DNA of 64,000 nucleotides from Paenibacillus sp. GTDB lineage: Bacteria; Bacillota; Bacilli; Paenibacillales; YIM-B00363. The stretch lies in contig NZ_JAPSKE010000031.1 in the NCBI RefSeq assembly GCF_031177825.1, forward strand, positions 1-64,000, in the 5' to 3' direction. This document shows positions 1 to 64,000 of this stretch, in pieces; position 1 is the first letter of the stretch; each line of letters opens with the position of its first letter. A program made the position numbers and the translations under genes. Below the pieces are notes generated by a model, which searched no databases, had not been told where the DNA came from, and saw only the letters and a list, made by a program, of their open reading frames with translations.

Positions 1-83
1 TTGCTTACTACAACTACGAACGTTTCCAGAAAAAACTCGGCGACCGCTCCCCAGTGGAATACCGGGAAACGATCGCCGCTTAA
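1..83 (+). pseudogene. IS3-family transposase OrfB, C-terminal remnant
   Basis: Reading in frame from base 3, the segment encodes AYYNYERFQKKLGDRSP followed by VEYRETIAA and a stop. This is the classic C-terminal end of the rve integrase domain of IS3/IS150-type OrfB transposases. The rest lies outside the window or is missing, so it cannot be told whether the element is intact upstream. The segment is followed 16 bases later by what looks like the terminal inverted repeat of the same element. Confidence 0.75.
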
Positions 84-99
84 TATACTCTTTTCTTAC

Positions 100-124
100 T
101 GTCTACTTGACGGGGCTATGACCA
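100..124 (+). repeat. Probable right terminal inverted repeat of the IS3-type element
   Basis: The stretch begins TGTCTACTTGACGGGGC and ends TGACCA just downstream of the OrfB stop codon, as expected for the right end of an IS3-family element, whose tips are TG...CA. The left partner is outside the window, so pairing cannot be shown. Confidence 0.45.
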
Positions 125-252
125 CCCTTACATTTTTTATCCATGTATTTGCGGGTGGTGTCAGCTACGCTAATTACCCTAATACTAGGAGAGATTAAGC
201 CTATTCGCTTATGATGCCGGTGGAAAAGTGTATCATGTAATTCTAAAATTGA

Positions 253-396
253 GGAACCGAACACTATAAAAATGTCTATGTAGTAATTCGTCGCGAAATT
301 GAAGAAAATGGGCTTTTACAGGGGGAAATTGACTTTCCACCAAACCTGGTTTTGAATGAGCTAACAGAGAACGTTAGCATTCCTGTAGAGCGTTAA
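253..396 (+). other. Unidentified 47-codon coding remnant
   Basis: An open frame without an ATG runs from 253 to a stop at 394-396. It reads NVYVVIRREIEENG, then continues through DFPPNLVLNELTENVS to PVER. The composition looks protein-like (amphipathic, charged, no low complexity), and it lies between two transposon remnants. I do not recognise the family. It may be the tail of a gene cut by the neighbouring insertion sequences. The flanking bases 125-252 show nothing I can name. Confidence 0.25.
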
Positions 397-419
397 TTTT
401 CAGCTTTGCATAAAGAAAA

Positions 420-492
420 GCGCCTCGGTACGATGGGAGTACGCAACGGGTCATAGCCCTTAAAATCCCATCATCCAGGAGGACGCTCTATC
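420..492 (+). other. IS110 left-end leader with a hairpin (possible bridge-RNA region)
   Basis: Directly upstream of the IS110 transposase start is a non-coding leader with a 7-bp stem, GATGGGA (432-438) paired with TCCCATC (466-472), enclosing a smaller GGG/CCC stem. In IS110-group elements the non-coding end upstream of the transposase encodes the bridge RNA. Here only the position and the folding potential support that reading. A Shine-Dalgarno AGGAGG follows at 477-482. Confidence 0.3.
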
Positions 493-630
493 ATGAAGTT
501 TAAAGCCCAGGAAAAACAAAATCAACTCATTGAAAAAGTTACCCCTCAACATCTTGTCGTCGGAATCGACCCCTTGGACAGGCGTAACGAAGGAATGAGA
601 GGGCATAGACCCGTTGAGATATGGGAGTGA
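493..630 (+). pseudogene. IS110-family transposase, N-terminal fragment
   Basis: The ATG at 493 has an AGGAGG ribosome site upstream and opens a frame of 45 codons. The first residues, MKFKAQEKQNQLIEK and then PQHLVVGID, are typical of IS110-family transposases and reach the first Asp of the DEDD (RuvC-like) catalytic domain. The frame then switches abruptly to unrelated residues and stops at 628-630. A full-length protein would be about 400 residues, so nearly all of it has been deleted. The following 200 bases probably hold the opposite end of the element, but I could not place its terminus. Confidence 0.65.
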
Positions 631-849
631 AAACCTCCAGGGGCGGCGTGGAGAATGCGTGCAGTATATGGAATTATATGGGGCTTGCAGCTATCCCCTC
701 TATTTCCTCACGCAATTCATGTTGTCCTGGTCTACTACGAGGGTTGTCTTACGTTCCTTCTGCAATTCTGGAAGGGGTGAAATCCTGCGAATAAGCGAGT
801 ATTCGTAAGTAAACTGCATCGTACTGAGGGAGTTCAACAAAACAACAAC

Positions 850-893
850 AGCAGTCTAGGACTTTATTTTCTAGTCCATGGCTGCTGCTTTTC
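850..893 (+). terminator. Imperfect hairpin followed by T-rich sequence
   Basis: AGCAG and GGACT on the left arm pair with AGTCC and CTGCT on the right arm, with a 4-nt internal mismatch between the two stems, followed by CTTTTCTTTC. It resembles an intrinsic terminator for the remnant upstream of it, but the stem is weak. Confidence 0.4.
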
Positions 894-994
894 TTTCAAT
901 AAGGGTCAGTCTAATACTTATTTTTCGAGAGTTGCCGGATTTTAGTTCAGGGAGCCGCGCTAGATCAATGCCTTCGGTCTAATACTTTATTTTC
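854..994 (+). repeat. Three copies of a GTCTA-N-ACTTTATTTTC motif
   Basis: Near-identical 18-nt motifs occur at 854-872, 909-926 and 977-994, each reading GTCTA followed by an (A/T)-rich CTTTATTTTC-like block. Spacing is 55 and 68 nt. The first copy is part of the hairpin loop. They look like decayed repeats of one element rather than operators. Confidence 0.4.
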
Positions 995-1121
995 CGGTAT
1001 CATTATTCCCTTATGGCCGAAACTCCGCTCGTACGAACGAACGGGGAATCCTCCCGCTTATTTCGTCGTATCCGACCGTTTTCGTTCGTTTCCCGCTAAT
1101 AAGAAGGAGGTTTTCCCGTCC

Positions 1122-1211
1122 ATGAAGCGGTTGCCGCTCCGGTCAGGTGTATGGAAGGGAGGATTCCACTCCGCGATGGCATCTTCAATAACGGGTTCGA
1201 AATGCGCTTGA
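1122..1211 (+). CDS. Possible 29-residue small protein
   Basis: A very good AAGGAGG ribosome site (1104-1110) precedes an ATG at 1122, which opens a 29-codon frame (MKRLPLRSGVWKGGFHSA, then MASSITGSKCA). No homology is recognisable and the product has no signal peptide or membrane segment. It may be a genuine small protein, a leader peptide, or the beheaded start of a gene destroyed by the neighbouring transposon activity. Only the ribosome site supports translation. Confidence 0.25.
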   Translation: MKRLPLRSGVWKGGFHSAMASSITGSKCA

Positions 1212-1247
1212 GTCCGGGATTCTTTTCCCCCGCAGGGCTCCGGTTTC

Positions 1248-1256
1248 TGCTATAAT
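1248..1256 (+). promoter_or_regulatory. Extended -10 promoter for the MFS gene
   Basis: TGCTATAAT is a perfect extended -10 element (TGn plus TATAAT). No good -35 box is seen at 17 bp, which extended -10 promoters do not need. Transcription would start near 1263, about 47 nt before the start codon. Confidence 0.55.
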
Positions 1257-1309
1257 GAATTCGCCTTCGGGCGCAGCAGGACAACTCACCGAACCGAGGT
1301 GTACCGTTC

Positions 1310-2611
1310 ATGGCCTTTCCGAGCGTACGATGGAAGCGCTTCTCCGGAGGCGTTCCGCTCGAGAAACGATTATCCAAGGAAGCCGTCACGACGATCTCGA
1401 TCCACAGCTTCTTCCAACTGGGAGCGTCGATGTCGGGCGTGTTTCTCAATTTGTACTTATGGCGTCTGACGGAGAGTCTCGCGATCAACGGCTTGTACGC
1501 GCTGCTGTCGTACGCCGTCGGCCCGATCGTCTTCGCGATCGGCGGCAAATACGCCAAGACGAAGGATCGGCTGTTCGCGTATCGGCTCGGCATTGCGATG
1601 ACGGCGTCGTTTTATTTGCTCGTCATTCTCGCCGGCCCCCGGGTGGTCGACTATTATTATGTCTTCGCGTTGCTTGCCGGCGCCTCGGGCGCGTTTTATT
1701 GGCTCGGGTACTTAACGCTCATGTACGACGTGTCCACGGACCAGAATCGGATAAGGTATCTGGGCCTCAACTCCATCTGCTTTAATCTCGCGGGGTTGAT
1801 CGGTCCGGCGACGGCCGGCTATATCATCGGGCTCGCCGACGGGTTGGAAGGGTATATGATCGTCTTTACGATCGCGTTCGTCACGTTCGTCCTCGCCACG
1901 ATCGGAAGCTTCCGATTGAAGGCGAAGGGCAGCCATCATAAATCGTATTATTTACGGCTGCTGCCGCTCGTGTTCCGCAAGGACGCGTCGTTCCGGCACA
2001 GCTTGTTCGGCTGGATGATTCTCGGCTTATATCAAGGGCTGCTATTGTTTCTGCCGAACATTTTGTTGTTCGACGCGCTGGGCCGCGAGGATTGGGTCGG
2101 CTATGCGGGCGTCGCGCTGCTCGGCCTGACGATTCTGACGAGCTACCTGCTCTCGCGGTACGCGAAGCCCGAGCTCGCGAAGCGCTACGCGTTGATCGCC
2201 GCCTGCGCCTTCACGGCCGGCGCGGCGCTGCTGACGGCGTTCGGCGTTCATGTGTGGACGGTCGCCGCGTTCGCGGTGTCGTATTACGGCTGCATTCCGC
2301 TGCTCGTGAACTCCTTCTCCGCGTACCATTACCGCCTGGTCGGCCAGCTGCCGCTGAAGGGCAACCTGCGGGTCGAGACGATCGTCGCCCGCGAGACGTT
2401 CATCAACGTCGGGCGCGTCGTCGCGTTGTTCCTCATGATCGCGCTTTCGTCGGATCTGGACAGCCCGTGGATCGGGGCCGTCGTGCTCGGGGCCGCGCTC
2501 ATGCAGTTCAACTTCGCGTGGATCATCAAGCGGGAGAACCGGGGCGAGCCGTCCGTCCATGCGGCAGGCTCGCATGCTCCTCCAGGAACTCGGAGTACGC
2601 CCGGCGCGTAA
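1310..2611 (+). CDS. MFS transporter (12-helix exporter type)
   Basis: A 433-residue integral membrane protein of the usual major facilitator length, with about twelve hydrophobic segments from near residue 28 to 415 and a charged mid-loop (KAKGSHHKSYYLRLLP) between the two six-helix halves. It probably acts as a proton-coupled efflux or uptake carrier in the cytoplasmic membrane; the substrate cannot be read. The start ATG has a GAGGTG ribosome site about 10 nt upstream and an extended -10 promoter. It stands alone, converging on the AraC regulator gene downstream. The last 20 residues are polar and proline-rich and not part of the fold. Confidence 0.85.
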   Translation: MAFPSVRWKRFSGGVPLEKRLSKEAVTTISIHSFFQLGASMSGVFLNLYLWRLTESLAINGLYALLSYAVGPIVFAIGGKYAKTKDRLFAYRLGIAMTASFYLLVILAGPRVVDYYYVFALLAGASGAFYWLGYLTLMYDVSTDQNRIRYLGLNSICFNLAGLIGPATAGYIIGLADGLEGYMIVFTIAFVTFVLATIGSFRLKAKGSHHKSYYLRLLPLVFRKDASFRHSLFGWMILGLYQGLLLFLPNILLFDALGREDWVGYAGVALLGLTILTSYLLSRYAKPELAKRYALIAACAFTAGAALLTAFGVHVWTVAAFAVSYYGCIPLLVNSFSAYHYRLVGQLPLKGNLRVETIVARETFINVGRVVALFLMIALSSDLDSPWIGAVVLGAALMQFNFAWIIKRENRGEPSVHAAGSHAPPGTRSTPGA

Positions 2612-2671
2612 CGCGGGGCTCGTCCTCCGACGCATCGATGTTCCGTGTCTGAGTAGAAAGTAAAAAGGCGT

Positions 2672-3604
2672 TCACAGCTGCGATTCCTTCCCTTGGGGAA
2701 ATGCGTCCCTGACCGCCGTCGGCCGGCCCCGTTTGTTCTTCCGATAATCGGTCGGGGCGATGCCCTTCGCTTCCTTAAACATCCGAATGAACGTCTTGTA
2801 GGAACCGAAGCCGACCTCGTGCACGATGTCCGTGACGGACATGTCGGTGGAGACGAGCAGGCTGGCCGCTTGGCGAAGACGCAGGTCGTGCACGAATCGG
2901 ACGAAAGTCTGGCCGGTCGCCTCCTTGATCACCTCGCTCATGCGCGAGGCGCTGAACGAGAAGCGCTTCGCGAGATCGGTCAGCGACAGCTCTTCTTGAT
3001 AATTGTTGTGGATGTAATGGATGGCGGCCCACGCCGAGCTCTTGCTCCGGGGAGGCCGGACGGGCGATGCGGCCCCGCCCGTCCCTGGCGCCGCCTCGGC
3101 TTGATGGCGGTACCGGTCGAACCGGACGAGCGTCTCCACAAGCTTCGCCTTCAGCAGCGTGTCGCGCCACCGTTCCGTCGACATCGTCTCGCGGTACATC
3201 TCCTCGATGCGGCCCCGCATCTCCTCCATCGCATCGCCTTGAAGCCTTGCGTACGCAGGCAAGTCGTCCAACCCGGCGAACAGCTCGCCGAAGCCCCCGC
3301 TCATGCCGGTCTCGTACAACAAGTCCATTCCGAAATTGCAGTTATATAACACCAATGTGCTTCCCGGGTCCGTGAACAGCTCGTGCACCTGATACGGCAG
3401 GATGAAGGTGAACGTGCCCGGCACCATCGGGTGGTTCACGCCGTCGATCGTCTCCGAGCCGCTGCCTTCCACGACGAACGAAAATTCGAGAAAGTCGTGC
3501 CGGTGGGCGCGAAACCCGTTCGTCAGCCGATGGAGCCCGAGATGAAACGGGAAGGGCGCGTGCATGTTGGGATACGTCTTCAAGTAACCGGGATAGTGCG
3601 TCAT
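2672..3604 (-). CDS. AraC-family regulator with N-terminal cupin domain
   Basis: The protein (310 residues) has an N-terminal sugar-sensing cupin half (HLGLHRLTNGFRAHRHDFLE, with the His-rich RAHRHDF metal or ligand motif, roughly residues 20-110) and a C-terminal double helix-turn-helix AraC domain (roughly 205-300, ending VGFGSYKTFIRMFKEAKGI and PTDYRK). The start is set at 3604 because GGAGGA lies 8 nt upstream; a longer frame to 3691 has no ribosome site. It is divergent from the Gfo/Idh and isomerase pair and is inferred to control it in response to the sugar substrate. AraC proteins of this layout usually act as activators bound beside the -35 box. Confidence 0.88.
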   Translation of the reverse strand: MTHYPGYLKTYPNMHAPFPFHLGLHRLTNGFRAHRHDFLEFSFVVEGSGSETIDGVNHPMVPGTFTFILPYQVHELFTDPGSTLVLYNCNFGMDLLYETGMSGGFGELFAGLDDLPAYARLQGDAMEEMRGRIEEMYRETMSTERWRDTLLKAKLVETLVRFDRYRHQAEAAPGTGGAASPVRPPRSKSSAWAAIHYIHNNYQEELSLTDLAKRFSFSASRMSEVIKEATGQTFVRFVHDLRLRQAASLLVSTDMSVTDIVHEVGFGSYKTFIRMFKEAKGIAPTDYRKNKRGRPTAVRDAFPQGKESQL

Positions 3605-3686
3605 GACGAGGGTCCTCCGACTCCGAAAAAATGAGACATTCGCCGAAACGGGCGGTACGTATTTTCGTCCGGGCTCGGTTACCATG

Positions 3687-3695
3687 ATCATAGCA
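3687..3695 (-). promoter_or_regulatory. Extended -10 promoter of the AraC gene
   Basis: On the minus strand TGCTATGAT forms an extended -10 element about 85 bp upstream of the AraC start codon. It lies in the 119-bp divergent region shared with the dehydrogenase gene, where the regulator is expected to bind. Confidence 0.45.
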
Positions 3696-3723
3696 AAAAA
3701 ACGATTCGCGGGGGATGAAAATC

Positions 3724-4800
3724 ATGAACGGCACGAACAAACTGCGGCTCGGCGTCATCGGCGCCGGCAATATTGGAAACGTTCACTTGAAAGAGTTCTC
3801 GAAGCTGTCCGACGCATGCGAAGTTACGGCGGTGACGGACGCTGATTTGCCTCTCGCGGAAGCGCGGGCGAAGGAGTACGGCGTCGGGACGGTCGCCGCA
3901 TCGGCCGAGGCGCTGATCGCGAGCGAGGACGTTGACGCGGTCGTGATCGGCGTGCCGAACCGATATCATGCCCCGCTGGCGGTGCAAGCGCTCGAAGCCG
4001 GCAAGCATGTGCTTCTGGAGAAGCCGATGGCGATCGACGCCGAGGCGGCGCGGACGATCATGCGAGCGGCCGCCGCTTCGGATCGGACGCTGATGATCGC
4101 GCATCAGATGCGCTGGGAATCCGTGCCGATGCAGATCAAGGAGCAGGCGCTTCGCGGCGAGCTCGGGCGCATCTATACGGCGAAGACGGGCTGGTACCGC
4201 CGGAAAGGCATTCCCGGCTGGGGCACGTGGTTTACGCGGATGAACGAGTCCGGCGGCGGACCGCTCATCGATATCGGCGTCCATATGCTGGACCTGGCGC
4301 TGTACTTCATGGGCAATCCGAAGCCGGTATCGGTTTACGGCTCGACGTACGCGGAATTCGGCCCGAAGAAGAAGGGCATCGGGACATGGGGCAAGCCGAA
4401 CTGGGACGGCGTGTACGACGTGGAGGATCTCGCCACGGCGATGATCAAGATGGAGGACGGTTCGTCCCTGACGCTCGAAGTGAGCTGGGCGGTCCACATG
4501 GATACGGACAGCGCGCCGTTCATCCATCTGATGGGCAGCGAGGGCGGCGCTTCGTATCGCGGGGCCCACGGTAAGCTGCTCACGGAGAAGTTCGACCGCC
4601 CGCTCGAGACGGAGCTGCGGACGCCGGAGGGCGACGAAGGCGCGCGTCAGCGGCTCAGCCGCCACTTCCTCGAGTGCGTGCGCGAAGGCAAGGAGCCGAT
4701 CAGTTCGGCGATGACCGGCTTCGCGAACAGCCTCATCCTGGACGCGATCTACGAATCTTCTCGCACAGGGGACGAAGTCAAGTTAAACTGGAATTACTAA
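3724..4800 (+). CDS. Gfo/Idh/MocA-family NAD(P)-dependent sugar dehydrogenase
   Basis: The protein (358 residues) has an N-terminal Rossmann fold (LGVIGAGNIGNVHLKEF, glycine motif GxGxxG near residues 12-17), the EKPMA motif near residue 97 that carries the conserved lysine of the family, and a C-terminal alpha/beta substrate domain containing the GGGPLIDIGVHMLDLA segment typical of the His-containing active site. Members oxidise or reduce sugars and inositols at ring carbons. ATG 3724 is preferred to ATG 3715 because the GGGGG ribosome site abuts the latter. It is followed 20 bp later by a sugar isomerase-like gene and lies divergent from an AraC gene, so the pair is inferred to be one inducible carbohydrate pathway. 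Confidence 0.88.
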   Translation: MNGTNKLRLGVIGAGNIGNVHLKEFSKLSDACEVTAVTDADLPLAEARAKEYGVGTVAASAEALIASEDVDAVVIGVPNRYHAPLAVQALEAGKHVLLEKPMAIDAEAARTIMRAAAASDRTLMIAHQMRWESVPMQIKEQALRGELGRIYTAKTGWYRRKGIPGWGTWFTRMNESGGGPLIDIGVHMLDLALYFMGNPKPVSVYGSTYAEFGPKKKGIGTWGKPNWDGVYDVEDLATAMIKMEDGSSLTLEVSWAVHMDTDSAPFIHLMGSEGGASYRGAHGKLLTEKFDRPLETELRTPEGDEGARQRLSRHFLECVREGKEPISSAMTGFANSLILDAIYESSRTGDEVKLNWNY

Positions 4801-4820
4801 GAAAAGAAGAGGTGTCGACA

Positions 4821-5669
4821 TTGAATATGAAAATCGGATTAACGCGCGCCGGGCTCGGCGATATCGGTTCGGACGAGCGCTTCGTCGAGCTGGCGGGCGC
4901 TTACGGCTTCCAGACGGTCGATCTGTACGATCCAGTCGGCTTCGTGACGCGCTACGGCGTCGACGGAGCGCGAGAGCTGCTTGCGAAACACGGCGTGGAG
5001 GTGAGCTCGATCGGCTTGCCGGTCGAATGGCGGACGACGGACGAGGCGTTCCGGAACGGTCTCGGGAAGCTGCGGGACGCGGCCGAAGCCGCCGCGGCGG
5101 TCGGCGTCACGACATGCTGCACGTACATCCTGCCCTCGACGGATTTGCCTGCGGCCCGCTTCATGGCGCAAGCCGTTCGCAGGCTTCGTCTGTGCGCGCA
5201 GCTGCTAGGCGCCTACGGCATCCGGCTCGGGCTGGAGTACGTCGGCCCGCATCACCTTCGGACGCAGTGGGCGAATCCGTTCATCTGGACGCAAGAAGAG
5301 ACGCTGGAGCTCGCCGACGCCATCGCGGAACCGAACGTCGGTTTGCTGCTGGATTCGTATCACTGGTACACGACCGAGATGAAGGCGGACGACATCGCGA
5401 AGCTGAAGCCGCATCAGATCGTACATGTGCATCTGAACGACGCGCGCGACGTGCCGGTGTCGGAGGCGCTCGACAACGACCGCGTCCTGCCGGGCGAAGG
5501 GGTCATCGACCTCGCGGGCTTCCTGCGCGCGTTGGCGTCGACCGGCTACGCCGGCGCGGTCACGCAAGAGGTGCTGACGAAGTCGCCGCCGACCGAATCG
5601 GTCGAGACGCTGCTGGAGCGGTCCAAGGCCGGTTTCGACAAGGCGTTCGCCGCGGCGGGGCTTCGGTAG
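4821..5669 (+). CDS. Sugar phosphate isomerase/epimerase-like TIM-barrel protein
   Basis: This is a 282-residue xylose-isomerase-like TIM barrel (AP endonuclease 2 family). Visible metal-ligand segments include LGLEYVGPHH, LLLDSYHWY and HVHLNDARD, the order seen in IolE, IolI and hydroxypyruvate isomerase relatives. The start is TTG 4821 (encoding MNMKIGL), with AGAGGTG six nt upstream; ATG 4827 is the alternative. It is co-transcribed with the Gfo/Idh dehydrogenase and ends before a strong terminator. Such pairs occur in inositol catabolism and in 3-keto-sugar pathways (YcjS/YcjR type). Which applies here cannot be decided from sequence. Confidence 0.82.
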   Translation: MNMKIGLTRAGLGDIGSDERFVELAGAYGFQTVDLYDPVGFVTRYGVDGARELLAKHGVEVSSIGLPVEWRTTDEAFRNGLGKLRDAAEAAAAVGVTTCCTYILPSTDLPAARFMAQAVRRLRLCAQLLGAYGIRLGLEYVGPHHLRTQWANPFIWTQEETLELADAIAEPNVGLLLDSYHWYTTEMKADDIAKLKPHQIVHVHLNDARDVPVSEALDNDRVLPGEGVIDLAGFLRALASTGYAGAVTQEVLTKSPPTESVETLLERSKAGFDKAFAAAGLR

Positions 5670-5687
5670 AGCTTTCATACCTTGCAA

Positions 5688-5724
5688 GCCCGCCTCGGGG
5701 TTTACCGATGGCGGGCGTTTTTTT
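5688..5724 (+). terminator. Intrinsic terminator after the isomerase gene
   Basis: GCCCGCC (5688-5694) pairs with GGCGGGC (5710-5716), followed by G and seven T residues. It ends the dehydrogenase-isomerase operon. Confidence 0.9.
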
Positions 5725-5821
5725 GTACGGCTGACCAATGTACTAACAATCTAAGTGGCACGGAGAAAAAATGGGGAAAACGCAAAAATGAAGTAATTTG
5801 GGCTATGGAGGTATCCTGTAA

Positions 5822-6132
5822 AAGTTAACACCGGCAATTCCCTCGTATATACCTTGGGACATTACATTGGTACCTGTATCTGTAATTTTATTAATCCAGT
5901 TTCAACCTCATATACATTATTTGTGGAAAGCGTTGTTTTTGGGTTTTATTGTTTCCTTTGCGGCGGAACCGTTTTATGCTTGGATCGGTTATTACGACCC
6001 AATAAATTGGAAATATATTACTCCCTGCCGATTTACATGTTGATTTATATAGCTGCTCATTGGTTAAGTAAGCGCAAGGGGTTTGACCCTATTAAAAGGT
6101 TCGTCGTAAACTTGCTTTCATTCACCCACTAA
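5822..6132 (+). pseudogene. CBO0543-type membrane protein, frameshifted and N-terminally truncated
   Basis: One frame reads IPWDITLVPVSVILLIQF and continues to FAAEPFYAWIGYYDP and NWKYI; a second frame then continues SLPIYMLIYIAAHWLSKR. Together they give the hydrophobic pattern of the small CBO0543-type membrane proteins of Firmicutes. Loss of one T near 6018 splits the gene, and the first helix is missing. GC is much lower than in the flanking genes. A related gene pair lies at 34738-35727. Function of the family is unknown. Confidence 0.55.
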
Positions 6133-6154
6133 CTTGTTAAGGAGTGGTTTTTTT
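6126..6154 (+). terminator. Weak terminator
   Basis: A short stem, CCACT (6126-6130) with AGTGG (6143-6147), is followed by seven T residues. It would end the broken membrane gene just upstream of the sugar dehydrogenase. Confidence 0.4.
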
Positions 6155-6263
6155 GCATCCGAACTAATGGAAAATTTATCCAATCTATCAAATGCCCCAA
6201 TCTATTATTTTATTTCAAACATATAATATGGTGATTGAATGATAGAGGAGGTGAAATATAAAT

Positions 6264-7313
6264 ATGCATGGATCGAATGATTTGCCACGGCAGGCCATAC
6301 CGTATGAAATCAAAGAGGCGGCGGCCGGCCTTATGACTCCTTGGGCTATTGATTTCGCACCGGGTGATCGGATTTTTTTCACGGAACGTCCCGGAAGAAT
6401 TCGGCTAGTGCGAGACGGAAGGCTTTTGGCGGAGCCTGTTTTCACATTTTCGGCGCCTTTCGTTAACATCGGCGAAGGCGGACTATTAGGATTGGCTGTA
6501 GATCCGAAATTTAAAAAAAATCACTATATATATGTCTATCATAGTTATCAGGATGGACTGGAGATCAAAAACCAGGTTGTTCGTTTGGTTGAAAGAAATA
6601 ACAAGGCGACGATCGATACCGTTTTAATCACAAACATTCCCGGTAACGCAAACCACAATGGCGGACGATTGAACATCGGGCCTGACAAATTACTCTATAT
6701 TACAACTGGAGATGCCGGAGTACCGACAGCCGCGCAAGACCCTACGAGTTTGGCCGGTAAAATTTTGCGTATTGGACTGGACGGATCCATACCGGAAAGC
6801 AATCCCTTTCCCGGTTCGCCTGTTTATAGCTTGGGTCACCGCAACCCTCAAGGGTTGGACTGGTCCCCGCGAACAGATCACCTTTACAGTTCGGAACACG
6901 GTCCGGTCGCTAATGATGAAATCAATCTGATTCTCGCCGGTTCGAATTATGGCTGGCCGATTGTTCAAGGGGATGAACGCAGAGAGCCTTTCCAGCCTCC
7001 CTTGATTCATAGCGGAGACCAAACATGGGCTCCATCCGGAATGACCTTTGTTTCGAAAGGGCCATGGCAAGGACAGCTATTGGTGGCTAATTTGAGAGGA
7101 AGGCAAATTTTAAGATTTAGTATTAAGGGGAAAAACCCTCGTTCCATCCAATTGATTTCGTCGTTTTTCACTTCATTCGGGAGAATTAGAGACGTAGTGG
7201 AGGGACCCGACCGATCCATTTATGTAATTACCGGCAATGCAGACGGAAATGATAAACTGTTCCGTTTAAAACCGATAAAGGTTGAAAATAAACGGAACAA
7301 GAACAAAGGATAG
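6264..7313 (+). CDS. PQQ-dependent sugar dehydrogenase (glucose/sorbosone dehydrogenase family)
   Basis: The 349-residue protein matches the six-bladed beta-propeller glucose/sorbosone dehydrogenase family: GLMTPWAIDFAPGD at the start, GEGGLLGLAVDPKF, NHNGGRLNIGPD (with the catalytic-His-type segment), SLGHRNPQGLDW, SEHGPVANDEIN and APSGMTF. Family members oxidise aldoses using PQQ and are normally exported. No signal peptide is visible here, which is odd, so it may be cytoplasmic or its export leader may be lost. The start has GAGGTG ten nt upstream. The gene is markedly more AT-rich than its surroundings and lies in a disturbed region, suggesting horizontal acquisition. No PQQ biosynthesis genes are in the window. 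Confidence 0.85.
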   Translation: MHGSNDLPRQAIPYEIKEAAAGLMTPWAIDFAPGDRIFFTERPGRIRLVRDGRLLAEPVFTFSAPFVNIGEGGLLGLAVDPKFKKNHYIYVYHSYQDGLEIKNQVVRLVERNNKATIDTVLITNIPGNANHNGGRLNIGPDKLLYITTGDAGVPTAAQDPTSLAGKILRIGLDGSIPESNPFPGSPVYSLGHRNPQGLDWSPRTDHLYSSEHGPVANDEINLILAGSNYGWPIVQGDERREPFQPPLIHSGDQTWAPSGMTFVSKGPWQGQLLVANLRGRQILRFSIKGKNPRSIQLISSFFTSFGRIRDVVEGPDRSIYVITGNADGNDKLFRLKPIKVENKRNKNKG

Positions 7314-7314
7314 A

Positions 7315-7962
7315 ATGGCAGTAAGTAATCGCCGGAGCTGGGCGCCGCTGCTCTCCCACGCTTTCGATACGATTCATTCGGGCGTCTACACCCGCGGAGA
7401 AGTGACCGTCATGATCCGTCTGTTCAAGTCGCAGCTGAACCGGGAGATGCAGGAGCTTAAGGGCAATCTTCAGGAGGTATGTTCCTCCGTAGGGGCCCGA
7501 AGGCTGCAGGCGGTTCCGGAGGAGCCCGAGTGGGCGATACAAACGAAGAACGCGTTGTTCGACGTGCTCCGGGACGCGGACCGGGAGCTGCAGAAGCTGA
7601 GAATGGACCGTGAGAGCTACCATCTAGCCGCGAAGGTGCGCGAATATATCGGGGAGCACTTCGCGAACCCCGACCTGTCGCTCTCCCACGTCGGAGACGC
7701 CTTCGGCGTCAACCAGAAGACGTTAAGCCGCATCTTCAAGGAGGAGTTCGGGGCGAAGTTCGTCGATTATCTCGCGAAGGTGCGGGTGGAGCGAGCGAGG
7801 GGGCTGCTGACGGAGACGGCGGAGCCCATCCAATCGATCGCCGAGAAAATCGGATATCTGTATCCGATGTCGTTCATCCGCGTATTCAAGAAGGTCGAAG
7901 GCGTGACGCCGGGCGATTACCGCAAGGACGCCGGCGCGAAAATAACCGAAGAGAAACCGTAA
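7315..7962 (+). pseudogene. AraC-family regulator, C-terminal fragment
   Basis: Two nt after the dehydrogenase stop, the GC content jumps and an open frame of 215 codons begins. It lacks the large N-terminal sensory part expected of its family. It keeps a linker (RGEVTVMIRLFKSQLNREM, then MDRESYHLAAKVREYIGEHF) and a complete AraC DNA-binding domain ending GYLYPMSFIRVFKKVEGVTP and GDYRK. AAAGGA lies 4 nt before the ATG at 7315, so the fragment could be translated as a stand-alone DNA-binding protein. It sits just upstream of a truncated ABC permease, consistent with a former regulator-transporter locus cut by insertion and deletion. Confidence 0.65.
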
Positions 7963-7997
7963 CCGCCCCGATGGCCCTGCGCCGCGGGGCGGTTTTC
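7961..7997 (+). terminator. Intrinsic terminator after the AraC fragment
   Basis: AACCGCCCCG (7961-7970) pairs with CGGGGCGGTT (7984-7993), followed by TTCCTTT. A strong GC stem with a short T-rich tail. Confidence 0.75.
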
Positions 7998-8097
7998 CTT
8001 TCCCGTATACAAGAAAGATGAATATTGCCGGAACCGGCGGCAGAGGGGTACTGTGAGGTCGATCACACATCGACTTCTGCCGAAAGGAGAACGAACC

Positions 8098-9219
8098 TTG
8101 CAACCCAATCACGCGATCGCTGCAGAAGCGAAGAAGCCCGAGTCCGGCGCGAACCGGCGTCCGTTCTGGCGGAACCGAATCGTCAGGCAAAACATTCCGC
8201 TCTGGACGATGTTCTTGCCGGTCGTAGCTTTCTATCTGATTTTCAAGTACACCCCCATGTTCGGCCTGATCATCGCTTTCAAGAACTATACCTTCTACGA
8301 GGGCATCCTGGGCAGTCAATGGGTGGGGCTGGACAACTTCAACAACCTGTTCACGCAGGCGCAGTCGGTACAGATTATTCGGAACACGCTGATGCTCAGC
8401 GTCTTTACGGTGTTCGTCGGCTTTCCGTTCCCGATCCTGCTCGCGATTCTGCTGAACGAGGTGCGCCGGGCCTGGTTCAAGCGCATGATCCAGACGCTCG
8501 TCTACCTGCCGCACTTCTTCTCCTGGGTCGTCGTCGGCGGCATCGTGATCACGCTCTTCTCGCAGAGCGGCGTCGTCAACGCGCTGACGAATCGGCTGTT
8601 CGGCGGCGAACCGTTCGCTTATCTGTACAGCGAATGGGCGTGGATCTCGATCTTCCTCGGCTCCGGCATCTGGAAGGAAGCGGGCTTCAGCGCCATCATC
8701 TATCTGGCGGCGCTGACGGTCATCGAGCCGAGCTTGTACGAGGCGGCCAGCATCGACGGCGCGGGGACGGTGAAGGCGCTGGCGCCGGGCGCGACCGTCA
8801 TTACGGCGACGTACGGCTCTGCGGTCGCCATGTTCGCGCTCGAGGTGCTGCCGGACCGCACCCCGCCGGCATGGTCCGAGGGCGCGGCGCTGACCGCTGC
8901 CGACGTCATGCCGATGGCGATGACGCTGCATTGGCCGGCGGCGATCGATGCCGCGGGCGTCGATCGTTACGAGCTGTCGATGGATGGGCAGACGGTCGCG
9001 GTCGTCCCCGGAAGCGAGCTGGAGCATCGCGTGACGGGGTTGTCGGCGAACAAAGTATACGCGTTCGAGCTTATCGCGGTCGACGCCGGCGGCTTGCGCA
9101 GCGCGCCGTTGTTCGCGGCGCGGCGGTCGCTGCCGGCGCCGCCGAACGGCCCGAGCAACGGACGCGGTCCCGAGTTCGGACATGAACAGGGGAACGGGCC
9201 TCGCGGACTCGGCGACTGA
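8098..9219 (+). CDS. Chimeric protein: sugar ABC permease N-terminus fused to Ig/Fn3-like domain
   Basis: Residues 1 to about 222 are an LplB/YtmP-type sugar ABC permease: N-terminal cytoplasmic stretch, first helix (PLWTMFLPVVAFYLIF), KNYTF, and the MetI-type core down to EAASIDGA, which is the start of the EAA loop that contacts the ATPase. At about base 8765 the frame passes without interruption into an unrelated C-terminus (KALAPGATVITATYGSA, then TGLSANKVYAFELIAVDAGG), which resembles a bacterial Ig-like (Big2) end followed by a fibronectin III-like domain of a surface protein. The last transmembrane helices are missing, so transport is unlikely. The TTG start at 8098 has AAAGGAGAA seven nt upstream. 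It is probably the product of a deletion that joined two genes. Confidence 0.75.
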   Translation: MQPNHAIAAEAKKPESGANRRPFWRNRIVRQNIPLWTMFLPVVAFYLIFKYTPMFGLIIAFKNYTFYEGILGSQWVGLDNFNNLFTQAQSVQIIRNTLMLSVFTVFVGFPFPILLAILLNEVRRAWFKRMIQTLVYLPHFFSWVVVGGIVITLFSQSGVVNALTNRLFGGEPFAYLYSEWAWISIFLGSGIWKEAGFSAIIYLAALTVIEPSLYEAASIDGAGTVKALAPGATVITATYGSAVAMFALEVLPDRTPPAWSEGAALTAADVMPMAMTLHWPAAIDAAGVDRYELSMDGQTVAVVPGSELEHRVTGLSANKVYAFELIAVDAGGLRSAPLFAARRSLPAPPNGPSNGRGPEFGHEQGNGPRGLGD

Positions 9220-9312
9220 CATTTGTCATCAAACGGTAACATTGCCGTTACGGCGCTCTAATATTGGGCATGTATTATAAATGGCAAGACCCCCTTTTTG
9301 AAATATATCTTG

Positions 9313-9349
9313 GGACCTGACGCTTCGGCGGCCAGGTCCACTTTTTTTT
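9313..9349 (+). terminator. Intrinsic terminator after the chimeric gene
   Basis: GGACCTG (9313-9319) pairs with CAGGTCC (9333-9339), followed by AC and eight T residues. The next 170 bases up to the insertion sequence hold no gene I can support. Confidence 0.9.
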
Positions 9350-9511
9350 GTGGGGAGCGGCATGTCGGGACCGGGTTCCTCTTTCGCGAGTGCTTCTCCC
9401 CGGCTTTCTTACGTTTCGTCGTTCTCCCCTTCGTATAGGCCGTCGTACTTACATCTCCTTAGGTTGGTGAAATTGAGGCTAAAGCGGCGGATGGCGGGGG
9501 GAACGGCGCGC

Positions 9512-9519
9512 AAAAAAAA
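9512..9519. repeat. A8 target-site duplication, left copy
   Basis: Eight A residues lie directly outside the left terminal repeat of the insertion sequence. Eight A residues also flank the right end at 11196-11203, giving an 8-bp direct repeat. On the minus strand the right copy is the T-tract of the PHP gene terminator. Confidence 0.7.
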
Positions 9520-11195
9520 CTACGACCGACCAATTAACTAACAAGGATTTCCATGTGCCTCTGTCGAAGTATTCATTACCCACTTTGATGGAGGTTTCTT
9601 TATGCCACTACCGAAGAATCGTATCGTACCAACGGATAAAATATACTTCAGACCTGAGTTTGAGCACTGCCTTCATTGCGGTGCCAAGTTAAAGAGAAGT
9701 CATACTGCTTGGAAAAAGAACATCTCCACTCTTCATGGGGTCATACAGGCTTGGAGCATGGCTTATGTTTGTTCCAATGTGAACTGCGAGTATCGGAGCA
9801 CATACTACAAGTCCGCGGAAGCGGATCTGCTTGCTATGAAACATACCTCATACGGCTTCGACGTGCTTGCTCTAGTAGGTCAACTCAGGTTCAAGCAACA
9901 CATGACGATCGCCGAGATCACTGAAGAACTCACGGAACGTGGGATTGCCACATCCGAGCGTAATTCCCAACGCTTGTATGAGCGGTATCTAACGTTGCTG
10001 CGTTCTAGCGTCACGGATCACGTGAAGGATGAACTCAAGCAAGTTGTAGAAACGAACAGCGGAATCATGATCTCCATGGACGGCGTTCAACCCGAGAAGG
10101 GAAACGAGACGTTGTACGTAGTCCGGGAAGTGTTTAGCGGCACTATTCTAGTTGCGAAGAGTGTGAAGAGCAGTTCAACGGCCGAACTTAAAGAACTCAT
10201 ACAACCGATCATCGATCTTGGCTTTCCCATCATTGGAATTGTTACGGATGGTCAGCAGTCCATCCGGTTGGCTATGGAGGAGTTGCTTCCCGACGTTCCG
10301 TATCAGTACTGCCAGTATCACTACTTGAAGGACATTGCCAAGCCCATCGTCGATCTGGATCGCAAGCTCAAGACAGGCATAAAGAAGAGCCTGCGCGGTA
10401 TTCGAGAGATCGAAAGAATACTCGACAAGAGTACTTCTGAAGAATCCGAAGTTGTGAAGGATTACTTGGCAGCCGTCCGCTCTGTGCTCCTCGAAGACGG
10501 TAACCCTCCATTAGACTTGCCCGGCATTCGGATCTACGAAACTGCCGAAGTCATTCAGGCATCTCTCCAAACATGCCTGGATAAAAAAGGGGCCCTCGCT
10601 ACTCCAAAACGTATTCAGAATATTCAACAAACTGAGTGAATTCCGCGGGCTCTATGAAGAGGTAAAGCGCTGGTCGCAACCTTTGCATCACGTGGCAAAC
10701 ATCTTAAACCCAACGCTCGACCAATCCAGCGAGTCCGTACAGCTACAAATGAATTGTCTTTTGAATTGGCTCGAGCAAACGTACACCGAAGAAGCCGACC
10801 AACTCATGGTTAAAAACTTCATGAGCTACACAAAAGGCTTTTGGAAAGGGCTCTTTACTTGCTACGACCACCCTCATGTCCCCCGTACCAACAACGACCA
10901 CGAAAGATTTTTTAGAAAGACCAAAACACGTCATCGGCGAATGACAGGATTGAGAAGCTGGAACGAATACATCGTTCGTTCCGGGGAGTTTGTTGTCTTC
11001 GTCGATGATGCCCTCCGTCAGAAGGACGTCCTTAAACGACTTCAAAGCGTTAGTTACAATGTGTTCCGAGAAGAACGTATTCGGTGGTCCAATCGCTTGG
11101 AAGAAACAACAAAGCGTCGCCGCTTCCGCCGCGACCCACAAAAGTACCTTCAAGAGGCTGAATCCAAGTATTGTGCGTTAATTGGTCAGTCGTAG
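9520..11195 (+). mobile_element. Complete 1.68-kb insertion sequence inserted in a terminator T-tract
   Basis: The ends are inverted repeats: the left end begins CTACGACCGACCAATTAAC and the right end read inwards begins CTACGACTGACCAATTAAC, one mismatch in 19. A8 tracts flank both sides. Inside is one DDE-type transposase gene, now split by a frameshift. The transposase stop codon TAG is the last three bases of the element. The right end abuts the T8 tract of the minus-strand PHP gene terminator. I cannot assign it to a named IS family with confidence. A short non-autonomous relative lies at 46706-46997. Confidence 0.85.
9602..11195 (+). pseudogene. DDE transposase, frameshifted
   Basis: The first part (345 codons from 9602) has an N-terminal four-Cys zinc-binding region (Cys 23, 26, 57, 62) and the first two acidic catalytic positions (MISMDGVQ, Asp160; GIVTDGQQS, Asp216). 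The rest is in the +1 frame from about 10590 to 11195 and carries the third acidic residue in NNDHERFFRKTK. The switch occurs at the homopolymer AAAAAAGGGG (10585-10594); removing one base restores a single frame of about 530 codons. A +1 shift is not the usual programmed type for transposases, so this is more likely decay or a sequencing error. A GGAGG ribosome site precedes the ATG. Confidence 0.8.
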
Positions 11196-11243
11196 AAAAA
11201 AAAGCGGCACTGACACCGGAACGTATCCGATGTCTGTGCCGCT
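11196..11243 (-). terminator. Intrinsic terminator of the PHP gene, invaded by the IS at its T-tract
   Basis: On the minus strand AGCGGCAC (11243-11236 side) pairs with GTGCCGCT (11210-11203 side), followed immediately by eight T residues and then by the insertion sequence. Further GTGCCGCTTCC copies next to the stem look like local repeats of the same arm. Confidence 0.88.
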
Positions 11244-11272
11244 TCCTGTGCCGCTTCCTATGCCGCGTCGAT

Positions 11273-12079
11273 CTACAGCTCCACCAACACGCGCTCGCGG
11301 CGGCGGAAGTAGCACCATTCGCGGAAGCCGATTTCCTTGAGCCGTCCGCGGACGAACTCCCAATCGTCGGCGACCCGCTCGGGCACGTGCGCGTCCGAGC
11401 CGAACGTCACCTTCACGCCATGGAACAAAGCGCGCTCGAGCATGTCGTCGGCGGGGTACCAGCCGCCGACGTCTTTCATTTTCCCCGAAGTGTTGATCTC
11501 GATGGCGATGTCGCATTCCCCGATCAGCTGCAGCGTCTTGTCGACCGCCTCCGTCTGAATGTCCGAGAACGCCGGGTAATACGCCTTCATCGCGTCGATA
11601 TGTCCGAGGATGTCGAACATGCCGCTCTTCGCCGAATGGCCGATCAGCTCGTAATACCGCTCCTTGGTTTGCTGCTTCTGCTTCTCGGTCAGCTTCTTCC
11701 ACCGGTTGCGGTTGAAGATGGAGACGCCTTCGACCTGATGGACGGAGCCGATAATGTAATCGAACGGATATTTGGCGTAGATGCCGCGGTATTTCTCCGC
11801 ATGTTCGGGGAAGAAGTCCGATTCGACGCCCAGCAGCACTTCGATGCGCCCGGCGTACTTCGCCTTCAGCTGAAGCACCTCGTTCACGTAGTTCGCGAAT
11901 TCGCTCGTCGCCATGGCGATTCCCGGGTTCGGGTGATCGTCCTTGTGGCCGAAATACGGCGAATGATCCGAAATGCCGATCGCGGCGACGCCCTTCTCGA
12001 TCGCGGCTTCGATATATCGTTCGATCGGGCCGTCCGCGTGGCCGCATCGTTCGTGATGCGTATGTAAGTCGAACATCAT
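11273..12079 (-). CDS. PHP-domain histidinol-phosphatase-like hydrolase
   Basis: A 268-residue PHP-domain phosphoesterase. It begins MMFDLHTHHERCGH, with the HxH metal pair at residues 6 and 8, followed by GISDHSPYF, GVESDFFPE, GSVHQVEG, DILGHIDAMK and GSDAHVPER, the ordered metal-ligand segments of the HisK/HisJ group. It is expected to be a cytoplasmic monoester phosphatase, classically for histidinol phosphate; with no his genes nearby the substrate is open. AGGAGG precedes the ATG. It follows the LysR gene with a 13-bp gap and is likely co-transcribed with it. Confidence 0.87.
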   Translation of the reverse strand: MMFDLHTHHERCGHADGPIERYIEAAIEKGVAAIGISDHSPYFGHKDDHPNPGIAMATSEFANYVNEVLQLKAKYAGRIEVLLGVESDFFPEHAEKYRGIYAKYPFDYIIGSVHQVEGVSIFNRNRWKKLTEKQKQQTKERYYELIGHSAKSGMFDILGHIDAMKAYYPAFSDIQTEAVDKTLQLIGECDIAIEINTSGKMKDVGGWYPADDMLERALFHGVKVTFGSDAHVPERVADDWEFVRGRLKEIGFREWCYFRRRERVLVEL

Positions 12080-12092
12080 GACGCGATTCCTC

Positions 12093-12995
12093 CTATTCCG
12101 AGCCGATGAAATGGGTCTCCGGCATGCCTTTCAGGTCGCTCAAAAATTGCCGCATCGCGGAATTCAGATAGCGCCCCGTTTTCGTGATGACTCCGACGGG
12201 GTGGGCGATCTCCAGCTCGTTGACTTGAATCATCTTCAACGTTCCGAGCCGCAGCTCGCTGGCGATGGACATCTTGGAAATGACGGTCGCGCCCATGTTC
12301 AATTCGACCATCCGCTTCACTTCCTCGCTGCTCGACAGCTCCATCACGACCTTCGGCACGATGCCGTGCTTCTCGAAGACGCTGTCGACGAACCGCCGGC
12401 CGATCGTATCGGGCGACAACATAATGAACGACACGTCGGCGAGCGCCGACAGCGGCAGATGTTTATGAGCCGCCAGCGGATGCTCCGGCGAGACGACGAG
12501 CTCGAACGTGTCGTAATACAGCGTCGAAGTGACGAGGCTCGGCGTCTTCTCGACCAAGTAGGCGATGCCGATGTCGACGGTCCCGTTTTCCACGCTGGTC
12601 ATGATTTGCAAAGACGGCATCGTATGAATCGAGGTCTGGATATGCGGGTATTGGTTGTTGAAATACGAGAAGATGCGCGGCAGGATCTGCATCGCGATCG
12701 ACGTCGTCGTGCCGAGCCGAATATGGCCTTGCGGCGTCGCGTCGATGTCGCTGAGTCTCATCTTCAGCTCGTCGACGATGGCGAGAATTTTCTCGGCTTG
12801 CTCGAGGAACAGCACGCCCGCGTCGGTCAGCGTCACCGGCTGGTTCCGGTCGACGAGCACGGTCCCGAATTCGTCTTCGAGGCTCTTGATTTGCGCGGAT
12901 ACGGCGGGCTGCGTCAAATTCAGCACCTCGCCGGCTTTCCGGAAGCTCATCGTCTTGGATATCGTAATCAGGGTCTCCAGTTGGTTTAAGTTCAT
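12093..12995 (-). CDS. LysR-family transcriptional regulator
   Basis: The 300-residue protein has the standard N-terminal winged helix-turn-helix (MNLNQLETLITISKTMSFRK, then LNLTQPAVSAQIKSLE) and a C-terminal periplasmic-binding-like effector domain. The start is placed at 12995, where GAGGGGGG lies about 8 nt upstream, rather than at 13025. It is divergent from the UMF1-type transporter gene across a 124-bp AT-rich region, so that transporter is a plausible target. The effector cannot be inferred from sequence. Confidence 0.88.
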   Translation of the reverse strand: MNLNQLETLITISKTMSFRKAGEVLNLTQPAVSAQIKSLEDEFGTVLVDRNQPVTLTDAGVLFLEQAEKILAIVDELKMRLSDIDATPQGHIRLGTTTSIAMQILPRIFSYFNNQYPHIQTSIHTMPSLQIMTSVENGTVDIGIAYLVEKTPSLVTSTLYYDTFELVVSPEHPLAAHKHLPLSALADVSFIMLSPDTIGRRFVDSVFEKHGIVPKVVMELSSSEEVKRMVELNMGATVISKMSIASELRLGTLKMIQVNELEIAHPVGVITKTGRYLNSAMRQFLSDLKGMPETHFIGSE

Positions 12996-13024
12996 GCGGA
13001 ACGCCCCCCTCTCAGCCAACATCA

Positions 13025-13030
13025 ATTATA
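13025..13030 (-). promoter_or_regulatory. -10 box of the LysR gene
   Basis: A minus-strand TATAAT sits 30 bp before the LysR start codon within an AT-rich divergent region. The -35 box is weak (T-rich), as expected for an autoregulated LysR promoter. Confidence 0.4.
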
Positions 13031-13119
13031 TTACAAAAGATTAACAAAGAAAAAGGTACCCCCGCGCGTCCCCATCAAGTAAAATGTAAGCATTATCAAA
13101 AGGCCGCGAAGGAGAAACG

Positions 13120-14421
13120 ATGCCGATGGATCAGAAGAAAACGGTAAGGGCGTGGGTGCTCTACGATTGGGCGAACTCGGCCTATTCGACGACGATGGTG
13201 GCGGCGGTGCTGCCGATCTTCTTCGTCAGCGTGCCGGGCGCGGGAGTCGGCGACGCGGCGGCGTCGTACTGGGCGTACACGCAGTCGGCCGCGATGTTTC
13301 TATTAGTGCTGCTGTCCCCGATTCTCGGGGCGGTGGCGGACGTATCCGGTTCCAAAAAGAAGCTGCTCGGCATATTCATGGCGCTCGGCGTCATGTCGAC
13401 GGCGCTGTACGCGCTCGTCGGGGAAGGGCAGCTATGGTTCGCGGTCGTCTTGACGCTGCTCGGCGTCATCGGCAACAGCGGCGCGAATAGCTTCTACGAC
13501 GCGCTGCTGCCGGGCATCGCGAAGCCGGCGGACCGCGATCGGGTATCGGCGCAAGGGTATGCTTACGGCTATCTTGGAGGCGGATTGCTGTTGGCGGTCA
13601 ACCTGATGATGGTGCAGAAGCCCGAGTGGTTCGGGCTGGATACGCTCGGCGGGACCCGACTCGCCTTCCTGTCCGTGGCGATCTGGTGGCTGGTCTTCTC
13701 GATCCCGCTCTTCCGCCGCGTGCCGGAGACGAAGCCGGAGACGGCGATCCGCGCCGGACAATCGATCGGCTTGGCGTTCCGCCGGTTGGGCTCGACGCTT
13801 CGAGGCTTAAAGAACTATCCGGAGCTGCTGAAATATTTGATCGCGTTCTGGTTGTTCAGCGACGGCATCGGCACGATCATCCGGATGGCGACGGTGTATG
13901 GGGAAACCATCGGCATCGGCACGTCGCACCTGATCACGGCGCTGCTTATTACGCAATTCGTCGGTTTTCCGTGCGCGATTCTGTTCGGCAGGCTGGCCGG
14001 CCGGTTCGGCGCGAAATCTTCGCTGTACGCGTCGCTCTGCATCTATGTCGTCATTACGATTCTCGGGTATTTCATGACGAACGCGACGCATTTCTACCTG
14101 CTCGCCGTCATGGTCGGCTTCGTGCAAGGCGGCAGCCAAGCGCTGGCGCGCTCGATCTTCACGCGTCTGATCCCGGTCGGCCGCGAGGCCGAATATTTCG
14201 GCTTCATGAGCGTATGGAATAAGTTCGCCGGCATTATGGGGCCGGCCGTCTTCGGGTACGTCAACATGCTCGGCAACAGCCGCCTCGGCATTCTTGCGTT
14301 GATCGCCTTCTTCGTCCTCGGCATCGCCGTGCTCGCTTTCGTCGATCTCGACAAGGGCGAGCGGGAAGCGGCCCGGGCCGGCGGCGACGTTCCGCCGCGC
14401 GACCCGGCGCTATCGGTATAA
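13120..14421 (+). CDS. UMF1-family MFS transporter (Atg22-like)
   Basis: The 433-residue membrane protein starts with the UMF1 signature VRAWVLYDWANSAYSTTM and has about eleven to twelve helices. DVSGSKKKLLG is the cytoplasmic loop between helices 2 and 3. The family relates to the vacuolar amino-acid effluxer Atg22; bacterial substrates are largely unknown. AAGGAG lies five nt before the ATG. The gene is divergent from the LysR regulator and converges on the phospholipase-like gene, with only 10 bp between their stops. Confidence 0.85.
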   Translation: MPMDQKKTVRAWVLYDWANSAYSTTMVAAVLPIFFVSVPGAGVGDAAASYWAYTQSAAMFLLVLLSPILGAVADVSGSKKKLLGIFMALGVMSTALYALVGEGQLWFAVVLTLLGVIGNSGANSFYDALLPGIAKPADRDRVSAQGYAYGYLGGGLLLAVNLMMVQKPEWFGLDTLGGTRLAFLSVAIWWLVFSIPLFRRVPETKPETAIRAGQSIGLAFRRLGSTLRGLKNYPELLKYLIAFWLFSDGIGTIIRMATVYGETIGIGTSHLITALLITQFVGFPCAILFGRLAGRFGAKSSLYASLCIYVVITILGYFMTNATHFYLLAVMVGFVQGGSQALARSIFTRLIPVGREAEYFGFMSVWNKFAGIMGPAVFGYVNMLGNSRLGILALIAFFVLGIAVLAFVDLDKGEREAARAGGDVPPRDPALSV

Positions 14422-14431
14422 CAAGGTTTCC

Positions 14432-15367
14432 TTACCGGTCGGAGGCTAAGCCCGTCTCGTAGGAGAGATCGCCGAGCGCCGCCTCGAAGGCACGCCACGC
14501 GTCTCCGGCGTCGGCCGCGCCGCCGCCGCCGGCGCGGCTTGCGGCGAGCCATGCGGCCGCCGCCCCGAGCAGGCGCTCGCCGTCGTCCAGCGCGCGCTCC
14601 CAGACGTCCCAGAACGATTCCTGGGACGTCTTTATTTTGTCCGCGGGCGGACTCCAAAGCGCGCGGCGATCGTTCATCGGGTCGAGCGCGGCGTCCCGTC
14701 GACCGGGCACGAACGGCTCGATCGCGCCGGCGAGCAGCTTCGTCTTGAGGCCGGACGGATCGTGGAACAAGGAGAACGCCGTCAGCATGTCGCGGTAGCT
14801 CCGCTGCCATAGGCCGTCGAGGAACGGCGTATCGGACTCGGGATACGTACGGCGCACGGCGTCTTCGACCAGCTTCGCGACGCCGCCCGGAAGCGTCTTG
14901 CCGGCGTCGAGCGTCGGCCGGACGGGCGCCCGCGACGTGTCGACGCCGCGGAGCCGCTCCGCGACGTACGTATCGATCGCGGTCTCGAGCCGCTGGTGGT
15001 CGCGCTTCTTCTCGCCCTGCCGGGCGAAGACGAACGGGTGCGCGATCCGATCGAGCGCATGATGCGCCAGCCAGCCGAGCGCGTAGACGGCGCGCGGATC
15101 GTTCGGGGCGGCGCCGTCGCAGCCCTGCAGCAGGTTGCGCAGGAAGGCGCCGCAGCGGCTCTTGTGCAGCAGGCCGCCGAGCGCGTCGGAGCGGGCGGAC
15201 TCCGTTTTGGTCCAGGGGAAGAAACGATGGTAAAACAACGGGTCGGGTCCTTGGCAGCCGAACCGAAACAGCGGGCCGAGCGCGGGATCCCCCTCGAGGA
15301 TTCCCGTCAGGGACAACCGCTCCAGAAGGATTTCCCCGTAGATCGAATGCGTCCATACATTGGGCAT
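14432..15367 (-). CDS. Zinc-dependent phospholipase C-like protein
   Basis: The 311-residue protein matches the Zn-dependent phospholipase C fold: MPNVWTHSIYGEILLER at the start, RFGCQGPDPLFYH, then GWLAHHALDRIAHPFVF, which carries the closely spaced His and Asp ligands, and a second His cluster (DHQRLETAIDTYV). No signal peptide is seen, unlike the secreted clostridial toxins, so it is probably cytoplasmic and may not be a phospholipase. ATG 15367 is chosen over ATG 15373 because AGGAGGG is 8 nt from the former and only 2 nt from the latter. It is divergent from cheX. Confidence 0.75.
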   Translation of the reverse strand: MPNVWTHSIYGEILLERLSLTGILEGDPALGPLFRFGCQGPDPLFYHRFFPWTKTESARSDALGGLLHKSRCGAFLRNLLQGCDGAAPNDPRAVYALGWLAHHALDRIAHPFVFARQGEKKRDHQRLETAIDTYVAERLRGVDTSRAPVRPTLDAGKTLPGGVAKLVEDAVRRTYPESDTPFLDGLWQRSYRDMLTAFSLFHDPSGLKTKLLAGAIEPFVPGRRDAALDPMNDRRALWSPPADKIKTSQESFWDVWERALDDGERLLGAAAAWLAASRAGGGGAADAGDAWRAFEAALGDLSYETGLASDR

Positions 15368-15403
15368 GCGCATTCCCTCCTATACTTGTCGGAAAATGTC
15401 GGT

Positions 15404-15409
15404 TATAAT
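15404..15409 (+). promoter_or_regulatory. -10 box upstream of cheX
   Basis: TATAAT lies 65 bp before the cheX start, in the 106-bp region divergent with the phospholipase-like gene. No strong -35 is visible. The box lies within GGTTATAATAGACC, so a minus-strand promoter may overlap it. Confidence 0.4.
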
Positions 15410-15473
15410 AGACCATATTACATAGCAACTAGTTCGAAAGGTCGAACTTGATCCGCATGGAGGTAGCAAGCGA

Positions 15474-15932
15474 ATGAACCACGAATATGTCCACCCGTTC
15501 TTGGAGTCCGCGCGAATCGTTATCGAACAAGTGGCCGGCGTCAAGCCGTCCGCCGGCGAGTTCGGCATTAAGGAAATCACGAAGCACCATGAGTACCTGT
15601 GGATTCATATCGGCCTGACCGGACAGATGAACGGCGATATTATTTACGGCTTGCACGAGTCGGTCGCGCTGAAGATGGTATCCGCGATGATGGGCGGTTA
15701 CGTCTTGGACGAGCTCGGCGAGATGGGACATAGCGCGATCTCGGAGCTGAGCAATATGATCAGCGGCAATGCGAGCACGATGCTGTACAATCAAGGCGTT
15801 CGCGTCGACATTACGCCGCCGAAGATTCTCAGCTCGACGGACGGACAGGGAATCGAGGCGACCAAGGTGCTGTCGATCCCGCTCACGATGGAAGGCATCG
15901 GCGAACTTGACATTCAGCTGTTAATCGCGTAA
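15474..15932 (+). CDS. cheX: CheX-type CheY-P phosphatase
   Basis: At 152 residues it has the usual CheX length. The motif SAISELSNMISGNA contains the ExxN pair (Glu91 and Asn94) that in CheX and CheC projects into the CheY active site to dephosphorylate it. Only one such motif is present, as in CheX, while CheC has two. It would act in the cytoplasm to reset chemotaxis signalling. GGAGG lies 10 nt before the ATG. It is monocistronic between a divergent gene and its own terminator, apart from other chemotaxis genes. Confidence 0.88.
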   Translation: MNHEYVHPFLESARIVIEQVAGVKPSAGEFGIKEITKHHEYLWIHIGLTGQMNGDIIYGLHESVALKMVSAMMGGYVLDELGEMGHSAISELSNMISGNASTMLYNQGVRVDITPPKILSSTDGQGIEATKVLSIPLTMEGIGELDIQLLIA

Positions 15933-15940
15933 TCATTCAA

Positions 15941-15966
15941 AGCGAGGGCTCCTCGCTTTTTTTTGT
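15941..15966 (+). terminator. Intrinsic terminator after cheX
   Basis: AGCGAGG (15941-15947) pairs with CCTCGCT (15951-15957), a 3-nt loop, then seven T residues. Confidence 0.9.
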
Positions 15967-15984
15967 TGTTCGGGAGGAAAGATA

Positions 15985-16776
15985 ATGATGGGTACTGTGC
16001 AATACGACGGCAAGATCGCGGTCGTGACCGGCGCGTCCGGCGGCATCGGCGGGGCCGTCGCCGAGGCGCTCCACGAACGGGGCGCGCACGTCGTGCTGGC
16101 GGCGCGGTCCGTCGACAAGCTGAACGACTTCGCCGGGAAGCTCGGAAGCCGGGCGACGGCGATCGCGCTCGACGTCGCGGACGAACGCTCGGTCGCCCGA
16201 GCGTTCGAGGAGATCGAGGCTCGGTTCGGCCGCGTCGACCTGCTCGTGAACAACGCGGGCTTCGGTCGGTTCGAGCTGGTTGCGGACGCGCCGGCGGATT
16301 CGTTCGAATCGATGATGAACGTCAATTATTTCGGAACCGTGCGATGCACCCGGGCGGCGCTGCCCGGCATGCTGTCGCGGCGCGAAGGATGGATCGTCAA
16401 CGTGGCGTCGATCGCCGGGAAGACCGCTACCGCGAAGTCGGCCGGCTATGCTGCGACGAAGCACGCGGTGCTCGGCTTCACGAACGCGCTGCGCCAGGAG
16501 CTGCACGGCACCGGAATTCGCGTCGTGGCGGTCAACCCGGGACCGGTGCGCACGGCGTTCTTCGACCTCGCGGACCCGGAAGGCGGCTATGTGAACGGCG
16601 TGAAGTCGATGATGGTGACGCCGGAGCGGGTCGCGCGAGAGACGCTCGCCGGGCTCGACCGGGGCCGGGCGGAAGTGAACGTGCCCGGCTGGCTCGGCGC
16701 CGCGGCGCGATTGTCCCAGGCGCTTCCGATCGGGCTCGTGAACGCGTTCTCGGCGCGCTTTCTTAAGTTGAAGTAG
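15985..16776 (+). CDS. Short-chain dehydrogenase/reductase
   Basis: The classical SDR layout fits 263 residues: cofactor motif TGASGGIG (15-22), NNAG (89-92), and the catalytic Ser142, Tyr155 and Lys159 in the spacing YxxxK (AGYAATKHA). It resembles the DltE/YqjQ type of oxidoreductase. The substrate is unknown. GGGAGGA precedes the ATG by 9 nt. The 3' end overlaps the convergent small gene by 14 bp. Confidence 0.87.
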   Translation: MMGTVQYDGKIAVVTGASGGIGGAVAEALHERGAHVVLAARSVDKLNDFAGKLGSRATAIALDVADERSVARAFEEIEARFGRVDLLVNNAGFGRFELVADAPADSFESMMNVNYFGTVRCTRAALPGMLSRREGWIVNVASIAGKTATAKSAGYAATKHAVLGFTNALRQELHGTGIRVVAVNPGPVRTAFFDLADPEGGYVNGVKSMMVTPERVARETLAGLDRGRAEVNVPGWLGAAARLSQALPIGLVNAFSARFLKLK

Positions 16777-17035
16777 GCGGCGTCTGCGCGCGTTTGCGCT
16801 CGTTCAGCGCCTTGACGTCCTCGAACAGCTCGCGAACGGCGAGCTTGGCTTCGGGATGCGACGCGTTCCAGTGGTTCGCGAGCGCGGGCATCGTCTTGTG
16901 GATATGGCTGTAGAGCGCCCACAGCTTCACCTTCTCCACCGCGTCCGGGGACGTGTCGCCGATCAACAGATCGGCGTAGGTTTCTATTAAAGCGTCGAAC
17001 GATTGCCGCAGGGATGGATCGTTGAGCAGCTTCAT
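16763..17035 (-). CDS. DUF2573/YusU-like small protein
   Basis: A 90-residue, charged, all-helical soluble protein. The segments ALIETYADLLIGDTS and VKLWALYSHIHKTMPALANHW look like the YusU (DUF2573) family of Bacillales, whose function is unknown. AAAGGAGA precedes the ATG by 6 nt. It overlaps the end of the SDR gene and is divergent from the helicase gene. Confidence 0.65.
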   Translation of the reverse strand: MKLLNDPSLRQSFDALIETYADLLIGDTSPDAVEKVKLWALYSHIHKTMPALANHWNASHPEAKLAVRELFEDVKALNERKRAQTPPTST

Positions 17036-17139
17036 GGCGGTTCTCCTTTGCGCGAGGTAGTCGAGTTCGAGTCCAGTCTATCGTACATAAGTTGAAGGTG
17101 TCAAAGCGATCGAACCAATATGAAATCCGGAGGATGTAT

Positions 17140-19068
17140 ATGAACGAGAACGAAGTAGAACCCGATTTGGATCATGAAAAGGAAGCGCCCCGCGATTCGG
17201 CACCCGCGACGGCGTCGTTCGCCGAGCTTGGGGTGAAGGGGCCTTGGGTCGAGCGGCTTGCGAGCCGGGGCATCGCGAACGCGGCGCCGATTCAAGCGGT
17301 CGGCGTGCCGGCGCTGCTCGCGGGAAGCGACGCCGTCATTCGCTCCCGCACGGGGACCGGGAAGACGCTGGCGTTCCTGCTGCCGGCGCTCGAGAAGATC
17401 GACCCGACGCTCGACAAGCTGCAGGCGGTCGTCTTGACGCCGACGGCGGAGCTCGCGATGCAGATCGCGAAGGAAGCGTCGGAGCTCGTCGAGGGGACGA
17501 AGCTGCGGACGCTCGCGCTGATCGGCGGCGCTTCGCTGCAGCGGCAGCTGGACAAGTTGAAAACCCATCCGCAGCTCGTCGTCGGTACGCCGGGGCGCAT
17601 TCAAGAGATTCTAACCATTAAGAAGCTCAAGATGAGCGAAGTGCGCCTCATCGTGCTCGACGAGGCGGACCAGACGTTCGCGCTCGGCGCCGCGGGCAGC
17701 GGGGGCGAGGCGGAGCGCATTCTGGCCGCGGTGCCGGCGTCCGCGCAGCGGGTGTTCTGCTCGGCGACGATGCCGGAAGCGGCCGCCGCCGTCGTCGCGA
17801 AGTGGACGAAGAACGCGGTGTGGGTCGAGGCGGAGCCGCAGGGCGAGGAAGCTTCGCAGCGTCTGCCGTCGACGGTGACGCATTCGTACGTCGTCTCGGA
17901 AGAGCGCGACCGGATCGACACGGTGCGCCGGCTGCTTCGAACGCTGCAGCCGAAGGCCGCGATGCTGTTCGTCAATCAGACGGAATCGATCGCGGAGGTG
18001 GAGGCGAAGCTGCAGTACCACGGGCTGCAGGTAGAGGCGATCTACGGCGATCAGCCGAAGCAGGAGCGGACGGCGGTCATGCGCCGATTCCGCAGCGGCA
18101 AGCTGAAGCTGCTGCTCGCGACGGACGTCGCGGCGCGCGGGCTGGACGCGGCGGACGTGACGCATGTCATCCACGTCGATCCGCCGCTGGACGCGGAGCG
18201 CTACTTGCATCGCGCCGGACGGACGGGGCGGATGGGGCGCCGCGGCGAGTCGGTGCTCGTGCTGACGCCGAACCGGACGTTCATCGCGTCGAAGTTCGCG
18301 GAACAGCTGGGAATCGAGATCAAGGAGAAGAAGCTGCAGGGCGGCGAGCTGAAGGAGCGGCGGACGTACTTTCCGCCGACGGCGCCGGCGCCTGCGTCGC
18401 GTGCGGGCGAGCGCGCAGGCGCGCGGCCGACGGATCGCGCGGCACGGCAGGGCGAGCGCGCAGGCACGCGGCCGACGGATCGCGCGGCACGGCCGGGAGA
18501 GCGAAGCGGTGCGCGGCCGACGGATCGCGCGGTACGACCGGGCGAGCGCAGCGGTACGCGGCCGACGGATCGCGCGGCACGGCCGGGCGAGCGCGCAGAC
18601 ACGCGGCCGACGGATCGCGCGGCACGGCCGGGCGAGCGCGCAGGCACGCGGCCGACGGATCGCGCGGCACGGCCGGGCGAGCGCGCAGGCACGCGGCCGA
18701 CGGATCGCGCGGCGCGTCCGGATGAGCGCGCAGGCACGCGGCCGACGGATCGCGCGGCGCGACCGGGCGAGCGCGCAGACACGCGGCCGACGGATCGCGC
18801 GGCGCGATCGGGCGAGCGCGCAGGCACGCGGCCGACGGATCGCGCGGCGCGACCGGGCGAGCGCAACGGCAAGAACGTTTCGATCGGCGCGGCACGGCCC
18901 GTCCATCGCGGCGCGAAGCCCGCCGCGAGGACCGGCAAAGCGCCGGCGGCGGCTCCCGTCGCCAAGGAACGCGCGCGCGACAAGAAAAACAAAGGCGCCC
19001 CTCGTTGGCTGAAGGACAAGCGGGAGGGCAACGGAGGCGAATCGGATGGCGGTACCCCAAAAGGTTAA
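17140..19068 (+). CDS. DEAD-box RNA helicase with a tandem-repeat basic tail
   Basis: The 642-residue protein carries all helicase motifs: Q motif (NAAPIQ, near 48-52), motif I TGTGKT (71-76), PTAELA, GG, TPGR, DEAD (174-177), SAT (208-210), ATDVAARGLD and HRAGRTGR (357-364). After residue 422 the tail is ten copies of a 15-residue GERxGxRPTDRAARP unit plus a degenerate eleventh, followed by a Lys/Arg-rich end. Such tails bind RNA; it is inferred to act in mRNA decay, ribosome assembly or cold adaptation. The start ATG 17140 has GGAGGA seven nt upstream. The downstream membrane-protein gene overlaps its end. Confidence 0.92.
   Translation: MNENEVEPDLDHEKEAPRDSAPATASFAELGVKGPWVERLASRGIANAAPIQAVGVPALLAGSDAVIRSRTGTGKTLAFLLPALEKIDPTLDKLQAVVLTPTAELAMQIAKEASELVEGTKLRTLALIGGASLQRQLDKLKTHPQLVVGTPGRIQEILTIKKLKMSEVRLIVLDEADQTFALGAAGSGGEAERILAAVPASAQRVFCSATMPEAAAAVVAKWTKNAVWVEAEPQGEEASQRLPSTVTHSYVVSEERDRIDTVRRLLRTLQPKAAMLFVNQTESIAEVEAKLQYHGLQVEAIYGDQPKQERTAVMRRFRSGKLKLLLATDVAARGLDAADVTHVIHVDPPLDAERYLHRAGRTGRMGRRGESVLVLTPNRTFIASKFAEQLGIEIKEKKLQGGELKERRTYFPPTAPAPASRAGERAGARPTDRAARQGERAGTRPTDRAARPGERSGARPTDRAVRPGERSGTRPTDRAARPGERADTRPTDRAARPGERAGTRPTDRAARPGERAGTRPTDRAARPDERAGTRPTDRAARPGERADTRPTDRAARSGERAGTRPTDRAARPGERNGKNVSIGAARPVHRGAKPAARTGKAPAAAPVAKERARDKKNKGAPRWLKDKREGNGGESDGGTPKG
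18406..18900 (+). repeat. 45-bp minisatellite, ten copies plus a degenerate eleventh
   Basis: Ten head-to-tail 45-bp units run from 18406 to 18855, with a partial degenerate copy to 18900. Units differ by only a few substitutions. All lie in frame, each encoding one 15-residue repeat of the helicase tail, so copy-number change by slippage would lengthen or shorten the tail without breaking it. Confidence 0.95.
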
Positions 19069-19627
19069 GCCCGTGCGGCGCGCCTTCGCCCCGCTCCTGT
19101 GGCTTCTCGTCATTGCGGGGCTGCTCGTCGGGGGAATGGCGGCGTACGTCTCAACGGAGCCCCCGCTCGACTGGTCGTCGCAGGGCGGCCCGGATCTCGC
19201 CGAGAAAGTTCGGGGCATGATCGCCTCGAAGTCGCTGTCCGCCGCGATTACGGAGGCGGAGCTGAACGCGCTCGTGAAGGCGAACCTTTACGAAGAACGG
19301 CGGCTCGGCGAACAAGCGGAAATGACCGGCGCCGACGTCGCGCTGGACGGCGACACGCTGATCGTACGTACCGACGTGACGATCGCCGGGAGCATCCGCC
19401 TGCCGCTCACCCACCGCTTCCGACTCGAGTGGGAGAAGCCCGACGTGAAGGCGACGCACGTCTCGACCGCGCTGAAGGACATCCCGCTTCCAGCGTCGCT
19501 GCTCGCGATCGGCACCATTCGCGTGCCGCTCGCCTTCGACGCGCGCATCCCGGCCGAGATCGAGACGGTCTCGTTCGAAGAAGGCGAGGTCCGGCTCAAG
19601 TTGAAGTTGGTGAATCCTTTCTTTTAA
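19046..19627 (+). CDS. Membrane-anchored protein, YpmS/DUF2140-like
   Basis: A 193-residue protein with a basic N-terminus (PQKVKPVRRAF), a single transmembrane segment at about 16-34 and an extracytoplasmic beta-rich domain (DVALDGDTLIVRTDVTIAG). Topology and length resemble YpmS of Bacillus (DUF2140), whose function is unknown. Its start lies within the helicase gene (23-bp overlap in another frame), implying translational coupling. A bidirectional terminator follows. Confidence 0.65.
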   Translation: MAVPQKVKPVRRAFAPLLWLLVIAGLLVGGMAAYVSTEPPLDWSSQGGPDLAEKVRGMIASKSLSAAITEAELNALVKANLYEERRLGEQAEMTGADVALDGDTLIVRTDVTIAGSIRLPLTHRFRLEWEKPDVKATHVSTALKDIPLPASLLAIGTIRVPLAFDARIPAEIETVSFEEGEVRLKLKLVNPFF

Positions 19628-19642
19628 AACACGCAAAAAAAT

Positions 19643-19686
19643 GGCAGTCCAGGCGAGTACGATCCGTCCGGGACTGCCGTTTTTTT
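19643..19686. terminator. Bidirectional terminator between convergent genes
   Basis: GGCAGTCC (19643-19650) pairs with GGACTGCC (19671-19678). T7 follows on the plus strand and A7 precedes it, so it can serve both the plus-strand membrane-protein gene and the minus-strand response regulator. Confidence 0.9.
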
Positions 19687-21303
19687 CTACCTTGGCTCGT
19701 ATAATTCCTCGTTCCTCGACCCCCGCTTGTATTCGTTCGGGCTAAGGCCCACCTCTTGCCGGAACAGCTTCGCGAAGTAAGAGTAATTCGCGTATCCCAC
19801 CCGCCGAGCCACGGCTTGCACGGGAAAGTTCGAAGTCTCGAGCAGGTGCTTCGCCGCCGCGATCCGGGCCTGGATAATGTAGCTCCCGAGCGATACGCCC
19901 GTTTCTTTCTTGAACAGCCTCGCCAGATAGTCCGGGTGGAGGTAGACGAGCTCCGCCAGATCGTTGCGGGTCAGATCGTCTTTGCAATGCGTATGGATGT
20001 GCCGCTTGATCTGTTCGACGACCGACCGCGGCTGCTCGGTGAAGTTCCGATAGTCCATTGCGGTGATCACCAGATAACTCAGGTACGCTTCCATATCCTC
20101 GATCGAATCCAACGAATGCGCGAGCAGCCGGTCGTTCGTGCGGCCGGCGTACAGCTTATGCGCCTCGATGCCTTTGGTCTTGAGGAACGAATAGACGAGC
20201 TGCACGATATCCAGCCGGAACAAGCTGAGCGTGGACGCATTCAACGCCTGGAGGCTCAGGCGCTGCTTCAAGTATGCCGACGTCTCCGCGAGGAACGCGT
20301 CGGGACGGTTCAGGTTCAGCCATTCCTCCAGCTTCGGCAGGTCGGGCGGCGCGTACTCGACGGACTGACGGCGGAAGCGTTCCGCATGGAACGTCTGATT
20401 TCTGCACTTGACGACCTCGTCGTTCGTCTGCAGAAGCCGCTTGACGATGCCGCTCATCTGCTCCAGACTTCCGGACGAGGCGACCGTGCAGCAGGCATCG
20501 GCCTTCAGATACCGGTTCGCCTTCGGAATGAAAGCGGAACATAGCGCTTCTACGGCGTCGGGGTCGGGCGTTCGATCCCATTTCAGAACGGCGATCCAGT
20601 GGTAGCTTCTGATTTCCAAAATCGTTTCGACCGAAAATTCGGGGCTTTGAAACGATTCGTACAATACATTCAGCAGCGCGAAGTCGAATAGTCCCTTCTC
20701 GGTGTCCCCTAAGCTGCCGTTATAAGGGAACATATGGAGCAGCAGCGGTTGGAACGTATCCGTCATGCGGTAAGCGAGGCGCTGCTCTTCGATCGAGCGG
20801 GTCAGGTCGGCGGGCTTCATCGGGAACGAGGTGCATGCGTCGATCAGCTTCCGCCAGAAGTGCTCCCGCAGCTTCGCGTGGTTTTTCTGCCAGAAGTACC
20901 CCTCTTGGATCGCCTTCTCGTCGCTCCGGTGCTGCTTCGCGCGAGCGACCGCCTTCTGCAGAATGAGCATCAGCTTATCGAACTCGATCGGCTTCAGGAA
21001 GTATTCGAAGCTCTGTAGTTCGATAGCCTTCTGCGCATAATTGAAGTCGGCGTAATTGGTGAGAAAGATCGCTTGGATGTCGTATTTTTCCTCCCGGATC
21101 CAAGCCAATAGCTCCAGTCCGCTGCCTTGCGGCATGTCGATATCGGAAACCAATATATCGACGGGATGACGGAGAATGATGTCCCGGGCTTGCGCAACGT
21201 TGGGAGCGGTGTACACGCGATCGATCTGCAGCGCCTTCCAATCGATCTTCTTCTCCAGCGCGGTCAGGACGAAGTAATCGTCGTCGACGAGCAAGGCGTT
21301 CAT
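19687..21303 (-). CDS. YesN-type response regulator with AraC output domain
   Basis: The 538-residue protein has an N-terminal receiver (MNALLVDDDYFVLTALE; phospho-acceptor Asp in VSDIDMP near residue 55; Lys in FLKPIEF near 105), a long central region and a C-terminal AraC domain (HPDYLARLFKKETGVSLGSY to FRQEVGLSPNEYKRG). It pairs with the kinase gene immediately upstream (4-bp ATGA overlap) and is inferred to activate the divergent ABC transporter operon at 23302 through the direct repeats at 23144-23235. Confidence 0.9.
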   Translation of the reverse strand: MNALLVDDDYFVLTALEKKIDWKALQIDRVYTAPNVAQARDIILRHPVDILVSDIDMPQGSGLELLAWIREEKYDIQAIFLTNYADFNYAQKAIELQSFEYFLKPIEFDKLMLILQKAVARAKQHRSDEKAIQEGYFWQKNHAKLREHFWRKLIDACTSFPMKPADLTRSIEEQRLAYRMTDTFQPLLLHMFPYNGSLGDTEKGLFDFALLNVLYESFQSPEFSVETILEIRSYHWIAVLKWDRTPDPDAVEALCSAFIPKANRYLKADACCTVASSGSLEQMSGIVKRLLQTNDEVVKCRNQTFHAERFRRQSVEYAPPDLPKLEEWLNLNRPDAFLAETSAYLKQRLSLQALNASTLSLFRLDIVQLVYSFLKTKGIEAHKLYAGRTNDRLLAHSLDSIEDMEAYLSYLVITAMDYRNFTEQPRSVVEQIKRHIHTHCKDDLTRNDLAELVYLHPDYLARLFKKETGVSLGSYIIQARIAAAKHLLETSNFPVQAVARRVGYANYSYFAKLFRQEVGLSPNEYKRGSRNEELYEPR

Positions 21304-23006
21304 GGGCGCACCTCCGTTCCGGTAGTCGCTTCCGGGCGGTCCGGAAGCCGTAAGGCGATCGACGCGCCGCCGCCCGCCGCGTTGGAGAAGCGGATGTCTG
21401 CGTCGGCGTACAAATAATTCAAGCGCTGCACGGCGTTCATGATGCCGATGCGCGTGCCGCCGGACTGATCCAGCGGCTGTCCGGCCGCCAGCTTCTCCAG
21501 AACGTCCGGAGGAAATCCGGGACCGGTGTCGGAAATCCGAATGACCGTCAGGCCGGCGTGTCGCTCGACCTCGATCGCGAGCCGGACCTCTCGGTCCCGG
21601 GACACGGCGTATTTCACCGCGTTTTCGACGAATGTCTGAATCAAGAGGGGCGGGAGCTGCACGCCGGCCGCCATGGGGTCGAGGTCGACCCGATAATGGA
21701 ACGCGTCGCGGTAGCGCTCCCTCTGAATTTCCAAATAGGTGCGGACATGCTCGATCTCGTCTACGAGACTAACGAAGTCTCGCCCGTTCTGAAAGATGTA
21801 CCGGAAATATTTCGAAATCGATAACGTCATCCGTTCGATCTCTTCGTGCAGCTGCATCTGGGCCATGCTGTAGATGGTCGTCAAGCAGTTCAGGAAGAAG
21901 TGAGGTTTGATTTGCAGCTTCATATAGTTTAGGTGCATGCGCTGCTTCTCCAGCTCGCGTTCGTACAGGTCGATTTTGATCGTCCGAATTTGCTTCATCA
22001 AGTCGACGAACTGCCGATTCGCTTTTTCCAATTCTATGATTTTGTTGTTTTCCAAGTCGATCGGTTCGCCGTCGTTCGTCAAAATCGCAAGATTGTTGGA
22101 GAAATGCTTGATCGGCTTCAACACTCTCTTTTGAAAATACAGCAAGAGGAAGCATAAATTGCAGGCGATGAGCACGGCCAGGATCACGACCAACAGCTGA
22201 GCGATCATGATTTTCTCGAACGCGCCGAATCGAATGACGAGCTCGATATAGAACGAAGCGTCCGAAAACTCGCGGATGACCGTCGTGCCGGACTGCAATC
22301 GGTCGAGGATCGATTCGGGCTTCGCATGATGTCGGATCGTCTTGCCGACGTTCGGGATCGGACTCGTGACGCGGACCCCGTCTTCGTTCACCAAGGAAGC
22401 GAAGCCGCCCCCTCCGAGATTGATGTCGCGCAAGGGACGGATCAGATCGTCCGCGGACACCAATCCGATCAAATACCGATCATGATAAGGCACGATGTTG
22501 ATCATATAGTACGTTCCGTTCAATTCGATCGTCGTCCACCGGGAATAATACTTCTGGTAAATTTCGGCGCTTCCGACGTCCCCGTTCACGGTCCGCTTCA
22601 ACGCTTCGAACTGGGGGAAGGTGAGGGTCATCGGCGCGACGTTCAGCAGGAAATCCTTATTCTTCAAATAGACGAAGAAATTATATTCTTTCCCATGGCT
22701 CTTCTGCAGCTCGGCGAAACGCTTATAGATGTTGTCGTTCGCCTTCAAAAAAAGCGTGTCGTCGGCGTCCCGTTCGCTCATCGTCTCCATGTTCTCGTCG
22801 TTCGCCAGCGTCCAGCCCATGAAATGATGGATGTACGCGAAGTTGTTGTCGATTCGGTCGATATACAGATCCGCCGTGTCCTGCAAATACCTGGCGGACT
22901 GCTGTCGCACGAGCGCGATGGACGAGAAGCTGATCGCGAAATCGACGATGAGGGCGATGAACGAGATCCAGAGCAAGATCCGTACGTAATGCTTGATCGA
23001 ATACAT
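21300..23006 (-). CDS. YesM-type sensor histidine kinase
   Basis: The 568-residue membrane kinase has an N-terminal helix (about 9-31), a large extracytoplasmic sensor domain, a second helix near 275-300, a HAMP-like linker, a His_kinase family domain (QIKPHFFLNCLTTIYSMAQM, with the phospho-accepting His) and a HATPase domain (IRISDTGPGFPP). This class senses extracellular sugars, often through the ABC transporter's binding protein, and phosphorylates a YesN partner. The partner gene overlaps its stop. It is divergent from the transporter genes it is expected to control. Confidence 0.9.
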   Translation of the reverse strand: MYSIKHYVRILLWISFIALIVDFAISFSSIALVRQQSARYLQDTADLYIDRIDNNFAYIHHFMGWTLANDENMETMSERDADDTLFLKANDNIYKRFAELQKSHGKEYNFFVYLKNKDFLLNVAPMTLTFPQFEALKRTVNGDVGSAEIYQKYYSRWTTIELNGTYYMINIVPYHDRYLIGLVSADDLIRPLRDINLGGGGFASLVNEDGVRVTSPIPNVGKTIRHHAKPESILDRLQSGTTVIREFSDASFYIELVIRFGAFEKIMIAQLLVVILAVLIACNLCFLLLYFQKRVLKPIKHFSNNLAILTNDGEPIDLENNKIIELEKANRQFVDLMKQIRTIKIDLYERELEKQRMHLNYMKLQIKPHFFLNCLTTIYSMAQMQLHEEIERMTLSISKYFRYIFQNGRDFVSLVDEIEHVRTYLEIQRERYRDAFHYRVDLDPMAAGVQLPPLLIQTFVENAVKYAVSRDREVRLAIEVERHAGLTVIRISDTGPGFPPDVLEKLAAGQPLDQSGGTRIGIMNAVQRLNYLYADADIRFSNAAGGGASIALRLPDRPEATTGTEVRP

Positions 23007-23143
23007 CTTTTCTTCCGCTCGGTTCGCGATGGTTTCGGCCTCCTCTCGCGACGCGGCGACCGAATCGCAACGCCCGGATGACTTTCATATTATCAAGCGT
23101 TCCCTCGGGAATACAAGATGCAAGCGTATTCTCGGCGCGAAGG

Positions 23144-23261
23144 TCCGGTTCGGAGCAGGGAAGGTCCGGATTCGACTATCGCGCCGCGTCCGGCTTGCGC
23201 GCAATGTCCGGATTCCGCGTGCGAGGTGGTCCGGTTCGTCGCGAACGGATGCGCTATGATG
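23144..23261 (+). promoter_or_regulatory. Control region with five GTCCGG repeats and a -10 box
   Basis: GTCCGG occurs at 23144, 23165, 23189, 23207 and 23230, four of them extended to GTCCGG(A/T)TTC-like. Spacing is 21, 24, 18 and 23 bp, about two helical turns. The fifth copy overlaps the expected -35 of a promoter with -10 TATGAT at 23256-23261; no consensus -35 is present. This geometry suits binding of an AraC-type response regulator as class II activator of the ABC operon starting at 23302. Confidence 0.5.
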
Positions 23262-23301
23262 AGAATAGCTCCGAGGGACGACAAGAAAGAGAGGGGATTC
23301 G

Positions 23302-24234
23302 ATGTTGAGCTCAAGTCCAGAGATCGTCCGATGGCGACGCGCGGCGGGAAGCATCGCGAGGAATTGGGGGCTGTATCTGCTGCTGCTTCCGGCCGTGACG
23401 CTGCTGTTGTGCTTTACCTATAAACCGATGTACGGGGTGATCATCGCTTTCAAAGATTACAGTCCGGCCTTCGGGATTTCCGGGAGCCCTTGGGCGGGAT
23501 TCAAGTATTTCGAAAAGTATTTCGCATCCTACCAATTCGAGATTACGATGAAGAACACGCTGTTGATCAGTTTGTACAGCTTCGCGACGTTCCCGATCCC
23601 GATCGCGTTCGCGCTGCTCGTGAACCAGATGCGGGTCGAGCGGTTCCGGCGCTTCTTCCAGACGGTCACGTACATGCCGCACTTCATCTCCACCGTCGTG
23701 CTCGTCGGACTGATGCTCATCCTGCTCTCCCCGGGGAACGGACTCGTCGGGCACGTCTATCGCCTATTCGGGGCGGAAGCGCCCAATCTGATGGGCTCCA
23801 GCGCCTTGTTCAGCAGCGTGTACGTCTGGTCCGACGTATGGCAGCAGACGGGGTGGAACAGCATTATCTTCCTTGCGGCGCTGTCGGCGATCGACCCGAG
23901 TCTTTACGAAGCGGCCAAGGTGGACGGGGCGAGCCGATGGCAGAACGTCTGGAATATCGACGTTCCGATGCTCATGCCGACGGCGGTGACGCTGCTGATT
24001 TTGCGAATCGGCGGACTGCTCGGGGTCGGATTCGAGAAGGTATACTTGATGCAGAACAACCTGAATATTTCCGGAAGCGAAGTCATCTCCACGTATGTGT
24101 ACAAAATCGGGCTGTTAAGCGCGCAGTATAGCTTCTCGGCCGCGATCAACTTGTTCAACACCGTCATCAATTTCGTCCTGTTGCTGCTCGTCAACCATAT
24201 CGCGAGAAGGTACAGCGACAACAGTCTTTGGTAA
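23302..24234 (+). CDS. Sugar ABC transporter permease, LplB/YtmP type
   Basis: The 310-residue protein has six predicted helices and the MetI-type core. KPMYGVIIAFKDYSP is the typical LplB N-terminal signature, and EAAKVDGASRWQNVWNIDVP is the EAA loop that contacts the ATPase. It forms the translocation pore with the next gene product. GAGAGGGG lies before the ATG. No ATPase gene is present in the operon, as is common for this group, which shares an MsmX-type ATPase encoded elsewhere. Confidence 0.92.
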   Translation: MLSSSPEIVRWRRAAGSIARNWGLYLLLLPAVTLLLCFTYKPMYGVIIAFKDYSPAFGISGSPWAGFKYFEKYFASYQFEITMKNTLLISLYSFATFPIPIAFALLVNQMRVERFRRFFQTVTYMPHFISTVVLVGLMLILLSPGNGLVGHVYRLFGAEAPNLMGSSALFSSVYVWSDVWQQTGWNSIIFLAALSAIDPSLYEAAKVDGASRWQNVWNIDVPMLMPTAVTLLILRIGGLLGVGFEKVYLMQNNLNISGSEVISTYVYKIGLLSAQYSFSAAINLFNTVINFVLLLLVNHIARRYSDNSLW

Positions 24235-24256
24235 GAAGGGAGGGGGACGCGCAGCG

Positions 24257-25165
24257 ATGCAACTCGCGCCAGCGATCCGGAGAGCGCCGAAGAGGCGATC
24301 CGCCGATTCGCTTCTAGAAGGTTTATTGTACGTGTGGGCGGCTTTCGTGCTTTTGATCACGTTATATCCGCTTTACTTCATCGTCATCGCTTCGTTCAGC
24401 GATCCTTCCGCGGTCGGGAACGGGCAAGTGTGGATGTGGCCGAAGGGGTTTACGTTGGACGGGTATAAGGAACTGTTGAATCATTCCAACCTATGGGTCG
24501 GATACCGGAACACGATTTTCTACACGGCGGTCGGAACGGGAATCGGGCTGGCCGTGAATTTGTCGGCGGCTTACGCGCTGTCGAGGAAAGATTTGTTCGG
24601 ACGCAAGGCGATTACGCTCTTCTTTCTGTTCACGATGTTCTTTAACGGCGGATTGATTCCGACCTTCCTAACGATTCGGGATTTCGGCTTGTATAACTCG
24701 TTCTGGGTCATGGTGCTGCCGTTCGCGGTCGGCGTGTTCGATATTATCGTGGCGAGGACGTTTTTCCAAAACAGCATTCCCGCCGATCTATGGGAATCTG
24801 CGCAGATCGACGGCTGCGGGAACCTCCGTTATTTCTTCCAGTTCGTCCTGCCGCTCTCGAAGGCGGTCGTCTCCGTGCTCGCGTTGTGGATCGCGGTGGG
24901 CCATTGGAACTCCTATTTCGGCGCTTTGATTTATTTGAAGGACGAATCGCTGTACCCGCTGCAGCTCGTGCTTCGCAACATTCTCATCACCAATCAGATG
25001 CAGTCGAGCATGGGCAGCGGAGAAGCCGCGGAAATCGCGCTGCGGCTCGCGAATCTGATGCGGTATTCCGTCATCATCGTCTCGACGATCCCGATCATGC
25101 TTGCGTACCCGTTCGTGCAGAAGCACTTCAATCAGGGGGTGATGATCGGAGCGGTGAAGCAATGA
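24257..25165 (+). CDS. Sugar ABC transporter permease, YtcP/LplC type
   Basis: The 302-residue second permease subunit has six helices, beginning after a short basic N-terminus (LYVWAAFVLLITLYPLYFIV). The EAA-type loop here reads ESAQIDGCGNLRYFFQFVLP. It ends with the family-typical PFVQKHFNQGVMIGAVKQ. It lies 22 bp after the first permease gene and upstream of the binding-protein gene, as usual for oligosaccharide uptake operons of Paenibacillaceae. Confidence 0.92.
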   Translation: MQLAPAIRRAPKRRSADSLLEGLLYVWAAFVLLITLYPLYFIVIASFSDPSAVGNGQVWMWPKGFTLDGYKELLNHSNLWVGYRNTIFYTAVGTGIGLAVNLSAAYALSRKDLFGRKAITLFFLFTMFFNGGLIPTFLTIRDFGLYNSFWVMVLPFAVGVFDIIVARTFFQNSIPADLWESAQIDGCGNLRYFFQFVLPLSKAVVSVLALWIAVGHWNSYFGALIYLKDESLYPLQLVLRNILITNQMQSSMGSGEAAEIALRLANLMRYSVIIVSTIPIMLAYPFVQKHFNQGVMIGAVKQ

Positions 25166-25194
25166 CCACAATTTATTTTAGGGGGAAACGCGGT

Positions 25195-26793
25195 ATGTTG
25201 AAGAAAACGGTATCTTATCTCGCTCTCGGTTCATCGATCGCCGTCCTGCTGGCCGGCTGCAGCGGCGGAGCGACGGGCGGCTCGCCCGCCGAAGGCGGGG
25301 CGGAGAGCGGCTATAACAAAGAGGGGCTTCCGCTCGTAGACGAACCGATTACGCTCGACGTTCTGACGGTACGCTGGGGCAATATGGGCGACAGCTTCAC
25401 GAAGAACGCATGGCTGCAGGAGCTCGAGAAAGCGAGCAACGTGAAGATCAACTGGCAGGTCATGTCCTCGAACGATTGGGGAGAACAGAAGTCGGTCATG
25501 CTGGCGAGCGGGGAGCTGCCGGACGTGATCTTAGGCAATCTTGCGCTCGGCGACTCCGACATCATTAATAACTTAACGTATTTCCGCCCGCTGGACGACT
25601 ATATCGAGGAATACATGCCGAATTTGAAGGCGGCGATGGAAGAGACGCCCGTCATGCGCAAGCTGAGCACCTTCCCGGACGGCAACATTTATTCGCTCCC
25701 TGCGAGATTGCCGTCGCGTCCCGTCTCGGCGACGCAGCCGGTCATCAATAAAGCATGGCTTGACAAGTTGGGACTGCAGCCGCCGACGAACGTCGACGAG
25801 CTCTACGCGGTGTTGAAGGCGTTCAAAGAGCAGGATCCGAACGGCAACGGAAAGGCGGACGAAATTCCGGTCAGCAACGAGGGCGATATCGAGATGCAGC
25901 TGCTCATGCCGTTCGGCATCACGAATCTTCGAGCCAATAACATGATGATCCAAGACGGCGAGCCCGTCTTCTCCCCTACGTCGGAAGCTTACAAGGAAGG
26001 GCTGAAGTGGGCGCATAAGCTGTACGCGGAAGGGCTCATCGATCCGGAATCGTTCACGCAGGACGGTACGATGCTCAGCGCGAAACGGCAAAATCCGGAC
26101 GTTCCGCTCATCGGATTTTCGTATCAATGGACGCCGGACGCCGTCTTCGGCAAGTGGAGCGATCAATACGTCACGATCGCGCCGATCGCCGGTCCGGACG
26201 GCGGCAAGTATCAGGAGGGGGAGCCGGAAGGGTTGAACTTCCGACGCAACGAAGTGTTGATTACGACCTTCAACGAGCATCCGGAAGTGACGGCGCGCTG
26301 GATCGACCAGTTCTATACGTCCGAGGCGAGCATTCAGAACTTCTGGGGCGCCATCGGCACGTCGCTCGAGCAGCACGACGACGGCACGTTCTCGCTGATG
26401 GCTCCGCCGGAAGGGACGAGCGCCGACGCGTGGTATTGGGAAAATTCGCTCCGCGACTTCGGTCCGAAATACGTAAGCCCCGCGTTCGAGAAAAACATCA
26501 AGCTGGATCCGACGACCGGGGACGGACTGAAGATGGAGCTCGACAAGCTCGGCAAGGAGTTCGTCACTCAGCCTTACCCGGAGGTCATGCATACGGCGGA
26601 GGAATATCAAGAGCTGCCTACGCTGACGACCGATATCAACAGCTTCATCGCGAGCGCTCGCGCCCAATGGGTGACGCAAGGCGGCATCGACGAAGGCTGG
26701 GACGATTACGTCGGGAAGCTCAACGCGATGGGGTTGGAGCGATTAATCGCGATTTATCAGGAAGCGTACGACCGATATATGAGCGTCGAATAA
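25195..26793 (+). CDS. Extracellular sugar-binding lipoprotein (LplA type)
   Basis: The 532-residue protein has a lipoprotein signal peptide with lipobox LAGC (mature Cys at residue 22), followed by a Ser/Gly-rich linker and a two-lobe extracellular solute-binding domain. The calcium-loop-like DPNGNGKADEIP segment near residue 222 is typical of the LplA group. It captures an oligosaccharide outside the cell and delivers it to the two permeases. ATG 25195 has AGGGGG nine nt upstream; ATG 25162 overlaps the permease stop and lacks a site. Confidence 0.92.
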   Translation: MLKKTVSYLALGSSIAVLLAGCSGGATGGSPAEGGAESGYNKEGLPLVDEPITLDVLTVRWGNMGDSFTKNAWLQELEKASNVKINWQVMSSNDWGEQKSVMLASGELPDVILGNLALGDSDIINNLTYFRPLDDYIEEYMPNLKAAMEETPVMRKLSTFPDGNIYSLPARLPSRPVSATQPVINKAWLDKLGLQPPTNVDELYAVLKAFKEQDPNGNGKADEIPVSNEGDIEMQLLMPFGITNLRANNMMIQDGEPVFSPTSEAYKEGLKWAHKLYAEGLIDPESFTQDGTMLSAKRQNPDVPLIGFSYQWTPDAVFGKWSDQYVTIAPIAGPDGGKYQEGEPEGLNFRRNEVLITTFNEHPEVTARWIDQFYTSEASIQNFWGAIGTSLEQHDDGTFSLMAPPEGTSADAWYWENSLRDFGPKYVSPAFEKNIKLDPTTGDGLKMELDKLGKEFVTQPYPEVMHTAEEYQELPTLTTDINSFIASARAQWVTQGGIDEGWDDYVGKLNAMGLERLIAIYQEAYDRYMSVE

Positions 26794-26814
26794 CGCGTCC
26801 CCGACGCCCGAGAG

Positions 26815-26842
26815 GAAGCCCCGCGCGCCGTCGCGGGGCTTC
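26815..26842 (+). terminator. Hairpin between binding-protein and ThuA-like genes
   Basis: GAAGCCCCGCG (26815-26825) pairs with CGCGGGGCTTC (26832-26842) with no T-tract. It probably stabilises or attenuates the transcript so that the binding protein is made in excess over the downstream enzymes. Confidence 0.55.
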
Positions 26843-26886
26843 GCCTTGGCGAGGGCGGGGACCATTTTCGAAAGGGGTATGGATCG

Positions 26887-27615
26887 ATGACAACGAAGGT
26901 GACGGTGTGGAACGAATATCGGCATGAGCGGAATGACCCGGTCGTCGGAGCGCTGTATCCGAACGGCATCCACGGGGCGATCGCCAGCTTCTTGACGGAA
27001 GCGGGATTCGAGACGAGAACGGCGACGTTGGACGAGCCGGAACACGGGCTGACGGACGACGTCCTGCGGGATACCGACGTCCTCGTCTGGTGGGGACATC
27101 TGGCGCACGGGGAGGTCGGCGAGGAGACGGTCCGCAAGGTGAAGGAGCGCGTCCTGGGAGGCATGGGTCTGATCGTGCTGCATTCCGGACATCACTCGAA
27201 GATCTTCAGGGCGTTAATGGGCACGAGCTGCGATCTGTTATGGCGCGAAGCGAACGAGAAGGAGCGGCTGTGGGTCGTGTCGCCGGGGCACCCCATCGTC
27301 GAAGGCATCGGAGCGTACATCGAGCTGGAGAAGGAAGAGATGTACGGCGAACACTTCGACGTTCCGGCGCCGGACGAACTGATCTTCGCGAGCTGGTTCG
27401 AGGGAGGCGAGGTGTTCCGAAGCGGCTGCGCGTACGTTCGCGGCAACGGGAAAATTTTCTATTTCCGCCCGGGACACGAGACGTATCCGACGTACTATCA
27501 CAAGGACATCCAGCGCGTGATCGCGAACGCGGCGACATGGGCTCGGCCGGTTCGGCGCAGCCGCCCCGCGTACGGGAACGCGAAGCCGCTGGAGCGGATC
27601 GGGGGGAAGGCATGA
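26887..27615 (+). CDS. ThuA-family protein
   Basis: The 242-residue protein has the class I glutamine amidotransferase-like fold of Thu[13 protein letters not shown] at the N-terminus, [27 protein letters not shown] and [13 protein letters not shown] at the expected places. In Sinorhizobium ThuA acts with ThuB in conversion of disaccharides through 3-keto derivatives. It is preceded by a binding-protein and permease operon and overlaps the next gene, a Gfo/Idh (ThuB-like) dehydrogenase, by 4 bp, which matches the thu gene order. The imported sugar is not identified. Confidence 0.85.
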
Positions 27616-28673
27616 AGACGAAGAGGTACCGAATCGGATTGATCGGACTGGGAGGCATGGCGCAGGAGCATCTGCGTTGGATGAACGAGACCGGCCGGTT
27701 TCGGATCGCGGCGGTCAGCGACGTCAGCGCGGAGGCGTTGACGAGCGCGGGGAATCGTCTCGGGCTGAGCGAGGAGAAGCGGTATGCCGACTTCGCTTCG
27801 CTCATCGGCGACCCGGACGTCGATGCGGTCGTTTCCGTCACGCCGAATCGCGTGCATGCCGATATTATTCGCGCTTGCCTCCAGGCGGGGAAGCCGTTCC
27901 TGGCGGAGAAGCCGTTCACCCGAGACTTCGAGGAGGCGGGGCCGCTGCTGGCGTTATACGAACGGCGTCCCGTCCCTGCGATGATCGGGTTTACGTACCG
28001 GTATACGCCGTCCTTCCGCTATGCAAGGGAACTGGTTCGCCAAGGCGACATCGGGGCGGTGCGCAGCTTCTCGATCCGCTATCTGCAAAGCTGGGGCTCC
28101 GCGATCTACGATACGCCCTATATGTGGCGCTACGATAAGGAGATCACCGGCACCGGCGCGCTGGGGGATCTGGGGTCGCATATGATCGACATGGCGCGGT
28201 ACTTGTTCGGCGAGTTCGAGGAGCTGTCCGCGCTGCTGCACACGATCGTCGCCGAGCGGAGACATCCCGGCAGCGGGGAGCCCGTGCGCATCGACGTCGA
28301 CGACTTCGCCAGCTTTCAGGCGCGTCTGACGAACTCGATCGTCGGCACGTTCCAGACGACGAGGAACGCGGTCGGCTCGGGCAACGAGCACGAGGTTTCG
28401 ATCTACGGCGACCGCGGCACGATTCACGCTTCGACGCTGTCCCCGGACCAGGTGATCCGGATTCGCGAGGAGTCGCCCGGGCAACTGGCGCGGACGACGC
28501 TGGACGTGCCGAGCCGCTGCAAGCGGAAGCAGTACGAGGACTTCCTGGCGCTTCTCGAAGGCGAAGTCCCGGACGGCCTCCCCGGCTTCTTGGACGGTTA
28601 CCGAAACCAACAAGTATTGGACGCCGTCGTCCGAGCTCACGAAACGAAGCGTTCGGTACGGTTGCCGGAGTAG
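27612..28673 (+). CDS. Gfo/Idh/MocA-family dehydrogenase (ThuB-like)
   Basis: The 353-residue protein begins [17 protein letters not shown] (Rossmann GxGxxA type) and carries [12 protein letters not shown] (family EKP motif near residue 97) and [19 protein letters not shown] in the substrate half. It starts at ATG 27612, overlapping the ThuA-like stop (ATGA). It is inferred to oxidise a sugar hydroxyl to a keto group. The operon ends at the hairpin at 28686. Confidence 0.87.
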
Positions 28674-28685
28674 GTGACGAACGTC

Positions 28686-28728
28686 GCGGTCCGCTTCCGC
28701 AGCTTGCATGCGGGGGTGGGCCGCTTTT
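28686..28728 (+). terminator. Terminator after sugar locus 2
   Basis: GCGGTCC (28686-28692) pairs with GGGCCGC (28718-28724; one G-T pair), with an inner CCGC/GCGG stem, followed by TTTTCC. Confidence 0.65.
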
Positions 28729-28858
28729 CCCTGTGTTCTGGGACCTTGCACCCAATTTTTGACTGCACCCCCCTAAACGATGCCCGAGGTCCGAACGGTA
28801 TGAGCATATCGGGGCCGTTTCGGGCTCGGCAAACTTTTTCATAATAGTGGGAGTGTGG

Positions 28859-30784
28859 ATGAAGATGAGCATGTGGAAGAAGACGATGATCAGCTGTTTG
28901 GCTTTCTCGTTGGTGGCGGGCGGCGCAACCTCCGCGTTCGCGGCGAAGCCGGAGTGGGCGGGCAAGCCGTCTACGAACAAAGACAACAAGCACGACCGCA
29001 ACGACGATGACGATCGGGACGACGACGACGACGTGCGCGGCATCCATATCGAAGTGAACGGCAAGAAAGTCGAGCTGACGTTCCGCGACGTCCAGAACGA
29101 GTCGGCTTGGGCGCTGCAATATATCGCCGAGCTCGTGAAGCGCGGCGTCTTCACCGGATACGAGGACGGCTCGTTCCGTCCGAACCAGAAAGTTACGCGC
29201 ATCGAAGCGATCACGGCGGCCGTCCGCCAGATGGGTCTTCGCGCGCAAGCGGAATCCGCGGCCGAGATGGCGACGGAGCTGAACTTCAAAGATGCGGACA
29301 AGATCGAGAAGAAATATCCGTGGGCCGTCGGCTACGTCGCCGTCGCCGTCGAAAACGATCTCTTCCTCGAGACCGAATCGGAAGTGAAGCCGGAGCAACC
29401 GGCGGACCGTCTGTGGTCGACGATCCTGCTCGTGAAGGCGCTCGGTCTCGAGGACGAAGCGAAGGCGAAGATGAACGCGGAGCTGAACTTCAAAGACAAG
29501 AAGGAAATTCCGGCCGGCGCCGTCGGCTACGTGGCGGTCGCGTTGGAGAAGGGCCTCGTCACCGGCTACGAAAACAACACGTTCCGTCCGAACCAGCCGG
29601 TGACGCGCGCCGAGCTCGCGGCGATCCTGGATCGCACGGGCGACCAAATTCCGGAAGACGATTCGGGCTTCGGTCAAGTGACCGGCACGTTCACGGGCTA
29701 CGCGAACGGCAAGGCGACCTTGACGGTGAACGGCAAGTCGGTGTCGTACGCGCTCGCTTCGGACGTAACGGTGCTTCGCAATAACGTTCTGGTCGACATC
29801 GATGACCTGCTTCCGGGCGACCGGGTGTCCGCCGTCGTCTCGAACGGAACGATCATCTTCTTGAACGTCACCCAAGCGGCTGCCGTCACGGACGGCCAGA
29901 AGACGGGCGCGATCACGAAGATCGACTCCAATAAATTGACGATTACGAAGGACGGCGTTGCGACGGAGTATACGGTGAAGAGCGACGCGACGATCATTCG
30001 CAACAACGCTTCGGCGACGCTGAGTGCATTGAGAACCGGCGACCAAGTGACCGTCATCGTGTCGGGCGGCGTCATCGTGCACGTGAACGTAACGACGGCC
30101 GTCAGCGTTACGGACGGTCAGAAGACCGGCACGGTAACGGCGATCGGCACGAACAAGCTGACGCTGACGAAAGACGGCGTCGCGACGGAGTACACGGTGA
30201 AGAGCGATGCCGTCATCGTCCGCAACAACGCGACCGTCGCGCTGAGCGCACTGAAAGCGGGAGATCAAGTGACCGCGGTCGTCGCCGGCGGCGTGATCGT
30301 GCACGTCCTCGTGACGCAACCCGTAGCGGAGAACGGTCAAGCGACCGGCGTCGTCTCCGCGGTCTACGCCGATAAAATCGACTTGTGGAACGGCAGCTCC
30401 TCTGTCACGTACGCGGTCGAAACGAATGCGACGATCGTTCGCAACGGCGTCACCGTCGCGCTGAACGTCGTACAGCCGGGCGACGAAGTGAGCGTGCTGC
30501 TCGTGAACGGGAAGGTGCTGCACTTGAACGTGACGGATCCGGTATCGGATAACAACGTCGGCGTATACACCGTAGCAGGCAAGTACCAAAGCCACCGGAC
30601 GTCGAACGGCAAAGTGACGCAAATCACGATCAGCACCGTGCAGTCGAACGGCGTCGTGACTCGCATCTATAACGTCTCGCCGGACGCGGTCGTGAACGGC
30701 AACGCGCTGACGCTCGAGAAGGGCGAAACGGACGTCGAATTGCTCGTCACGAACCAATTGGTGACCTTGATTACCATTAAGTAA
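28859..30784 (+). CDS. SLH-domain surface protein with repeated C-terminal modules
   Basis: The protein (641 residues from ATG 28859; ATG 28865 or 28871 also possible) has a Sec signal peptide ending near TSAFA, an acidic Asp-rich linker, and three S-layer homology motifs: GVFTGYEDGSFRPNQKVTR, a diverged middle copy (PWAVGYVAVAVENDLFL) and GLVTGYENNTFRPNQPVTR. SLH domains hold proteins on the wall by binding pyruvylated secondary polymer. The C-terminal half is a series of related beta-modules with TVKSDATIIRNNA, TVKSDAVIVRNNA and VETNATIVRNGV and a recurrent GDxV turn. It is monocistronic, followed by two strong hairpins. Confidence 0.9.
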   Translation: MKMSMWKKTMISCLAFSLVAGGATSAFAAKPEWAGKPSTNKDNKHDRNDDDDRDDDDDVRGIHIEVNGKKVELTFRDVQNESAWALQYIAELVKRGVFTGYEDGSFRPNQKVTRIEAITAAVRQMGLRAQAESAAEMATELNFKDADKIEKKYPWAVGYVAVAVENDLFLETESEVKPEQPADRLWSTILLVKALGLEDEAKAKMNAELNFKDKKEIPAGAVGYVAVALEKGLVTGYENNTFRPNQPVTRAELAAILDRTGDQIPEDDSGFGQVTGTFTGYANGKATLTVNGKSVSYALASDVTVLRNNVLVDIDDLLPGDRVSAVVSNGTIIFLNVTQAAAVTDGQKTGAITKIDSNKLTITKDGVATEYTVKSDATIIRNNASATLSALRTGDQVTVIVSGGVIVHVNVTTAVSVTDGQKTGTVTAIGTNKLTLTKDGVATEYTVKSDAVIVRNNATVALSALKAGDQVTAVVAGGVIVHVLVTQPVAENGQATGVVSAVYADKIDLWNGSSSVTYAVETNATIVRNGVTVALNVVQPGDEVSVLLVNGKVLHLNVTDPVSDNNVGVYTVAGKYQSHRTSNGKVTQITISTVQSNGVVTRIYNVSPDAVVNGNALTLEKGETDVELLVTNQLVTLITIK

Positions 30785-30795
30785 GCTCTACGGAA

Positions 30796-30829
30796 AGAGG
30801 CCTCAGCCGAGGATACGGCTGAGGCCTCT
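30796..30829. terminator. 13-bp hairpin after the SLH gene
   Basis: AGAGGCCTCAGCC (30796-30808) pairs perfectly with GGCTGAGGCCTCT (30817-30829). There is no T-tract. It could act as a transcript 3' stabiliser or as a terminator in the convergent region. Confidence 0.65.
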
Positions 30830-30847
30830 TCACGTTCGGGCAAACAA

Positions 30848-30877
30848 AATGACGCCGCTCGTGCGAGCGGCGTCATT
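30848..30877. terminator. 13-bp hairpin before the ArsR gene end
   Basis: AATGACGCCGCTC (30848-30860) pairs perfectly with GAGCGGCGTCATT (30865-30877) around a 4-nt loop. With the preceding hairpin it separates the SLH gene from the convergent ArsR gene. On the minus strand a T-rich stretch (TTTTGTTTG) follows. Confidence 0.7.
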
Positions 30878-30939
30878 CATTCGGAAACAAGCGGTTACGA
30901 CGATCCCCCTTCCCGGTCAAGATGGCAAGGCGATCTCCG

Positions 30940-31278
30940 TCAGTTCAAATCGCCCGGCTTCGTGTCCTTGTTCTGCAAGGCTTGAAGGTACAGGTCCAAC
31001 CGGTCGAAGCGTTCTTCCCACATGCGCCGGAACGTCTCCAGCCACGTGTCCAGCTCTTGGAGCGGCTCGGGGCGAAGCTTGTAAATCCGACGGTTGGCGA
31101 CCGGATGCACCTCGACGAGACCCGCTTCGCTGAGCACGCGCAAGTGTTTGGACGCTTGCGGTTGTTGAAGCTCGATGCGTTCGGCGATTTCGCCGACGGC
31201 GAGCGGTCCGTCTCTCAAGAGTTCGACGATTTGCAATCGGTTCGGCTCGGCGAGAGCGCTAAATGTAGTAGCATCCAT
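30940..31278 (-). CDS. ArsR-family transcriptional repressor
   Basis: The 112-residue winged helix-turn-helix protein reads MDATTFSALAEPNRLQIVE and then ELQQPQASKHLRVLSEAGLV, the recognition helix. The ELRLVD metal-type and CxC motifs are absent, so it is not a classical metal sensor; it resembles the ArsR group that controls SRPBCC/AHSA1 genes, but none is adjacent. The start is set at MDATTF because the -10 box lies only 7 nt upstream, implying a leaderless transcript; the longer frame to 31323 would contain the promoter. Confidence 0.82.
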   Translation of the reverse strand: MDATTFSALAEPNRLQIVELLRDGPLAVGEIAERIELQQPQASKHLRVLSEAGLVEVHPVANRRIYKLRPEPLQELDTWLETFRRMWEERFDRLDLYLQALQNKDTKPGDLN

Positions 31279-31285
31279 GATTTGA

Positions 31286-31314
31286 ATATACTGCAGCTCG
31301 AATATGCGTGTCAA
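31286..31314 (-). promoter_or_regulatory. Consensus promoter of the ArsR gene
   Basis: On the minus strand TTGACA (31314-31309) and GTATAT (31291-31286) are spaced by exactly 17 bp. Transcription would begin at or within a base or two of the ArsR ATG at 31278. Confidence 0.7.
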
Positions 31315-31435
31315 GGAATACAAGCATGGAATTTTATTCTACCTCGTCGAACGGCATGCCGCGCGCCGGCGGGGATAAAGGTTCCTTGTTCATGCGAGTC
31401 AACGTCTCCTTCCGTTCGGCAACCGGCCGCGAATG

Positions 31436-31463
31436 TTATTTCGACGCCGCCGTGGTTTATAAT
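31436..31463 (+). promoter_or_regulatory. Promoter of the ecsAB operon
   Basis: TATAAT (31458-31463) with TTATTT (31436-31441) at 16 bp. Transcription would start near 31470, 37 nt before the ecsA start codon. Confidence 0.5.
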
Positions 31464-31506
31464 GGAAACAGAATGTTCCATAAGACATCATACCATGAGG
31501 TGAACG

Positions 31507-32259
31507 ATGAGCGAATCGGTGTTGACGGTGCGGGGCTTAGTCGGAGGGTACAGCCGGAGGCGGCCCGTCTTGAAGGACGTGGACGCGAGCGTGCGGCCCG
31601 GCGAGCTGCTCGGACTGCTCGGGCTGAACGGGGCGGGGAAGAGCACGCTTATGAAGCATATTATCGGCTTGCTGCAGCCGATCGGAGGCACGGTGGAAGT
31701 GTGCGGACATACGCTGCAATCGTCCGGCGAAGCGTACCGCGCTTCGTTCGCGTTCGTGCCGGAGAGCCCGCTGTTATACGACGAGTTATCCGTCTGGGAG
31801 CATCTCGAATGGACCGCCATGGCGTACGGCGTCGAAGAGAAGACGTTCCGGGAGCGGGCGGAGCGGCTGCTCGACCGCTTCCGAATGGAGAAGGAACGAA
31901 CGAAGTTCGCGGGTCATCTGTCGAAGGGGATGCGACAGAAGGTGATGCTCATGTGCGCTTTCCTCGCGAGGCCGCCGCTCTACGTCATCGACGAGCCGTT
32001 CCTCGGACTCGACCCTCTGGCGATTCGGGCCTTGCTCGAGCAGATGCGAGAGGAGAAGGAGGCCGGCTGCGGGCTGATCGTCAGCTCGCATATTTTGTCC
32101 ATGTTGGAGAGCTATTGCGATCGCTACGTCGTGCTGCACGACGGCGCGGTCGTCGCGAGCGGAACGGCGGAGGACGTGATCGCGGCCGCCGGTACGCCGC
32201 CGTCCGGCAAGGTGGAGCAGGCGTTCTTCCGACTCGTGGGAGGAGGAGGCGGCCGATGA
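31507..32259 (+). CDS. ecsA: EcsA-type ABC transporter ATP-binding protein
   Basis: The 250-residue ATPase has Walker A GLNGAGKS, Q-loop region FVPESPLLYDELSVWEHL, the diverged signature LSKGMRQK, Walker B PPLYVIDEP and the switch His in IVSSHI. LSKGMRQK and the order of features fit EcsA, the ATPase of the EcsAB exporter needed in Bacillus for secretion, competence and intramembrane protease RasP function. GAGGTGA precedes the ATG. The stop overlaps the ecsB-like start (ATGA). Confidence 0.87.
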   Translation: MSESVLTVRGLVGGYSRRRPVLKDVDASVRPGELLGLLGLNGAGKSTLMKHIIGLLQPIGGTVEVCGHTLQSSGEAYRASFAFVPESPLLYDELSVWEHLEWTAMAYGVEEKTFRERAERLLDRFRMEKERTKFAGHLSKGMRQKVMLMCAFLARPPLYVIDEPFLGLDPLAIRALLEQMREEKEAGCGLIVSSHILSMLESYCDRYVVLHDGAVVASGTAEDVIAAAGTPPSGKVEQAFFRLVGGGGGR

Positions 32260-33458
32260 ACTTGCGCCTTCTCTGGAAGGAACGGCGGGCTCGTTATTTG
32301 CGCGAGGTGCTGCCGTACTGGAAATACGTCATGAGCAGCGGCGGCGTGGCGATGGGCTTCGCGGTCATCCTGACGATCCAAGGCTACGCGGCGCTGCTGA
32401 ACCGGACGAGGGCGGCGGGAAGCGCCGACGCCTGGCTGCCGCTCGGCGCGGCGGCGGTGCTCGCGCTAGCGCTCTTATGGAACCCGGCGCGGACGTATTT
32501 GCGGCAACCCGACCTCGCGCTGCTGCTCCGGCTGGAGAGCCGGATGAACGCGTATTTCCGCGGCGCCTGGGCTTGGGGGGCGGCGACGTCCACCGCGCTG
32601 ACGCTGGCGGCGCTCCTGCTGTATTGGCCGCTGTATGCGGCGGCGGGCGCCGGCGGCGCCGCGTCGTACGCGGTCGCGGCCGCGAGTTTGCTGGCGCTGA
32701 AGGCGCTGCTGTACGCGGGAGCCTGGCGCGAGCGGCGCTTCCGGTACGGCGGCGTCCGCGCCGCGTTCGCGGCCGTCAAGGCGATCGCCGTCGTCGCCAC
32801 CGCGTTCGCGCTGCTCCGGGGACCGCTCGAACCGGCGGACGCGCTGCTCGCGCTCGTCTGGATCGCGTACGCCGCCGCGCTGCGCTTGCCGGAGGCGTAT
32901 CGGATTCACTGGGAGCATCAACTCGAGCGGGAGCGGCGGACGAGGGCGCTGCACGAGAGCTGGTTCGGCTTCTTCGTCGACTTGCCGCATCGGGCGGAGA
33001 CGTATCGCCCGCGTCGTTATCTGAACGCCTTGCTGCGACTCATCCGCTACGACGCCGGCCATGCGTTCCTGTATATGTATTGGCGGATGTTCCTTCGCTC
33101 GTCGATGGCGTCGCTAGCGCTCCGGATGGTCGTATTGGAAGCGGCGCTCGTATGGCTGTTTCCCCATCCGTGGACGGCGGTCGCGATGTACGTCGTCTTC
33201 TGCTGGCTGATCGGACTGCAGCTGCGCGGCATCCAGTCGCCGCCCGCGGAGCCGCTGCTCGCCGCGATGTCGCCGCAGCCGCAGGCGGCGCGGGCGCTCT
33301 CGCAACGCTCGGTCCGCCGAACGGCGCATGCGGTCGCCGCCGCGCTGTTGGCGGTGTCGCCCGCCTTCGTCGTCTCGCTGCCGCTGGCGGCGGGGTGTGC
33401 GGCGGCGGGGATGGCGGCCGCATTTCTTTTTGCAAGAACACGCCCCGAACGCGTATAA
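32256..33458 (+). CDS. ecsB: EcsB-type ABC transporter permease
   Basis: This is a 400-residue membrane protein beginning MNLRLLWKERRARYLREVLP and continuing YWKYVMSSGG, the typical EcsB N-terminus. About eight hydrophobic segments follow, in an exceptionally Ala-rich, high-GC coding sequence. A long cytoplasmic loop (EAYRIHWEHQLERERR) lies in the middle. It is the membrane partner of the overlapping EcsA. The 3' end contains the promoter of the next gene. Confidence 0.85.
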   Translation: MNLRLLWKERRARYLREVLPYWKYVMSSGGVAMGFAVILTIQGYAALLNRTRAAGSADAWLPLGAAAVLALALLWNPARTYLRQPDLALLLRLESRMNAYFRGAWAWGAATSTALTLAALLLYWPLYAAAGAGGAASYAVAAASLLALKALLYAGAWRERRFRYGGVRAAFAAVKAIAVVATAFALLRGPLEPADALLALVWIAYAAALRLPEAYRIHWEHQLERERRTRALHESWFGFFVDLPHRAETYRPRRYLNALLRLIRYDAGHAFLYMYWRMFLRSSMASLALRMVVLEAALVWLFPHPWTAVAMYVVFCWLIGLQLRGIQSPPAEPLLAAMSPQPQAARALSQRSVRRTAHAVAAALLAVSPAFVVSLPLAAGCAAAGMAAAFLFARTRPERV

Positions 33459-33459
33459 T
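33430..33459 (+). promoter_or_regulatory. Promoter of the M29 aminopeptidase gene
   Basis: TTGCAA (33430-33435), an 18-bp spacer and TATAAT (33454-33459), lying in the last codons of ecsB. Transcription would start about 27 nt before the aminopeptidase ATG. Confidence 0.7.
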
Positions 33460-33493
33460 GTGTAGATAATAATAGAACGCAGGGGGTAGTTCG

Positions 33494-34567
33494 ATGGCTG
33501 ACGAAAGAGTCGTTAAACTGGCGGACATACTGGTGAATCATTCCCTGAAGGTGCAGCCCGGGGAGAAAATTTTGATCAGCGGCTCGACGAGCGCCATCCC
33601 TCTGATGAAGGAAGTGTACCGCGCCGTATTGAAGGCCGGCGGTCACCCGCATACGAACGTGGAAATTCCAGGGTTGCTCGGCATGTTCCTGCGCGAAGGG
33701 ACGGAGGAACAGCTGACCCACGCCGGCTGGACGGAGCTGCTGTTCTTCCATATGGACGGTTACGTGAACATTCTGTCCGAGGAAAACACGAAGGACCTCA
33801 CGAACGTCGAAGCCTGGCGTTCGACCGCCCGCAGCAAGGCGCGCCGGCCGGCGCTCGAGCATCTGATGGCGGACAAGGCGAAGTGGGTGCTGACGAAGTT
33901 TCCGACGCAGGCGTACGCGCAAGACGCGGAGATGTCGCTCGAGGAGCTGGAGGACTTCATCTACTCCGCCGCTCTCGTCGATTACGCCGAGATCGAACGT
34001 TCGATGCTCGCGGCCGCGGCGAAGTTCGATGCCGCGAGCCGGGTGCGCGTCGTCGGATCGAACGGCACCGACGTCACCGTCGACATCGAAGGGCGCAAGG
34101 GCATCCTCGCGGCCGGCCGCCACAACGTGCCGGACGGCGAGTTTTATTATACGCCCAACTTCCGGAAGACGGAGGGCACGATATTTTTCGAGTGGCCGAC
34201 CACGTACAAGGGACGCGAAATCGCCGGCATCCGGCTGACGTTCCGCGAAGGGAAGGTCGTCGAAGCTTCGGCGCAGAAGGGGCAGGAGTTTCTGGAGGAA
34301 GCGCTGAACACCGACGAGGGAGCGCGCTACCTCGGCGAGCTCGGCATCGGCGCGAACTTCGGCATCGAACGCCCGACGAAGGACATCTTATTCGACGAGA
34401 AAATCGGCGGCTCGGTGCATCTGGCGCTCGGAGGGGCGTACCCGCAAGGCGGCCCGGACGGCAACGTCTCGGTCATCCACTGGGACATCGTGAAGGGCCT
34501 TAAAGACGGCGGGGAAATCTACCTCGACGGCGAGCTCGTGCAGAAGAACGGCCAGTGGGTGTTTTAA
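33494..34567 (+). CDS. M29-family aminopeptidase
   Basis: This is a 357-residue thermophilic metalloprotease (M29) family member. Characteristic segments are VKVQPGEKILI-like LKVQPGEKILISGS, RVRVVGSNGTDVTVDIEG, NVPDGEFYYTPN, GTIFFEWP and LGELGIGANFGIERPTKDIL, followed by HLALGGAYPQGG, which carry the Glu and His metal ligands in the family. It is a cytoplasmic cobalt- or zinc-dependent aminopeptidase that trims peptides. AGGGGGTAG lies 8 nt before the ATG, and it has its own promoter and 3' hairpin. Confidence 0.9.
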   Translation: MADERVVKLADILVNHSLKVQPGEKILISGSTSAIPLMKEVYRAVLKAGGHPHTNVEIPGLLGMFLREGTEEQLTHAGWTELLFFHMDGYVNILSEENTKDLTNVEAWRSTARSKARRPALEHLMADKAKWVLTKFPTQAYAQDAEMSLEELEDFIYSAALVDYAEIERSMLAAAAKFDAASRVRVVGSNGTDVTVDIEGRKGILAAGRHNVPDGEFYYTPNFRKTEGTIFFEWPTTYKGREIAGIRLTFREGKVVEASAQKGQEFLEEALNTDEGARYLGELGIGANFGIERPTKDILFDEKIGGSVHLALGGAYPQGGPDGNVSVIHWDIVKGLKDGGEIYLDGELVQKNGQWVF

Positions 34568-34576
34568 ACGCGAATG

Positions 34577-34610
34577 AACGAACAAACCGCCGAAAGGCGG
34601 TTTGTTCGTT
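34577..34610 (+). terminator. Hairpin after the aminopeptidase gene
   Basis: AACGAACAAACCGCC (34577-34591), a GAAA tetraloop and GGCGGTTTGTTCGTT (34596-34610) form a perfect 15-bp stem with T-rich upper arm but no tail. Confidence 0.75.
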
Positions 34611-34737
34611 ATCGCCGCCCCGGGCGGCTTTACCCGATGGGCGGGACAAGCTTGTATAAGAATTGGAATAAACTTCTGAAACTTCTAGCATACTAACTCA
34701 GAATCGCGAAGGGGCTTGAAGGTGGGAGAATGTCCGC

Positions 34738-35214
34738 ATGGTACTGGGCGCTTATCTGGTCGCGACGCTGTTGGTTATCCTTGTTTTCGCATTCCTTCCG
34801 AAACGGCTTCACTTGCTCGAGTTATGGTTCAATGCCATCGTTTACGTTTACTTCTACACGTATCAGTTCAGCGTGTTTACGAATTTACAATTCGTCTCCT
34901 TGCCTGAAAGCCCTGATAAAGTAGCCGCATCCATTGTTGTCCGATTCATCATGTTCCCTATCCTAGCCCTGTGTTTTTTACAGCTTTACGATTCATGGAG
35001 GCAGCGGTCGCGGGCGGCAGGATTCGCGGCAATCGTCGTGTCCGGCGGGTTGCTCGCTCTTGTGCAGCCGTTGTTCCATTGGACCGGTATCATTCGATAC
35101 TCTACCGCCGGCATGTATTGGTCCGCCCTCGCTTGGTTCGTACTTTTGGGAATATACTCCGGTTGTATGACGATATTTCGCCGCTTGATCCGAGAGGAGT
35201 TGCTTCTGCCGTGA
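34738..35214 (+). CDS. Small multi-pass membrane protein
   Basis: The product has 158 residues with five predicted helices (VLGAYLVATLLVILVFAFLP near the start, then LWFNAIVYVYFYTYQF, IVVRFIMFPILALCFL and others). Small polytopic proteins of this hydrophobic pattern occur next to CBO0543-type genes in Bacillales; function is unknown. The start codon at 34738 has GTGGGAGAA upstream. It overlaps the next, frameshifted gene by 4 bp (GTGA), so the two formed an operon. GC is lower than in the surroundings. Confidence 0.6.
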   Translation: MVLGAYLVATLLVILVFAFLPKRLHLLELWFNAIVYVYFYTYQFSVFTNLQFVSLPESPDKVAASIVVRFIMFPILALCFLQLYDSWRQRSRAAGFAAIVVSGGLLALVQPLFHWTGIIRYSTAGMYWSALAWFVLLGIYSGCMTIFRRLIREELLLP

Positions 35215-35727
35215 ATCCTCTGCCGCTTCCCAAGCGGTTCGACGCCAACGAATGGTTCGTAATCGCCGGTTTGGCCCGCCGGTTACGCGGCCGTCTTTCT
35301 CCCCAGAAGATTGTTTCCGTTTCCGGTTAGCCTGGTGATCGTATTATTCGGCATCACCGTGCCGAAGCTGTGGGACGCGACGCTTGCCGTTCCGCCGTTC
35401 GAGCTATACGACATCAACGACTACCCGAAACTCGAGCTGATGGATATCCTCCTCCATTTCACCTACGGGCCTTTCGCTTATTTTTTCATATACGGCTATG
35501 CTCGGTTTCGGATCAGGGGACCGGCGACGATTGCATGGATTGTCGGTTATTCCTTGCTCGGCATCGGGATCGAATGGATCGGCACGTTGGCAGGCGTGTT
35601 TACTCATAAACACTGGAACCTGCTTTATTCCTTCTTCGTTTACGGCTGCTTGCAGGGGTTGCTGCTCGTCTTTACCCGTCTATGGCTGCGAAGCTGGGAA
35701 GCCGCGCGGAGGCGGCCGAGAACATAA
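35211..35727 (+). pseudogene. CBO0543-like membrane protein, split by one frameshift
   Basis: GTG 35211 opens a frame reading NPLPLPKRFDANEWFVIAG that stops at 35327; the neighbouring frame reads PAGYAAVFLPRRLFPFPVSL and continues to the end at 35727 (GIGIEWIGTLAGVFTHKHWN, YSFFVYGCLQGLLL). A one-base change near 35268 would join them into a protein of about 172 residues with the same pattern as the broken gene at 5822-6132. Either it has decayed or there is a sequence error. Confidence 0.6.
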
Positions 35728-35766
35728 GGACTGCCCGCCGGCGTGAAGCCGCCGATCGGACTGCGG

Positions 35767-35962
35767 TCAGCCGTAAATTTTCTTGTTTTTGCTATACTGG
35801 TTGTAGCTATACAGAAATAACGCGAACGCGATGACGAGAATCCACGGCGATAAGAACCGCATAAGCGCGCTTCAGGCCTTCGGATTTCAACGGGCGGCCG
35901 ATCACGAATCGTTTCAATTCGGCAATCATGGGGACAAGCAGCTCCTTCGAACGTAATGCCAT
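35767..35962 (-). pseudogene. APC-family permease (KimA-like), internally deleted
   Basis: On the minus strand the first codons (MIAELKRFVIGRPLKSEG from 35929, or from ATG 35962) match the N-terminus of KimA/YdaO-type APC permeases. A second frame immediately downstream reads SPWILVIAFALFLYSYNQY and SKNKKIYG before a stop at 35767-35769, which looks like the C-terminus of the same protein. Roughly 550 central residues have been deleted, leaving both tips. Confidence 0.55.
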
Positions 35963-36393
35963 TTTTGGCAATAGAAAAACGCAGAGGCGGGTTCCCGGAT
36001 CACAGGTCGTCAATCCTCTCGATCTACGCTTACGAGGTTAGCTGTCGGATTCGGGCGGCGAGAGTCGCCCTACGCAAGGTCGCGCGCCTTCAAGGCGACG
36101 CATTCCTGCGATTCACCCCATGCGGTCCGCGCTTCGAAAGTTCGAACGTTTCGAACGCGCCGCAGATGGTTCCCCCGTTTCCCGGGCGTTGGTTCCGGGA
36201 ATTCAGCGGTCTGGCGTATTCCATCACGAATGGCTGAAATGAATCTTACTCCTTCCCCCGGAGGGAGTAAAGCGACGCCGAAGCGGGATTTTTCATGAAA
36301 TCCGCCGCTTCTTGCCGCATCGCCGCCGAATCCGCGGCGATATCATGCAAGCTTTCGTTTTCACGTCGATTCCTCGATTTTTGAAAATCCATG
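35963..36393. other. Intergenic stretch with no supported gene
   Basis: About 430 bases between the permease remnant and the GH3 terminator. It holds a TTCGAA-rich near-palindrome (36131-36158, three TTCGAA hexamers) and a small hairpin (ACTCC...GGAGT near 36249-36269). Short frames here lack ribosome sites and recognisable products. Confidence 0.5.
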
Positions 36394-36438
36394 AAAAAGC
36401 CCCCGTCCAAAGGACCCAAGAGGGTCCGAACGGGGGCT
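36394..36438 (-). terminator. Intrinsic terminator of the GH3 gene
   Basis: On the minus strand AGCCCCCGT (36438 side) pairs with ACGGGGGCT (ending 36398), with an inner GGACCC/GGGTCC stem, followed by five T residues. Confidence 0.85.
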
Positions 36439-36453
36439 AGCCGACGAGCTTGA

Positions 36454-39294
36454 TTACTTCAGGAAACGAATCGTTGCGACGCGCGCCGGGCCGCGGAGCG
36501 TCACGTAGACGGAGCGGCGGCCGTTCGCGCCGGTCGCCGCAGCCGCGAACGCCCGCCAAGCGGGCTTCGCGCCTTCGACGCCATCCACCGTTCCGCATGC
36601 GGCGATCGGGCCGTCCGGCGCGTCGAGGCGCACCTCGAACGCCGCCGGCGCCGCGGCCGCGGCGACGAGCTCGACGCCGTTCGCGCCGGCGCCTTCGCCG
36701 AGCTCGACGTCGTCGAACCGGATCCACGCGCCGGCCGCGGGATCGTCGACGACGACGCAATCGCCGCCGTTCGGGCCTTCGCCGATTGCAGCGCCCGCGT
36801 AGTCGTCGTAATTCGCGGCGCTCGTCGCCCGATACAGATCGCGCGGCGGCACCGTCTCGCCGTCGATCGCGAACGTCGCGGCGAGGCGAATGTCGGCGGA
36901 GGAGGCGCCGACCATGACTTCATAGTCGCCGCTTTCGACGCAATACCGGTCGCGAGTGACGTCCCAGAAGGCGAGGTCGGCCGCCTTCAGCTCGAACGTC
37001 ACCTCGGTCGATTCGCCGGCGGCGAGCGCGATGCGGCGGAAGCCGTGCAGCTCCTTGTTCGGGCGCTTCACGCGCGAACGGAGCGCGCGCGCGTACAACT
37101 GCGGCACCTCTTCGCCGGCGACGCCGCTCTTGTTCGTCACGCGGAAGCGGATCGCGACGACGTCGTCCGCGCCGAGCCGTTCGCGATCGAGCGCGAGGCC
37201 GTCGTACTCGAACCGCGAATACGACAGGCCGTAACCGAACGGATACAACGGCTCGCCCTCGAAATACCGGTACGTGCGATTGCCCTTGATAATGTCGTAA
37301 TCCAGGAACGCCGGCAGCTGATCGACGGATTGATACCACGTCATCGACAAGCGGCCCGCCGGGTTGAAGTCACCGAACAGGACGTCGGCGATCGCGTTGC
37401 CGAGCTCTTGGCCCGCGTGCGACGAGTACAGAATCGCCGGAACGTTCGCGTCGACCCAAGGGAACGCGTACGGGTAGCTGCCGACGACGACGACCGTCGT
37501 ATTCGGATTCGCCCGGTACACTTCCTGAATGAGACGCTCTTGCGAAGCCGCGAGCGTAATGTCCGGTCGGTCGATCGTCTCTTTGCCGTTCACGAGCGGA
37601 TGGTTGCCGACGAACACGATCGCCGCCTCCGCGCTCGCCGCCGCCTCGACGGCTTCCTGAAGGCCGTCGCCGATCACCTCGACGGCGAACGTCTCGGCAT
37701 CGTCCTTCGAGCCGTCGACGACGCGAAGGGCGCCGGTGTCCGCGTCGACGACGACCGGACGGTCGTTCCATGTCGTCAGCGTCGCGTCGCCGTTCGCCGT
37801 CCGGCGGAGGTGGAACACTTCCTTCGTGAACCACTCCCAAATTTGCGTCGAGGTCGCGCTGACGATCTCGTCGTTCGTCGTCAAGTACTTGCCGTTCTCG
37901 AGCGCGACGATCGTATGGTTGTCCCAGCCCCAATCCGTCGTCTCCAGCACGGAAGCGTTCGCCGCGTCATCGGCCGTCGCGGCGAGCGCCGCGTCGCCTT
38001 CGCCGAGACGCACGTATTTGCCCGTCGACGACGAGCGAAGCGCGATCCGGTTCGCGCCGCCGCGGAAGACGACGTCGCCCGCGGACAGCTTCGCCGCGAT
38101 GCCGTCGGCCGGCGTCACCGAATACGGCAGCGTGCCGCTGTACCAGTCGCGGTAGACGATGCCGCCGAGCGGCCCGACGACGGCGACCTTGCCGAGCTTG
38201 CCGCTCTGAAGCGGCAGCGCGCCGCCTTCGTTCTTCAGCAGCACGACGCCTTTGCGCGCCGCTTCGCGCGACAACGCCGCGTGCTCCGGCCGAAGAATGA
38301 CCGACTCGTCGATGCTCGCGTACGGATTCCGTTCGGCGTCGAATTCGCCGAGCCGGAAGCGGACGCGGAACGCGTTCCGCAGCGCGACGTCGAGATCGCT
38401 CTCGGCGAGCTGTCCGTCCGCGAGCGCCTCGCGAATCGCTTCCTTGAAGCGCGGATGGTCGTCGGTGATGCTGTCGACGCCCGCCTTGATCGTCAAGGCG
38501 ACGGCTTCCTTATACGACGCGCTGTAGCCGTGATCGTCCACGGTGCCCGTGACGTCGCCGGCGTCGCTTACGACGAAGCCGGACATGCCCCATTCGCCCT
38601 TCACGATGTCGCGCACTTCCGGGTTGACGTTCGCCGGTACGCCGTTCACCGCGTTGTACGCCGTCATCATGGACAAAGCGCCGCCTTCCTTGAACGGCAG
38701 CTCGAATGCCTTGAGGTAATATTCGCGCTTATTCCGCGGATCGATGCTGATCGAGCATGTGCCGCGGTCGATTTCATTGTTGTTGGCGTAGAAGTGCTTC
38801 AGCGATGCGACCGCCTTCACGTACAGCGGATGGTCGCCTTGCAAGCCTTGCACGAGCGCCGCGGCCAGCTTGCCCGCGAGGTACGGATCTTCGCCGTACG
38901 CTTCCTCCGTGCGGCCCCAACGCGGATCGCGCTCCATATCGACGGTCGGCGCCCATAGCGTCAGGCCGTTGATCTTCGGATCGCGGGCGTAGAAGCCGCG
39001 CGCTTCGTCCCCGATGATCGAGCCGATCTTCCGCAGCAGCGCTTCGTCCCAGGTGCAGCTCAGCCCGATCGGCTGCGGGAACGACGTCGCTTCGCCGAGC
39101 CAAGCGACGCCGTGCGCCGCTTCGGTGCCGTGCTTGTATGCGCCGACGCCGAGACGCGGCACTTCGTCCTGATACTGGCACATCAGGTTGATCTTCTCGT
39201 CCAGCGTAAACCGGGAAACGAGATCGTTCACCCGCTCGTCGAGCGGCAAATCCGGATGTTGAAACGGGTAGGTTTCCGTCGTTTTCGCAGTCAT
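36454..39294 (-). CDS. GH3-family beta-glycosidase with fascin-like insert and CBM6-like C-terminus
   Basis: A 946-residue glycoside hydrolase family 3 enzyme. The TIM-barrel domain (about 15-330) has KHFYANNN (166-173) and the catalytic nucleophile Asp244 in GFVVSDAGDV. The C-terminal (alpha/beta) sandwich is interrupted at about 412-535 by a beta-trefoil-like segment with fascin pattern (NRIALRSSSTGKYVRLGEGD, LENGKYLTTND, EVFHLRRTANGDATL). A fibronectin III-like region follows, and residues 819-946 resemble a CBM6 carbohydrate-binding module. There is no signal peptide, so it should act in the cytoplasm on imported oligosaccharide. It is divergent from the kinase, regulator and transporter genes at 39480-46658. 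Confidence 0.9.
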   Translation of the reverse strand: MTAKTTETYPFQHPDLPLDERVNDLVSRFTLDEKINLMCQYQDEVPRLGVGAYKHGTEAAHGVAWLGEATSFPQPIGLSCTWDEALLRKIGSIIGDEARGFYARDPKINGLTLWAPTVDMERDPRWGRTEEAYGEDPYLAGKLAAALVQGLQGDHPLYVKAVASLKHFYANNNEIDRGTCSISIDPRNKREYYLKAFELPFKEGGALSMMTAYNAVNGVPANVNPEVRDIVKGEWGMSGFVVSDAGDVTGTVDDHGYSASYKEAVALTIKAGVDSITDDHPRFKEAIREALADGQLAESDLDVALRNAFRVRFRLGEFDAERNPYASIDESVILRPEHAALSREAARKGVVLLKNEGGALPLQSGKLGKVAVVGPLGGIVYRDWYSGTLPYSVTPADGIAAKLSAGDVVFRGGANRIALRSSSTGKYVRLGEGDAALAATADDAANASVLETTDWGWDNHTIVALENGKYLTTNDEIVSATSTQIWEWFTKEVFHLRRTANGDATLTTWNDRPVVVDADTGALRVVDGSKDDAETFAVEVIGDGLQEAVEAAASAEAAIVFVGNHPLVNGKETIDRPDITLAASQERLIQEVYRANPNTTVVVVGSYPYAFPWVDANVPAILYSSHAGQELGNAIADVLFGDFNPAGRLSMTWYQSVDQLPAFLDYDIIKGNRTYRYFEGEPLYPFGYGLSYSRFEYDGLALDRERLGADDVVAIRFRVTNKSGVAGEEVPQLYARALRSRVKRPNKELHGFRRIALAAGESTEVTFELKAADLAFWDVTRDRYCVESGDYEVMVGASSADIRLAATFAIDGETVPPRDLYRATSAANYDDYAGAAIGEGPNGGDCVVVDDPAAGAWIRFDDVELGEGAGANGVELVAAAAAPAAFEVRLDAPDGPIAACGTVDGVEGAKPAWRAFAAAATGANGRRSVYVTLRGPARVATIRFLK

Positions 39295-39407
39295 GGAATC
39301 GATCCTCTCCTTGGATACGGTTGCATTTTCCTATGGATCAGCATGGTTCACTTACGCGGGTTTCATTCTATCATGAGGGCGCGAAGGAAAAATACCCGCG
39401 AAATTGG

Positions 39408-39437
39408 TTGCGAAATCCGGTGTAATTTGGATATGCT
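39408..39437 (+). promoter_or_regulatory. Candidate promoter of sugar locus 3
   Basis: TTGCGA (39408-39413), an 18-bp spacer and TATGCT (39432-39437), about 40 bp before the kinase gene. An inverted pair CGCGGGT/ACCCGCG (about 39355-39399) lies just upstream in the region divergent with the GH3 gene. Confidence 0.4.
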
Positions 39438-39479
39438 TCATAATACGATTGTGGGAGAGAGTCGAGGGGGGCCGCTCGG

Positions 39480-41273
39480 ATGTGGCAGCGATGGATTACC
39501 GCTATCAACGATTTAAGGCTGCGAACGAAGCTGATCTTCTCGTTCATCGTCGTCGTCTTCGTTCCGGTGTTGATCGTCGGCTTCTTCTTGACCGGACAGC
39601 TTCGGGCCATGGCGCTCAACAACGCGGTGGAACAGACCGCGATTAACGTCGAGCGGGTCATGAAGCGGACGAGCGACGTCATCGACGTGGCGTACGACCA
39701 CGCGTATCGGTTCGCGAACGACGAGCTGCTGGAGGATGTGGCGAACCGGAGGTACGGCACCACCTACGAGGTGGTCTCCGCGTACCGGGACTTTACGGAG
39801 TTTCGCGATACGGTCGGCTTATATAAGGAAATTTCCAGCGTCCGATTTTATATGGACAACCCGACGATGCTGAACAACTGGGAGTTTATTCCCCCGACCG
39901 AGCGCATCGTGAACGCGCCTTGGTACAAGGACGCCGTCGAGGCGAACGGCCTGGCGGTTTGGCGGTACATGGAGGACGAGCGGTATTTGAAACAGACGTT
40001 AAGCCTCGTGCGCAAGATCGACTTCTGGGAATACCGTTCGTTCGGCGTGCTGGTCTTGAACGTCAATATGGAGATGCTCCAGGACATCTTGCTGCAGGAG
40101 ACGTTCGATACGATGATCGTCGATTCGAACGACCGCATCGTCGCCGCCAATCGGACGGACCGCATCGGCTTGACGCTTGCGGACATCGACATGGTGCAGG
40201 ACTTCATTACGGCGGGCGAAACCGGGCGCTTCGAAGGCGTCGTCGACGGGCAATGGTCCGAAATTCGCATCGAGTCGCTGGTGCCGGAAGCGAGCGCGAA
40301 CGGCCTTCGCATCGTCTCCGTGTTTTCCATCGAGACGATCGTCGCCGACGCGAATCGGATCAACCGGCTGGCCCTGTCCGTCATCGGCGCGAGCCTCGCC
40401 TTGTCGCTCCTTCTCATGTACGCCTTCTCGGGCATGCTTTCCTCTCGGTTGCTGCGGCTTAGCAAGCATATCCAGCGCATGGCCACGGGACAGTGGCGGA
40501 CGACGGTCCGCATCGACGGGAAGGACGAGATCGGGCAGCTCGCGAGACAATTCAATTCGATGTCCGCGAGCATCGCCGACTTGATGGACGAGGTCGAAGA
40601 GACGAACCGGCAGCGCAGTCTGCTGGAGGCGAAGCAGAACGAAATTCGGTTCAAGATGATGGCGAGCCAGATCAATCCGCATTTCCTGTTCAACGCGCTG
40701 GAGTCGATCCGCATGCGGGCGCACCTCAAGGGTGAGAAGGAAATCTCCCGCATCGTCCGTCTGCTCGGCAAGATGATGCGGAAAAATCTCGAGGCCGGCA
40801 GCCGCGTCATTCAGCTGGCCGACGAAATCGACATGGTACGCTGCTACTTGGAAATTCAATCGTTCCGCTACGAGGATCGGCTGAAGTACGAGCTGCATGT
40901 CGACCCGCGGGCCGAAGCGACGCCGATTCCGCCGCTCATCATCCAGCCGCTCGTCGAGAACGCCGTCATCCATGGGTTGGAAAATAAGGAAAACGGCGGC
41001 GCGGTGCGCATTCGGGTCGACGTCGTCGGCGACCGGGTCCGCGTGTCCGTCGAGGACGACGGCATCGGCATGAGTCCCGAGACGTTGCGAAGACTGAACG
41101 AGACGCTGCAGGCGCCCGAAGAACTCGAGCACAACCGGATCGGCATGCGCAACGTTCACGTTCGTCTGCAGCTCAGCTTCGGACCCGAGCACGGTCTCGT
41201 CATTCGAAGCGCCGTCGGCGAGGGGACGTCCATCCACTTCTATATTCCGCTGGGAGGAAATCGATATGTATAG
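39480..41273 (+). CDS. YesM-type sensor histidine kinase
   Basis: The 597-residue membrane kinase has helix 1 at about 19-41, an extracytoplasmic Cache-like domain, helix 2 near 300-325, a HAMP region (HIQRMATGQWRTTVRIDGKD), the His_kinase domain (MASQINPHFLFNALESIRM, phospho-accepting His) and HATPase (ENAVIHGLENKEN, VEDDGIGMSP). It is the sensor for the downstream regulator, whose start codon overlaps its last codons by 8 bp. It resembles the kinase at 21300 in architecture but is clearly a separate paralogue. Confidence 0.92.
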   Translation: MWQRWITAINDLRLRTKLIFSFIVVVFVPVLIVGFFLTGQLRAMALNNAVEQTAINVERVMKRTSDVIDVAYDHAYRFANDELLEDVANRRYGTTYEVVSAYRDFTEFRDTVGLYKEISSVRFYMDNPTMLNNWEFIPPTERIVNAPWYKDAVEANGLAVWRYMEDERYLKQTLSLVRKIDFWEYRSFGVLVLNVNMEMLQDILLQETFDTMIVDSNDRIVAANRTDRIGLTLADIDMVQDFITAGETGRFEGVVDGQWSEIRIESLVPEASANGLRIVSVFSIETIVADANRINRLALSVIGASLALSLLLMYAFSGMLSSRLLRLSKHIQRMATGQWRTTVRIDGKDEIGQLARQFNSMSASIADLMDEVEETNRQRSLLEAKQNEIRFKMMASQINPHFLFNALESIRMRAHLKGEKEISRIVRLLGKMMRKNLEAGSRVIQLADEIDMVRCYLEIQSFRYEDRLKYELHVDPRAEATPIPPLIIQPLVENAVIHGLENKENGGAVRIRVDVVGDRVRVSVEDDGIGMSPETLRRLNETLQAPEELEHNRIGMRNVHVRLQLSFGPEHGLVIRSAVGEGTSIHFYIPLGGNRYV

Positions 41274-42801
41274 CGTATTGATCGTCGACGACGAACCGAT
41301 GATCCGAGAAGGGCTTCGAACGCTGCTGCCTTGGGAAGAGCACGGATTCGAGGTCGTCGACACGGCGTCGAACGGAAGGGAGGCGCTGCGCAAGCACGAG
41401 CTGCTGCGACCCGATCTGATGATCGTGGACATCCGGATGCCGGGAATGGACGGGCTAGAGTTGATCGAGGCGCTGCGGGAGGTCGACGCCGGCTTGCATA
41501 TTTTGATTCTGAGCGGATACGCGGATTTCGACTACGCGAAGAAGGCGATCCTCTCCCGCGTCGACGGTTATTTGCTGAAGCCCGTCGACGAGGACGAGCT
41601 CGAGGAGTACTTGCGTAAGCTGAAGACGACGCTGCAGGAGGAGCGGGCGCGGTCGAAACAAGCCGATCGTTGGGAAGAAGCGACGAAGGAGCAGCGGGTG
41701 CTGGCCGCGCTCCGCGGCGGAGGGGACGCCGGGGACGGCTTCGGCTGGCCGAGCTACGAGCTCGTGTTGATCAGGCTGCTCGCGCGGGAAGACATCGACC
41801 CGATCGTGGCCGCCGCCGTGCGCAAGGAGTGGGCGGCGGCGTACGAGCCGACCGGCAAGGGCGTGCTATTCGCCGCGGAGCCGTACGTCGGCTTGCTCTG
41901 GAAACACCGGCTCGACGATGCGGAAGCTCGGGATTCGCTGCTGCGGTCGCTTCGCGAGCCGTGCCACGACCGAGGGCTCGATTGCGACGCCGTGTCCGGG
42001 GGGGCGACGTCCGAGTGGGATCGGCTTGAGTCGTTGTACGAGCGCGCGCTCGAGCTCATGAAGGATCGGTTTTACCACGACGCCGACGAGCTGCGTCGAT
42101 TCGGCGACGCGCAAGCGTCGTCCCCGACTGACGGGGCCGAGGCGTCTTTCGCGGAGACCGCCGCGGACGCGACGAGGGATCTCGAGGACAAGCTGTACCT
42201 CGCCGTCGACGTCGGCAACGCCGACGCGGCGTCGCGTCTCGTCGACGAGGCCGGCAGACTGATGCGGGAAGCGTGCCTGCCCGAGCAGACGCTCAAGACG
42301 AGGATCGTGCAGATCGTCTCCGCCGTCGTCGGCAAGCTGGCGACGAACCGGCCCGAGCTGCAGACGGTCGACCGCCGGTTGTCCGTCGACATGCTCGCCC
42401 TGTTCCGCGAATATCGGTACGACGAGCTGCTGCGGGCGACGAAGTCGCTGTTCCACAGCCTCATGTCGGCGACCGAGGAGCAGGGCGCGGAGAAGCTCGT
42501 GAAGCGAGTCGTCGACCTGATTCGCCGCAATTATCACGAAAATCTGAAGCTCGAGACGATCGCGGAGCTGTTCCATTACAACAGCGCGTACTTGGGCAAG
42601 GTGTTTAAGCAGTCGACGGGCGAATACTTTAACACGTATCTGGACAAAGTAAGGATCGAACAAGCGAAGGCGCTGCTCGAGCAGGGCATGAAGGTGTATC
42701 AGGTGGCCGAGCAGGTCGGGTACGCGAACGTCGATTATTTTCATACGAAATTTCGGAAATACGTCGGTACGTCACCGTCCGCGTATAAGAAGAAGGAATA
42801 A
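41266..42801 (+). CDS. YesN-type response regulator with AraC output domain
   Basis: The 511-residue protein has a receiver domain (MYSVLIVDDEPMIREGLRTL; Asp in LMIVDIRMPGMDG near residue 54; Lys in LLKPVDEDE) and a C-terminal AraC domain (LFHYNSAYLGKVFKQSTGEY to YFHTKFRKYVGTSPSAYKKK). It is translationally coupled to the kinase and inferred to activate the ABC transporter genes that follow and possibly the divergent GH3 gene. A terminator separates it from the transporter operon. Confidence 0.92.
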   Translation: MYSVLIVDDEPMIREGLRTLLPWEEHGFEVVDTASNGREALRKHELLRPDLMIVDIRMPGMDGLELIEALREVDAGLHILILSGYADFDYAKKAILSRVDGYLLKPVDEDELEEYLRKLKTTLQEERARSKQADRWEEATKEQRVLAALRGGGDAGDGFGWPSYELVLIRLLAREDIDPIVAAAVRKEWAAAYEPTGKGVLFAAEPYVGLLWKHRLDDAEARDSLLRSLREPCHDRGLDCDAVSGGATSEWDRLESLYERALELMKDRFYHDADELRRFGDAQASSPTDGAEASFAETAADATRDLEDKLYLAVDVGNADAASRLVDEAGRLMREACLPEQTLKTRIVQIVSAVVGKLATNRPELQTVDRRLSVDMLALFREYRYDELLRATKSLFHSLMSATEEQGAEKLVKRVVDLIRRNYHENLKLETIAELFHYNSAYLGKVFKQSTGEYFNTYLDKVRIEQAKALLEQGMKVYQVAEQVGYANVDYFHTKFRKYVGTSPSAYKKKE

Positions 42802-42814
42802 CCTATTCGATACG

Positions 42815-42839
42815 GCGCGCTGCGAAAGCGCGCTTTTTT
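42815..42839 (+). terminator. Intrinsic terminator after the response regulator
   Basis: GCGCGCT (42815-42821), a short loop, AGCGCGC (42827-42833) and six T residues. The transporter operon therefore has its own promoter in the following 120 bp, where a TATGAT box near 42928 is visible without a good -35. Confidence 0.9.
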
Positions 42840-42962
42840 CATGGGAAGACCTGACATCGGATGTGCACTAATTTTTATATGATTTTGTGTCGGTTCCTTC
42901 GGGTAGTTGAATGCGGTTTCATTCTTTATGATTAAGAGCATAGAGCTAGGGGGGACCGACAG

Positions 42963-43922
42963 ATGGTAACGGTAGCGGGTCAAGCGAAGACCGAGACGAG
43001 AGCCGGAAAACGAAAGCATTTCTTCCATATCGCCTGGCAAAATCGGTACTTATACGCGATGTCATTGCCGTTCGTTGCATGGGTGTTTGTATTCAGTTAC
43101 TTGCCGCTGTGGGGCTGGACGATGGCGTTCCAGAAGTTCCGGCCGGGGCGAGGCTTCTTCGAACAAGAATGGGTAGGCTTCGAACATTTCAAGACGTTGT
43201 TCCAAGACGATATGTTTTATCTCGTCATGCGGAACACGCTGGCGATGAGCTTCATGGGTCTCGTCGCGGGCTTCGCGGTACCGATCCTGTTCGCGGTGCT
43301 GCTGAACGAAGTTCGACACATGTTCTTTAAAAGATTCGTACAAACGGTTTCTTACCTGCCGCACTTCGTCTCTTGGGTCGTCGTCGCAGGCATCGTCACG
43401 AAGATGCTGTCGACCGATAACGGCGCCATTAACGATCTGCTGCTATGGCTCGGCGTCATCAGCGAACCGATTCAGTTCATGGCGAAGGGCGAATGGTTCT
43501 GGGGCATCGTCACCGCCTCGGACGTGTGGAAGGAGACGGGCTGGAACGCGATCATCTACTTGGCCGCGATCGCCGGCATCAGTCCGGAGCTGTACGAAGC
43601 CGCGAAGGTCGACGGCGCGAGCCGCCTCCGCCAAATGTGGCATATCACGCTGCCGGGCATCCGTTCCACGATCATTATTCTGCTTATCATGTCGATCGGG
43701 CATCTCATCAGCATCGGTTTCGAGAAGCAGTTCCTGCTCGGCAACAATCTGGTGGCCGACTACTCGAACGTCCTTGATTTGTACGCGTTGAATTACGGGT
43801 TAGGGATGGGCCGCTTCTCGTTCGGTACGGCGATCAACATTTTCAACTCCGTCGTCAGCTTGATGCTTCTGTTCGCGGCGAACGGCTTGTTCAAGAAAAT
43901 TACCAAAGAAAGCATTATGTAA
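42963..43922 (+). CDS. Sugar ABC transporter permease, LplB type
   Basis: The 319-residue pore subunit has six helices. The first follows a basic N-terminus (GKRKHFFHIAWQNRYLYAM), then LPLWGWTMAFQKFRPGRGF, the LplB-type signature, and the EAA loop EAAKVDGASRLRQMWHITLP. GGGGGGACC precedes the ATG by about 10 nt. It is followed 12 bp later by the second permease gene and then by the binding protein; no ATPase gene is nearby. Confidence 0.93.
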   Translation: MVTVAGQAKTETRAGKRKHFFHIAWQNRYLYAMSLPFVAWVFVFSYLPLWGWTMAFQKFRPGRGFFEQEWVGFEHFKTLFQDDMFYLVMRNTLAMSFMGLVAGFAVPILFAVLLNEVRHMFFKRFVQTVSYLPHFVSWVVVAGIVTKMLSTDNGAINDLLLWLGVISEPIQFMAKGEWFWGIVTASDVWKETGWNAIIYLAAIAGISPELYEAAKVDGASRLRQMWHITLPGIRSTIIILLIMSIGHLISIGFEKQFLLGNNLVADYSNVLDLYALNYGLGMGRFSFGTAINIFNSVVSLMLLFAANGLFKKITKESIM

Positions 43923-43934
43923 GGAGGGGCGCAC

Positions 43935-44840
43935 ATGTCCGCACAAGTCATCCGAGGTCAACGCAAGTCCATGTCCGATACGATGTTCGACGTCGTGGTG
44001 TACGCGGTCGCGATGATCGTCACGATCGCTACGCTGTATCCCTTCCTGAACGTGCTGGCGATTTCGTTGAACGATTCCGTCGACAGCGTCCGAGGGGGCA
44101 TCACGATTTTCCCGAGAGAGTTTACGCTTGAAAACTACAAGGTCATTTTCACTTATGAAGGGTTATTGCAAGGGTTTAAGATCTCGGGTCTGCGGACGAT
44201 CGTCGGCACGGTACTCGGTCTCGCCAGCGCTTCGATGCTTGCATTCACGCTGAGCCGCCCCGACTTCCAAGGACGCCGCTTCGTCTCGGTGTTCTTGGCC
44301 TTGACGATGTACGTCTCCGGCGGCCTCATCCCGGGTTACATCCTGATGCGGGACCTCGGCCTTATCAACACGTTCGCCGTGTACGTCCTGCCGGGCCTCG
44401 TGAGCGCGTTCAACGTCTTCGTCATCCGCTCGTTCATCGACGGCTTGCCGTATGCGCTTCAAGAATCGGCCAAGCTGGACGGCGCCAACGACTTCACGAT
44501 CTACTGGCGGGTGATCCTGCCGCTGACGAAGCCGGCGCTCGCCACGATCGCGCTCTTCCTGGCGGTCGGCCAATGGAACATGTGGTTCGATACGTACCTC
44601 TACAACTCTTCGAACGAAGCGTTGACGACGCTGCAGTACGAGCTAATGAAGGTGCTGCAGAGCACGACGCAAGGCAGCGACTACCGGGATCAAAACATGA
44701 GCCAGGTCATGTCGCAGGTGTCGCCGGAATCGGTCAAGATGGCGATCACGATGGTCGTCACGCTTCCGATCTTGCTCGTCTATCCGTTCCTGCAGAAGTA
44801 TTTCGTCGGCGGCATGACGCTCGGTTCGGTGAAGAGCTGA
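43935..44840 (+). CDS. Sugar ABC transporter permease, YtcP type
   Basis: The 301-residue second permease has six helices (MFDVVVYAVAMIVTIATLYP at the start). The EAA-type loop reads ESAKLDGANDFTIYWRVILP, and the family-typical C-terminus is FLQKYFVGGMTLGSVKS. AGGAGGGG precedes the ATG. With the previous gene product it forms the channel for an oligosaccharide delivered by the lipoprotein encoded next. Confidence 0.93.
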   Translation: MSAQVIRGQRKSMSDTMFDVVVYAVAMIVTIATLYPFLNVLAISLNDSVDSVRGGITIFPREFTLENYKVIFTYEGLLQGFKISGLRTIVGTVLGLASASMLAFTLSRPDFQGRRFVSVFLALTMYVSGGLIPGYILMRDLGLINTFAVYVLPGLVSAFNVFVIRSFIDGLPYALQESAKLDGANDFTIYWRVILPLTKPALATIALFLAVGQWNMWFDTYLYNSSNEALTTLQYELMKVLQSTTQGSDYRDQNMSQVMSQVSPESVKMAITMVVTLPILLVYPFLQKYFVGGMTLGSVKS

Positions 44841-44939
44841 ACCGAATGGGGGCCGTACGGCTGGGGTAAGGTATTACCAGGGTAACCTGTACAATACAAG
44901 TAATAGACAGAGGGTCAATAGAAATGGGAGGTTACGAAC

Positions 44940-46658
44940 ATGGGCACGACGAAAAAGTGGGGAAGCATTCTTCTTTCCGTCAGCATGGTAGCGGGCTTGC
45001 TCGCGGCTTGCGGCGGGAATAGCGGCAGCGGCGACAACGGCGCGAAGGAGCCGGCGCCGGCGGGCAACGGCGGCGAAGCGGCGGCCGACGATACGTCGCC
45101 GATCACATTTACGTTCTATGGCGCGGACGAGAGCCCGAACTGGCAAAAGATGCAGGACGCCGTCGGCAAAGTCATCACGGAGCGGACCGGCGTTACGCTT
45201 GACGCGGAATACGCCGTAGGCGATTCCTCCCAGAAAATCGCCCTGATCGCGGCTTCCGGCGATTATCCGGACCTGATCAGCCCGAAAGGCGAACTGAGCA
45301 AGCTGGTCGATGCGGGCGCGATGATCGACCTGACCGATCTGATCGAAGAGCATGCGCCGAATCTTAAGAAGCTGTTCGGCGACCAAATCAAACGTTTGCG
45401 TTACAGCGAGGAAGATCCGTCGATCTACGTCATTCCGACCTACGCGGAAGTCGGCGGCGAAGGCCTCGAGGCGGGCGGCGGCTTCGAGCTGCAGCACCGC
45501 GTCGTGAAAGAGCTTGGCTATCCGAAGATCCGTACGGTCAAAGACTTCGAGAACGCGATCAAGGCGTATCTCGAGAAGCACCCGACGGACGAGAACGGCA
45601 ACCCGAACATCGGTCTGACGTTGAATGCGGACGACTGGCGCATGTACATCTCCGTTACGAACCCTGCGTTCTACACGACGGGCGCTCCGGACGACGGCGA
45701 GTATCATATCGATATCGATACGCAGGAAGTCACATACCACTTCCGCCGTCCGGTAGAGAAAGAGTACTTCCGCTGGTTGAACCACATGAACGCGGAAGGC
45801 TTGCTCGATAAAGAAAGCTTCGTACAAAAGTACGACCAATACAAGGCGAAAATCGCATCGGGCCGCGTCCTTGGTCTCATCGACCAGCGTTGGGACTTCG
45901 CGGACGGCGAGAACGCGCTGAAAGCGGAAGGCAAGTTCGAATACGGGTACGGCCACTATCCGGTCACGTTGACGGAAGAGTATAAAGATACGTCGTACTG
46001 GCCGACGGGCTTCATGGCGGGCAACGGCGTCGGCATCACGGTCGACAACCCGGATCCGGTCCGCGCGATCAAATTCCTGGACTTCCTCGCTTCCGACGAA
46101 GGCCAAATCTTGGACAACTGGGGCGTCGAAGGTCAGCATTACGTCATCGAAAACGGTAAACGCGTTATCCCGGCCGACGTCCTGGAGAAGAAAAAGAACG
46201 ATCCGGCGGGCTTCCAGAAGGAATCCGGCGTAGGCTTCTACCACAACCTCGGCGCGCACTACGGCGACGGCGTGCTCGATCCGACGGGCAATTACTACAC
46301 GACGGCCTTCCCTGAGCAAATCATCGCGACGTATAACGACGTCGAGAAAGAAACGCTTGCGGCGTACGGCTTGCAAACGTGGAAGGATCATTTCCCGAAA
46401 GGCGAGGAATTCCCGGTTCGTCCGTGGGGCGCGGCTTGGAACATCCAAGTGCCGAGCGACAGCGATACGAACATCTTGGCCGAAAAGATGAAGGGCATCA
46501 CGTGGAAGCGAATCCCGGAAATCATCTTGGCGAAGCCGGAGGAATTCGACGCGAAGTGGGACGCCTACCAGCAAGAATTGCTCGATGCAGGCGTCGAGAA
46601 GATGGAAGACGGCTACGAGGCGCTCGTGAAAGAACGCGTCAAGCTGTGGAACGAATAA
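44940..46658 (+). CDS. Extracellular sugar-binding lipoprotein (LplA type)
   Basis: The 572-residue protein has a lipoprotein signal peptide (SVSMVAGLLAACGGNSGSG; lipidated Cys near residue 24), a Gly/Asn-rich tether and a large two-lobe binding domain. KHPTDENGNPNIGLTLN near residue 215 resembles the calcium-loop region of the LplA group. It captures the oligosaccharide that the GH3 enzyme would cleave after import. GGGAGG lies 9 nt before the ATG. Its terminator has been entered by a MITE. Confidence 0.93.
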   Translation: MGTTKKWGSILLSVSMVAGLLAACGGNSGSGDNGAKEPAPAGNGGEAAADDTSPITFTFYGADESPNWQKMQDAVGKVITERTGVTLDAEYAVGDSSQKIALIAASGDYPDLISPKGELSKLVDAGAMIDLTDLIEEHAPNLKKLFGDQIKRLRYSEEDPSIYVIPTYAEVGGEGLEAGGGFELQHRVVKELGYPKIRTVKDFENAIKAYLEKHPTDENGNPNIGLTLNADDWRMYISVTNPAFYTTGAPDDGEYHIDIDTQEVTYHFRRPVEKEYFRWLNHMNAEGLLDKESFVQKYDQYKAKIASGRVLGLIDQRWDFADGENALKAEGKFEYGYGHYPVTLTEEYKDTSYWPTGFMAGNGVGITVDNPDPVRAIKFLDFLASDEGQILDNWGVEGQHYVIENGKRVIPADVLEKKKNDPAGFQKESGVGFYHNLGAHYGDGVLDPTGNYYTTAFPEQIIATYNDVEKETLAAYGLQTWKDHFPKGEEFPVRPWGAAWNIQVPSDSDTNILAEKMKGITWKRIPEIILAKPEEFDAKWDAYQQELLDAGVEKMEDGYEALVKERVKLWNE

Positions 46659-46671
46659 TCGCGTAAGCGGG

Positions 46672-46705
46672 AGCGGGGCGGCCTTGTGCCGCCTCGCTTT
46701 TTTTT
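46672..46705 (+). terminator. Intrinsic terminator of the binding-protein gene, invaded at its T-tract
   Basis: AGCGGGGCGGC (46672-46682) pairs with GCCGCCTCGCT (46688-46698), followed by a T8 run (46698-46705). The next base is the first base of the MITE. Confidence 0.9.
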
Positions 46706-46997
46706 CTACGACTGACCAATTCACGCACACGGATCGTCCTAATTTATAGCTCACTACTAAGATGAAACTCATGTTGTGCGGCCAGTTGGGGAGGAGTTCC
46801 TCAATTTTCGGGGTGGCATGCCCTAATGATTGCGGAGAAGCGCCCCAATTTATAGCTCACTACCAAGATGAAACTCGTGTTTTGGGGCCAATTGGGAGGA
46901 GTTCCTCATTTTTCGGGGTAGGATGCCCTATTGATTGCGGAGAAGCGCCCCAATTTATTGCGTTCCTGATTTCTGTTAGCGGATTGGTCGGCGGTAG
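46706..46997. mobile_element. 292-bp MITE related to the insertion sequence at 9520-11195
   Basis: The left end begins CTACGACTGACCAATTCACG; the right end, read inwards, begins CTACCGCCGACCAATCCGC. They match the two ends of the insertion sequence at 9520-11195: the left tip resembles that element's right end (with GCACAC following), and the right tip its left end (with CTAACA following). T8 precedes and T7 follows, a target duplication of the same kind. Inside are two tandem copies of a 105-106-bp unit and no credible gene; a 98-codon frame across it is a by-product of the repeats. Confidence 0.75.
46741..46960 (+). repeat. Two tandem 105-106-bp units inside the MITE
   Basis: Unit 1 is 46741-46846 and unit 2 is 46847-46951, about 88 percent alike by eye, followed by the first nine bases of a third copy. 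Each starts AATTTATAGCTCACTAC and ends GCGGAGAAGCGCCCC. Length is not a multiple of the helical or codon period in any telling way. Confidence 0.85.
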
Positions 46998-47142
46998 TTT
47001 TTTTGCGTCGGTTGGCTGCGCCTCGGAGGTTGCTTCCGCGCTTCGCTCGGCGGTTTAGACGGAGAACTCCCTTTAAAGCTTGGGAATGCGCCTTTTTGCA
47101 TCCAAGGGGATACTTCCCACGTAAGTATAAATCGGAAGTTAT

Positions 47143-47170
47143 TTGTTAACGGGGTGAAATCGTATATAAT
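47143..47170 (+). promoter_or_regulatory. Promoter of the J-domain-like gene
   Basis: TTGTTA (47143-47148), a 16-bp spacer and TATAAT (47165-47170). Transcription would start about 20 nt before the start codon at 47198. Confidence 0.65.
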
Positions 47171-47197
47171 TTTAGTTAGAAAAACGAGGTGGACGAG

Positions 47198-48130
47198 ATG
47201 AGCGACATGGAGAAACAACAAGCGTACGAGAAGCTTGGATTGACGGCAGGCGCGACGAGAGATGAAGTGGAGAAGCGTTACGAGATTTTGATGCGCCGGG
47301 AGAAGCAGAAGGAGATACGCGGGGAAACCAGCGACTTCGAACAGATCAACCGGGCGTATAAGCTTATCCTGGAGTGGGAACATCGGGAGGCCGTCGGCGC
47401 GATTCAAGAGAAGCAATACGGGAAGTATAAGAAATATGCGAGTCAGGCGGAGCGGGTCGATCATTTTTTCAGCTATTATAAATGGCATCTTATCGGCGGA
47501 ATCGCGGCGATCGCTCTCGTCATTTACGGCATCTTCGCTTACGTGGAGCATCGCGAGGAGCAAGCGAGGCTCGCCGCGCTGCCGCCGGCCGAGCTGGAGG
47601 CATCGTTCTTAGGCCTATTCCAGTTGCCGACGGCGGACGATTCGGAAGAAGCGTTGGAAGCGGCGATCGTCGAGCAGATGCCGGGTTGGCAGCGCGTCGA
47701 GGCGGACGTGCTTACGTTCAATATGGCGGAGCAAGGAATGACGGACGCGGCGATGCTGCAGAAGGTCGTCGTCATGCTGGCGACCGAATCGCCGGACATC
47801 TACGTCATGGACGGCGCCAGCTTCGAGTGGATCGCGCGCAACGGGGTGCTGCTCCCGTTGGACGCGGAAGTCGAAGGCCGCTTGAAGGATATCCTCCCCG
47901 AAGGAGCGGCGAAGAAGGCGGCCGAGGCGGAGACCGACCCGAACAACCCGAGCGGCGTCTTATTAGGGGAAGAGCATGTGTACGGGATCGACCTCGGAGG
48001 TACGGCGTTCGCCGAATCGTTGCCGCTGGCGATGCAGGATATGATCGTCGGCATTCGCCTCGACTCGGAGAACGCCGATAACGCGCTCGCGATGATCGAG
48101 CGTGCGCTGCAGAGCGCGAAGGGCAACTAA
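47198..48130 (+). CDS. Membrane protein with degenerate J-like N-terminus and extracytoplasmic domain
   Basis: The 310-residue protein begins with a helical region that resembles a J-domain (QAYEKLGLTAGATRDEVEKR, FEQINRAYKLILEW) but lacks the HPD tripeptide needed to stimulate DnaK; the equivalent site reads MRREKQKE. A single transmembrane helix follows at about 91-113. The C-terminal 195 residues lie outside, if the N-terminus is cytoplasmic, and loosely recall the lobe of a solute-binding protein (VVMLATESPDIYVMDGASFE). GAGGTGG precedes ATG 47198. It is monocistronic, with its own promoter and terminator. Confidence 0.72.
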   Translation: MSDMEKQQAYEKLGLTAGATRDEVEKRYEILMRREKQKEIRGETSDFEQINRAYKLILEWEHREAVGAIQEKQYGKYKKYASQAERVDHFFSYYKWHLIGGIAAIALVIYGIFAYVEHREEQARLAALPPAELEASFLGLFQLPTADDSEEALEAAIVEQMPGWQRVEADVLTFNMAEQGMTDAAMLQKVVVMLATESPDIYVMDGASFEWIARNGVLLPLDAEVEGRLKDILPEGAAKKAAEAETDPNNPSGVLLGEEHVYGIDLGGTAFAESLPLAMQDMIVGIRLDSENADNALAMIERALQSAKGN

Positions 48131-48145
48131 TTGTTTGCGCAAGAC

Positions 48146-48178
48146 CGGGCCCCGGCTACCGCCGGCGGCCCGTTTTTT
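48146..48178 (+). terminator. Intrinsic terminator
   Basis: CGGGCC (from 48146) pairs with GGCCCG (to 48172) around an inner CCGGC/GCCGG stem, followed by six T residues. Confidence 0.85.
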
Positions 48179-48302
48179 ATTTTGAGCGCTGCTGCCGGCG
48201 AGCGAAAAGGTAGACTTAGGTGCACATGTGAGGTTAAACCGGCGATCGGCAAGCGAAATGGCGGAGGCCGCATAATTAACAAATCGGCAACCGTGAAACC
48301 TT

Positions 48303-48346
48303 AAAAAAAGCCGTCCCGCGCAGGAAACCTTGCGCCGGGGCGGCTT
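48303..48346 (-). terminator. Intrinsic terminator of the aminotransferase gene
   Basis: On the minus strand AGCCGCCCCGGCGCA pairs with TGCGCGGGACGGCT, followed by seven T residues (A run at 48303-48309 on the plus strand). Confidence 0.85.
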
Positions 48347-48355
48347 TCGTCGTCG

Positions 48356-49654
48356 TTACGCTTGCTCCAGTTCTTTCACGCCTTGGTACAGCAGATCGAA
48401 CAGCTTCTCGATATCGCCTTCCTCGAGGCAGGAGAACGCCACGCGAAGGTCGGTGTCGCCTAGCGCGATCGTGCCGACGCCGAACTTCTCGAGCGCGTGG
48501 CGGCGAAGCGATTCCGCGTTCACCGTCTTCAGCTTCAGGCACATGAAGTAGCCGGAGTTGAACGGATAGTAATCCCACGCGTCGTCGTACTTGCCGGCGT
48601 CGAGCACCTGCTTCGTCCGGTTGGCGCGCGCCTTCAGAATCGCCACCTTCTCGTCTCGCTGCTTCTCGAAATCCGGATGCTGCAGCGCCTTCAGCACGAA
48701 CGTCTGCGACGGGTGCGAGCAGCTGGACACGGTGCCGCGGATAATGCCGAGCGTCTTCTGCTCCAACGCTTCGTTCGCTTCAAGCGACTCGCAGCCGAAC
48801 GTAATGAACCCGACCCGGAACCCCCACACGAACTCTTCTTTCGTCGCGCCGTCGACCTTGACCGGCAGCACGTTCGGATGCAGGCCGATCAAGCGGCCGA
48901 ACAGCGATTCCCGCAGCGAATCCTCGAAGAACAAGCCGAAGTACGCATCGTCCGTCACGACGACGGTTTTGACGCCCGCTTCCGCGCCGGCCTTCACGGC
49001 CGAAAGAATGTCGTCCGCTTCGCGCGCCGTCGGGGTATACCCCGTCGGATTGTTCGGGAAGTTGAGCACGACGATCGCCTTGCCCCGCTCCTTCTGGGCG
49101 AGGACGGAGGCGAGAAGTCCTTCGCTGTTGAACAAGCCGTCCTCGTTATAAAGCGGGAACGTCACGATGTTCGCGCCGCGGCGCACGCCGAACGTCAGCT
49201 CGTAGTTTTCCCAGTTTTTCTCCGGCATGATGACGGCGTCGCCCTCGTCGGCGAACAGGTCCGCCACGATGCTGAGGCCGTGGGTGAGCGCGTTCGTGAC
49301 GATCGGCTTGCCGAACGTCTTCCCGGCGAGCGACGGGTTCTCGCTCAGCATCTTCTCGCGCCATACGCCGCGAAGCTCCGGCTTGCCTTCCGGAGGCGCG
49401 TACGGATACAAGTCCGACGGCGCGTAAGCCGACAGCGTCTCTTGAATGATGCCGAGGTGCATCGGCGTCTTGCCTTCCGTCGCGATGCCGATCGTCGCGT
49501 TGAACGCCGTCGCTTGTTTTTTCGCTTCGGCGGATTGATTCAGAATGCCGACTTTCGGAAAATACATGCCGAGACCGAGCCGCGACAGCATGTCGTGCAC
49601 GACGGGCGCGACGCGGGAGAGCGTCTCGTTCAGTTGGACCGCTTGAGGGTTCAT
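48356..49654 (-). CDS. Class I/II pyridoxal-phosphate aminotransferase
   Basis: The protein is 432 residues from ATG 49654. TTG 49663, three codons upstream, has better spacing to GGAAGG and may be the true start. Fold type I aminotransferase motifs include NALTHGLSIVADLFADEGD, VLNFPNNPTGYTPTAREAD with the NPTG loop, TDDAYFGLFFED, and DGATKEEFVWGFRVGF with the PLP-binding Lys and the substrate-binding Arg. It is inferred to transaminate an amino acid, possibly aspartate- or alanine-like; specificity cannot be read. It is monocistronic and convergent with the preceding gene. Confidence 0.87.
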   Translation of the reverse strand: MNPQAVQLNETLSRVAPVVHDMLSRLGLGMYFPKVGILNQSAEAKKQATAFNATIGIATEGKTPMHLGIIQETLSAYAPSDLYPYAPPEGKPELRGVWREKMLSENPSLAGKTFGKPIVTNALTHGLSIVADLFADEGDAVIMPEKNWENYELTFGVRRGANIVTFPLYNEDGLFNSEGLLASVLAQKERGKAIVVLNFPNNPTGYTPTAREADDILSAVKAGAEAGVKTVVVTDDAYFGLFFEDSLRESLFGRLIGLHPNVLPVKVDGATKEEFVWGFRVGFITFGCESLEANEALEQKTLGIIRGTVSSCSHPSQTFVLKALQHPDFEKQRDEKVAILKARANRTKQVLDAGKYDDAWDYYPFNSGYFMCLKLKTVNAESLRRHALEKFGVGTIALGDTDLRVAFSCLEEGDIEKLFDLLYQGVKELEQA

Positions 49655-49714
49655 GGAAAACAATTCATCCTTCCGACGTAGTTTTGTGTATTATATCATG
49701 ACGCTACGGGAGCG

Positions 49715-50518
49715 TCATCCGCGAGGGACGGCGATTTCGCCGATTTTCTCGCCCATTCGCACCTTGACGCCGGCTGAGAGGCGCTCCGTCGGAACGAATC
49801 GGCCGCGTTGCCACAATAACACGACGGTAGACCCGAATTCGAAGTACGCAAGATCTTCGCCCTTGGCGACGCGCGCCGGCGGCTGATCGCCGGAGACGTA
49901 ACGGATCGAGGCGACGTTCATGGCCCCGACCTTGACGAGCGCCGTCGTGGCGCCGCCCTCGGATTCCAAGTACGTCACGAGACGCACGTTCCGGGACAAC
50001 ACCCGCTTCATGAGCCGGAGGGAAGGATCGTTCACCGGATAGACGGCGCCGGGAATTCGGTCGCTCTCGATGACCTCCGCGTCGACGGGCGCATGGATGC
50101 GGTGATAATTCGCCGGGCTTAAGTAGATGACAGCGAACGTTCCGTCCATGTAACGGGCCGCGTGCGGCGAGCCGTTCAAGAGCTCGTCGACGGTATACTG
50201 CTGGCCCTTCACAAGAAACGTGCGATCGGGCGAGATCGTCCCCGCTTCGGCGACGAGGCCGTCGACGGGAGAGACGACGGAGCGTTCGTCCTCGTCGACG
50301 GGACGGGCGCCGGGCTTCAATTTTCGGATGAAAAAGTCGTTCAGCGACGCATACTTGTCGATCGCGTATTCGGCTTCCTCGAGGGCGATGCCGTAAAAGG
50401 AGGCGAACCGCGGAATCAGTCTGCGGCTGGCGGCCGACTTGGCGAACGCGCCGGCGAGCCGGGCGATCGTCGGTCTGGACGAGAGCTCGGTAAGGGCTCG
50501 GAACAATGGGCTCCACAT
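49715..50518 (-). CDS. psd: Phosphatidylserine decarboxylase
   Basis: A 267-residue pro-enzyme that makes phosphatidylethanolamine in the membrane. The self-cleavage motif FEFGSTVVLL places the pyruvoyl-forming Ser at 230 (cleavage Gly229-Ser230). The other triad members are Asp86 in SPVDGLV and His142 in NYHRIHAPVD. The motif here is GST rather than the LGST of Escherichia coli, which is common in Gram-positives. AGGAGA precedes the ATG. It follows a Cys-rich small gene with a 12-bp gap; pssA, its usual partner, is not in the window. Confidence 0.93.
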   Translation of the reverse strand: MWSPLFRALTELSSRPTIARLAGAFAKSAASRRLIPRFASFYGIALEEAEYAIDKYASLNDFFIRKLKPGARPVDEDERSVVSPVDGLVAEAGTISPDRTFLVKGQQYTVDELLNGSPHAARYMDGTFAVIYLSPANYHRIHAPVDAEVIESDRIPGAVYPVNDPSLRLMKRVLSRNVRLVTYLESEGGATTALVKVGAMNVASIRYVSGDQPPARVAKGEDLAYFEFGSTVVLLWQRGRFVPTERLSAGVKVRMGEKIGEIAVPRG

Positions 50519-50530
50519 GGCAAGCGTCTC

Positions 50531-50746
50531 CTATGTCAAAGTTGTCGATTTTCGATATTCGCCGCACGAGAGGCAGGTCGCCGGATTGACGCCCACCGGG
50601 TACGAAGAGCCGGACCACTTGGTGCAGGCGACGGGCGCCTTGCTGTCGGGGTCGTCGGATACGGATACGCAGAAGGAACAACCGGTCGCGAGTTCGGTCG
50701 CGAGCCGCAGCAGCTTGCGCTTTAAAGCATCGAGCTCCGTCGTCAT
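50531..50746 (-). CDS. Small Cys-rich protein upstream of psd
   Basis: A 71-residue soluble protein with a helical N-terminus (TELDALKRKLLRLATELATG) and six-residue-spaced cysteine pairs: CSFC at 23-26, a single Cys near 41, and CLSC at 58-61. The layout suggests a zinc ribbon or another metal-binding knuckle. I do not recognise a family. It has a TATAAT box upstream and probably heads the psd operon. The ribosome site (AAAGGA, 12 nt away) is mediocre. Confidence 0.6.
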   Translation of the reverse strand: MTTELDALKRKLLRLATELATGCSFCVSVSDDPDSKAPVACTKWSGSSYPVGVNPATCLSCGEYRKSTTLT

Positions 50747-50781
50747 GAGCGGATTCCATCCTTTCGAAGGTTCACTCGGTT

Positions 50782-50787
50782 ATTATA
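50782..50787 (-). promoter_or_regulatory. -10 box of the psd operon
   Basis: A minus-strand TATAAT lies 36 bp before the Cys-rich gene's start codon. No convincing -35 at 17 bp. Confidence 0.4.
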
Positions 50788-50853
50788 CTAAGAAACGCAA
50801 CATTTTCCTATGGCTCTCCGTGATACTTACCGTGTCCAGCGGCGACTTGCCCA

Positions 50854-50862
50854 CATAGAGTA
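50854..50862 (+). promoter_or_regulatory. Candidate sporulation-type -10 (CATAnnnTA) before the nucleotidyltransferase
   Basis: CATAGAGTA fits the sigma-K -10 consensus CATAnnnTA and is identical to the box found before the glycosyltransferase genes at 55181-55189. The -35 position is not well matched. It lies 150 bp upstream of the GTG start at 51013. Confidence 0.35.
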
Positions 50863-51012
50863 ATACGATACAGCTGTCGCTTCTTCGAACGGTTCGGTCG
50901 AGCAAGCGGACATAAGGGCCGAATCGGTTCGGCAACCGGCGACAAGTCCGACGCGGACGCGAAGCCGGCGATGGGGGAGCGGCACGGAATCCTTTTCGGG
51001 GAGGTTATTCGC

Positions 51013-52086
51013 GTGAAGGGCATCATCTTATGCGGCGGAAAAGGGTCGCGCCTCAGGCCGCACACGTTCTCAAGGCCGAAGCACCTCCTGCCGGTCATGA
51101 ATAAGCCGGTGCTGTACTACGGCATCGAATCCATGATCGAAGCAGGCATCGACAACATCGCCGTCGTCGTTCCGCCCGTGTACCGGGAGGCCTTCGACGA
51201 AGCGCTCCAGGGCGGGGCGCCTTGGGATATCGAAATTTCGCTGATCGAGCAGCCGGAGCCCCGAGGGCTCGCGGACGCCGTTCGGATGGCGGAAGCGTAC
51301 GTCGGCAACGACGATTTTATTCTTTATTTGGGCGATAACGTGATCGACGGATCGCTTGCGCCGCTCGTCGAGCGCTTCCATAGGGAGCGTCTCGAAGGGC
51401 TCGTATCGGTGAGCGAGGTGGAATCGCCCCAGCAGTTCGGGGTCGTGCAGCTCGACGGAGAACGGCTTGTGAAGGTCGTCGAGAAGCCGAAGGAGCCGCC
51501 TAGCAATCTCGCGATCAACGGCGTCTATTTGTTCCGGCCTTCGCTCTTCGACGCCATCGCGGGACTTCGGCCGTCGGCTCGGGGAGAATACGAAATCACC
51601 GACGCCATCCAACGTCTCGTCGACGACGGCCGGCCGCTCGGCGTATTCCGGTCGCCGTATTGGTGGAAGGACACCGGACAGCCGAAGGACTTGATATTGT
51701 GCAATCAGCATTATTTGCAGCGGATCGAAGGGTTGAGGGTGAAGGGATCGATCGACGCGAGCTCGCAGGTGTCCAGTCCCGTCTCGATCGGAGAGAACGC
51801 CAAGATCGTCAACAGCGTCATTCGCGGACCGGTCGTCATCGGGAACGATGCGGTGATCGAAGACAGCTACATCGGACCGTTCACATCGGTCGGCGACCGC
51901 GTTCGCATCGCTCGCTGCGAGGTAGAGAACAGTATCGTCATGGAAGACGCGGTGTTGGAAGGCGTCGCCCGCCGCATCGACGAAAGCTTGATCGGCAGCG
52001 ATTCGAAAGTGCTTGGCCGGACCCAGCCTCCGCAAAGCGTGAAGCTGTGGATCGGCGACCATTCGCAGTTATTCTTCCCTCGTTAA
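51013..52086 (+). CDS. Glucose-1-phosphate thymidylyltransferase-type sugar nucleotidyltransferase
   Basis: A 357-residue long-form RmlA-type enzyme. The N-terminal Rossmann-like pyrophosphorylase domain opens with GIILCGGKGSRLRPHTF (nucleotide loop), then RPKHLLPVMNKP and YLGDNVIDG. The C-terminal third has hexapeptide repeats (VSIGENAKIVNSVI, GPVVIGNDAVIEDSY) forming a left-handed beta-helix. It should activate a sugar-1-phosphate as a dTDP- or UDP-sugar for the glycosyltransferases encoded next. GTG 51013 has GGGGAGG nine nt upstream. Confidence 0.87.
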   Translation: MKGIILCGGKGSRLRPHTFSRPKHLLPVMNKPVLYYGIESMIEAGIDNIAVVVPPVYREAFDEALQGGAPWDIEISLIEQPEPRGLADAVRMAEAYVGNDDFILYLGDNVIDGSLAPLVERFHRERLEGLVSVSEVESPQQFGVVQLDGERLVKVVEKPKEPPSNLAINGVYLFRPSLFDAIAGLRPSARGEYEITDAIQRLVDDGRPLGVFRSPYWWKDTGQPKDLILCNQHYLQRIEGLRVKGSIDASSQVSSPVSIGENAKIVNSVIRGPVVIGNDAVIEDSYIGPFTSVGDRVRIARCEVENSIVMEDAVLEGVARRIDESLIGSDSKVLGRTQPPQSVKLWIGDHSQLFFPR

Positions 52087-52105
52087 AGGGCGGCGCCGCC
52101 GCCCC

Positions 52106-52151
52106 GGGGCAGCCCGTCCGACGCCGGCTAGAAAGAAAAGGCGGCTGCCCC
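52106..52151. terminator. Hairpin between convergent genes
   Basis: GGGGCAGCC (52106-52114) pairs with GGCTGCCCC (52143-52151), with an A-rich loop and no T-tract. It separates the nucleotidyltransferase gene from the convergent glycosyltransferase gene. Confidence 0.5.
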
Positions 52152-52179
52152 GCCCTCCGACAACTCCGCTGCGCCGCCC

Positions 52180-53262
52180 TTACGGACGGCGCTCGACGAC
52201 CTCGTCGTAATAAGACTTTTGCTTCCTCAGCTGCACGCTTAAATTGAAATCCGTCTCTACTTTCTTTCGTGCGTTCCCTCCAAGCTCCTTCCAACGTTCA
52301 GGGTGCTCCGCCAACCAAATCATCGCCTCCGCCAGCTTCGCCGGCGATCGTTCCGGGACGAGCAGTCCGGAAATCGAGGAGTCGACCAGCTCCGGTATGC
52401 CGGCATGCGTCGTCGAGACGACGGGCATACCGGTCGCCATCGCTTCCTTCAATGTGTTCGGAATCCCTTCCTGATTCCCGTCGACGTCGGTGACGCTCGG
52501 CGCGCAGAACACGTGAGACCGGTAATACATATTCTGAATGCCCCGGTAGTCGACCCATCCCTTGATCTTGACGCTGCCGTCGAGGCCGAGCCGCGAGATG
52601 AGCCTCCGGTATTGCGCTTCGCACGGACCTTGACCGACCAATACGAGCTTCGCTTTCTCGCGCCTGCGCTTCACCTCCGCGAACGCTCGGATCAGATCGT
52701 CGAAGCCCTTCTTCTCGACGAAGCGGCCGACGGCGAGGAAGCGAATTTTCTTCCCGTCTTGGACGAACCTCGGACGGAACTCGAAGCGGGACAGATCGAC
52801 GCCGCCGTACAGGACGCGAATGCGGTCCTCCGGACAGCCGAGCCGGACGATCTCCTTCTTCAGATGCTCGCATACCGGGAAAAATCGATCGCCGATGGCG
52901 AACAGCTTGCGCAGCGCCTTCCGGTATTCCTCGTCCTTCTTCGGATAGGCCGTCGCGTCGTTGCCGCGAAAGCCCACGAACATCGGGACGCCGTATTTCT
53001 CCTTCAGGAATTGGAAGGGCGGCGCCAGCGTCCCGTGATGCACGTGCAGCCCCGCGACGTGGAGCCGCTTCAGCAGGTCCGGATCGGAGCGCAGCTTCTC
53101 GAGCTGCAGCACCTGCGACTTGGGAGCGCCGGGCCGCAGCTCCTTCGGACTTTTCGTCACGAGCACCCCGCGGTAGCCTTCCACATTGCGGATTTGCGCC
53201 ATGACGTGTCCGTCCTCGAGAGAATATTTATGATGCAAAATCGACGGCAACGGTTCGTTCAT
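52180..53262 (-). CDS. GT4-family glycosyltransferase
   Basis: This is a 360-residue GT-B retaining glycosyltransferase. The N-terminal half is short and begins SILHHKYSLEDGHVMAQI. The donor-binding half has IRFLAVGRFVEKKGFDDLIR and the EX7E-type segment EGIPNTLKEAMATGMPVV (Glu pair), then GIPELVDSSISGLLVPE. It is cytoplasmic or membrane-peripheral. The start ATG 53262 has GAAGGGGG upstream and overlaps the preceding gene's stop by 4 bp, so the two are translated together. Confidence 0.9.
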   Translation of the reverse strand: MNEPLPSILHHKYSLEDGHVMAQIRNVEGYRGVLVTKSPKELRPGAPKSQVLQLEKLRSDPDLLKRLHVAGLHVHHGTLAPPFQFLKEKYGVPMFVGFRGNDATAYPKKDEEYRKALRKLFAIGDRFFPVCEHLKKEIVRLGCPEDRIRVLYGGVDLSRFEFRPRFVQDGKKIRFLAVGRFVEKKGFDDLIRAFAEVKRRREKAKLVLVGQGPCEAQYRRLISRLGLDGSVKIKGWVDYRGIQNMYYRSHVFCAPSVTDVDGNQEGIPNTLKEAMATGMPVVSTTHAGIPELVDSSISGLLVPERSPAKLAEAMIWLAEHPERWKELGGNARKKVETDFNLSVQLRKQKSYYDEVVERRP

Positions 53263-55151
53263 GCTCTTGGCCCCCTTCGAGTACCGAATAACGCGCCGAA
53301 GCCCGGCGGCGCGCCTTGCGGCTTCGGGCGTCCTCCGCGGTCGTACTTCACGCGCAAGGACGCGATCGTCGCTTCGTCCCACCGGTACATCGTCCGCGCC
53401 GTACGCCGGATGCTGCGGTGGCGTTTCGCGTGCGGGATCGGCTTGCGCGGATGCCGGCGGTACATCGCCAACGGCTTCCGCTGGCAGAAGCCCCGATAAT
53501 ACGTCGCGAGCCGCAGCCACATATCCCAGTCTTGCGAGTATCGGTATTTCGGATGGAACAAGCCGATCTTGTCGAAGCAGTCGCGGCGGACGACCGCGGT
53601 CGAGGTACGGATCGTGAAGTCGCGCCGATAGAGCCGATACCGGAACCGGTCGAGGTCGTCGTATTCCTTCCCTTTGCGCAGCCGCTTCCGGCCGCCCCGG
53701 ACGTCGTAGTACCACGAATAAAGGAAGTGGCAGTCCGGATGCCGCGCGAGGAACGCCTTGTTTTCTTCGAGCTTCTTCGGCAGGAACCGGTCGTCGGAAT
53801 CGAGGAACGCGATAAATCGACCTTTGGCCGCCCGGATGCCTGCGTTGCGCGCCTCGGACGGGCCGCGGTTCCGCTGACGAATATACCGGACTTGTCGGCC
53901 GAACGACCGGACGATCTTACTCGTTCGGTCCGTGGAGCCGTCGTCGACGACGATCAGCTCGTAGTCGTCGCACGTTTGGTTCAGCACGCTGCGGATCGCG
54001 CGGGCGATATACCGCTCCCGGTTGTACGTCGGGATGACGACGCTGAACAGCGGACGCTCCCGGCGCTCGCGTTCCGCCTTCTCGTAGGCGGCGACGACGC
54101 CGTCGAACAGCTTCTCCAGCTTCACCGTTTGCCGAGCCGCGTCGAAATCCTCCTCCACGCGCGCGCGGGCGTTCTTGCCGAGCTTCGCCCACGTATCGGG
54201 CCGCCCCACGACGTGGATCAGCTTCCCGGCGAGCGCGCCGACGCTGTCCTCCGGGACGAGATGGCCGCTGATACCGTCCTCGATCAGCTCCGGGATGCCG
54301 GAGTGGAACGTGGAGACGACCGGCAGCCCCGACGCCATCGCTTCCTTGAGCGCGTTCGGGATGCCCTCGACGTTGCCCGTACGGTCTTTCCGACTCGGAA
54401 GACAGAAGATATGGGCTTCGTTCAGTTGCTTCGCGATCGCGCGATGGGGAAGCGCTCCAAGGAACTCTACATATTGCGCGATGCCTAGCCGTCGCGCGAG
54501 CAGCTTCAGGCGGGACTTCAGCTTGCCGTCCCCGACCATCGTCAGCCGCGCGTGCGGGAACACCTGATGGACGTAACGGAACGCGCGAAGCAGCGTATCC
54601 GCGCCTTTCTTCTCGACGAGCCGTCCCACGTATAGGATTCGGACCGTACCGTCATCCGGCGCCTCGCGTACCTTGAAGGCGAATCGCTCGAGGTCGATGC
54701 CGCTGTAATGAACGACGATCTTCTCCGCGGGACAACCGTGTTTGACGAGGTCCGACTTCATGGATTCGCAGGGCACCGTGAAGCAGTCCCCTTCGGCGAA
54801 CAGGCGCTTTAATGCGCCGCGGCGTCGACGCATGCGGGCGGTGCCGGGCGCGTCGCAGCCGTGGAACGAGGTGACGAGCGGCACGCGCCATTTCCGGCGA
54901 AACGGAAGCATGCGGATGCCCGAGTTGCCGAACCGGGCGTGGATCAAGGCGAACTCGCCCTTCCCGAGACGCGCGTCCAGCTGTCGGTGCGACGGATCGA
55001 CGGTGACATGCTCGTGCGGAAGTTCGCCTCTGTTGATGCGCCTTCCGCAAAATACGTGCGGTTCGTACCGTTTCAATCGGCGAACCTCTCCATAGATGAA
55101 GGTTTCGCTGACGGGCAGAAAGACGGAACGCACGACGGCGATGCGATTCAG
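53259..55151 (-). CDS. Two-domain glycosyltransferase: GT4 fused to GT2
   Basis: The protein has about 630 residues. Residues 7 to about 355 form a GT4 domain (PVSETFIYGEVRRLK, GRLVEKKGADTLLRAF, EGIPNALKEAMASGLPVVS). Residues about 370-590 form a GT2 GT-A domain (FSVVIPTYNRERYIARAIRS, VVDDGSTD, LDSDD with the metal-binding Asp pair). The end is basic. The same two domains are separate proteins at 56346 and 57425, so this looks like a fused paralogue. The start is set at a CTG codon (55151): GGGAGG is 8 nt upstream and the resulting N-terminus matches the paralogue. GTG 55133 lacks a ribosome site. Confidence 0.85.
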   Translation of the reverse strand: MNRIAVVRSVFLPVSETFIYGEVRRLKRYEPHVFCGRRINRGELPHEHVTVDPSHRQLDARLGKGEFALIHARFGNSGIRMLPFRRKWRVPLVTSFHGCDAPGTARMRRRRGALKRLFAEGDCFTVPCESMKSDLVKHGCPAEKIVVHYSGIDLERFAFKVREAPDDGTVRILYVGRLVEKKGADTLLRAFRYVHQVFPHARLTMVGDGKLKSRLKLLARRLGIAQYVEFLGALPHRAIAKQLNEAHIFCLPSRKDRTGNVEGIPNALKEAMASGLPVVSTFHSGIPELIEDGISGHLVPEDSVGALAGKLIHVVGRPDTWAKLGKNARARVEEDFDAARQTVKLEKLFDGVVAAYEKAERERRERPLFSVVIPTYNRERYIARAIRSVLNQTCDDYELIVVDDGSTDRTSKIVRSFGRQVRYIRQRNRGPSEARNAGIRAAKGRFIAFLDSDDRFLPKKLEENKAFLARHPDCHFLYSWYYDVRGGRKRLRKGKEYDDLDRFRYRLYRRDFTIRTSTAVVRRDCFDKIGLFHPKYRYSQDWDMWLRLATYYRGFCQRKPLAMYRRHPRKPIPHAKRHRSIRRTARTMYRWDEATIASLRVKYDRGGRPKPQGAPPGFGALFGTRRGPRA

Positions 55152-55180
55152 AAGGCATTCCTCCCTTCAATGTGCTGCTT

Positions 55181-55208
55181 TACTCTATGACGCGCCGGGT
55201 AGGTGTGT
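55181..55208 (-). promoter_or_regulatory. Candidate sigma-K promoter of the glycosyltransferase operon
   Basis: On the minus strand ACA (55208-55206), a 16-bp spacer and CATAGAGTA (55189-55181) fit the late mother-cell sigma-K promoter (AC at -35, CATAnnnTA at -10). The start site would lie about 20 nt before the CTG start codon, with the GGGAGG site between. Confidence 0.5.
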
Positions 55209-55326
55209 ATAGACAGCCGCCTTCCAAACCGGGTCGTCCGCACAGAATCGTTGCCGCTTTGCCCACTCCTCGTACTCCGCCCGAGCATAGGTTGATGGGG
55301 AGAGAGGGGTTTGCTGTCAGGGGAGC

Positions 55327-56349
55327 GTGGTCACTACGGAAAAGCTTTACGAAAAAGTAGAGGCGGCGTACGACATCCGCCTCCAATCGCATGAGCTCAT
55401 CAAACATAAAGCGGACTCCAGCTTCGTGGCGAAGCTGATCGCCGAATCCGGCGAAGCGTACGCGCTGAAGAGCCTGTTCGAACCGCCGGAGCGTCAGCGA
55501 TTCATCGCGGAATCGGAGCGGCTGCTGGCGGAGCGCGGCGTCGGTCTCGCCCCGCCGGTGCGTGCGAAGGACGGCCGCCTCTTCTTCGAGCACGAGGGGG
55601 CGCCGTACGTCCTGTACGAGTGGCTTCCGGGCGAAGGAGCGCCGCTCGACAAGCCGGACGATCTGCTGCGGATCGTCGAGCTGTCGGCCCTGTTCCACCG
55701 CGCCTCGGCGGGAATCGAGTACCCCTCCGGCGTGCAGGTGTACGGCCATCTCGATTGGCGGGAGGAGTACGCCCAACGGCTGCGCTCTATCGAGGATTGG
55801 CTGGCGAAGGAAGGCCAAGCGAAGAGCGGGAAGAAGGGTTTGATCGCGGCGGCGATCCCCTTCTTCTTGAAGACGGGGGAGACGGCGTTCCGCGAGCTGA
55901 AGAATAGCGCTTACGGGGCGTACGCGGAAGGGAGCGCCGGCGCTCGAACGCTCGTGCACGGCGACCTGCACAACAAGAACGTCCTGATTCACGGCGGAAG
56001 CCTCAAGCTCATCGACTTCGAGGATGTGCGGTACGACGCCCCGTCCAAGGATTTAATCCGCATTCACAGCATGTACGCGAAACGGCGCGCCTTCGAAGCG
56101 AAGACGTTCCGCCTCATGCTGCGGCGCTACCTCGAGATCTATCCGCTGGCGCAGGACGTCCGCCGGCTCGTCGAGATCGACCTGCTGTTTCCTCACGTAT
56201 TCGAACGGACGTTGCGCAAGAAGAAGTATAAGAAGATGACCGAGGAAGAAGTGGCGTTCTGGCTCGAGCATGAGCGGCGAAGAACGGAATACGTAATGAA
56301 GCGGTTCTTCGGAAGCGGCGCGTCCGCGGGGAAGGAGGGGAAAGCATGA
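55327..56349 (+). CDS. CotS/YtaA-type spore-coat kinase-like protein
   Basis: The 340-residue protein has the aminoglycoside phosphotransferase (protein-kinase-like) fold: an ATP-binding small lobe, the linker YVLYEWLPGEG, catalytic loop VHGDLHNKN (Asp213) and LIDFEDVRYD with the metal-binding Asp230. Length and motif order match the CotS family of Bacillus spore-coat proteins. It could phosphorylate a sugar or a coat component. The GTG start is uncertain because AGGGGAG lies very close. It shares the divergent region with the GT4-GT2 gene and overlaps the next gene by 4 bp. Confidence 0.82.
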   Translation: MVTTEKLYEKVEAAYDIRLQSHELIKHKADSSFVAKLIAESGEAYALKSLFEPPERQRFIAESERLLAERGVGLAPPVRAKDGRLFFEHEGAPYVLYEWLPGEGAPLDKPDDLLRIVELSALFHRASAGIEYPSGVQVYGHLDWREEYAQRLRSIEDWLAKEGQAKSGKKGLIAAAIPFFLKTGETAFRELKNSAYGAYAEGSAGARTLVHGDLHNKNVLIHGGSLKLIDFEDVRYDAPSKDLIRIHSMYAKRRAFEAKTFRLMLRRYLEIYPLAQDVRRLVEIDLLFPHVFERTLRKKKYKKMTEEEVAFWLEHERRRTEYVMKRFFGSGASAGKEGKA

Positions 56350-57422
56350 AACGCATCGCATTCGTCCGGCTTCGCTACCTTCCTCCGTCGGAGACGTTCA
56401 TCTACGGAGAGCTGCGGCGCATCCGCACGGTGAGGCCGATCGTATTCGCGCGCAAGCGCATGAACTTGAAGAAATTCCCTTATAAAAAAATCAAGCGGCT
56501 GCCGAATCGGCCTTCGAAGATCGTCCGCGCCTTCCGCAGACGCCGCGTCCGCCTGATTCACGCCCGCTTCGGCAACGCCGGCGTCAGCCTGCTGCCGGTG
56601 AAGCGCCGGCTGCGCATCCCGATGCTGACCTCGTTCCACGGCTTCGACCTGCCGACGAAGCGGAACCCCCGCAAGGCCTATCATCGCAAGCTGCCGGAGC
56701 TGTTCCGCACCGGCGAGAAGTTCACCGTGCCGTCTCGGCATATGAAACACAAGCTGATCCGTTGGGGCTGCCCCCGGCGCAAAATCAAGATCATGTACAG
56801 CGGGATCGATCTCGTTCGGTTTCCATACGTCGAACGGGAGCCGAAGACGGAGGGGGTCACGATCGTCGGCGTCGGCCGGCTTCATAAAAAGAAGGGATTT
56901 CGGTACTTGGTGAAGGCGTTCCGGCAGGTGCTCGAGAAGCATCCGACGAGCCGGCTCGTCATCGTCGGCGAAGGCGAGGAGGGGCGCCGGCTGAAGCGGC
57001 TCATCCGCAGGTGGAAGCTGCAGGACCGCGTTCGGCTCCGCGGCCATATCCGGCACGACAAGCTGACCGATCTGCTGCGCCGGGCCGACATCTTCTGTCT
57101 GCCCAGCTTGACGACGAAGGACGGCAACCAAGAGGGCATCCCGAACTCGATCAAGGAGGCGATGGCCACCGGGCTGCCCGTCGTATCGACGAAGCACGGC
57201 GGCATTCCGGAACTCGTCGGGAACGGCGTCGAAGGCATTCTCGTGCCGGAGCGCAGCATCAAGCGGCTGGCCGAGGGATTGATCGATTTGATCGAGCAGC
57301 CGGCGCTGCGCGAGGAGATGGGACGGAACGGCCGCGCGAAGGTCGAGAGGCGGTTCGACGCGGTCAAGCAAGTAAAGAGGCTGGAAGGCATCTATCGCCG
57401 ATTGCTGCGAAAGGGGAGATAA
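56346..57422 (+). CDS. GT4-family glycosyltransferase
   Basis: The 358-residue GT-B enzyme begins RIAFVRLRYLPPSETFIYGE, strikingly similar to the start of the GT4-GT2 fusion encoded on the other strand. It has LIHARFGNAGVS, TSFHGFDLPTK, GVGRLHKKKGFRYLVKAFRQ and the donor-site segment EGIPNSIKEAMATGLPVV. It overlaps the preceding kinase gene (ATGA) and is followed 2 bp later by the GT2 gene. It is inferred to add a sugar to a growing spore-surface or wall glycan. Confidence 0.9.
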   Translation: MKRIAFVRLRYLPPSETFIYGELRRIRTVRPIVFARKRMNLKKFPYKKIKRLPNRPSKIVRAFRRRRVRLIHARFGNAGVSLLPVKRRLRIPMLTSFHGFDLPTKRNPRKAYHRKLPELFRTGEKFTVPSRHMKHKLIRWGCPRRKIKIMYSGIDLVRFPYVEREPKTEGVTIVGVGRLHKKKGFRYLVKAFRQVLEKHPTSRLVIVGEGEEGRRLKRLIRRWKLQDRVRLRGHIRHDKLTDLLRRADIFCLPSLTTKDGNQEGIPNSIKEAMATGLPVVSTKHGGIPELVGNGVEGILVPERSIKRLAEGLIDLIEQPALREEMGRNGRAKVERRFDAVKQVKRLEGIYRRLLRKGR

Positions 57423-57424
57423 GC

Positions 57425-58264
57425 TTGTTTACGATCAACTCCGGGAGCGAGACTCCCGAATCGACCGGGCAACGCGAGCCGGTCGTCACCGTCGTTATAC
57501 CGACGTATAATCGAGCGAAGTTCATTCGCCGCGGGATCGAGAGCGTGCTGAAGCAGACGATCGACAATTGGAAGCTCTTGATCGTCGACGACGGCTCGAA
57601 GGATAAGACGGAGAGAATCGTGCGGAAGTACGTGGAGCGGGATCCGCGCATCCGATACGTAAAGCAGCGGAAAAACCGAGGCGTGTGCTACACGCTGAAT
57701 CACGCGTTGTCGCTTGTGGATACGCCGTACTTTTCCCAATTGGACGCGGACGACTGGTACGAGAAGGATACGCTCGAGAAGTGTCTTCAGAAGATGGAGC
57801 AGGGCGGACCGAAGGTCGCCGTCGTCTACGGGAACGAGAAAGTGTGGAAGAAGAAGCGGGGCAACAGACTCAAGTATTTGGGGAAAAAGAAAAAACGCCA
57901 AATCCGCGGCAAATACGATTTCATCACGTTCCACTCCATGATCTATCCGCGGTTTTATCGGACCGAAGCGCTGCGCAAGGTCGGCGGCTGGTCCACGCGG
58001 GTGCCGGAAGGCGGGCGCTTCGCGGAAGATCGGCAAATCTTGTTGAAGCTGGCGGGACGCTATCGCTTCAAAGCGGTGCGCAAGGCGATCTATAACCGCT
58101 TGAATCATGAAAGCAACAACTCTCGCATCGAAAACCGAGACAAATACGCCAGAGTGACGAGATATCTGTATAAGAAGGCGCTGAAGCGCTGGGGCAACAA
58201 ATTTAAACCTAGATTTGTATGGGTCCGCGGACGGCTGAAGGTCGGCCGCCTCGTTAAGAAATAG
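57425..58264 (+). CDS. GT2-family glycosyltransferase
   Basis: The 279-residue GT-A enzyme has VVTVVIPTYNRAKFIRRGIE at the start, LLIVDDGSKDKTE, and the metal-binding LDADDW motif near residue 105, then a basic C-terminal third (KKKRGNRLKYLGKKKKRQ). The TTG start at 57425 has AAAGGGGA seven nt upstream. It lies in the same operon as the GT4 gene; in the fusion at 53259-55151 the two activities are in one chain. Confidence 0.9.
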   Translation: MFTINSGSETPESTGQREPVVTVVIPTYNRAKFIRRGIESVLKQTIDNWKLLIVDDGSKDKTERIVRKYVERDPRIRYVKQRKNRGVCYTLNHALSLVDTPYFSQLDADDWYEKDTLEKCLQKMEQGGPKVAVVYGNEKVWKKKRGNRLKYLGKKKKRQIRGKYDFITFHSMIYPRFYRTEALRKVGGWSTRVPEGGRFAEDRQILLKLAGRYRFKAVRKAIYNRLNHESNNSRIENRDKYARVTRYLYKKALKRWGNKFKPRFVWVRGRLKVGRLVKK

Positions 58265-58282
58265 AATTCGGGAGGGGAGCGC

Positions 58283-59134
58283 ATGGACGAACCGAAGCGC
58301 GAAGCGTGGCTGTCGACGGAAGAGGTCATTGAACGGATTCATCAAGCGATGGCCGAGAAGCGGCCGCTGTCCGTCGTCCGCGTCGGCGACGGCGAGAACA
58401 TCTGCCTCGCCCAATACAAAGTCTGGTCGATTCGCAAGACGCTCTACACTCGGTGGGCGAGGCTGTCGCGAACGACGAATTGGAAAGGCGTGCGTCTGCC
58501 GAACGTTCTCCTGCGGGAGCAGCTGATCGCTTCCATTAAGAAAGCCGACATCGTCGGCATTCCGTACGAGAACGACCGCGAGATTTTGGCGAAGCAGCAT
58601 ACGCTTCGCCCGTTGACCGACCGCTGCTTCCGCCGATACAAGATTCGACCGAAGGCGGTGTGCCATACGTTCGTGAACCGGCACATGGTGGAGTATGAAT
58701 CGTTCTGGGAGATGCTGCGGGGCAAGAAGGCGGTCGTCATCTCTCGTTGGGCCGGCGATTTGAAGCGGTGGGTCGGCACGAAATACAACGATTTCGACAT
58801 CGATTTCACGAGGCTCATTCGCATCGATCGATTCGAAGAAATTCCGAAGGTGCTGCGGAAGATGGAGAAGGTCGAGTGCGACATCGTTCTTATCTCGGCA
58901 GGGGTCAACGCCGTCATTCTGGCGGAACGGCTTGCCAGAGAGCAAGGGCGGGTCGCGATCGACTTCGGGAAATCCGCGGTGTTTATGGTGAAGGGCGACC
59001 GGAAGGTGCGGCCGTGGAGGCCGCGGACCGCGAAGGCGCGGGCCGAGATCTCCGTTTCGGGTCCGCCGTCCGCGCCTCGGGCGCAGGAACGACCGCCGGC
59101 ACCGCAATCGTCTGGAGGAGGAGAAGGAGCGTGA
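58283..59134 (+). CDS. GT-D fold glycosyltransferase
   Basis: The 283-residue protein has the DUF1792/GT-D signature SVVRVGDGENICL near residue 32, with the DxE metal site (Asp, Glu in GDGE). Further family landmarks are DIVGIPYENDRE, HTFVNRHMVE and IVLISAGVNAVILAERLA with DFGKSAVFM. GT-D enzymes act in glycan or serine-rich protein glycosylation. The last 50 residues are a Pro/Arg-rich disordered tail. It overlaps the UDP-glucose dehydrogenase start by 4 bp (GTGA). Confidence 0.85.
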   Translation: MDEPKREAWLSTEEVIERIHQAMAEKRPLSVVRVGDGENICLAQYKVWSIRKTLYTRWARLSRTTNWKGVRLPNVLLREQLIASIKKADIVGIPYENDREILAKQHTLRPLTDRCFRRYKIRPKAVCHTFVNRHMVEYESFWEMLRGKKAVVISRWAGDLKRWVGTKYNDFDIDFTRLIRIDRFEEIPKVLRKMEKVECDIVLISAGVNAVILAERLAREQGRVAIDFGKSAVFMVKGDRKVRPWRPRTAKARAEISVSGPPSAPRAQERPPAPQSSGGGEGA

Positions 59135-60462
59135 ATATAACCGTAATCGGTTCGGGGTACGTCGGGACGACGACGGCGCTCGTCCTGGCGAAGCTCGGAC
59201 ATCAAGTCATCGGATACGACGTCGACGCCTCGAAGGTCGAGAGGCTGAATCGCGGAGAGCTGCCCTTCCGCGAGCCCGGATTGGAAGAGCTGCTGCACGA
59301 GCTGCTGCAGGACGGGAAGATCGTCTTTACGGCCGACGGCCGCACGGCGGTGACGAGCAGCCAGCTGCTTATGATTTCTGTCGGCACGCCCTCCGCGGCG
59401 GACGGCAACGCCGACCTAAAGTATCTGACCTCGGCGATCGACACGATCGCCGAATGTATCGACGGTCCGAAGATCGTCATTACGAAGAGCACGGTGCCGA
59501 TCGGCACGAACCGTTGGATCAAAGAGCGGTTCGCCGAGAAGGTCGATTTGACGAAGACGCCCGTCGACGTCGTCTCCAATCCCGAGTTCCTTCGGGAGGG
59601 CAGCGCGCTGCACGATTCGTTCCAGCCTTCCCGCACGGTGATCGGCGGCGACAATCCGCTGGCCGTCGAGACGGTGAAGCAGCTGTATTCCGGCCTTCCG
59701 ACGACGTACTACACGTGCGACTACGAGACGGCCGAGATGATCAAGTACGCGTCCAACGGCTTCCTGGCCGCCAAAATTTCGTTCATAAACGAAATTGCCC
59801 GGCTTGCGGAGGAGGTCGGCGCCGATATCGGCGGCGTCGCGCGCGGCATGGGGATGGACCCCCGCATCTCGTCGCATCATCTATCGGCCGGCATCGGCTA
59901 TGGGGGCTCTTGTTTCCCGAAAGACGTCGCCGAGCTGCTTCACCTCGCCAATCGGAAGAACGTCAAGCTGAGCATGCTGGCGGAAGCGAAGCGGGTGAAC
60001 GACACCCAGATCGACTGGTTCGTCGAACGGATGCAGGCGGTCGCGCCGCTCAAGGGGCAGCGGGTGCTCGTGCTCGGCGTCGCGTTCAAAGAAGACACGG
60101 ACGATCAACGCGAATCGCCCGGCATCCGTCTCATGGAGCGACTGCTGAAGCTCGGCGTTCGCGAGGTTCGGGCGTTCGATCCGACCGTCCGTGCGGTCGA
60201 CGAGATACGTTGGACGAAGCCGCTCGGCAAGGGCGCCGCGAGGCGCGTGAAGGTCGTCGCCGATGTCGATCGGGCGGCGGACGGGGTGCATGCCGTCGTC
60301 TTGACGACGCCTTGGAAGTCTTTCGAGACGCTGCCTTGGAAGCAATGGGCGACGGCCGCGGCGACGCCGGTCGTGTTCGACGGGCGGAACTTCCTCGACG
60401 ACGTCGCGCTTCGGGGGCTGGGATGGCAATATTACGGCGTGGCGAGGGGGCGGGGGCGTTGA
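59131..60462 (+). CDS. ugd: UDP-glucose 6-dehydrogenase
   Basis: The 443-residue enzyme oxidises UDP-glucose twice to UDP-glucuronate with NAD. The Rossmann motif is ITVIGSGYVGTTTALVLAK, then EPGLEEL, STVPIGTN, NPEFLREGSALHDS, NGFLAAKISFINE, and GYGGSCFPKD with the catalytic Cys261. The UDP-binding C-terminal domain follows (VLGVAFKEDTDDQRESP). GTG 59131 overlaps the previous stop and is preceded by GGAGGAGGAGAAGGA. It shows that the cluster makes uronic-acid precursors. Confidence 0.93.
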   Translation: MNITVIGSGYVGTTTALVLAKLGHQVIGYDVDASKVERLNRGELPFREPGLEELLHELLQDGKIVFTADGRTAVTSSQLLMISVGTPSAADGNADLKYLTSAIDTIAECIDGPKIVITKSTVPIGTNRWIKERFAEKVDLTKTPVDVVSNPEFLREGSALHDSFQPSRTVIGGDNPLAVETVKQLYSGLPTTYYTCDYETAEMIKYASNGFLAAKISFINEIARLAEEVGADIGGVARGMGMDPRISSHHLSAGIGYGGSCFPKDVAELLHLANRKNVKLSMLAEAKRVNDTQIDWFVERMQAVAPLKGQRVLVLGVAFKEDTDDQRESPGIRLMERLLKLGVREVRAFDPTVRAVDEIRWTKPLGKGAARRVKVVADVDRAADGVHAVVLTTPWKSFETLPWKQWATAAATPVVFDGRNFLDDVALRGLGWQYYGVARGRGR

Positions 60463-61415
60463 AGATCGTCATCACCGGCGCGGCGGGCTTCATCGGCTCG
60501 CACCTGAGCGAAACGCTGCTCGCGAGCGGCCACGACGTGGTGGGCGTCGATCAGATCGACGCCCACCCGGCGAAATTCGTCAAAGAGGATAATCTGAAAG
60601 AAGCGCTCCGTCATCCGCGATTCGTCTGGACGCCCGCCGACTTGCTGTCGATCGATCTGGGTCCTCTGTTCGCGGACGCCGACGTCGTCTTCCACCTTGC
60701 CGGCATCGCCGGGGTCCGGGGCAGCTGGGGCGCGTCGTTCAAGGATTATCTTGATGCGAACGTGCTGCTCACGCAGAACGTGCTGGAAGCCTGCAAGCGC
60801 GCGCCCCGGTTGAAGAAGCTGGTGTATGCGTCCTCCTCGTCCGTGTACGGCGGCGGCGGCGCATACAGCTCGGAAGACTCCCCTACGCGGCCGATCTCTC
60901 CGTACGGGCTGACGAAGCTGGCCGGAGAGCAGCTGTGCCACGTCTACCATCACGAATTCGGGGTTCCGTATACGGCGCTGCGTTTCTTTACGGTGTACGG
61001 CCCGAGGCAGCGCCCGGACATGGGCTTCCATCGGTTTATGAAGGCGGCGCTGTTCGACGAACCGCTCCCGTTATACGGGAACGGCGAACAGACGAGAGAC
61101 TTCACCTACGTCAGCGACCTGGTGCAGGCGAACGTCGCGGCCATGACGTACGGCGTTCACGGGACGGTCTTCAACGTCGGGGGCGTGGAGACGGCGACGG
61201 TCAACGACGTGCTGCGCCGGATCGAGACGCTCGCCGGCAAACCGCTCCGGATCGAGCGACTTCCCGAGCAGCCAGGCGATCCGTTCGCGACCCGCGCCGA
61301 CGTGTCGCTCGCCCGCCGGGAGCTCGGCTACGCTCCCGCCGTATCCCTTGAGGAGGGCATGGCGAGACAATGGGCGTATATCGTCCGCTTATACGGCTCG
61401 GAGGTGAAGCCATGA
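60459..61415 (+). CDS. NAD-dependent nucleotide-sugar epimerase (UDP-glucuronate 4-epimerase-like)
   Basis: The 318-residue extended SDR has the cofactor motif VITGAAGFIGSHLSE, VFHLAGIAGVRGSWG, the catalytic Ser region YASSSSVYG and YGLTK (Tyr and Lys of YxxxK), then LRFFTVYGPRQRPDMG. The RQRPDM segment is typical of UDP-glucuronate 4-epimerases, fitting the UDP-glucuronate supplied by the preceding gene; a decarboxylase role is less likely. The TTG start (60459) overlaps the dehydrogenase stop (TTGA). Confidence 0.85.
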   Translation: MKIVITGAAGFIGSHLSETLLASGHDVVGVDQIDAHPAKFVKEDNLKEALRHPRFVWTPADLLSIDLGPLFADADVVFHLAGIAGVRGSWGASFKDYLDANVLLTQNVLEACKRAPRLKKLVYASSSSVYGGGGAYSSEDSPTRPISPYGLTKLAGEQLCHVYHHEFGVPYTALRFFTVYGPRQRPDMGFHRFMKAALFDEPLPLYGNGEQTRDFTYVSDLVQANVAAMTYGVHGTVFNVGGVETATVNDVLRRIETLAGKPLRIERLPEQPGDPFATRADVSLARRELGYAPAVSLEEGMARQWAYIVRLYGSEVKP

Positions 61416-62476
61416 TCGGGATGTTATATCCTAGAGCGCTGATATCGAGGCTTATGAAGGGCGGTCGGTCGTTCGAGAAGCCCGCCTTCTACGTGCAGGC
61501 GGCGCGGGAGGCGGGCGAAGAGATATGGTTTTTCTCGCTCGTCGACATCGATTGGAACGAGGGGACGGCGAGGGGATGGAACGGCATCGATCCCGTGTGG
61601 AAGCGGCGTCCGATTCCCGACGTCATCCTGAACCGGACGCGTACGACGCGCGCTTCGGCGAGGCGGAGCATCCTTCGCCTGAAGCGCATGGGCAAGCTCG
61701 TCTGCAACGAACGGAACGTCGTCTCGAAGCTGACGATCCATCGAATTCTAGTCAAGGAGCCTGCGTTGCAGCCTTACTTGCCGGAGACCGCGTCGCTCTC
61801 GACTCGGGCGGTCAACGATCTGCTGGCGGCGAATCGGAACGTATTTCTGAAGCCGAGCCGCGCGTCCGTCGGGAACGGCATCATCCGGATCAGCCGCGCC
61901 GACGGCGCGACGTACGCCGAGGTGAACCGGCTCGGGCGGACCGAGCGCAAGCGGATCGACGTCCGGCGCATTGCGGCGTTGGTGAAGGGCAAGCGCCGGA
62001 ATTATCTCGTGCAGCAAGGCATTCCGCTCATGAAGTACCGCGGGCGCCCGGTCGACTTCCGCGTGTCGATCCAACGCGGCGCCGACGGAAACTGGCAGTG
62101 CACCGGCATGGTCGGCAAGGTCGCGAGGAAACGGGCGATCGTGACGAATTTGCACTGCGGAGGCACCTCGATGAAAGCCGGCGAGCTGTTCCGCGAATGG
62201 GGCTGGAATCACGCCGAGGTGGAGGCGCGAGTCGCGGAGCTCGGCGTGCGCATCGCGACCGCGCTGGAGCGGGAGCTGCCGCCGATCGCCGATCTCGGGC
62301 TCGACATCGCCCTGGACGATCAAGGCCATCCTTGGTTCATCGAATCGAACTTCCGCGATCTTCGGATCACGTTCCGGAACGCGGGCGATCGGCAAACTTG
62401 GGCGGATACGTTCCATAACCCCGTCCGGTACGCGGCGGCGCTGCTTCGGTCCAGAGAAAGGGGGAGCGCGAGATGA
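61412..62476 (+). CDS. YheC/YheD-type ATP-grasp spore-coat-associated protein
   Basis: The 354-residue protein matches the YheC/D family: IGMLYPRALISRLMKGG at the N-terminus, a middle part with DVILNRTRTTRAS, and an ATP-grasp domain (VFLKPSRASVGNGIIRIS, NYLVQQGIPLMKYRGRPVDF with FRVSIQR, GLDIALDDQGHPWFIESN with the metal-binding residues). ATP-grasp enzymes ligate carboxylates to amines; YheC and YheD are spore-coat-associated in Bacillus. GGAGGTG precedes ATG 61412, which overlaps the epimerase stop. Its last codon overlaps the first of three small genes. Confidence 0.85.
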   Translation: MIGMLYPRALISRLMKGGRSFEKPAFYVQAAREAGEEIWFFSLVDIDWNEGTARGWNGIDPVWKRRPIPDVILNRTRTTRASARRSILRLKRMGKLVCNERNVVSKLTIHRILVKEPALQPYLPETASLSTRAVNDLLAANRNVFLKPSRASVGNGIIRISRADGATYAEVNRLGRTERKRIDVRRIAALVKGKRRNYLVQQGIPLMKYRGRPVDFRVSIQRGADGNWQCTGMVGKVARKRAIVTNLHCGGTSMKAGELFREWGWNHAEVEARVAELGVRIATALERELPPIADLGLDIALDDQGHPWFIESNFRDLRITFRNAGDRQTWADTFHNPVRYAAALLRSRERGSAR

Positions 62477-62760
62477 AGGATATTATCGACGAACAACTCC
62501 AAGCGATGGCGAAGTCGCAGGAGCAGCTCGCTCGATCGATGCAGGCGGAGAGCGTCGTCGTCACGCGCATGGCGAGCCTTCTGCGGCGCATCCGCTCGAA
62601 CGAATTGACGGTCGTCGCGGGCCATCCGTACACGGAAGCCGAGACCACCGTCATGCGGGAGATCGGGGCGTACGTGAACGCACTCGCCGATTTCGAGGAG
62701 GCGCTCGCGAATCACGTCAAGTACGCCATTAAGGAGCTGCGCGTCTCGGAAGAGGAATAA
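62473..62760 (+). CDS. Small helical protein 1 downstream of the ATP-grasp gene
   Basis: The 95-residue, acidic, all-helical protein (DIIDEQLQAMAKSQEQLARS near the start, then TEAETTVMREIGAYVNALAD and FEEALANHVKYAIKELRVSE) has no signal peptide, membrane segment or Cys. Heptad-like spacing suggests a helical bundle. I do not recognise the family. It starts at an ATGA overlap with the ATP-grasp gene, so it is translationally coupled. A role as coat scaffold or as a ligation substrate is only inferred from position. Confidence 0.7.
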   Translation: MKDIIDEQLQAMAKSQEQLARSMQAESVVVTRMASLLRRIRSNELTVVAGHPYTEAETTVMREIGAYVNALADFEEALANHVKYAIKELRVSEEE

Positions 62761-62783
62761 CGGAAGAGGTGGTGAGAGCCGGC

Positions 62784-63125
62784 ATGTCGGCAAGAACGAA
62801 AGCGAGCCTTCGAATGCTGTCCGCCGCCGCCGCGATGCAGTGGTGCGTCGCCGACATCTTGGAGGCGAAGGCGTCGGAGATGGAGACGCTGCGGGATTGG
62901 GTGCTGGATACGGTCCGGCAATCCCAAGTCAAGGACGCCAATTTATTCGTAGCGAGCTCCTGCGAATTTCATACGCAATTAATCGATCTCATTCACGGCA
63001 TTACAAAGATGGAAACCGGACTCGCGAAGCATGTCGAACTGATGCTCGTCGAGGAGGAAGTCGTTCCCGACAATGCGTTCGGCGACACCGGGATGCTTGG
63101 GTTCGGAGGAGGCGTAGACCTATGA
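62784..63125 (+). CDS. Small helical protein 2
   Basis: The 113-residue protein (from ATG 62784; GTG 62769 is possible) has a helical body (TKASLRMLSAAAAMQWCVAD, ASEMETLRDWVLDTVRQSQV, LIDLIHGITKMETGLAKHVE) and a Gly-rich, acidic C-terminus (DTGMLGFGGGVDL). Length and helical pattern are similar to the preceding 95-residue protein, including the shared ending of the second helix (ITKMETGLAKHVELML against DFEEALANHVKYAIK), so the two may be diverged duplicates. Family unknown. AGAGGTGG precedes it, and its stop overlaps the next start. Confidence 0.65.
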   Translation: MSARTKASLRMLSAAAAMQWCVADILEAKASEMETLRDWVLDTVRQSQVKDANLFVASSCEFHTQLIDLIHGITKMETGLAKHVELMLVEEEVVPDNAFGDTGMLGFGGGVDL

Positions 63126-63427
63126 AGCTTGAATCTTCGTTGCAGTCGATCGCGAGCGATTACGTGCGAGCCGTGCTGCGAAGCCGCCGCGCGGTCGACC
63201 GCATCCTCGCCTGCGTCGCGGACGTCGCCGAGCGCGACGAGGGGTGCGCGCGCGCGATCGCGACGCATCCCGAGGCGATCGCGGCGCTGGCCCGCTGCGC
63301 TTCCCCGTCTGCGAAGCTTCTGGAAGCGGCAGGGAAGCGGGCGCGCGTCGCGGCCTCCAAGCGGCCGGCGGTTGCCCCGTATCGGGCTCCGCGTAATAAA
63401 TCTAAGACTCGGCGGCGGAAACGCTGA
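63122..63427 (+). CDS. Small protein 3 with a strongly basic tail
   Basis: The 101-residue protein has a helical N-terminal two thirds (LQSIASDYVRAVLRSRRAVD, RILACVADVAER) and a Lys/Arg/Pro-rich tail (APYRAPRNKSKTRRRKR). Basic tails of this kind occur in coat proteins that bind polyanions. Given the uronic-acid genes upstream, binding to an acidic glycan is a reasonable guess. ATG 63122 overlaps the previous stop (ATGA). It is the last gene of the operon; the following 228 bases contain only a short palindrome (CATCCTATAGGATG near 63603) and the leader of the next gene. Confidence 0.65.
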   Translation: MKLESSLQSIASDYVRAVLRSRRAVDRILACVADVAERDEGCARAIATHPEAIAALARCASPSAKLLEAAGKRARVAASKRPAVAPYRAPRNKSKTRRRKR

Positions 63428-63655
63428 GCGAAGCGTCAACGGGATGCCGCCAGGCTCCCGTACATATAAGGAGAAACCTCGTCGGGACATCGGCTCGGGG
63501 GCGGCGGGACGGATACCCAGATGTTGATGAAGCCGTAAACCATTTCCCTTGAGAGACAAGCTTTATGGCACGCGCGCGGCGCATGAACCGGGAGCGGGGG
63601 CGCATCCTATAGGATGTTTCCACCACAACCTTGAGAAACGGAGAGATGAGGGACG

Positions 63656-64000
63656 ATGTTGAAGAAGCTTCTTCGCGTAACCGTCATCGGCGCCTCGGTT
63701 CTTGCGCTTGCCGCATGCGGAGGACAGAACGACGCCGGGAATATGTCGCAGAACGGTTATCGCACGAACCAAACGGGGGCTGGACAAGGCATCCGGGGCG
63801 CGACCGATTACGGCAATCATAACAATCGCAATCTGCGCATCAACCGCGACATCGCGAGAGCGATCGAACGGATCGACGGCATCTCCCGCGCTCGCGTCGT
63901 CATGGGAGAATCGAACGCCTACGTCGCCGTGGAAACGAACGAGAACGCCGGAAACAGCCCGGCTCTCGGCGGAAGCAACGCGCGAAGCAGCGCGAACGCA
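63656..64000 (+). CDS. YhcN/YlaJ-type sporulation lipoprotein, 3' end outside the window
   Basis: ATG 63656 opens a frame that stays open to the end of the window (115 codons). The lipoprotein signal is VTVIGASVLALAACGGQ, with the lipidated Cys near residue 21, followed by an Asn/Gly/Gln-rich linker, then NRDIARAIERIDGISRARVV and GESNAYVAVETN. The last two are the core of the YhcN/YlaJ domain of forespore and spore-membrane lipoproteins. GGAGAG and GAGGG lie upstream. It supports the sporulation context of the preceding cluster. Confidence 0.82.
   Translation, partial: MLKKLLRVTVIGASVLALAACGGQNDAGNMSQNGYRTNQTGAGQGIRGATDYGNHNNRNLRINRDIARAIERIDGISRARVVMGESNAYVAVETNENAGNSPALGGSNARSSANA

Follow-up and report, generated by a model that had tools for sequence, protein, structure and literature searches.

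An insertion sequence with a split-frame Mutator/IS66-like transposase found in A:T homopolymer tracts, many of them behind intrinsic terminators

Class C (IIC) group II introns insert directly after rho-independent terminators and so spare genes (PMC8919778), and IS1272 inserts in hairpin stems without a target duplication, deleting part of its target (PMC4923244, PMC5678879). The p-MULT group of transposases, with the members IS256, ISH6, ISLre2/TnGBS, ISKra4 and ISMich2, is defined by a D, D, E triad, a C/D(2)H motif 11-19 residues after the second aspartate (D2), a helical insert of 99-138 residues between D2 and E, a terminal C, inverted repeats of 18-39 bp and an 8-9 bp duplication (PMC3942029). 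Here we describe an insertion sequence (IS) of 1,676 bp, at positions 9520-11195 on the forward strand of the window, by which we mean the whole 64,000-nucleotide stretch of Paenibacillus sp. DNA that was analysed. Like the IS1182 family and IS1272, the element and its relatives are found at terminators in both orientations; unlike them, they leave the hairpin intact and duplicate an 8-bp T-tract. Group IIC introns are retroelements without a DDE transposase, inverted ends or a target duplication, all three of which are present here. With p-MULT the element shares the catalytic triad, the terminal C, the inverted repeats, the 8-bp duplication and an N-terminal DNA-binding region, and with ISMich2 also a split, frameshifted gene. 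A C(2)H motif, C237xxH240, follows D2, with 20 residues between D2 and C. However, the D2-E spacing is 217 residues rather than 99-138, its target is an A:T homopolymer entered in no fixed orientation, and the frame change in the family is mostly +1, not -1. Members of TnGBS/ISLre2/ISKra4 also have a gene-sparing target, but it lies upstream of promoters (PMC3942029).

The C-terminal RTNN..E region of the transposase matches IS66 (5e-14). Elements of the IS66 family have an 8-bp duplication and N-terminal cysteines, and the present element has both; unlike IS66 it lacks the accessory genes tnpA and tnpB (not universal there), since its two reading frames, orfA and orfB, fill it. Against the NCBIfam profiles the transposase falls under every cut-off (52.2 bits vs 180 for the IS66 family transposase NF033517, and 39.4 bits for IS256_Zn_var and 24.6 bits for IS256 vs 150), while orfB alone reaches 24.7 against the cut-off of 23.1 for Pfam DDE_Tnp_IS66 (PF03050). 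RefSeq places a relative from Rhodovastum in ISNCY and annotates its coding sequence over 1510 nt, a length that fits a +1 join, but ISNCY stands for 'not classified yet', a label that implies no particular mechanism. The transposase is Mutator/IS66-like and filed in no named family. Our search of the open-access literature found no description of a homopolymer- or T8-specific IS.

The two elements of the window and their host sites

The ends of the IS are defined by a 16-bp left terminal inverted repeat, CTACGACCGACCAATT (9520-9535, plus strand), whose pairing continues to about 19 bp, and by a right repeat at 11180-11195 (minus strand) that reads CTACGACTGACCAATT when inverted and AATTGGTCAGTCGTAG in top-strand letters. 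Together with the duplication these ends delimit an architecture common to more than 50 relatives. A8 flanks the element on both sides, at 9512-9519 and 11196-11203, and the right copy is at the same time the T8 of the intrinsic terminator of a PHP-domain gene (11273-12079, minus strand), whose hairpin lies at 11204-11242 on the minus strand. The fold, A/T tract included, has -34.6 kcal/mol and a shuffle z of -9.2. The first-pass annotation had placed the right tip of the element against this T8, had read A8 on both sides as the duplication and had taken the transposase stop codon as the last three bases of the element (TAG, 11193-11195), and all of this is borne out by coordinates and fold.

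The second element of the window (46706-46997, plus strand, 292 bp) is non-autonomous and MITE-like, with IS-type ends, no transposase and an internal repeat of about 105 bp. It follows a second terminator at 46670-46705 (plus strand; hairpin and T8, -28.2 kcal/mol), the T8 being 46698-46705, and the far copy of the target duplication is a T7 at 46998-47004 (plus strand). The earlier description of a related element in the same position of an unrelated terminator is accurate for the site, but the relatedness extends to the terminal inverted repeats only; the interiors are unrelated, and the short element's DNA matches 24 places in the genome, the IS not among them. The orientation relative to the hairpin is indeed the same in both elements, but this is uninformative because T-tracts lie 3' of hairpins and any insertion into one shows it automatically. 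Both terminators predate the insertions, since sister genomes have empty sites: a hairpin with A9 in G003 for the IS, and the orthologous terminator with T6 and no short element in G002.

Several further observations concern these regions. The interior of the short element, here and at 23 further genomic sites (L108-L131), consists of the approximately 105-bp repeats in variable copy number, and such repeats are also present without recognisable ends. In sister genome G005 the start of many contigs falls some 20 bases into the terminal repeat of these elements (L317-L322, L328-L330), which points to many recent copies at which the assembly breaks. Beside the PHP gene, a non-coding block at 9216-9349 (plus strand), with the order TTTGTCATCAAA ... 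GCAAGACCCCCTTT ... GGACCTGA-hairpin-T8, is conserved in four congeneric genomes far above the adjacent DNA; it has no match in Rfam and is possibly a promoter and a small RNA with its terminator. The open reading frame at 8053-9219, read by eye, combines the N-terminal part of a sugar-type ABC permease with an Fn3-like tail and looks like a fused or decayed gene.

Split transposase gene

The transposase gene consists of two overlapping frames. OrfA (9602-10639, plus strand) carries zinc-binding cysteine pairs, the catalytic residues D160 and D216 and the motif C237xxH240, and orfB (plus strand, +1 frame), which opens at 10515 and runs to 11195, carries the catalytic E434 within RTNNDHE. In the alignments, distant relatives included, D160 and D216 are invariant in 19 orfA rows and E434 in 19 orfB rows, and C237 and H240 are invariant among the orfA rows aligned. 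The overlap contains the frameshift site GAT AAA AAA GGG G (10580-10592, plus strand), which is common to relatives. Because the third catalytic residue lies in the second frame, a full-length DDE transposase needs a frameshift at the A6-7G run, and from the sequence we infer that expression of the full-length protein in cells would be controlled by frameshifting. Gene decay was considered as the cause of the split and rejected, since the arrangement of the frames is common to many relatives and always lies around an A6-7G run. Most relatives have a shift of +1 (or -2), and four (L066, L072, L076, L078) have one of -1 at the same run; the direction of recoding thus seems to have switched within the family, and a +1/-1 switch at one A6-7G run offers a natural comparison for recoding studies.

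Structure prediction gave poor models of the frame-joined protein when orfA and orfB were aligned separately (mean pLDDT 52 and 51). In these low-confidence models the D2-E segment is helical, and the match to retroviral integrase cores in Foldseek is taken only as an indication of an RNase-H-like core. The only convincing relative of solved structure is 6xg8, a 'Mutator family transposase' (E 2e-5).

Target tracts, terminators and the choice between them

Relatives were gathered from named genomes (50 loci), from whole genomes (35/399 of the order) and by further searches; none was found in viral contigs or phages. Insertion ends were set by the inverted repeats alone and not by the T-run, which gave 57 usable non-redundant two-ended insertions; the counts exclude three loci (L032, L037, L046) whose ends were false or chimeric. 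In 53 of the 57 the two flanks match each other at 7 or more of the 8 positions. In 37/57 a perfect T8/A8 stands on both sides and in 11 more the match is at least 7/8, so that 48/57 lie in a T/A homopolymer, with run lengths at the copies of 7-18. The first control set has 90 tracts of T8 or longer in 1.48 Mb, both strands counted, or about one every 16 kb, and the insertion pattern is therefore far above chance. About nine insertions have mixed W-rich targets (TTTTGAAA, TTTTAAAA), such as the TTTTGAAA duplicated 8/8 at L030; relatives in Nostoc duplicate GATAAAGA (as at L133) or GTTAAAAT, and one copy in Microvirga has TACCTAC. Distant relatives with 33-38% identity, on plasmids of Rhodovastum, Roseomonas (two), Microvirga (two) and Deinococcus (two), whose hosts have 59-71% GC, still show, beside one end or both, T/A runs of 6-8, and their ends have the form CTA...TAG. 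As far as these sequences tell, the target is best described as an 'A:T tract', and only part of the family keeps to it strictly. The T strand coincides with the transposase strand in 22 insertions and is opposite in 29 (p=0.40), and at hairpins the split is 14:14; an oriented mode of insertion was rejected on these counts.

The first-pass annotation had proposed that the transposase recognises a terminator hairpin together with its U-tract. For comparison with ordinary tracts, drawn from the same genomes and loci and called non-coding from open reading frames without annotation, we counted the best hairpin that ended within a few bases of the T-run and reached -8 kcal/mol or lower, at the 51 sites with an unambiguous T strand. 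A hairpin stands at 28/51 IS sites and at 46/88 control non-coding T8+ tracts (55% vs 52%, p=0.86), at 12/64 coding T8+ control tracts and, on the far side of the tract, at about 10%. Stratified by genome group, with one-sided sites of the element's own genus added, the odds ratio is 1.35 (95% CI 0.69-2.6, p=0.48), and the own-genus sites show 17/20 at hairpins vs 11/15 tracts; the upper confidence limit of 2.6 still leaves room for a modest hairpin preference. Of 742 control runs of hairpin plus T (2.2 Mb), 97 reach T7 or more and the other 645 stop at T4-6; the IS-occupied terminators have T7+ in 22 of 23 cases (p=6e-18). Because the hairpin share equals that of the controls and the occupied terminators are nearly all T7+, the target is the A8:T8 tract, and terminators receive insertions because about half of the intergenic T8+ tracts belong to them. 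In this genome the hairpin-bearing share of non-coding T8+ tracts is 11/15 (73%), so that the 7/8 readable short-element sites at hairpins are as expected. Of the original proposal, then, the strict T-tract, the duplication of T8 and the position of many copies directly behind a hairpin stand, and the recognition of hairpin and orientation falls; the expectation that most copies would follow a hairpin in one orientation gives way to little more than half and an even split.

Our preferred explanation, which we hold with high confidence, is an IS whose split-frame Mutator/IS66-like DDE transposase inserts specifically into A:T homopolymers of about 8 bp and does not need the hairpin. The idea that the transposase recognises the terminator as such, either hairpin plus U-tract or a paused or terminating RNA polymerase, draws on the positions of both window elements, of most short elements of this genome and of 28/51 relatives behind hairpins, and on the scarcity of hairpins on the far side of the tract. 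Nevertheless, hairpins are equally frequent at ordinary non-coding tracts, 23/51 sites have none, orientation is random and terminators with T4-6 are essentially never used; in its strong form the idea is already refuted, and overall we regard it as improbable. We give the same low weight to a variant in which the transposase would couple to transcription termination and the T8 tract would be recognised when opened, or as a weak rU:dA hybrid at a paused polymerase, with a modest preference for hairpins.

Insertions as we see them are survivors of selection and not a record of raw target choice, and only 9/46 are in coding sequence vs 64/152 of T8+ tracts (p=0.005). This depletion could be taken to mean that insertion is merely biased to AT-rich DNA and that the T8 pattern reflects survival in harmless T-tracts after genes, but selection cannot give rise to the 8-bp homopolymer that is duplicated at 48/57 sites, AT-rich intergenic sites without a homopolymer are far commoner and hardly used, and T/A tracts still serve as targets where host GC is as high as 71%, all of which makes this account very improbable. 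Least credible of all is that the homopolymer flanks belong to the element or arose by expansion of the run after insertion. The variable run length would agree with it; however, the empty sister sites already have the run beside the hairpin, ordinary 8-bp duplications occur at L030 and L133, and T and A strands alternate in orientation.

We therefore place the element among the Mutator/IS66-like IS elements as a variant that targets homopolymers, and not as the carrier of a terminator-recognising transposase. For a DDE transposase, a pure 8-bp A:T homopolymer is an unusually simple and strict target, and it is retained from Bacilli through to Alphaproteobacteria and Deinococcus. The first-pass view that such insertion avoids breaking genes holds as an outcome, reached without recognition of genes, promoters or hairpins, as sequence habits of the host do the targeting. 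This calls for caution in general about claims of 'terminator-targeting' elements, and insertion into defined homopolymers is a possible tool.

As for mechanism, the staggered cut brackets the homopolymer, exactly so in most copies, and thereby turns the tract itself into the 8-bp target duplication, as is seen directly in the sequences. The two near-identical ends are used regardless of the direction of the tract; insertion depends on run length, and within the power of the sample the terminator hairpin is unnecessary and gives no detectable added preference. We propose that the transposase reads the stiff, narrow-grooved shape of the A-tract directly, and that short elements may be mobilised in trans through the shared ends. 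Copies are common behind terminators because most non-coding T8 tracts in these genomes serve as U-tracts of intrinsic terminators and, probably, because insertions into coding tracts are lost by selection, which fits their rarity. Insertion would rebuild a full T8 on the hairpin side and leave the terminator intact, and the second T8 could serve as a fresh target. In genome G075, which has 19 matches, an IS copy immediately adjoins the T8 duplication of a second copy (L153/L175), the arrangement to be expected if every insertion creates a new T8 target.
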